Origin: a virus
Reading direction: 5' to 3' (one strand)
Length of the DNA stretch: 22,002 nucleotides
IMG/VR virus record: IMGVR_UViG_3300030106_002705
Span: 1-22,002 of that record
Notes under the pieces: generated by a model
What the model saw: only the letters and a program-made list of their open reading frames with translations
What the model was told of the DNA's origin: nothing
Database searches by the model: none
In this document: piece by piece, positions 1 through 22,002 of the stretch
How positions within the stretch are numbered: the first letter of the stretch is position 1
Layout of the letters: each line of letters begins with the position of its first letter
Made by a program: the position numbers and the translations under genes

Positions 1-151
1 CAGCTCTTTGCCCCGACGGAGTCGTTCCTTGTATACTTCTACGTAAATTGGGGTGATTAATTAAAGTAGAAAGACCCCCTATTCCTGTAAAGAGTTTATC
101 CAACCAATGCATTTTAGTTTTAACTCTAGGGAGTTTAACTTTTTTTGCCAT
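1..151 (-). CDS. Unknown basic protein, partial (3' end beyond left edge)
   Basis: An ATG at 151-149 opens a frame that stays open to the left edge for 50 residues. It begins MAKKVKLPRVKTKMHWLDKL and continues with FTGIGGLSTLINHPNLRR. The start overlaps the TAA stop of the preceding gene as TAATG, the same one-base coupling used elsewhere in this operon, which supports the start. The visible part is strongly basic at its N-terminus, with a short hydrophobic stretch near residues 21-30. I do not recognise a family. Its position after a glycine-rich virion-type protein suggests another structural or internal virion protein, but that is inference only. Confidence 0.6.
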   Translation of the reverse strand, partial: MAKKVKLPRVKTKMHWLDKLFTGIGGLSTLINHPNLRRSIQGTTPSGQRA

Positions 152-1242
152 TACACCAGACTCGCTATGCCTTGATCTTGTTCACCCATTGCCTGTTCAT
201 TCGCCATGTCAATAAGCATTTGGTATTCTTCTGGAGTGAGTTCATGAAGTTGTCTTCCGTTAAATATTTCCATAGACATATCATTTAAAGCATCCATAGG
301 ATCAACAGCAGAAGCCATTTCAATATTTTCATCAAAACCTGGACCTTTTATATTTTCATCTACTAATTCTCCCCATTTATAACCAATCCTTCCACCATCT
401 TTATAAGGTTGAAAATTTAAAAGCTCTTGGTTCGATGGAACATTTTGATTTACTGCTTGGGTGTTCGCAGCATTAGCATTGGTTAAGTCTAAAGGATATC
501 TCATTCGAAACTCTTTCATTTGATCGGTTTCTAAATCAGGATCCTGCGCAATGGGTTCTATAGCTTGTACTTTATTTCGATTTAAATAAGACATTAAGTT
601 ATCGTGCTCACCAAATTCTCGAACTCCTGCCCCAAAATCTTTAACTCCACTCCATAAATTACTTCCTTGATCCCCGGCCCAATTTTTAGCAGTCATAATT
701 CCACTCATAATTTTTCCTGGGATTCCTCCAAAGATACTCAGTGCACCTCTACCCAGAGCTCCTAATATTCCACTAATTCCAGCTCCTCGATTTCTAGGTC
801 TGAATCTAGATATGTCTTCTCTTTCTCTATAACCAAGTCTCTCCGCTTGTTGTCTTTCAGCTATTTGTAATGCTGCTCTTTCGTTTGCTACTCTTCTATC
901 AAAATCTCTGCCTGATTCACTAGGGCCTCGTCCAGAAAAACCTCTACCTTCCATAGCACCGCCGCCTGCTTCCGTGTCTCCACCACTTGCGCCGCCTCCA
1001 CCCACGTCACCAAAACTATCCAATGACATAATCCCTGATGGACCTATGTTAGGACCTTTTCTTAATGATCCATGTAAGTCGGTCTTTAATATTAAATCTT
1101 TTTCTGCTTCTGTAATGTAAGCTAATTCTGTTGGTGGTTTATTGGGACCTGATTGCCATCTTCGGGGAGCCTGAACTTGTGGCTGATTACCTAAATAATT
1201 ATCCACACCACCTTGAACTATCGGTTTCTTTTTAGTAGCCAT
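151..1242 (-). CDS. Glycine-rich putative virion/internal protein
   Basis: 363 residues of unknown function. Four parts are visible: a basic N-terminus, a Gly-rich low-complexity stretch around residues 76-106, a charged helical segment at about 112-150, and a Gly/Ile/Leu-rich amphipathic or membrane-active-looking stretch at about 153-186 (GISGILGALGRGALSIFGG). A later YKDGGRIGY motif near residue 280 is of a kind I associate with virion proteins of environmental marine phages. The C-terminus is acidic and ends DQGIASLV. The start overlaps the stop of the large tail gene (TAATG) and the stop overlaps the next start, so the gene is translationally coupled on both sides. A role as an internal or ejection protein would fit the apolar segment and late position, but I cannot confirm it. 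Confidence 0.8.
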   Translation of the reverse strand: MATKKKPIVQGGVDNYLGNQPQVQAPRRWQSGPNKPPTELAYITEAEKDLILKTDLHGSLRKGPNIGPSGIMSLDSFGDVGGGGASGGDTEAGGGAMEGRGFSGRGPSESGRDFDRRVANERAALQIAERQQAERLGYREREDISRFRPRNRGAGISGILGALGRGALSIFGGIPGKIMSGIMTAKNWAGDQGSNLWSGVKDFGAGVREFGEHDNLMSYLNRNKVQAIEPIAQDPDLETDQMKEFRMRYPLDLTNANAANTQAVNQNVPSNQELLNFQPYKDGGRIGYKWGELVDENIKGPGFDENIEMASAVDPMDALNDMSMEIFNGRQLHELTPEEYQMLIDMANEQAMGEQDQGIASLV

Positions 1243-3059
1243 TATCTTCTCCCATCTGGTTGTATGTCTAGTCTAAATGTTCCCAACTTCCAGTTTTCGG
1301 AAGTTGATGTGTTTGCTATTTTAAGCGCAATAGCTCTTCCTCGTGCGCGTGTGTCCACTTTATCAGTGGTATTGGTGATTGTAAAGGGACCTAATGAAGA
1401 ACTCGCTGACGAATCATTAGGATAATCTCTTAATAATAAAGTCACTTGAGTGTTTCCGGTTTGACTAATAAAATCTGGAATAAATCTTCTTATCTTCATG
1501 ATGTATTCCCCGTCTCCTCTGATGTCTGGAGCTCCTAATAGTTGTCCTTGAGCCGCTCGTTTTTGAGTAATATCAAAATCTCCTGAAAGAACATTAGCAG
1601 TGACGGCTGTCACGGCTCCCCCAGCATTAATTTGATCGGTCCCTGTTTCGTGTTCATAATAAATAGTAATACCATCGGTATTGCCTACTACATCATACGA
1701 GTCATCATCCGTGTTATCATAATAACAGGCATGAGGTTTATCGAATACGGAAGAATCGGCCCAGGCTGTACGAGGTAAGGAACCAGTAGTCCAAATAGGT
1801 CGTTTAGTAGTAGAGTCTAGATAGTTATAAGTCACCACTCGATCCACCACATTAGATCCTGAACTACAATAGAACCAACTCACTTCTCCAAAGAGGTTAT
1901 TCAGTCCAGCATTAATTAAATTTCTTGGTGTAGAGTTCAATCCTTCAAAGACATAGTCTTCCACTAAGCATGGCATCGATTGAAGTTGACCAGAGTATTG
2001 GAAGAAACCATTTTCTGACATCCAAAAAGCGGTACCATCAACTTCCATACAAGCATTTTTTCCAATGAGTCCGCAGTTCGTTCCTACGTGTTCAAAAGAA
2101 AAGGTAAAGGGTTGACCTACAAAACGCATTAAGAATAAAGCAGAATCCGTCCAGATATAAATTGCATCACGACCTCGAATGGCTCCCATAATTTTAGAAC
2201 CTTGGGCAAGTCTTTGTGTACCTGCCGTATTCGTTGAGGTTGGTGTGTAATCGGTTAAGGATTCCTGATCCGAGAATCTTATAAACATCGCATCTTGAGA
2301 GGTTGTCGTTCCAATCGTTGTCTCCGTTCCAAAGAAAATTAAATGACGGTCTGTTGGTGATACCAACATGTGTCTGGAAGCTGTAGGAGCTCCACTGATA
2401 ATCGTCGCTCGTGTTCCCGTAGGATTGGTTGCAGCCGAATCCCATTCAAAACAGGCACCATTATAAATTAAAGCAATAAGTTTAGTTCCATAGTTATCTA
2501 AAATCCACATTCCTGGTTCAATGGTAAAGTCAGCTGAAGACGCTTCCCCCCATGCAACATAGTCAGAAATATTAGTGACCGTAACACCGGCTAGGTGGGT
2601 CGCTTTCGTAGTTCCGTTTACTCCTCTAGCTCCTCCACTTAAAGTGTTTGTTGAAGTATTATTGGTAGTAAAACTAATGTCCTCTGTTCCTATTCTAATT
2701 TCTCCAGAAGTAGGAAAGGCTGCTGTGTTAGCCAGAACAATATCCGTTGTTGTCGTATCCGTTAAAGCGGTTGCTAAAGTTGTGGTTGCTGGACCAGAAG
2801 AAGTTCCTGACCATTGACCCGTACCCCAACCAAAGCCTCCTAGTTCCTGAGCGGGTCCCACACCATAATAGGTTTGAGCTCTACAGCTTCCTACTGCGCT
2901 CGTCGTTCCTGAGGCATTACTGCCCATCGTAATAGTAATGGTAGTTGCTGTAGGAACCGAAGTCGCCATAAATTTTACATCTTCAAACGCAGCATCCGTG
3001 TATCCTGAACCCGGAGGTGCAGTCACCGTATCTAATAAAACAATATCATCCTCACTCAT
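1242..3059 (-). CDS. Large tail / DNA-stabilisation-like structural protein, 5' end apparently lost
   Basis: 605 residues from the first ATG. The C-terminus has the pattern WKLGTFRLDIQPDGRR, which I associate with phage stabilisation/tail accessory proteins of the P22 gp10-like type (large beta-rich proteins at the head-tail junction of podovirus-like particles). Residues about 91-164 hold a Ser/Thr-rich insert with AAFPTSGEIRIGTEDISF followed by a Gly-Gly-Ala-Arg-Gly and Thr-His pattern; the same insert type occurs in two other virion genes here. The ATG at 3059 has no Shine-Dalgarno sequence, and clear coding sequence continues upstream in frame to 3317, so 3059 is probably not the ancestral start. 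The normal first 25-40 residues of this family are absent. Expression may be reduced or may use a non-standard start. Confidence 0.75.
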   Translation of the reverse strand: MSEDDIVLLDTVTAPPGSGYTDAAFEDVKFMATSVPTATTITITMGSNASGTTSAVGSCRAQTYYGVGPAQELGGFGWGTGQWSGTSSGPATTTLATALTDTTTTDIVLANTAAFPTSGEIRIGTEDISFTTNNTSTNTLSGGARGVNGTTKATHLAGVTVTNISDYVAWGEASSADFTIEPGMWILDNYGTKLIALIYNGACFEWDSAATNPTGTRATIISGAPTASRHMLVSPTDRHLIFFGTETTIGTTTSQDAMFIRFSDQESLTDYTPTSTNTAGTQRLAQGSKIMGAIRGRDAIYIWTDSALFLMRFVGQPFTFSFEHVGTNCGLIGKNACMEVDGTAFWMSENGFFQYSGQLQSMPCLVEDYVFEGLNSTPRNLINAGLNNLFGEVSWFYCSSGSNVVDRVVTYNYLDSTTKRPIWTTGSLPRTAWADSSVFDKPHACYYDNTDDDSYDVVGNTDGITIYYEHETGTDQINAGGAVTAVTANVLSGDFDITQKRAAQGQLLGAPDIRGDGEYIMKIRRFIPDFISQTGNTQVTLLLRDYPNDSSASSSLGPFTITNTTDKVDTRARGRAIALKIANTSTSENWKLGTFRLDIQPDGRR

Positions 3060-3320
3060 TCCATGAGGACTTGGGAAGTTAATAGTAACTGTAGGTTGAC
3101 CGCTCGTGGTTGAAAAAGTACAACTGGTAATCGTATTTTTAATAGGGGTAATGTCATAGTACTGACCCCCTGAATAGACGTATAAAATTCTGTTTGTTCC
3201 TATGGCTGCGTATTTAATACCAGCATTATCATCAAAATGGTGAAGAGCTCGTCCCGCTCCTGTGAGTTTATCCTCACCGAGTTGTTGCCAGCCCCCTATC
3301 TTCTCAGGAGTTCCATATCA
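3060..3320 (-). pseudogene. In-frame upstream coding remnant of the large tail gene
   Basis: Codons from 3317 down to 3060 are open, in frame with the downstream tail gene, and encode family-like sequence beginning YGTPEKIGGWQQLGEDKL and including IKYAAIGTNRILYVYSGG. There is no ATG, GTG or TTG in this stretch. Directly before it in the same frame lie TGA (3320-3318), TAA (3332-3330) and TAG (3338-3336, the stop of the oxygenase gene). Relatives as I recall them read ...VRFRxGTPEKIGGW after an N-terminal segment. That segment is missing here, and the three codons before TGA do not resemble it. This looks like a junction where the 5' end was removed or replaced. An assembly chimera remains possible. 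Confidence 0.6.
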
Positions 3321-3335
3321 ACTCTTTGCTTAGCC

Positions 3336-3842
3336 CTAATTAAATGTCAAAACCACCAAAACCCTTCGTCCTGTCTTAGGAAAGTCCATACAATGCAAGG
3401 GTCCTCCCTTAAAACCAAAGGCTTTAAATTGTTTAGGTTTAATTGTCTTTATAACTTTGTTTTTAGAATTTAAAATAAAGGTAGAGCCTCCATCTGATTG
3501 ATTTAAATGCATTAAAAATTGATAATGAGGAAAGTCATGATCTACATGAGGAGCGCTTCGACCTGCTTGAGGATAAGTGAGGTTAATACATCCTCTAAAA
3601 AATACATTACACGGGATCTTATGGCGATGGGCAAATCTTTTAACAATCGTTATAAAAAAATTAGCGTGAGGGGAAACAATCTTTTGAGTGTCTCTGATAA
3701 TTAAGCCATGAAACAACCAAGGTTTTCCTTCACCCTTAATACTTTCTTCTAACCAATAAAAAGGAGTGTGTTCGCTAAGAACGGTATTAGTGATATGTTT
3801 TTTTTCTTGCTCGGTAAGAATATCTTCATCTTCAATAACCAT
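3336..3842 (-). CDS. 2-oxoglutarate/Fe(II) dioxygenase-like protein (oxygenase 5 of 5)
   Basis: 168 residues, the shortest and most divergent of the five oxygenase-like genes. A jelly-roll type facial triad can be proposed: His99 and Asp101 (APHVDHD), then His150 (PLHCMDF), with Arg159/Arg160 as the candidate 2-oxoglutarate-binding residue (KTGRRVLVVLTFN). The segment after the triad start (HYQFLMHLNQSDGGSTFIL) has the expected strand pattern for the small-molecule-hydroxylase fold. ATG at 3842-3840 overlaps the preceding TAA by one base. The stop at 3336 is only 18 bases before the truncated tail gene frame. Substrate unknown. The assignment rests on motif spacing rather than overall similarity. 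Confidence 0.75.
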   Translation of the reverse strand: MVIEDEDILTEQEKKHITNTVLSEHTPFYWLEESIKGEGKPWLFHGLIIRDTQKIVSPHANFFITIVKRFAHRHKIPCNVFFRGCINLTYPQAGRSAPHVDHDFPHYQFLMHLNQSDGGSTFILNSKNKVIKTIKPKQFKAFGFKGGPLHCMDFPKTGRRVLVVLTFN

Positions 3843-4486
3843 TATTTAGGGATGCCCAATAAAGGACGTTGATCATAGAGATTAGTTTTAGCAAAAGGCC
3901 CATTAGAATGATTATAATGTAAAAAAACTTGAGAACATATATTTCCTTGGAAAGGTTCTCGCCAGTGCTCTAATTCACACCCTGAATAAATCAACATGTC
4001 TCCTTGTTTTAAATCAACTTGAACGCCTTTAGGAGCATTGGGTTTATGAATCTGTTTATATTCATCAATCACAAAAGTTTGTCCTGACGGATCCAGAAAG
4101 ATAGGCCATTCATCTCCCCCTAAGTGGAGAGTGGTAGATATCTCACAGCTCGGTCGATCTTTATGACGTCTTAAAATATTTCCTTTTTCATAAACACGGG
4201 TATAGGCATATGTAGGAACTAAATCCAAACCCGTTCGTTTCTTCATGATCGGAATCATCTTGAGTAATAAAGTTTCCATAGCCCAATCAGCATATTTAGA
4301 ATAAGATCCTGGCACTTGTTTATCTTCGCGTGTCCCTATAAAAGGATTCCAGGCATTTAGTCTATTCTTAAGCATCAGGTAATCCACAGCGTCCCGCTGC
4401 AACATCATATAATGAAATATAAATTCAGAAAGCTCTTTAGAAAGAGCCCCTCTTATCACTTGATATTTTTTTGCTTTAAAACTCAT
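3842..4486 (-). CDS. 2-oxoglutarate/Fe(II) dioxygenase (oxygenase 4 of 5)
   Basis: 214 residues. The metal-binding pair is His108 and Asp110 in ILRRHKDRPSCEIS, followed by TTLHLGGDEWPIFLDPSG. The distal histidine is probably His174 in DMLIYSGCELEHWREPF, preceded by the usual 'GDMLIYSG' strand. This layout matches oxygenases that I recall from cyanophages and marine phages. The position where most relatives carry the 2-oxoglutarate Arg (about ten residues after the distal His) reads CSQVFLHYN, so the counter-ion would have to come from another residue. ATG overlaps the previous stop by four bases (ATGA). Substrate unknown; hydroxylation of a protein side chain or other virion- or host-associated molecule is possible. 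Confidence 0.88.
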   Translation of the reverse strand: MSFKAKKYQVIRGALSKELSEFIFHYMMLQRDAVDYLMLKNRLNAWNPFIGTREDKQVPGSYSKYADWAMETLLLKMIPIMKKRTGLDLVPTYAYTRVYEKGNILRRHKDRPSCEISTTLHLGGDEWPIFLDPSGQTFVIDEYKQIHKPNAPKGVQVDLKQGDMLIYSGCELEHWREPFQGNICSQVFLHYNHSNGPFAKTNLYDQRPLLGIPK

Positions 4487-5091
4487 ACAACATCTGCTTG
4501 ATAGATATTAAAAGAAACAGAAATTCTCCAACTCTTTTTTCCTTTAGCTTGTGATTTATTTTGTTCTACTCCATGCGGAAGCCATCCCGGAAACATAATA
4601 CAGTCTCCTTCAATAGTAGGATATTTAATAATTCTCCATAAAGGTCTCGGGACATTATCACGACGTCGTGGCATTAAAATATTAGGTCCCGCTCTAGGGT
4701 CTACTACATATAATAATCCTGCATCTTTTGGGGGAATTTTTATATAATAAGCACCTGATAAAACCGCGTTAGGATGAATATGTTCTATATTAAAAGAACC
4801 GGGGTAATTAATATTGGCCCACATGTTTCCCATAGATACCCGAGGACCTACCCACCAATCTTTAAAAACTTCTTCTGCCATAGTCATAATGTGTTGTTGT
4901 AAGAGATTATATTCTGGGAGCGTATGCATAACCGTAGGACTATGCCACCCTTCACCTGCATTCGTTTTCTTCAGAGAAGGTGCGTTCTCACTCCATTTTA
5001 TAATATCTTTAGTTAATTGGTTATTTAGATTTTTAAAATCAGGAAATTTTTTAAAATAGATAGGAGTAGGAAATAAAACTTCACGGTTCAT
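4483..5091 (-). CDS. Putative 2-oxoglutarate/Fe(II) oxygenase, TIGR02466-like (oxygenase 3 of 5)
   Basis: 202 residues with the hallmark order of the phage/marine oxygenase family resembling TIGR02466. It starts with LFPTPIYFKKFP, then MWANINYPGSFNIEHIHPNAV with His104 and His106, then LSGAYYIKIP, a DPRAGP strand, a GDCIMFPGWLPHGV segment with distal His173, and Arg189 in WRISVSFN. All residues expected for Fe(II) and 2-oxoglutarate binding are visible. The HxH in place of HxD is how I recall this family. Start and stop both overlap neighbours by four bases, so the gene is part of a coupled run. It is the best-matching of the five to a named family. The substrate is unknown. Confidence 0.9.
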   Translation of the reverse strand: MNREVLFPTPIYFKKFPDFKNLNNQLTKDIIKWSENAPSLKKTNAGEGWHSPTVMHTLPEYNLLQQHIMTMAEEVFKDWWVGPRVSMGNMWANINYPGSFNIEHIHPNAVLSGAYYIKIPPKDAGLLYVVDPRAGPNILMPRRRDNVPRPLWRIIKYPTIEGDCIMFPGWLPHGVEQNKSQAKGKKSWRISVSFNIYQADVV

Positions 5092-5675
5092 TTAAAGGGA
5101 GGTCCTCCAAACCACATAACCAATGAACGTCTGATTCCTTTTTTAACTTTATTGACTCGGTGTCTTATAAAACTTGCAAAGAAAATCGCTTGACCTTGTT
5201 TTAAATCATCAGGTTTATTTCCATCGTTCATAAATTCTAATTCTCCCCCTTGAAATTCTGAGGGATCTGAAAGTAAAATAGTCATGGATACTTTTCTTAC
5301 TGGAGGCTCGTTCAAACAATTAACATCTGAATCCATATGCCAATTATAAAATCCTCCTTTAGGGTATTCAGTATATTGTGCGGGCTCACTAATTTCCATT
5401 CCTTCAAAACCAAAATGATTTCCATTACATTGAAGCATGGTACGTTCAATTATTCTATACATCTCAGGCATTTTGGCAAAAGGAATCCAACTAATATGAG
5501 TGACCCTTTTATTAATATCATAGGATCCTCCTCTAGTTCCTCCTTTGTCTCCGACCTTAGCCTCTTCTTTTTTTTCTGCGTGTCCGGCTCTAATAATATT
5601 TTGACATTGTTCAGGAGTAAAAATAGGATTATTCGTCGTGGCAATCAAAGATTTCCATTTGGGTTCAAACTTCAT
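5088..5675 (-). CDS. Prolyl-4-hydroxylase/PKHD-type 2-oxoglutarate/Fe(II) dioxygenase (oxygenase 2 of 5)
   Basis: 195 residues with a textbook P4Hc/PKHD pattern: QYTEYPKGGFYNWHMDSD gives His113 and Asp115, FQGGELEF at 141-148 is the typical following strand, RHRV gives distal His172, and KGIRRSLVMWFGGP carries the 2-oxoglutarate Arg (182/183). The final 'WF.GP' matches the PiuC/YbiX-like branch, whose relatives hydroxylate protein or metabolite substrates that are mostly unknown in phages. Length is about that of the catalytic domain alone. ATG overlaps the preceding stop by four bases. All catalytic residues are present, so an active enzyme is expected. Confidence 0.92.
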   Translation of the reverse strand: MKFEPKWKSLIATTNNPIFTPEQCQNIIRAGHAEKKEEAKVGDKGGTRGGSYDINKRVTHISWIPFAKMPEMYRIIERTMLQCNGNHFGFEGMEISEPAQYTEYPKGGFYNWHMDSDVNCLNEPPVRKVSMTILLSDPSEFQGGELEFMNDGNKPDDLKQGQAIFFASFIRHRVNKVKKGIRRSLVMWFGGPPFK

Positions 5676-6331
5676 TGAGCCGTCCTTGAAGCAATAGGAT
5701 TATAATTCACATCACAATTACAAACCAACGTTCTTCTTTTTTCTTTTTTATTACTAAAGGGATAAACCACATGCCTTACATCATAAGGAAAGACATAGAA
5801 ATCTCCAATCTTCATTTTAGGAGAGTAGTCAGACGTTACAAATTGTCCTCCCGCTGATCCCATTATTTGAAGTTGGCCATTCATGGGTTGATCGGGTCGT
5901 GTTAATTCAGGACCCATATCTTTAGGAAGTTTAAGAATCATAACAGAAGAAAGTCCTGTATAAATTTTTCCTTGATGAATATGCACAGGATTATAATCTC
6001 CTGCTTTCATTTCATTAACCCAGACAGAATCAATTTTCATGTCATACTCTCGAGTTTTATTCCATTTTAAATAATGATCAAAAGTACCATAGAACCATTT
6101 CATAATATCTTCGGGTAAAAAATTATGGCCATGCATTTTTTGATTATCAGGTCCTGCATAAAACATAGAGACCTCATCAGGAATTTTACCGGCTAATTGG
6201 TTATTGGCGTTGGGTAAGAGTTTCTTTTGCTTTTCGTAAATTTCATTTAAACCTACAAATACTTCTAAAGGCACATGATATTTTAAAACCGATTGTCCTA
6301 AAAATACAAATTCAAATTGGGGAGAAGGCAT
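5672..6331 (-). CDS. Putative 2-oxoglutarate/Fe(II) oxygenase (oxygenase 1 of 5)
   Basis: 219 residues. The core reads DSVWVNEMKAGDYNPVHIHQG, giving His117 and His119, then YTGLSSVMILKLP, a GQLQIMG strand, and KIGDFYVFPYDVRHVVYPF with distal His187, followed by Arg199/Arg200 in the RRTLVCNCDVNY strand. This is the same general layout as the TIGR02466-like gene two positions downstream, but the two differ strongly in sequence and do not look like a recent duplication. The start follows the previous stop directly (TAAATG), with no good Shine-Dalgarno, so translation is probably coupled to the coiled-coil protein gene. Substrate unknown. Confidence 0.85.
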   Translation of the reverse strand: MPSPQFEFVFLGQSVLKYHVPLEVFVGLNEIYEKQKKLLPNANNQLAGKIPDEVSMFYAGPDNQKMHGHNFLPEDIMKWFYGTFDHYLKWNKTREYDMKIDSVWVNEMKAGDYNPVHIHQGKIYTGLSSVMILKLPKDMGPELTRPDQPMNGQLQIMGSAGGQFVTSDYSPKMKIGDFYVFPYDVRHVVYPFSNKKEKRRTLVCNCDVNYNPIASRTAQ

Positions 6332-7000
6332 TTAACCCTTCAATTGTTTTTTCTGATCTTTGTAAGGAAGAAGTTCTCCAGATTTTTTTACTCGTTCTAA
6401 AGTTTCTAATTGTCCTAACACATTAAAGACTTCAGGTTGACTAGATCCTGGAGTTAACGTTCGTTTTTTATTCTCTAACATATGGGTATAAGATTCTGCT
6501 TGATGAGTATTAACATTACGTTTATCAAATTTTCCATCATCAAATTCTTTCTTTAACTTAGACCAAGAACTAATTTCTCTCATTCTAGCTTTCGCAACTA
6601 ATTCCATATTAGCTTTAGCATACATCTTTTCTTCAAGCTCTACTTGTTTCATTTCTTTCTCTAAAGTATCTTTTTCTTTTTTAATATCTCTTTGAATTTT
6701 TTTAATCTCAACATCATTTTTTCTATAATCAAAAGAAAGATGCATTAGATTTTCAAAATGGGTATTCTGTTCTCTAACCGATTGCCAATACTTAGCTGCA
6801 TTGCTTCCATATTTAGCATCATTTAAAACAGAAAAACGCATTTCTGTTTCAGTTCTAAACATTTGTTTCTTAACCCAGGTGTCCTGAAGTTCAGGGACCA
6901 TAGCTTTAAATTCACTCACATCAGATTTATCTAATAAAGCTAACATATGCTTTACCTCTTTATCTGCGTGCTGTTGAATATTACGTTTTCCTTTATTCAT
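6332..7000 (-). CDS. Coiled-coil protein of unknown function
   Basis: 222 residues, highly charged and predicted almost entirely helical. A long heptad-like Lys/Glu-rich coiled coil spans about residues 93-150. It begins MNKGKRNIQQHADKEVKHML and ends in a Lys-rich tail. No enzyme motif, signal peptide or membrane segment is visible. I recall similar coiled-coil proteins next to oxygenase genes in marine phages, but I know no function. It is the first gene after an intergenic hairpin pair and heads the oxygenase run, with GGAGAAAG as ribosome-binding site. It could be a partner or scaffold for the oxygenases, or a minor virion component. Confidence 0.82.
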   Translation of the reverse strand: MNKGKRNIQQHADKEVKHMLALLDKSDVSEFKAMVPELQDTWVKKQMFRTETEMRFSVLNDAKYGSNAAKYWQSVREQNTHFENLMHLSFDYRKNDVEIKKIQRDIKKEKDTLEKEMKQVELEEKMYAKANMELVAKARMREISSWSKLKKEFDDGKFDKRNVNTHQAESYTHMLENKKRTLTPGSSQPEVFNVLGQLETLERVKKSGELLPYKDQKKQLKG

Positions 7001-7047
7001 TCTTTCTCCAATATACTTATTTTTAAATTAAATACAAGTTAAATTAA

Positions 7048-7079
7048 TCCTATAAAATATAGGAGAGTAATAAAACTCT
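7048..7079 (-). terminator. Paired hairpins between propeller gene and oxygenase cassette (possible weak terminator)
   Basis: TCCTATA-AAA-TATAGGA (7048-7064) is a perfect 7-bp stem. An adjacent AGAGT-AATAAA-ACTCT (7064-7079) forms a 5-bp stem. Both lie in the 92-base gap between the stop of the 602-residue propeller gene and the start of the coiled-coil gene. On the minus strand the second stem is followed by TTAATTTAAC, which is T-rich but not a clean U-tract. A weak or partial terminator separating the fibre genes from the oxygenases is plausible. Confidence 0.35.
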
Positions 7080-7092
7080 ACCTAAAAAAATT

Positions 7093-8901
7093 TTAACTAG
7101 CAGTCCATGCCTTAACCGCAGGTGCTAATGTCCATTGTTCTACACTAGTTCCTACCGCTGGAGTTGGGTATCCTGCAATAGCTAATGCGCTAGCCGTCGT
7201 TGTTCCAGCGCCACAACAGCCCGCACGAGCTTGTGCGAGATCTGCGCCTGCAGCCCAATTAGTTCCATCCCATGTTTCTGTTAAGGTATCATATGCCGCA
7301 GGTTTATTTCCTCCGTATACCATTCCTAAAGTTTGAAGACCAAACCCTGATTGCTGCTTATTCTTACGACCTGTGACTTGGTTATTAACTTCCGTCCATG
7401 CCGTGCCGTTCCAGGATTCTGTATTTCCTCCCGGTTCAGGTTGACCAGAAGAACAAATTGAAGCAGTTGTTGTTCCAAAATTTGTAGGGACAGCCCTAGC
7501 TGTATTTAAATCTGCTACTTCAGTCCAAGAAGTTCCGTCGAATTCTTCTGTTTCTGCTCGATAACCGGCACCAGGTCTTTCCCCTCCAACACACATCGCT
7601 GCGGTTGTAGTTCCTGATCCACCTTGACCATATCTTCCATAGTTCAGATCTGCTACTTCAGTCCAAGAAGTTCCGTCCCATTCTTCAGTAAGGGCTCCAG
7701 GAGGATAGTTTCCTCCAAAATATAATGCTGCTGTTTGACTTCCAGCACCACTATTTTCTGTTCTTCCTGTATTTAAATCATTTACTTCGGTCCAACTTGT
7801 TCCATCAAAACTTTCAGTATTAGTGGTATTTCCTCCACCTTCAATTAAAGCTGCATCAACTGTTCCTTGTCCAGTTCCCGCAGGTCGTGGATTCGCCACT
7901 GCTGCTCCTGATGCCCATGAACCTGTACCTTGTGCACCAAAACCTTTAACGGTATTTGATGAAGTATTATACCAAACTTGTCCTTCTTGAGCGAGAGTAT
8001 AAGGAGGAGAAGCTGTTGTAAATTCTTCTGTTGCGGTTGACCGTGAAGGTTCTTCTCCACCAAAGGCTACCGCAGCTGTCAATACACCTGCTCCACCTAA
8101 ATCTCCTCTAGCTGTCGCTAAATCGGAAAGTTCAGTCCAAGACGTTCCATCATAAGTTTCTGTTTTTCCTGTAGCAGCTGTATCATGCCCTCCAAAAGCT
8201 AAAGCTGATCCTACTACTCCATTTCGTGCTGAGGATATATTATTTCTAGCAGTATTTAAATCAGCAATTTCTGTCCAACTGGATCCATCATATTGTTCTA
8301 CTGCTGCTGTATCACTTCCTGTGCTTCCACCTATAGCTAAAGCAAGTGTTTGTACTCCAACACCAGCTAATCCATTTCGAGCGGTATTTAAACTTCCACC
8401 TGCAGTCCAAGATGAACCATCGTATTCTTCACATGCCGAAGATACTGGAGGAGGATCTTGATTACCTCCCATAGCTAATCCAGCAGTTTGCGTTCCTGCT
8501 GCTCCTAAATTATATCGTGCAGTGCTGAGTGATCCACCTGCAGTCCAAGAACTTCCACCCCATTCTTCAGTAGCTGTACTCACTGGCGGTATTCCACCGA
8601 ATACTAAGCCAGCCGTGGTAGTTCCACATCCTCTACGACCATATTTTGTTGGTGATTCTTGTAAAGCTTGAATAGGACTCCAACTAGTTCCATTATAAGT
8701 AAAAGAAGTGGCTGTAAGGCCAGTAGGATAATATCCTCCAGCACTCATTGCTGCAGTTTGAGTTCCAAAAGAAGCCATATTATTAGTAGCCGTAGGCATA
8801 GATCCACCAGCAGCCCATGTTCCTGAAGCTGCCACGGATATAATAGGATCACTGTCAAGTGATTGAATTGTAAAACCTCTTATAGCTCTATAAGTTGCCA
8901 T
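7093..8901 (-). CDS. Double six-bladed kelch-like propeller, putative receptor-binding/tail-fibre tip protein
   Basis: 602 residues. After the N-terminal tag MATYRAIRGFTIQSLDSDP, twelve repeats of about 41-48 residues can be counted. They have the pattern SWTEVADLNTAR, then G-x-G-T-x-T-A-A, then a Gly-Gly pair, then an aromatic plus DGT/S leading into the next Trp. This is a kelch-like blade. Six blades come first, then a linker with EGQVWYNTSSNTVKGFG, then six more. The C-terminus reads VKAWTAS, echoing the ends of the two related genes. Beta-propellers on phage tails usually bind receptors or glycans, so host recognition is the likely role. No catalytic galactose-oxidase-type residues are evident. 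ATG overlaps the stop of the upstream paralogue (TAATG). Confidence 0.85.
   Translation of the reverse strand: MATYRAIRGFTIQSLDSDPIISVAASGTWAAGGSMPTATNNMASFGTQTAAMSAGGYYPTGLTATSFTYNGTSWSPIQALQESPTKYGRRGCGTTTAGLVFGGIPPVSTATEEWGGSSWTAGGSLSTARYNLGAAGTQTAGLAMGGNQDPPPVSSACEEYDGSSWTAGGSLNTARNGLAGVGVQTLALAIGGSTGSDTAAVEQYDGSSWTEIADLNTARNNISSARNGVVGSALAFGGHDTAATGKTETYDGTSWTELSDLATARGDLGGAGVLTAAVAFGGEEPSRSTATEEFTTASPPYTLAQEGQVWYNTSSNTVKGFGAQGTGSWASGAAVANPRPAGTGQGTVDAALIEGGGNTTNTESFDGTSWTEVNDLNTGRTENSGAGSQTAALYFGGNYPPGALTEEWDGTSWTEVADLNYGRYGQGGSGTTTAAMCVGGERPGAGYRAETEEFDGTSWTEVADLNTARAVPTNFGTTTASICSSGQPEPGGNTESWNGTAWTEVNNQVTGRKNKQQSGFGLQTLGMVYGGNKPAAYDTLTETWDGTNWAAGADLAQARAGCCGAGTTTASALAIAGYPTPAVGTSVEQWTLAPAVKAWTAS
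7510..7677 (-). repeat. 30-bp direct repeat inside the second propeller
   Basis: An identical 30-base stretch occurs at 7510-7539 and 7648-7677, 138 bases (exactly 46 codons) apart. It encodes the blade start around DGTSWTEVADL on the minus strand. Because the spacing is one whole blade, recombination between the copies would remove or add one blade in frame. Confidence 0.85.
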
Positions 8902-9893
8902 TATGTTGCCGTCACCGTTTTAGTTGTTGGACCCACTGTCCATTCTTCTGTTGCATTGGAGAAATTACCGGCTGGTACTGGTGCATAACCAAAACCTAAT
9001 AATCCAACGGTAGTTGTTCCTCCACCAACATTATTCGGACCTCGTGGTGTTGAAAAATTTGTTGTCTCTGTCCATGTAGAACCATCATAAGTTTCGACGA
9101 ATGTTGTTTGGGGTGAACCTGTATCTCCTCCAGCAAACATCATGGCGGTTTGAGTTCCCCATCCCGCGCCATTGTCTCTTCCATTATTTAAATCTCCAAC
9201 TTCTGTCCAACTTGATCCATCATAAGTTTGTGTTTCTGCTTTATGAGGGGGATTTGATCCTGTATTAATTGCAGATGTTTGAGTTCCTGTTCCGCTACTT
9301 CCACCTGCAGAAAAAAGTTGATCCCCTCCTGCAGTCCAAGATGTTCCATCATATTCTTCTGTTCTAGTTCCTTGGCCAGGTGTTGTTGAGGGATATTTTC
9401 CAGATCCTAATGTAACCAGTCCGGATGTTTGTGTACCAGCACAACTTGCACCTCTTCGATAAGTGGTTGTTGAACCACCTGCAGTCCAGCTTGAACCATC
9501 CCATTCATAACAATCATTTTTATATCCGACGTTATCACCATCAACAGCTAATGCGGCTGTTGAAGTTCCCAGTCCTCTAATTCCTGCTCGTGCAGCAGGC
9601 AGAGCTGTAATTGCTGTCCACGCTGTACCATTATAAGTTTCAGCATTGGCCATATTGCCTACAGGATTATAATATCCTCCAAAAGCAATAGCAGCTGTTT
9701 GAGTATTACCTGAAGAAGCCGATCCTACATCTCCTCTAAGTTGATTAGCAGTTCCTCCTGTAGCCCAAGCACCTACTGTAGTTACATATTTTAAAGTATT
9801 GCTAGCTGTATTATAATAAACTTGTCCAATAACTGACGGATCAGTAGCTAAACTTTCTACTTTAAAACCTTTGATTGTTTTTAAATCTGCCAT
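8901..9893 (-). CDS. Single six-bladed kelch-like propeller protein, putative tail-fibre/receptor-binding
   Basis: 330 residues, paralogous to the flanking 602- and 632-residue proteins but with only one propeller. The shared tag MADLKTIKGFKVESLATDP is followed at once by the linker IGQVYYNTASNTLKYV, which in the longer paralogues lies between the two propellers. Six blades follow, with recurring SWTAGG / SWTEVGDL starts, and a C-terminal cap KTVTAT. The layout is what is expected if the first propeller had been deleted between tag and linker. No signal peptide. TAGGAAATTATTATG supplies a modest ribosome-binding site. Likely a virion-surface adhesin variant. Confidence 0.85.
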   Translation of the reverse strand: MADLKTIKGFKVESLATDPSVIGQVYYNTASNTLKYVTTVGAWATGGTANQLRGDVGSASSGNTQTAAIAFGGYYNPVGNMANAETYNGTAWTAITALPAARAGIRGLGTSTAALAVDGDNVGYKNDCYEWDGSSWTAGGSTTTYRRGASCAGTQTSGLVTLGSGKYPSTTPGQGTRTEEYDGTSWTAGGDQLFSAGGSSGTGTQTSAINTGSNPPHKAETQTYDGSSWTEVGDLNNGRDNGAGWGTQTAMMFAGGDTGSPQTTFVETYDGSTWTETTNFSTPRGPNNVGGGTTTVGLLGFGYAPVPAGNFSNATEEWTVGPTTKTVTAT

Positions 9894-9902
9894 AATAATT
9901 TC

Positions 9903-10184
9903 CTATTCTAAAACCTCTCTAACAGGTCTACTTTTTTGTTCTTGAAGAAGGGCTGAAGCATCCCATTGAGATTGAGAACTTGTTAATAAAGTATCTAATG
10001 TTTCTTGTACAATATCTTTATGTATAACTTCCGCATTGTGTCTTTTGATCCAAGCTTTAGCTTCAGGACATTGTTTAATTTTCCATAGTTCAGTGCCGTA
10101 GCTCTTTGGTTCCAAAGAGACACACTCTTGGTGAGTTATAAAACCTTTTCCAGTATTAGTGGCTTTGCAATAATAATATGCCAT
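9903..10184 (-). CDS. Small MAYxYC-type protein, paralogue 2
   Basis: 93 residues starting MAYYYCKATNTGKGFITHQECV. A longer reading in this frame reaches 10331, but its first 49 residues lie over the neighbouring gene and look like shadow sequence. The ATG at 10184 is preferred because it aligns exactly with the start of the upstream paralogue (MAYRYCTATNFGKGFFTHKD). The two proteins share the first 19-20 residues and then diverge. This one continues with a Trp/Lys-rich segment and a helical C-terminus. No known domain is recognised. Lying between propeller genes, it could be a fibre-associated adaptor or chaperone. Only 13 bases separate it from the upstream paralogue. Confidence 0.75.
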   Translation of the reverse strand: MAYYYCKATNTGKGFITHQECVSLEPKSYGTELWKIKQCPEAKAWIKRHNAEVIHKDIVQETLDTLLTSSQSQWDASALLQEQKSRPVREVLE

Positions 10185-10197
10185 AATATTTTCTAAA

Positions 10198-10482
10198 CTA
10201 TAATATACTATATTTAACTGGTCTATCTTGTGCTGCCTGTTCGTCAGCTGACATTGCATCATAAGCTGCTTGTGCGGTTTCAACTTCACCATCAACAATT
10301 GCTTGTGCTTCTGCTTTAGTTTTAGATACACCGCTTTGACGGCCTATCCAATCAACTCCATCAGAATTGTCACCTACGATCCAAACGTTGCCAGGTTCAC
10401 CTCTTAAGAAAAATCTTTCACGGTCTTTGTGCGTGAAAAAACCTTTTCCAAAATTAGTGGCTGTACAATATCTATATGCCAT
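10198..10482 (-). CDS. Small MAYxYC-type protein, paralogue 1
   Basis: 94 residues beginning MAYRYCTATNFGKGFFTHKD. The start has a strong ribosome-binding site (AAGGAGGAAACAACTATG). The N-terminal 20 residues are shared with the next gene downstream. The middle reads NVWIVGDNSDGVDWIG, and the C-terminal half is an Ala/Glu/Gln-rich helix ending RPVKYSIL. No known domain is recognised. The pair sits between the 632- and 330-residue propeller genes, so a role linked to the fibres (assembly factor, small virion protein) is a reasonable guess only. Confidence 0.82.
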   Translation of the reverse strand: MAYRYCTATNFGKGFFTHKDRERFFLRGEPGNVWIVGDNSDGVDWIGRQSGVSKTKAEAQAIVDGEVETAQAAYDAMSADEQAAQDRPVKYSIL

Positions 10483-10518
10483 AGTTGTTTCCTCCTTTTT
10501 TAATTTTATAAATCATAA

Positions 10519-12417
10519 TTAACTCACTGTCACGGTTTTAATACTATATGCTGGAACTGACCAATCGCTTGATGCTGCTGGCTGTGTACTTGGATTAGAT
10601 CCACCACTAATATTAGCAGCCGTTGAACTTCCAATTCCACCTGTTCTAGTTACAGCTGAAGGAATATCACTCTCTTCACTCCAACTCGTACCATCCCAAG
10701 TTTCTACATTAGTTACTTTAGTTGGGGTTTCTCCTCCTGCAACCATAGCTGCCGTTGAAGTTCCTGCACCTCCGTTTTGCAGTCCGCCTCTGGCAGTATT
10801 TAAATCTGATCCTTCTGACCAAGTGGAACCATTAAAAGATTCTACGTTGGCAAAAGTTGATGTACCAGGCCATGTTTGTTTTCCTCCAACACAAAGAGCT
10901 GCAGTTGAAGTTCCTACACCCGATTCTAATTCTCTTCCCGTATTTAAATCTCCTGTTTCAGTCCAATTCGTACCATCAAATGATTCAGTTAAAGCTGAGT
11001 TAGGTGTTCCTGGGCCTCCACCACCTATACATAAAGCGGCAGTAGTAGTTCCCAGAGGTGTACCTGTAGTATAAACTCGTGCACTATTTAAATCATTCTT
11101 TTCTGTCCAACTGGATCCATTCCATAATTCTGTATTCCCTACTCCCGCAGAGGATTGAGATCCTCCAAAAACTAAAAAACTTGTTTGAGCGCCAGGTCCT
11201 CCTGAGCCTCCTCCTCCAAATCGATATGTATTTAAAGATGTTGTTGAAGTCCATGATGAACCATCGTATTCTTCTACCGCAACTCCGGCTCCTCCACTTA
11301 CTGGGGGTTCCCCCATTGCGATGATACCAGCCGTTTGAGTACCGGCTCCAGCTTGTAAATCTCTTGCTGTATTTAAATTTCCACCGGATGCCCATGATCC
11401 TGTACCAGCACTTACATATTTAAATTTACCCGATGCAGTATTATAATAAAGATCACCAACAATGGCATCCGTATATTCGGCTGCCGGTCCTGGTGCGGCT
11501 GTATAAGTCCATTCTTCAGTTGTTAGAAGATTTGCTGAACTTCCTGGGTGTGCTCCTCCTCCATATAATCCAGAGGTACTAGAATTTCCTGAAGCAGGTT
11601 GATAACTTCGTGCTTGCGCCATAGAATTTCCTGTTGAAAAAGAACTTCCATCCCATATTTCAGTTGTTGTAATTGCGGGATAACTTCCTCCGGCTACTGC
11701 AAAAGCCGCTGTCGTTCCGAAGGCTCCTCCCATTTGTCTAGCCGTACCCATGTCAGTTACTTCTGTCCATGAAGTACCATCATAGTTTTCTACTTTAGCT
11801 GTCTGAGCTGGACCAAGATCTCCTCCAATACAAGCTGCAGCAGTTTGACTACCAACATTCATTCCACAACTTCTTTTTCTAGCACTATTCATGTTATTTC
11901 CTTCAGCCCATGAACTGCCATTCCATTCTTCAGAATCAGCCGTTGCCGGGTCTCCACCTCCAGAAAATAATCCTGCTGTTGTAGTACCAACGGTATTACC
12001 ATCTACTTTGGCTGCACTTAAATCTGCTACTTCGGTCCAAGTGGTACCATCATAATGTTCCGTGTTGGCCTGATTACCTGCTGGTGGAGCATTAGTATAA
12101 CCTCCGGCTATCCAACCAGCTGTTAAAATACCAGCTCCTGTTGAAACAAACCCACCGGGTCTACTTGAATCATTTCCTAAGGTCCAAGAACTTCCATCAT
12201 ATTCAATGGTAGTTTTAACATAACCAGTTGGTGGAGATTCTCCACCCACCATCACTGATGCTGTTAGAGTTCCAAAAGTTCCTGCAGATCTTCGAACGAC
12301 ATTTATGTTCCCTCCAGAAGACCACACACCTGTTGATGCGGGTGCATCTGCGTAAGGAGTTGGATCCGCGCTAAGATTTTGTACTGTAAATCCTTTGTAA
12401 CTTTTAAGATCAGCCAT
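10519..12417 (-). CDS. Double six-bladed kelch-like propeller, putative receptor-binding/tail-fibre tip protein
   Basis: 632 residues. N-terminal tag MADLKSYKGFTVQNLSADP, then six kelch-like blades (about residues 31-308), a linker with VGDLYYNTASGKFKYVSAG, and six further blades to the C-terminus, which ends IKTVTVS. Blades follow the same consensus as the other two propeller genes: SWTExxDLNTAR, GxGTxTAA, a Gly-Gly pair, and an aromatic-DGS/T-Trp hinge. It is the largest and first of the three paralogues and lies directly after the tail-fibre-like gene, which suggests that it docks there through the tag. The likely role is host-surface or glycan binding. The start (CCTCATG) lacks a clear Shine-Dalgarno and lies five bases after the previous stop. 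Confidence 0.86.
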   Translation of the reverse strand: MADLKSYKGFTVQNLSADPTPYADAPASTGVWSSGGNINVVRRSAGTFGTLTASVMVGGESPPTGYVKTTIEYDGSSWTLGNDSSRPGGFVSTGAGILTAGWIAGGYTNAPPAGNQANTEHYDGTTWTEVADLSAAKVDGNTVGTTTAGLFSGGGDPATADSEEWNGSSWAEGNNMNSARKRSCGMNVGSQTAAACIGGDLGPAQTAKVENYDGTSWTEVTDMGTARQMGGAFGTTAAFAVAGGSYPAITTTEIWDGSSFSTGNSMAQARSYQPASGNSSTSGLYGGGAHPGSSANLLTTEEWTYTAAPGPAAEYTDAIVGDLYYNTASGKFKYVSAGTGSWASGGNLNTARDLQAGAGTQTAGIIAMGEPPVSGGAGVAVEEYDGSSWTSTTSLNTYRFGGGGSGGPGAQTSFLVFGGSQSSAGVGNTELWNGSSWTEKNDLNSARVYTTGTPLGTTTAALCIGGGGPGTPNSALTESFDGTNWTETGDLNTGRELESGVGTSTAALCVGGKQTWPGTSTFANVESFNGSTWSEGSDLNTARGGLQNGGAGTSTAAMVAGGETPTKVTNVETWDGTSWSEESDIPSAVTRTGGIGSSTAANISGGSNPSTQPAASSDWSVPAYSIKTVTVS

Positions 12418-12422
12418 GAGGA

Positions 12423-13421
12423 TTATTTATCCTTCAGTAGCCAGCCTTGAGAAGATCCTGAATAAACTAAAGTGAAACCGGCACGTTCAACTGCGCAAGT
12501 TAGACTTGCTGCTGTGCCTTGAATTTTTTCTGATCCGTTAGGTGCTACAGTTAAATTGTAAGTGTCAAAGGTTCCAGCATAATCTACAATAGCAATTTCA
12601 TCACCTAGAGAACCGGCAGGTAAAGAAAGCGTCCATGCGCCTCCTGAAGTATCACAAAACAGACCATCGTTAGCTACTCCTGTGTAAGTAGTAGTTTTAA
12701 CGGCCCATGATAATCCTCCTGCAATAGTTGTCCAGGATAAATTTCCTGAAGTATCTGATGTAAGCGCATCGCCTGTTGTAGTAGCGACGGCTGCTGGCCA
12801 AACGACTGTATAACTTCCTGAGACTGTAGCATGAGACTTCTGACCCACATAAGCGGAGTCATCCGCATCAGCTAAACGTAGTTCTTTCTGAGAATTAATT
12901 ACCATTCCAGTTCCAGCGGTCCAGATTAAATCTGCATCTCCACCGAAAGCACCGGAATTATTATATTGAATTTGTGTATCAGATCCACCTGGATCTGTTG
13001 AAACTCCTAATGTAGAATCAACTACATTTGTTCCATCTGTGTAAAGTAATTTTGTTCCTTTGTCTGTAGTCGCAAACGTGACTCCTGTACCTGAAACAGT
13101 TTTAACTTGGACCGTGTATCCACCTGATGTTGCATTATTAATCAGCCACCAGTTTTCTATACTATCTGGAACAGTTACAATTTGGTTTCCTGTTATTGTT
13201 CCACTTAGTTTCCAAATTCTTGTAGCAAGTGTAGCTCCTGTAGAGCCATCTGATTTAACTAAAGTTGTAGTCTGAGAACCACCAGCAATAGATTGATCTT
13301 TCCAACCACCTGATATTTGTTCAATGATATTCCAGTTTGTATTAGTTAAAGTTCCCCATGTACCGGCTTTCTCACCAGTGGTCATGAGTTGAATTCCTAA
13401 ATTAGTATAATTCGAAGCCAT
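12423..13421 (-). CDS. Tail fibre-like protein
   Basis: 332 residues. The N-terminus MASNYTNLGIQLMTTGEKAG followed by TWGTLTNTNWNIIEQ is a pattern I recognise from the N-terminal, virion-proximal part of many phage tail-fibre or tail proteins. The middle is beta-rich, with Thr/Gly/Ser repeats around STDPGGSDTQIQYNNSGAFG, a segment common in fibre proteins. The C-terminus contains a GFTLVYSGSSQGWLLKD strand. No enzyme domain. Ribosome-binding site AGGAG within a leader identical over 19 bases to that of the 152-residue gene upstream. It lies immediately before the propeller genes, so it is a good candidate for the shaft or adaptor to which they attach. Confidence 0.78.
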   Translation of the reverse strand: MASNYTNLGIQLMTTGEKAGTWGTLTNTNWNIIEQISGGWKDQSIAGGSQTTTLVKSDGSTGATLATRIWKLSGTITGNQIVTVPDSIENWWLINNATSGGYTVQVKTVSGTGVTFATTDKGTKLLYTDGTNVVDSTLGVSTDPGGSDTQIQYNNSGAFGGDADLIWTAGTGMVINSQKELRLADADDSAYVGQKSHATVSGSYTVVWPAAVATTTGDALTSDTSGNLSWTTIAGGLSWAVKTTTYTGVANDGLFCDTSGGAWTLSLPAGSLGDEIAIVDYAGTFDTYNLTVAPNGSEKIQGTAASLTCAVERAGFTLVYSGSSQGWLLKDK

Positions 13422-13432
13422 ATTTTCTCCTA

Positions 13433-14278
13433 TTAAGCCGCGTGCGTATCTTCTGTATACGATGTTGAGCCCGTTATGTCAACACTCGTATAGGAAGTTG
13501 ATCCTGTTATCGTATCCATTTTATAATGTAATGGATAAACATTTCCGACAATAGCTGTAGCATAAACTCCTGTCAAGCCTACAGTCATAGCTGTCGTAGT
13601 AAGACTTCCCACAGATCCTGTCGCAGAAAGTCCCGTTAAACCTATAGACATTTCTGTAGGACTAATTGATCCTACACCTGCTGTTGCACTAACACCGCTA
13701 ATAGAAACGAATTCATGTTCAGTGATTGTAATATCTCCAACTGAAGCTGTCGTGCTTAAGCCACTTATCGCAGCCATTGTTTCAGGCAATCCAGTAGCTG
13801 TTCCTAAAGAAACTGTAGCAACTGAAGTACCTAGTCCTTGAGTATGATCCGCTCCATTATTAATGGAAGGATTTCCTACCGTAGCTGTGGCTGCCACGCC
13901 TGTTGGAATTTGTGTACTTGATCTTGTTTCAGTAATGCTGCCTACAGAAGTAGTAGCGGATAGTCCTGAAAGTGTATATGAAGTTTCTAAAGTTAAAGAA
14001 CCAACTGAAGATGTAATCGATTGTCCTGTTAAAGTTTCAGCAGCTTCATCAACACTGCCCCAACCATTTTCACCCCATGCTAAAGTACCCCAACCTGGAT
14101 AGTATTCTACTTCTATGGTTCCTAAACTAGTAGTAGCTGAAAGACCTGTAAGGGTAACGGTCGGAGAATCACCCCAAGCTTGAGAACCCCATTCAAGACG
14201 TCCCCATCCTTGTTGAACTGTATTAGAATCTCCCCAGTCGGCTTGACCCCAGGTTAATCGTCCCCATCCTGTAGACAT
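13433..14278 (-). CDS. Repeat-rich virion protein with Trp-Gly triplets and 15-residue repeats
   Basis: 281 residues. The first third has three copies of a WGxLxWGxxxWG unit (GWGRLTWGQADWGDS, GWGRLEWGSQAWGDS, GWGTLAWGENGWGSV). The rest carries about nine copies of a 15-residue motif with consensus LTGLSATTSVGSITx, spaced by short variable linkers. The end holds a near-duplicated ITGSTSYT. The regular Gly/Ser/Thr/Val pattern predicts repeated beta-strands, perhaps a fibrous stalk. I do not know its function. Position between connector-type and fibre genes points to a virion role. Its ribosome-binding site lies inside a self-complementary stretch just before the ATG. Confidence 0.82.
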   Translation of the reverse strand: MSTGWGRLTWGQADWGDSNTVQQGWGRLEWGSQAWGDSPTVTLTGLSATTSLGTIEVEYYPGWGTLAWGENGWGSVDEAAETLTGQSITSSVGSLTLETSYTLSGLSATTSVGSITETRSSTQIPTGVAATATVGNPSINNGADHTQGLGTSVATVSLGTATGLPETMAAISGLSTTASVGDITITEHEFVSISGVSATAGVGSISPTEMSIGLTGLSATGSVGSLTTTAMTVGLTGVYATAIVGNVYPLHYKMDTITGSTSYTSVDITGSTSYTEDTHAA

Positions 14279-14293
14279 AAGGAGTTCCTCCTT
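14279..14293 (-). promoter_or_regulatory. Shine-Dalgarno sequestered in a hairpin before the repeat-protein start
   Basis: On the minus strand TAAGGAGGAACTCCTT lies directly before ATG. AAGGAG can pair with CTCCTT over 6 bp with a GAA loop, hiding the ribosome-binding site. The upstream gene's TAA stop forms part of the stem, so a ribosome finishing the upstream gene would open it. This looks like a device for translational coupling. Confidence 0.55.
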
Positions 14294-14750
14294 ACGCTAT
14301 TCTCAGGATAGCGTCAGATGCGTCAGGTGTTGGAAATTGAACTGTAAACGTTCCGCTAGAAACTGTTTTATCTCCACCGAAAGCTACAATTATAACAGAA
14401 TCAGTTGTGCCTGAACCACTGCCAGTCGTTGTATTATAAATCATACAACCATTAGCTGTGAACGAGGCAGAACTCCATGATATATTATCAAAATCTACCC
14501 ATGCTGTAGTTCCAGATGAAGTCGGACTAGAGCTTGCAATAGTCAACGCTGCTCCGCCAGCTGTGTAAGCTGATCCTGAAGTGTTTGTAATTTCATTCGT
14601 TGTGGAATAATCAGTCGTCGCTGCACCCAAAGATGCTGAACTTGTAAACAACGCAATTTTAAACGTATCTCCACCAGAAGTAGAAAAATTGTGACTTCCT
14701 TGAAGTAATTCTACTTTAAATGATGTACATACTGCTGATGTTATTGCCAT
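14292..14750 (-). CDS. Small beta-rich putative virion protein
   Basis: 152 residues, Ser/Thr/Gly-rich, with alternating strands predicted throughout. The N-terminus MAITSAVCTSFKVELLQG and the motif GDTFKIALFTSSASLG resemble small structural proteins of environmental marine phages that I have seen only as hypothetical. The C-terminus SGTFTVQFPTPDASDAILRI looks like a beta-barrel or tail-associated fold. No catalytic motif. Ribosome-binding site AGGAG, seven bases before the ATG. A role in the tail or baseplate region is inferred from position only. Confidence 0.78.
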   Translation of the reverse strand: MAITSAVCTSFKVELLQGSHNFSTSGGDTFKIALFTSSASLGAATTDYSTTNEITNTSGSAYTAGGAALTIASSSPTSSGTTAWVDFDNISWSSASFTANGCMIYNTTTGSGSGTTDSVIIVAFGGDKTVSSGTFTVQFPTPDASDAILRIA

Positions 14751-14761
14751 ATTTTCTCCTA

Positions 14762-15493
14762 TTATGGAGACGGAGATTTGATAGGTATACGAACTGTTCC
14801 ATCCGTATAATCATCTCTTCTTCGTCTACCAAGCTGCGTTCCCGCAAACTTCTGTACCTCTTGTTTATACTTGTTTTCATAAAGTGTCAACATGTCCATA
14901 GGACCTTTTAAAAATCCATAAGCCTCTGCTAGAGATGCATAAAGTAAACCTTGAGGAAAATAACGGCTGATATAAGTCCCAGAGGTATTAGTCACTAGAC
15001 TCGTAGGTTGTGCATTATAATAAATTCTAAAAGCGTAAGTCGTGTCGGGTGTAGGGGCTAATAAAAGTCCTCCTGACGTAGAGTCAGTTAAACCCGTAGC
15101 TCCTCCAAACATAGCGTAATATTTAGGTTGACCAGTTACATCTTGAGCTGTCTGTCCTCCCGAAGGACCTGTTAATTTCGCCACATACTCCCTTAAATAA
15201 CTTACATCTTTTTTCTGTAAAAAAACAGAATTCCCATCCGTAGATGAGGTTGAATCAAAAACTTCAACGGCTCTAACAAAAAGACATCCTGCTGGAGCAT
15301 TGATGGTATTGTCATCCGTTGCAAAATTTCCTGTGGCCATTTTACGATCAGAATCCATAGGAACATCTAATAAAATTCTCTGCTCAACATTTTCTATAAA
15401 TCTATTACAAATAGCTGCAGTTAATACATTAGAATCTACTTCTGTATAGTTTCTAATATCCGTTACTAAATTATCGTAAGTATATGCTGCCAT
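14762..15493 (-). CDS. Head-tail adaptor-like protein
   Basis: 243 residues. The N-terminal helical part (YTYDNLVTDIRNYTEVD ... NRFIENVEQRILLDV) and the later segments YYAMFGGATGL, ADTTYAFRIYYNAQP-like strand and FPQGLLYASLAEAYGFLKG resemble phage adaptor proteins that attach below the portal, including the P22 gp4-like tail accessory type. The C-terminus is basic (LGRRRRDDYTDGTVRIPIK). Start ATG lies two bases after the previous stop with no evident Shine-Dalgarno, so coupling is likely. Its neighbours are also connector-type proteins, which supports the call. Assignment is from pattern memory, not alignment. Confidence 0.68.
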   Translation of the reverse strand: MAAYTYDNLVTDIRNYTEVDSNVLTAAICNRFIENVEQRILLDVPMDSDRKMATGNFATDDNTINAPAGCLFVRAVEVFDSTSSTDGNSVFLQKKDVSYLREYVAKLTGPSGGQTAQDVTGQPKYYAMFGGATGLTDSTSGGLLLAPTPDTTYAFRIYYNAQPTSLVTNTSGTYISRYFPQGLLYASLAEAYGFLKGPMDMLTLYENKYKQEVQKFAGTQLGRRRRDDYTDGTVRIPIKSPSP

Positions 15494-15495
15494 AA

Positions 15496-16317
15496 TTATA
15501 AGCTCTCAATATTAAGAGGACTGATGACACAATTAAATCCTCCTCCTGTTGCCGTGCCGCTCGCAGCACTTGGTAATGTCACCGTAAAACTATTGTATTC
15601 TTTTACAGTGGTGCCAGCATCATTAACATAACTCGTCTCGATCAAAGAAGCAACTGTAAAAGCTCCATAGACCTTGGCTCCGGAATCATGGGAATCCGCT
15701 GTACTAGCTGGAGGTGTATAACCCCGATAAGGGGAAGACGTTCCTCGAGTACATCCTGTTAAATTATTACTAGATCTTCCTGTATATTTAATAACTTCGT
15801 TTTGATATTTTCCCACTTTTAAGGGATCACTTGTGTCACTAGAAGTTAAAACTTTTTCAATCATTATATAACCACTAGTTGGAAAAATAGAGCCATCCGT
15901 TAAAGTAATAGTAGTTGCGCTGTCTGTAATATTTCCATTTAAAGTAGTTTGCATTTGTAATGCATCAATTGATACTCCACCTACAGCTTCTTTAACAGTA
16001 GCAAATCTTACAACATCATTAACTTCTAATTGACTTCTTAAAAAGGCTACAGTTAGAGTTGTATTTGATGCTGTTGTAAAAGGGTTCAAAGGTAAAAAAT
16101 CTTGTGTAGAAAATTCTGTTCTTGCTGGTCGTGCTCTTTGTAAAGCCTGAGGATCAGCACTTGTTGGTTTAGGTTGTAGTTGAGGAGACTTAGGTTCGTA
16201 TTCTGAAAAATGAACCCATGCACCATTCCATTCTCTTACCATTTCTGAGTAAGGAAAAGCCATTCCAGAACGATCTGAAATCGCTAACGCATATTTTCCA
16301 GAAGAGAATGTAGTCAT
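15496..16317 (-). CDS. Head-completion-type virion protein with degenerate zinc-ribbon N-terminus
   Basis: 273 residues. The N-terminal region KYALAISDRSGMAFPY ... EWNGAWVHFSEYEPKSPQ resembles a zinc-ribbon module of phage structural proteins (CDRCG ... VCxxCxEPKHPQ). Here all four metal positions are replaced: Ser14, Ser17, His36 and Glu39. Residues about 122-218 hold a Ser/Thr-rich insert with SIFPTSGYIMIEK, YTGRSSNNLTGCTRG and a DSHDSGAKV end, the same insert type as in two other genes here. The C-terminal strand region ends NCVISPLNIESL. It lies between two adaptor-like genes, so a position at the head-tail junction is likely. The start has no Shine-Dalgarno and follows the previous stop by two bases. 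Confidence 0.7.
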   Translation of the reverse strand: MTTFSSGKYALAISDRSGMAFPYSEMVREWNGAWVHFSEYEPKSPQLQPKPTSADPQALQRARPARTEFSTQDFLPLNPFTTASNTTLTVAFLRSQLEVNDVVRFATVKEAVGGVSIDALQMQTTLNGNITDSATTITLTDGSIFPTSGYIMIEKVLTSSDTSDPLKVGKYQNEVIKYTGRSSNNLTGCTRGTSSPYRGYTPPASTADSHDSGAKVYGAFTVASLIETSYVNDAGTTVKEYNSFTVTLPSAASGTATGGGFNCVISPLNIESL

Positions 16318-16319
16318 AA

Positions 16320-17288
16320 TTAAGTTGCCGTATCTGGATAGTAAACCTTAGGAGCAATATATGTGCTAGTAATATCAGCATCTTCTTTAACTGCTCTAGC
16401 TAACTCATCCTCATAAAATAATTTTAATTCTTGTGCCCGTTGTGGAGCGTTTTTTTGTGCTAAATAAAATGCGAGACCGGCTGTCATACAAGGAACAAAT
16501 CTATAAGGAACATTACTTGCATTTCCATATGCGCCTGCATCTTGAATTCTTCTTGCATAGTAAAGATTTAATTTATTTCCATCTTGCGCTGCACCGGGAG
16601 TTAAATAAATTGTTAATGTTGTTCTATCAATAAATCTCTGAATAAAAAAAGAAGTAGGAGTTCCTGTTGCAGTTTTATTAGAATATCCTTGATATTGAGA
16701 TCTGCTTACTTCTGTCATGGGAGAATCAACACTTGTAGAAGTAATTCTATAATTTACTTCTAGTATATTATCCATTCCTGTACCATGTTGAGTTACTGTA
16801 TCTCCACTGGAATGAGTTGCAGCTGTCGTACTACTGGAACCACGGATCGCTCCTGTAAGATTTGCTGCTCCCGTAGCTGCAGATTTTCCGGTATATCTAA
16901 TTGTTTCAGAACCTATTGTAATAGTTCCTCCCCCTTCGCTAGCGCCCGGCATATCGGTAACACTAGTTAAAGGAATATCAGTAACGGATGCATTAATGCC
17001 AGATGATAAAGTAGTAGTTAAACCGTTAGATGCTCCGTCTTGAGGAGATCTATAAGTTGTATAAACATTCTGGTTTTCAACTAAAGTAAATCCTTGATTA
17101 GCTACTTCCCAATAATGAAGTCCTCTATTACCCCATTCAGAAAATAGAATATTTAAAGATCTTTTTGCAGTCTTTAATTGATAACCAGAAACGTTTTGAA
17201 TTCCAATACGTTCGTAAGACTCCTCTACAATTTCATCAATCGGAAGAGTTTTTCCAAAAGTATATGTTTGAGACGTAGTGTTAGCCAC
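16320..17288 (-). CDS. Head-tail connector / tail accessory-like protein
   Basis: 322 residues. The helical N-terminus LPIDEIVEESYERIGIQNVSG and TAKRSLNILFSEWGNRGLHYW resemble connector or tail-accessory proteins of podovirus-like phages. An insert at about 91-168 (TDIPLTSV, GGGTITIGSETIRYTG, NLTGAIRG, THSSGDTV) belongs to the recurring insert type seen in two other genes. The C-terminal half returns to a helical segment (CMTAGLAFYLAQKNAPQRAQ) typical of this family. The start is GTG at 17288, with AGGAGG six bases upstream overlapping the previous stop (TTAGGAGG). The start codon choice is therefore well supported. Confidence 0.72.
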   Translation of the reverse strand: MANTTSQTYTFGKTLPIDEIVEESYERIGIQNVSGYQLKTAKRSLNILFSEWGNRGLHYWEVANQGFTLVENQNVYTTYRSPQDGASNGLTTTLSSGINASVTDIPLTSVTDMPGASEGGGTITIGSETIRYTGKSAATGAANLTGAIRGSSSTTAATHSSGDTVTQHGTGMDNILEVNYRITSTSVDSPMTEVSRSQYQGYSNKTATGTPTSFFIQRFIDRTTLTIYLTPGAAQDGNKLNLYYARRIQDAGAYGNASNVPYRFVPCMTAGLAFYLAQKNAPQRAQELKLFYEDELARAVKEDADITSTYIAPKVYYPDTAT

Positions 17289-17296
17289 AAGTCCTC

Positions 17297-17602
17297 CTAA
17301 CCGTAGAAGACTGTAACTTTATCCACACCGCCCGTAAGAGTAGCATAAGAACTAGTAGCACAGTAAATTCCATTACCTGGCATATCTATTTGATAAACCA
17401 TTGGTTCTCCGGCACTTGTTCCACCTACTGGGACATCAAATGTTGCAAGAGTAGTTCCACCTGAACCACCATCTTTAATTACAATGGTACCAAGTGCGCC
17501 TTCGCTACAATAATAAATTCCAAGAATTCTACTTGGACCTGCGAAGACTGCTCCTGACGCTGTTAGATGCGTTGATTTTACGTCTGTTGAATAACTTCCC
17601 AT
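17297..17602 (-). CDS. Small putative virion protein
   Basis: 101 residues, Gly/Ser/Thr-rich, with predicted beta strands. Reads MGSYSTDVKSTHLTASGAVF, then RILGIYYCSEGALGTIVIKDGG, ending GVDKVTVFYG. This pattern occurs in small structural proteins of marine phages between capsid and connector genes; no function is known to me. Two cysteines are present but no metal motif. Ribosome-binding site AAGGAG precedes the ATG by nine bases, just after a UUCG hairpin. Confidence 0.78.
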   Translation of the reverse strand: MGSYSTDVKSTHLTASGAVFAGPSRILGIYYCSEGALGTIVIKDGGSGGTTLATFDVPVGGTSAGEPMVYQIDMPGNGIYCATSSYATLTGGVDKVTVFYG

Positions 17603-17620
17603 AATTTTTTCTCCTTAGTC

Positions 17621-17642
17621 GTGAGCTCCCGAAGGAGCTCAC
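17621..17642 (-). other. UUCG-capped hairpin in the leader of the 101-residue gene
   Basis: GTGAGCTCC-TTCG-GGAGCTCAC on the minus strand is a perfect 9-bp stem with a C(UUCG)G tetraloop, among the most stable RNA loops. It lies 10 bases after the upstream stop and just before the AAGGAG ribosome-binding site. No U-tract follows, so it is more likely an RNA-stability or processing element than a terminator. Confidence 0.7.
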
Positions 17643-17652
17643 AAATTATCTA

Positions 17653-18066
17653 TTAAGACTCTTTAGCCCAAACACCTTGAACGTCAGTTACTTGCCATGC
17701 AGTAACGTCACCATTCATAGCTTGGATCTTAACATAGTCTCCGACTTTTGATGTAGCTTGAGTATTAATAAGGTCTTTGTCATCTGTAGATGAACCAGCA
17801 TAAGTAATGCCGTCAGCTGCAGCAGGACTAATAGTCAAATTATTTTGACCATCAGCGCCTGTATTAATAAATGTAAATACATTTCCAACAGCAATTGCTG
17901 GTAATGTAAATACTACATCTTTAGTATTTGATAAGAAAGTTTTTCCTGAATCAGTAGTAATAACGACAGTGTAATTTGAATCCTTCTGTTCGATATTATA
18001 TCCAGTTAAACCTGCTTCGTTTTTCTTCCCTTGTAAGATAGGGCCTCTAAACAATGTTGATGCCAT
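17653..18066 (-). CDS. Small beta-rich putative virion protein
   Basis: 137 residues. Begins MASTLFRGPILQGKKNEAGL. The centre, DSGKTFLSNTKDVVFTLPAIAVGNVFTFINTG, predicts a run of strands as in decoration or fibre-base domains that display a small sandwich. The end is VGDYVKIQAMNGDVTAWQV. No catalytic motif. Excellent ribosome-binding site (CTAGGAGGATTATAATCATG) at the end of a 154-base leader, so it may head its own transcript and be made in quantity. A virion surface or connector role is inferred from position. Confidence 0.76.
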   Translation of the reverse strand: MASTLFRGPILQGKKNEAGLTGYNIEQKDSNYTVVITTDSGKTFLSNTKDVVFTLPAIAVGNVFTFINTGADGQNNLTISPAAADGITYAGSSTDDKDLINTQATSKVGDYVKIQAMNGDVTAWQVTDVQGVWAKES

Positions 18067-18220
18067 GATTATAATCCTCCTAGTTATATGAATGCTATCT
18101 CTAGGCCGTCGAGTATACGCGTTAGCATTCTATTAAATAATTGTATACTAATTATTTTATAGCCCAATTTTTAATAGAGCGCAAGGTATCCTGTAGTGAA
18201 AAGTTGATTTTTGATAGCGC
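18067..18220 (-). promoter_or_regulatory. 154-base non-coding leader with inverted repeats
   Basis: The longest clear non-coding gap in the window. It contains GAATGCTA (18090-18097) and its perfect complement TAGCATTC (18123-18130), which could form a stem around a 25-base loop in the leader RNA of the 137-residue gene. It also holds a near-palindrome, ATAATT-GTATAC-T-AATTAT, at 18137-18155. At its right end GATAGC (18213-18218) pairs with GCTATC (18228-18233), with the loop spanning the stop of the 69-residue gene. It probably holds regulatory signals for the downstream structural genes. Confidence 0.5.
18140..18167 (-). promoter_or_regulatory. Candidate sigma-70-like promoter
   Basis: On the minus strand TTGGGC (18167-18162), a 16-base spacer and TACAAT (18145-18140) approximate -35 and -10 boxes, with the -10 lying over the near-palindrome GTATAC. 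It would transcribe the 137-residue gene and what follows. AT-rich DNA gives such matches easily, so this is weak evidence. Confidence 0.28.
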
Positions 18221-18430
18221 TTAAGTGGCTATCGAAACTTCGGGCTTTGAAACCGCTATTTTATTTTGACGAGTGTCTTCTTCAAATTCACGAGCAATAA
18301 TTTGTTTAATAACATCCTGAATCTCTCTGTTAATTTCAATCATTTTAAGATTGACCTTCCCTGATTTCAGGTGCTCTTTTTGCCACTCGAGTTCCAAGGA
18401 CCGTTTCGTATTGTAAAGGTCTTCGGTCAT
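18221..18430 (-). CDS. Small helical protein of unknown function
   Basis: 69 residues from the ATG at 18430, which has AGGAGG six bases upstream. An in-frame ATG at 18445 exists, but its codons are themselves the Shine-Dalgarno, so 18430 is preferred. The product (MTEDLYNTKRSLELEWQKEH ...) is charged and almost wholly helical, with a possible short coiled coil. Its first 86 bases overlap the end of the upstream gene in another frame. No family recognised. Confidence 0.68.
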   Translation of the reverse strand: MTEDLYNTKRSLELEWQKEHLKSGKVNLKMIEINREIQDVIKQIIAREFEEDTRQNKIAVSKPEVSIAT

Positions 18431-18617
18431 CTGTAACCTCCTCATAGGTTATCCATTTACCAGTCTTACTAGTAAATCCATCAGATTCGAACTTTACCTC
18501 ATTTTTTCCCAGCTTGTCAAGGATAGATTGTTCAATACTTTCTACACTATCTTCAGCTATAACTGAAAAGTTAGCATAATAGCCATTATATCGAATCTGT
18601 ATTTGGAAGTTTTTCAT
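18345..18617 (-). CDS. Small protein of unknown function after the capsid gene
   Basis: 90 residues: MKNFQIQIRYNGYYANFSVI, then an acidic helix (EDSVESIEQSILDKLG), ending in a basic tail RVAKRAPEIREGQS. The first two thirds look like a compact alpha/beta domain. The last 28 codons overlap the next gene out of frame, which is unusual in a genome where other overlaps are one to four bases. Ribosome-binding site is weak (AAGAAG). No family recognised. Confidence 0.65.
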   Translation of the reverse strand: MKNFQIQIRYNGYYANFSVIAEDSVESIEQSILDKLGKNEVKFESDGFTSKTGKWITYEEVTDDRRPLQYETVLGTRVAKRAPEIREGQS

Positions 18618-18637
18618 AGTATTTCTTCTTTATAGTC

Positions 18638-18669
18638 GAAATGAGGCGATTTTGAGGCCGCCTCATTTC
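18638..18669 (-). terminator. Strong hairpin after the major capsid gene
   Basis: GAAATGAGGCG pairs perfectly with CGCCTCATTTC (11 bp, 10-base loop) 15 bases after the capsid stop. The GC-rich core flanked by AAAT/ATTT has terminator shape, but the following minus-strand sequence GACTATAAAG has no U-tract. A partial terminator or 3' stabiliser that keeps capsid mRNA abundant is likely. Confidence 0.5.
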
Positions 18670-18684
18670 TAATTTTCTTAGGTA

Positions 18685-19596
18685 TTAAGCACCCTCAACA
18701 CCGTAAATACCTCTAGGGTCAGAACATCCGAAGACGTATCTTGCTCTAGCTTTGTATCTAACGTTGCCTGTGTCAAAGTCCCCTTCCATCTTAGTAGTAA
18801 GAGGAGCTCTGTCAAAGTGCTTCATTCCATTAGGAACATCTGTGATAATGTACCAAGAATCAGAATCAGTTAAGAAATTATTCACTCTATAACCTTGAGG
18901 AATCATTCCCATAGATTTGACTGCATTGATATCATTGTCAGCAGTTCCAACTCTACCTTGAGATTTCATCAATCTCTCAGCAGTGAACTGACCAGCAGAT
19001 GGCACAATCATCTTCACACCTTTTGCCGCAATTTTTAAACCTCTTTCATCAGTTAGCGCAGCGATATCAATTAACGCTTGCTCTAATGAAGTTTCGTTTA
19101 AATCCGACTGAGTAGTTAAAGTGTTTGAAAACACTCCAGCTATCGTTGGGTGATCTGTTGTAAATAAAGACGATCCGTCCCCTGAAGTAAATGTGCCTAC
19201 GCCTGGTAGACCATTATTCAAAGGTGTTGCGCCTTTAACTTGTTTAGTGTTTGCCATCGATCTTGCTAGTGCTTTTGTATATCTAGAAGCAAGTCTGTCA
19301 TACAGGTTATCTTCAATAGCTTCCTCAGTGATTGCAAAAGCGAGAGCGATAGTCTCGTTAGTGTATCTTGCTGTGAAAGTTTCTTGCGCTTGGTCATAAG
19401 CAACTCCAGAACCTTCTGGTTTTGCTAGTGCCGATGCGAAACCTGACAACATAACTTCTTCTTCAAAAGCTCTGTCAGATGACTCAGTAGTATAAATCTC
19501 AGCTGCCTGATCTTCATACTGTTTGTACTCCAGGCCAAATAGAGCATTTAAACCTGGTTCTAGTTCTTTAACTAGCTGATTACGTGATATTGCCAT
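18685..19596 (-). CDS. Major capsid protein (HK97-fold-like)
   Basis: 303 residues. Begins MAISRNQLVKELEPGLNALF, followed by acidic EDQAAEIYTTESSDRAFEE. Later segments include ITEEAIEDNLYDR, HPTIAGVFSNTL, VKMIVPSAGQFTAERLMKS, and WYIITDVPNGMKHFDRAPL ending in a YVFGCSDPRGIYGV motif. This arrangement matches Mu gpT-like/HK97-fold capsid proteins of marine phages as I know them. Position directly after scaffold-like and decoration-like genes, with a hairpin behind it, agrees. Ribosome-binding site AAGGAG. No N-terminal delta domain is obvious, consistent with a separate scaffold gene. Confidence 0.88.
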   Translation of the reverse strand: MAISRNQLVKELEPGLNALFGLEYKQYEDQAAEIYTTESSDRAFEEEVMLSGFASALAKPEGSGVAYDQAQETFTARYTNETIALAFAITEEAIEDNLYDRLASRYTKALARSMANTKQVKGATPLNNGLPGVGTFTSGDGSSLFTTDHPTIAGVFSNTLTTQSDLNETSLEQALIDIAALTDERGLKIAAKGVKMIVPSAGQFTAERLMKSQGRVGTADNDINAVKSMGMIPQGYRVNNFLTDSDSWYIITDVPNGMKHFDRAPLTTKMEGDFDTGNVRYKARARYVFGCSDPRGIYGVEGA

Positions 19597-19608
19597 GTTC
19601 TATACTCC

Positions 19609-20181
19609 TTATATTCCAGCGCTGTTATTACCGAGTATATGCTCGTCAATCATGACTCGCCATACACATCCAGCAACAGAAGCGTCTTGGTTATTTGGGT
19701 CTCTGGAGATTCCTATTAACTTAAGTTGGTCAGCTGATGTTCCGACAGTACCACTCATAGTAAATCCAGAAATAAAAGTGGATGAACTACCTGCAGTAGC
19801 AACTATTGGTGCAGTACCACCTACAGAAGCAGCCGCCGGCGTAGCCGAAGCTGTTCTTATTTCAAACATTTGTTGTGGATCGCTATTAACGAGCGCAACA
19901 ATGTCTGTAGCAGTATTCGATGCTTTCGAATAATTTGCCCATGTAGGTTTACCTGTAGCTGCATCAGTGTAGAACACGCCGTTTAGTGAACCAACATTAT
20001 TCGCAGTTGAATTAGTTGAAGCTAAAATAACTCCATCTGCAGTCAACTGGACCATGTCGTGATGGTACATAATAGCAGAACTTGCTGCTACTAGCCATTC
20101 ACTTAAGCCGCCGTTGTTATCATTCTGACCTACTTTTCTGATTGGTCTCAAACCGAAACCAGTCGTACTTTGATTAGCCAT
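19609..20181 (-). CDS. Capsid decoration-like / head protein
   Basis: 190 residues. Begins MANQSTTGFGLRPIRKVGQN, then NGGLSEWLVAASSAIMYHHDM and MVQLTADGVILAS, and carries an internal Ala/Thr/Gly-rich low-complexity stretch. The beta-rich C-terminus reads LIGISRDPNNQDASVAG. In marine phages a protein of this type usually lies directly before the capsid gene and is taken to be a head decoration or accessory protein. Ribosome-binding site AAGGAG seven bases before ATG. Role inferred from position and composition. Confidence 0.75.
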   Translation of the reverse strand: MANQSTTGFGLRPIRKVGQNDNNGGLSEWLVAASSAIMYHHDMVQLTADGVILASTNSTANNVGSLNGVFYTDAATGKPTWANYSKASNTATDIVALVNSDPQQMFEIRTASATPAAASVGGTAPIVATAGSSSTFISGFTMSGTVGTSADQLKLIGISRDPNNQDASVAGCVWRVMIDEHILGNNSAGI

Positions 20182-20258
20182 AGTTTTTCTCCTTGTGTAG
20201 ACTATTTTACTAGCCCACGGTTAATATAATCGTTGGTAGGGAATTGGTTGTTATCCCG

Positions 20259-20274
20259 AGAAGTAATTACTTCT
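20259..20274. repeat. 16-bp perfect palindrome at the end of the 152-residue gene
   Basis: AGAAGTAATTACTTCT reads the same on both strands and overlaps the TAA stop of the gene ending at 20267. It could be an RNA hairpin at the 3' end or a dimeric protein site. No U-tract follows. Confidence 0.6.
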
Positions 20275-20725
20275 TTGTACCACCGAAGGTTGTACGAGAC
20301 TGTCTATCAATATTGATAGGCATTCTTCTGTCCTGTTCCTTCATTAAATCGTTGTCTACAGCTTCCATCTGTTCACCCGCTAATTTAGCGTTGTATTCAG
20401 ATCTTGCTCTCGCGATCTCTTCAGGTACCCTTGTCAGGACAAGGCCTCCGTGCCCGATAACCCCTTCATATTTGCCATCTTGAATTGCTGGATAGTCATC
20501 TTCTGGATATTCATCGGCTCTTACTAACTCATACCCGGACCTTAAGCGTCCTTGTACGTTTTTCGTGTCGACGAAACCTAGAATTTCTACCCTGACCCAT
20601 CTGTGTCTAAATCCAGTTGGCGCGTTGGGTGTATCTAAGTACGATGGTGGAGTCCAAACTACTTTACGTTTTTCTTTGTCTCTTGTCTGGCTCGCACGGG
20701 AAGATTTATTTGTTTCTTTTTTCAT
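20267..20725 (-). CDS. Conserved phage protein of unknown function between scaffold and head genes
   Basis: 152 residues, highly charged. Basic N-terminus, then VVWTPPSYLDTPNAPTGFRH, a strand region around VEILGFVDTKN, the segment YEGVIGHGGLVLTRVP, and a helix EEIARARSEYNAK. I associate this layout with a small conserved protein next to the scaffold gene in marine phages, with no known function. Ribosome-binding site AAGGAGG overlaps the end of the scaffold gene. A role in capsid assembly is plausible from position. Confidence 0.78.
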   Translation of the reverse strand: MKKETNKSSRASQTRDKEKRKVVWTPPSYLDTPNAPTGFRHRWVRVEILGFVDTKNVQGRLRSGYELVRADEYPEDDYPAIQDGKYEGVIGHGGLVLTRVPEEIARARSEYNAKLAGEQMEAVDNDLMKEQDRRMPINIDRQSRTTFGGTKK

Positions 20726-20728
20726 ATG

Positions 20729-21736
20729 CTATTCCTCCTTCGTGAGTTGTAATTGTCTTGCATACTCTTCTAGTGGCACTCTTAATTTCTTAGCTATTGC
20801 TACCTGTGATGAAGTGAGTTTCACAGTTTTGCGACTAGTCTTTGAACTACGCGTTGCAGAGGCAACGTTTTGTGTAGGTTTACTAACCGTATGTGTCACT
20901 TTACCAAATTTCTGAGGGAATTCAAGTCTTATTCTCTTATCAATTTCCTCGTAGTAAGAATCTGATTTTGGATCAAATCCTTCTTCTTCGGTAAGCTTCC
21001 TATGAAGATCAAAAGCGGTGTAGGTCATAGCGTTATCACGCCCAAACCAATCATTTTTATCCGCCCATTCCTCCGCTTTAGGATCAGGTGCGACAGGTTG
21101 TTGAACCGGTTGTTGTATAACTGGCTTCTCTTTAGCAGCAGTTTCTTCCATTTTCTGTCTACTTTTAATTTCGGCCAATTTACCTTGTTCATAACCCAAT
21201 TGAGAGATTGCAGTTAAAGCTTCTACTTCAGCCTTTTTATCATCGGCTTCTCTTGAAGCAGATAATTTAGCTTGAGCAGCTGCCAATGATGATTGAATTC
21301 TATTCTCCATTTCTGAAGTATAGTCTTTTTCATAATTGATCGCTTGAGTGCTTAACTGATCTCTTTCTCTCATTACACGTTTCGCATAAGAAACAGCCTC
21401 TTCTTTCTGTCTCTCAGCTTCACGCATTTTTCTAGTCAGCTTGGCGATACGTTTTTTAACGCCTTCGCTGTATTCTTCCATTTCTTTCTTTTGTTCTTGT
21501 ACTGGTTCTTCTTTTACTTCTTCCTTTTTGTCTGGTTCGCTAGCTTGAACATCAGGCTGCTTATCAGGTTCCGCAGGTGTGTCAGCGGGCTTATCACTGT
21601 CTTGAGTAGTTTTTTCATCTTTTACTTCTCCTCCTTCAGCTTTTTTTTCTAAATCAATCTCGGTAGCTTTTTCATCAGCATCACCAACATCAATTAGTTC
21701 TTCTTTTCTTATCTCTTCTTTTTTTTCTTCTGGCAT
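20729..21736 (-). CDS. Capsid assembly scaffold-like protein
   Basis: 335 residues. The N-terminal 100 residues are very acidic and Lys/Glu-rich, probably disordered. Residues about 95-215 form a long charged coiled coil (KKRIAKLTRKMREAERQKEE, later ENRIQSSLAAAQAKL). A globular segment EEWADKNDWFGRDNAMTYTA with YYEEIDKRIRLEFP follows. The C-terminus SSQVAIAKKLRVPLEEYARQ is the kind of helix-turn-helix tail that contacts capsid protein in scaffolds. This order (acidic, coiled coil, WADxNxWFG, basic tail) is typical of marine phage scaffolds. TAGGAGGACTATG gives a good ribosome-binding site. Confidence 0.85.
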   Translation of the reverse strand: MPEEKKEEIRKEELIDVGDADEKATEIDLEKKAEGGEVKDEKTTQDSDKPADTPAEPDKQPDVQASEPDKKEEVKEEPVQEQKKEMEEYSEGVKKRIAKLTRKMREAERQKEEAVSYAKRVMRERDQLSTQAINYEKDYTSEMENRIQSSLAAAQAKLSASREADDKKAEVEALTAISQLGYEQGKLAEIKSRQKMEETAAKEKPVIQQPVQQPVAPDPKAEEWADKNDWFGRDNAMTYTAFDLHRKLTEEEGFDPKSDSYYEEIDKRIRLEFPQKFGKVTHTVSKPTQNVASATRSSKTSRKTVKLTSSQVAIAKKLRVPLEEYARQLQLTKEE

Positions 21737-21749
21737 AGTCCTCCTATGT

Positions 21750-22002
21750 TTATATGTCGTGGAATATATCTTCAGGGTTATCCACGGTCGCTAGAACTTC
21801 ATCATCATTGAGAAGTCTAACTTCACCCCCATCTATTTTCATTCTAGATCCGGCGTATCTAGCAAAAATAATCCAGCTTCCTTTTTTACACCAAGGTCCT
21901 TCTGGATATCTTTTTTTATCTTTATAACAATCCGGTCCTAATGCTAGAACTAATCCACAAGTCGATGCCACCTGTGCTCGTTCTACCACATCATCAGTTA
22001 TA
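21750..22002 (-). CDS. GroES-like co-chaperonin, partial (5' end beyond right edge)
   Basis: The frame stays open through the right edge, so the gene starts upstream of the window. A GTG at 21989 is internal rather than a true start. The visible ~84 residues match phage Cpn10-like proteins: VVERAQVASTCGLVLALGPD, then YPEGPWCKKGSWIIFARYAG with GSRMKIDGGEVRLLNDDEVLA. This is the beta-barrel core of GroES, with the mobile loop expected in the missing part. Phage GroES-like proteins usually pair with the host GroEL to fold capsid protein. Next to the scaffold and capsid genes, that role fits well. The stop is 13 bases before the scaffold start. Confidence 0.85.
   Translation of the reverse strand, partial: ITDDVVERAQVASTCGLVLALGPDCYKDKKRYPEGPWCKKGSWIIFARYAGSRMKIDGGEVRLLNDDEVLATVDNPEDIFHDI

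Follow-up and report, generated by a model that had tools for sequence, protein, structure and literature searches.

Five adjoining Fe(II)/2-oxoglutarate oxygenase-type genes and an ordered, co-inherited cassette in the tail region of an uncultured marine phage

Layout of the locus

Why would a phage have five distinct Fe(II)/2-oxoglutarate (2OG) oxygenase-type genes in direct succession within its tail region, and do they form one unit? The question is raised by an uncultured, SAR11-phage-related marine phage (IMG/VR record IMGVR_UViG_3300030106_002705; positions 1 to 22,002, hereafter the window). Positions 3336-6331 hold five intact minus-strand open reading frames (ORFs), here named, in gene order, E (5672..6331, 219 aa), D (5088..5675, 195 aa), C (4483..5091, 202 aa), B (3842..4486, 214 aa) and A (3336..3842, 168 aa). 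E/D, D/C and C/B overlap by 4 bases each and B/A by 1, in line with the adjacent or 1–4-base overlapping starts and stops described by a sequence-only reading of this DNA, and the run sits where that reading had placed it, between the fibre genes and a tail gene. On the upstream side, the stop codon of the minus-strand gene cc (6332..7000; 222 aa, coiled-coil-like and Lys-rich, with 15.3% K) directly adjoins the ATG of E. Farther upstream lie three kelch-like fibre/tip genes (phrog_27227; 7093-8901, 8901-9893 and 10519-12417), which are candidate substrates, and amid them a small gene (9903-10331), all on the minus strand. Downstream of A is the gene for a tail ‘stabilization’ protein (phrog_3287; 1242..3317, minus strand). 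A promoter and terminator scan of the region gave counts near chance. A putative ParB-like label also occurs upstream of E.

A co-inherited cassette

The natural unit is an ordered cassette, cc followed by E-D-C-B, which recurs in many ocean viruses. E, D, C and B were all present, in E-to-B order, in 65 of 65 contigs anchored on E alone (45 of 45 after dereplication at 95%) and in all 30 contigs anchored on B. The 4-base overlaps are kept in relatives, between E and D in 77, D and C in 86, and C and B in 62 of 104 loci; cc lies upstream of E in 61 of 62 loci, and a tail gene follows within 1.5 kb downstream in 88 of 97. Distances among cc, E, D, C and B are tightly correlated (Mantel r 0.88-0.94; 0.89-0.94 for cc with the four oxygenase genes), whereas the cassette genes correlate less with the fibre gene (0.40-0.47) and the tail gene (0.2-0.3). 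The kelch-like fibre genes (7093..12417) thus stand outside the co-inherited unit. The GC content of the cassette is 31-37%, against 42-45% in the neighbouring fibre and tail genes, and a median dN/dS of about 0.13 for B to E indicates purifying selection; for A, the pairs are too diverged for this ratio.

cc has no match among 50,697 deposited phage records and matches phrog_1409 weakly. A sulfotransferase gene, recognized by Sulfotransfer_2 (22.4 bits, cut-off 22) or phrog_3347 ‘Galactose-3-O-sulfotransferase’, adjoins B on its 3′ side in 34 of 124 loci and is absent from most loci, this one included. Scanning cellular genomes for B returned five contigs, three in Pelagibacteraceae records and two metagenome-assembled contigs with possibly wrong binning; two of the three Pelagibacteraceae contigs are from single cells, are about 60 kb long and carry D-C-B without E or cc. 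By analogy with cultured HTVC023P-type members, the host of this lineage would be SAR11/Pelagibacter.

Metal ligands and enzyme families

The histidine ligands are conserved in 100% of the sequences of each family (88 for A, 141 for B, 132 for C, 124 for D and 114 for E), which bears out the HxD/HxH and distal His patterns that the sequence-only reading had seen in all five genes. An HxD...H triad is present and conserved throughout in A (HVD99-101/H150), B (HKD108-110/H174) and D (HMD113-115/H172). C (HIH104-106/H173) and E (HIH117-119/H187) are without the canonical HxD/E...H triad and have an invariant HxH...H instead, as do 3bvc and 2rg4, solved relatives of C, which are likewise HIH; because C and E carry HxH, their metal chemistry may differ. 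A candidate arginine for the 2OG carboxylate is invariant in A (R160), C (R189), D (R182) and E (R199), and R176 and R207 are the only candidates in B.

By profile, C (72.2 bits, 4.9e-20) and E (43.5 bits, 4.3e-11) are members of PF13759 (cut-off 27 bits), with a non-canonical triad. The proposal that two of the genes are TIGR02466-like (cut-off 62.5 bits) is right for C, at 113.1 bits, but fails for E, at 17.3. D exceeds the PF13640 cut-off (4.7e-14) and, in a sequence comparison with solved structures, matches PiuC and Sbal_3634 (E about 3e-7); its best score against PKHD-type hydroxylase profiles (PiuC/YbiX, PRK05467) is 54.7 bits, with NCBIfam cut-offs of 143-399. On these scores D is a relative of the PKHD-type hydroxylases, not a member. 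Searching solved structures by sequence gave nothing meaningful for E. The five genes are thus of the Fe(II)/2OG oxygenase type by invariant ligands and by fold, the latter taken from predicted structure for A and B (AlphaFold, Foldseek and VIA) and from Pfam cut-offs only for C, D and E; turnover is predicted.

We rejected recent tandem duplication as the origin of the run. As the sequence-only reading had held, the five are divergent, with no pairwise phmmer match among them at E ≤ 10 and little profile similarity. Profile-profile comparison gave a sizeable probability only for C-E (83%) and C-D (52%), with narrow profiles that leave room for deep homology among the five.

Folds and labels of A and B

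Pfam has no family for A or B (none at E ≤ 1 for B), and their profiles found nothing meaningful among solved structures by sequence search; this search being uninformative, the fold was used as the basis. The two were the doubtful cases for the jelly-roll check that the sequence-only reading had proposed, and both are predicted to be 2OG jelly rolls, so the refuting outcome that it had named did not arise for them. For B (AlphaFold pLDDT 81.9), Foldseek ranks the prolyl 4-hydroxylase (P4H) 4iw3 best (6e-9) and 2OG oxygenases dominate the top 50, while VIA gives Z scores of about 15-16, with the small-molecule enzymes SnoN, AviO1 and MysH as best matches, tied with PHD2. For A (pLDDT 94.7), the best Foldseek/VIA match is the 2OG oxygenase 6n1f (Z 16.7), and PiuC is also matched; AlkB and ALKBH1 structures reach Z of about 14, with PKHD/PiuC and PHD2 equal or better. 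The structures that A and B resemble include peptidyl hydroxylases, namely PHD2, the bacterial P4H with EF-Tu (4iw3), the viral collagen P4H 5c5t, P3H1 and OGFOD1.

These folds are at odds with the database labels of B (phrog_2954, ‘ferrochelatase’) and A (phrog_274, ‘DNA endonuclease V’). The Pfam ferrochelatase profile has no match in B, nor at E ≤ 10 in five B homologues from cultured phages; the endonuclease V / pyrimidine-dimer glycosylase profile has none in A or in five phage proteins so labelled, four of which match PF13640 (E 0.03 to 1e-7). Ferrochelatases are also absent from the fold-match lists, which alone we do not count as proof. Because the predicted structures are 2OG jelly rolls, both labels are probably wrong, and the two families are probably mislabelled 2OG oxygenases. 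The ferrochelatase-partner claims published for pelagiphages therefore need re-examination: both the reported partnership of ferrochelatase with 2OG genes and the seasonal ferrochelatase enrichment (PMC11561400) probably reflect one enzyme superfamily, not two functions.

Relation to known phages

Runs of adjoining 2OG genes are a known kind of arrangement, with precedents in cultured phages, so the suggestion that five in a row had not been described does not hold. HTVC008M has five adjoining 2OG-type genes (gp68-gp72, GenBank), including a ‘ferrochelatase’, as here, and Mosig EXVC030M has six (00055-00060, GenBank), including a ‘ferrochelatase’ and an ‘endonuclease V’. Genes for the tail, baseplate and neck surround both runs; however, these phages are T4-like myoviruses with another gene order, and cc was not found in the stretches read. 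HTVC023P (gp65-67), HTVC033P (gp58-61) and 023Pt_psg01 (GenBank) have D-C-B or A-D-C-B in the late structural region, but lack an E before D and lack cc, and their B is 50-52% identical.

For the same virus group, the HTVC023P-type pelagiphages, eight 2OG genes that are co-located and not orthologous to one another were reported by Wittmers et al. 2022 (PMC9599517) under the term ‘partner AMGs’, with a ‘ferrochelatase’ always beside a 2OG gene. There the genes are described as nearby, non-adjacent and of varying order, and ferrochelatase is taken to be a haem enzyme; here, by contrast, cc-E-D-C-B is ordered, overlapping and co-inherited, and the ‘ferrochelatase’ has a predicted 2OG oxygenase fold. 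Cyanophages carry 1-5 2OG oxygenases per genome (PMC3037559) and S-SCSM1 has 24 in all (PMC9602691), which makes the earlier figure of one or two per phage too low. These enzymes belong to the same superfamily and Pfam families and their function is putative, but there they were presented as the expansion of a family and not in the form of a single ordered cassette.

Possible functions

Most likely, the cassette serves late modification of virion tail/fibre proteins or surface glycans, on a putative substrate. The pathway suggested by the sequence-only reading, with virion proteins, glycans or lipids as its targets, is thus plausible, and a sulfotransferase accompanies the run in some relatives. 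Tentatively, and at somewhat less than even odds, we favour a transferable operon of HTVC023P-type phages that would modify late virion tail/fibre proteins and that consists of cc, the four non-redundant oxygenases E-D-C-B and optional 3′ extras (A, the fifth oxygenase, in this phage and frequently a sulfotransferase in relatives). The cassette would be expressed together with late tail proteins, and each enzyme, with O2, Fe(II) and 2OG, would hydroxylate its own site or residue type on new tail or fibre proteins; cc may act as substrate, scaffold or adaptor, and the sulfotransferase, if present, would sulfate the hydroxyl groups of side chains or of attached sugars. The likely gain would be changed virion stability or receptor/surface interaction. 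The folds and ligands, the peptidyl-hydroxylase neighbours, the conserved order and overlaps, the fixed position in the tail module, the inheritance as a block, the distinct GC content, the purifying selection, the comparable runs in HTVC008M and Mosig and the sulfotransferase after B in some loci argue for this reading; against it, fold matches cannot separate peptide, small-molecule and sugar substrates, and the HxH sites of C and E may have another metal chemistry. Cassette distances follow the fibre gene modestly, so a tight enzyme–fibre match is not evident. Collagen-like fibres were rejected as a substrate, with no G-X-Y run of at least 5 in the structural genes of the window that were checked. 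For gp72-74 of HTVC027P, no timing is stated in the text of the transcriptome paper, and the text on the S-SCSM1 virion proteome does not name a 2OG oxygenase as a virion protein.

A rather unlikely alternative is tailoring of surface glycans or lipids: the oxygenases, joined in relatives by the sulfotransferase, would modify sugars or lipids, either in the host envelope or on the virion, and thereby alter receptors or block superinfection. The sulfotransferase beside B in 34 of 124 loci would fit, as would the glycosyltransferase a few genes downstream in HTVC023P and HTVC027P and the resemblance of B to HygX and AviO1, which act in pathways of sugar-containing antibiotics. Yet the cassette itself has no glycosyltransferase, the sulfotransferase is missing in most loci, and the neighbours of A and D are of peptidyl-hydroxylase/PKHD type. 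Auxiliary metabolism, mainly 2OG consumption acting on nitrogen-status signalling, or iron/haem metabolism with ferrochelatase, seems very unlikely, although 2OG modulation was proposed by Sullivan et al. 2010 (PMC3037559) and ferrochelatase is a co-occurring gene in Wittmers 2022 (PMC9599517) and in a 2024 ISME J paper. Burning 2OG would not need four non-redundant, ordered enzymes, and the 2OG-oxygenase fold predicted for B, with its invariant HKD...H and lack of a Pfam ferrochelatase match, removes the haem link. AlkB/TET-like modification or repair of DNA or nucleotides appears highly improbable: the label of A, its AlkB/ALKBH1 matches and the weak Tet_JBP match of a 2OG gene that one relative (L009) carries between C and B point that way, but A to E match no profile for Tet_JBP, AlkB or endonuclease V, the cassette is in the tail module and not near replication genes, and A scores PKHD/PiuC and PHD2 as well as or above AlkB-type structures.

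Modification of virion proteins could also take a more specific and quite unlikely form, in which cc-E-D-C-B is an assembly line that successively oxidizes one substrate (cc or a tail fibre) at several sites, with sulfation next in some relatives, and that has been dispersed in cassette form through abundant marine phages; if so, virion proteins of phages would pass through a pathway of hydroxylation(-sulfation). The ordered, co-inherited set of four enzymes and one non-enzyme partner offers a concrete system in which to ask what hydroxyls are added, and to which protein or glycan.

Gene A and its downstream junction

A is an optional add-on, at a place where relatives often have a sulfotransferase. 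Co-occurrence, which the sequence-only reading had proposed to search for with all five genes, extends to E-D-C-B, but A is in none of the 65 E-anchored contigs. That reading had also overlooked three points: cc is part of the unit, A is optional, and the junction downstream of A (3317..3336) is suspect. The tail gene lacks its first ~37 codons: its open frame and its homology to tail genes of relatives begin at 3317-3319, and the listed ORF begins at an internal ATG at 3059. Among the viral contigs searched, a 23-mer spanning the junction occurs in this one only. The junction may be a deletion or recombination scar or an assembly join, and the placement of A needs confirmation. Independently of function, A may have been falsely joined, by a chimeric contig or a deletion at 3317-3336, and the natural unit would then have four oxygenases or another downstream order; we regard this as somewhat doubtful. 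Against it, the B-A junction is clean, with its 1-base stop/start overlap, the ligands of A are intact, and other contigs also have an A-like gene in the interval from B to the tail gene, namely three further loci (L170, L172 and L174) and two with the order B-A-sulfotransferase.

Five overlapping oxygenase genes

The phage is of the HTVC023P type, with capsid and terminase 80% and 66% identical to those of HTVC027P, and the window spans 22 kb of its 32-kb IMG/VR record. Five genes, designated E to A in gene order, lie on the minus strand as one overlapping run (3336–6331): E (5672–6331), D (5088–5675), C (4483–5091), B (3842–4486) and A (3336–3842), with overlaps of 4, 4, 4 and 1 bases. E and C match PF13759 and D matches PF13640, all above the Pfam curated cut-offs. 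A Pfam search returned no family for A or B, and their PHROGs matches are labelled ‘DNA endonuclease V’ (A, phrog_274, 1.8e-23) and ‘ferrochelatase’ (B, phrog_2954, 1.5e-51). The arrangement that the sequence-only reading described is thus real, and its classification of all five as 2-oxoglutarate (2OG)-Fe(II) oxygenases is right.

Upstream, three kelch-like fibre paralogues occupy 7093–12417 with a small Lys-rich gene (9903–10331) between them, an arrangement seen again in the related loci L022, L058 and L133.

Fold and catalytic residues

Structure prediction, which the same reading had proposed as a check, was run on A and B, and the best matches of both are 2OG oxygenases. For A, the model (45 sequences, pLDDT 94.7) best matches the 2OG oxygenase 6n1f (Z 16.7), 3dkq and PiuC; PiuC is also a sequence match of D, and 3bvc and 2rg4 are matches of C. 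For B, the best model from a 26-sequence alignment reached a pLDDT of 81.9, with Foldseek placing prolyl-4-hydroxylase 4iw3 (6e-9) ahead of other 2OG oxygenases in the PDB and VIA Z of approximately 15–16 against SnoN, AviO1 and PHD2. Two of the five B models were much poorer, so the assignment leans also on the invariant motif.

Ligand conservation, scored in 88–141 relatives per family, identified invariant residues in all five proteins: H99, D101, H150 and R160 in A; H108, D110 and H174 in B; H104, H106, H173 and R189 in C; H113, D115, H172 and R182 in D; and H117, H119, H187 and R199 in E. The metal site of C and E is non-canonical, because both carry HxH; human AspH is a published example of a 2OG oxygenase that deviates from the usual triad (PMC13168262).

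A co-inherited cassette

Relatives were collected by two separate searches, anchored on E alone and on B alone. Among E-anchored contigs, all 65 that extend downstream by 2.6 kb or more carry D, C and B in order, as do 45 of 45 once the set is dereplicated at 95%, and C, D and E were found in 30/30 B-anchored contigs with room upstream. The overlaps are kept, extra-gene variants occur (EDCCB, EDDCB, CEDCB and EDCBC), and a tail ‘stabilization’ gene lies less than 1.5 kb from B in 88 of 97 loci. A Lys-rich, coiled-coil-like gene (6332–7000; hereafter, cc) precedes E in 61 of 62 loci. Between protein distance matrices, r is 0.88–0.94 within the set cc, E, D, C and B, 0.40–0.47 against the adjacent kelch fibre and 0.2–0.3 against the tail gene; all compared genes come from the same genomes, so that the contrast in r, not its absolute value, is the evidence. 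Together with the GC contrast in the window (31–37% in the cassette versus 42–45% in its neighbours), this shows that cc-E-D-C-B behaves as a single inherited unit, whose exchange is at least in part independent of the flanking genes. Median dN/dS is approximately 0.13 for B–E, indicating purifying selection. We found no cultured representative of the full cassette, since cc was not detectable in any deposited phage record and E reaches at most approximately 34% identity there, over partial length. The unit of cc and four oxygenases is firm.

Many relatives carry a small ParB-like gene between C and B (for example, L013:2444–2863) with the cassette order unchanged; 15 loci have exactly E-D-C, this gene, then B.

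The slot between B and the tail gene

This slot is empty in 80 of 124 loci, holds a sulfotransferase (PF03567 or phrog_3347) in 34 and an extra A, C or D in a few. Sulfotransferase-like genes that follow B or an extra gene include L011:2759–3373, L003:8487–9035 and L015:10885–11535. In the window the slot is filled by A, whose company is typical, as related A genes occur in B, C, D runs elsewhere. The B–A junction is clean. The window’s tail gene lacks its first ~37 codons: homology to relatives starts at 3317–3319, with stop codons immediately upstream, and a 23-mer spanning the A/tail gene junction (3317–3336) was absent from every other viral contig searched. This junction is either a deletion or recombination scar in the phage or an assembly join of two templates. 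A is probably part of this arrangement.

Possible function

Fold, ligands, order, overlaps, co-inheritance and tail-module context are shown by the analysis; we suggest that the cassette may be co-expressed with late proteins and that its oxygenases would hydroxylate virion tail proteins. The top structural neighbours of A and B include peptidyl hydroxylases, although small-molecule enzymes score equally for B and AlkB-type enzymes are close for A. More speculatively, kelch repeats, with their many equivalent sites, would suit repeat-modifying hydroxylases. The strongest rival to tail-protein hydroxylation is glycan tailoring, because of the sulfotransferase in the relatives’ slot. Should B not be a chelatase, the published metabolic interpretation would be left without its haem component.

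The cc protein, which co-varies with the oxygenases (r ~0.9) and has no cultured-phage match, is a candidate substrate or scaffold.

Precedent and annotation

The sequence-only reading took five adjacent 2OG genes to be undescribed, which GenBank records contradict: HTVC008M has five (one labelled ‘ferrochelatase’, followed by four with matches to 2OG Pfam families), Mosig has six adjacent such genes, and HTVC023P, HTVC033P and 023Pt_psg01 have D-C-B or A-D-C-B runs. Wittmers et al. 2022 described 2OG AMGs of eight non-orthologous kinds that are ‘frequently nearby ... (although not adjacent)’ and have ferrochelatases as partners (PMC9599517); Sullivan 2010 listed as many as five in a cyanophage and, in addition, a ‘hyp. 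with ferrochetalase domain’ (PMC3037559); and S-SCSM1 has 24 2OG oxygenase genes (PMC9602691). The arrangement strongly illustrates a tendency already known in marine phages, with the unit newly delineated and the annotation usefully corrected. Three things are new: a cassette that keeps its order and is inherited together with cc, a slot that can hold a sulfotransferase, and the relabelling of ‘ferrochelatase’ and ‘endonuclease V’.

Relabelling ‘ferrochelatase’ bears on PMC11561400, in which 2OG oxygenase and ferrochelatase (phrog2954) are reported to be two seasonal, co-occurring categories. No earlier correction of either label was found in the literature searched, which took in few subscription papers. 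Five PHROGs families (phrog_2297, phrog_1644, phrog_2954, phrog_3531 and phrog_274), labelled variously DNA endonuclease, minor coat protein, ferrochelatase and endonuclease V, match 2OG-oxygenase-like proteins (L009:2569–3003 and L027:5314–5964 among them); the structural tests covered members of phrog_2954 and phrog_274. The phrog_1644 match also hits Pfam DUF6445 and resembles 2OG oxygenases weakly in the Pfam comparison.

Related loci

A 167-aa protein adjoins the 2OG run at L157:14549–15052 (HTVC023P gp64) and L158:14208–14711; its C terminus is 2OG-like by eye and lacks the distal metal histidine, and a Pfam search gave no match. In HTVC027P, a different set of three 2OG-like genes, gp72–74 (L159:14093–15754), precedes the same tail gene and is encoded on the opposite strand. 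D-C-B with the tail gene also occurs on two ~60-kb contigs in Pelagibacteraceae genome records, L249 (QCMS01000007.1) and L250 (CACEXE010000006.1), probably phages caught in single cells, which would link the wider phage group to a Pelagibacteraceae host.
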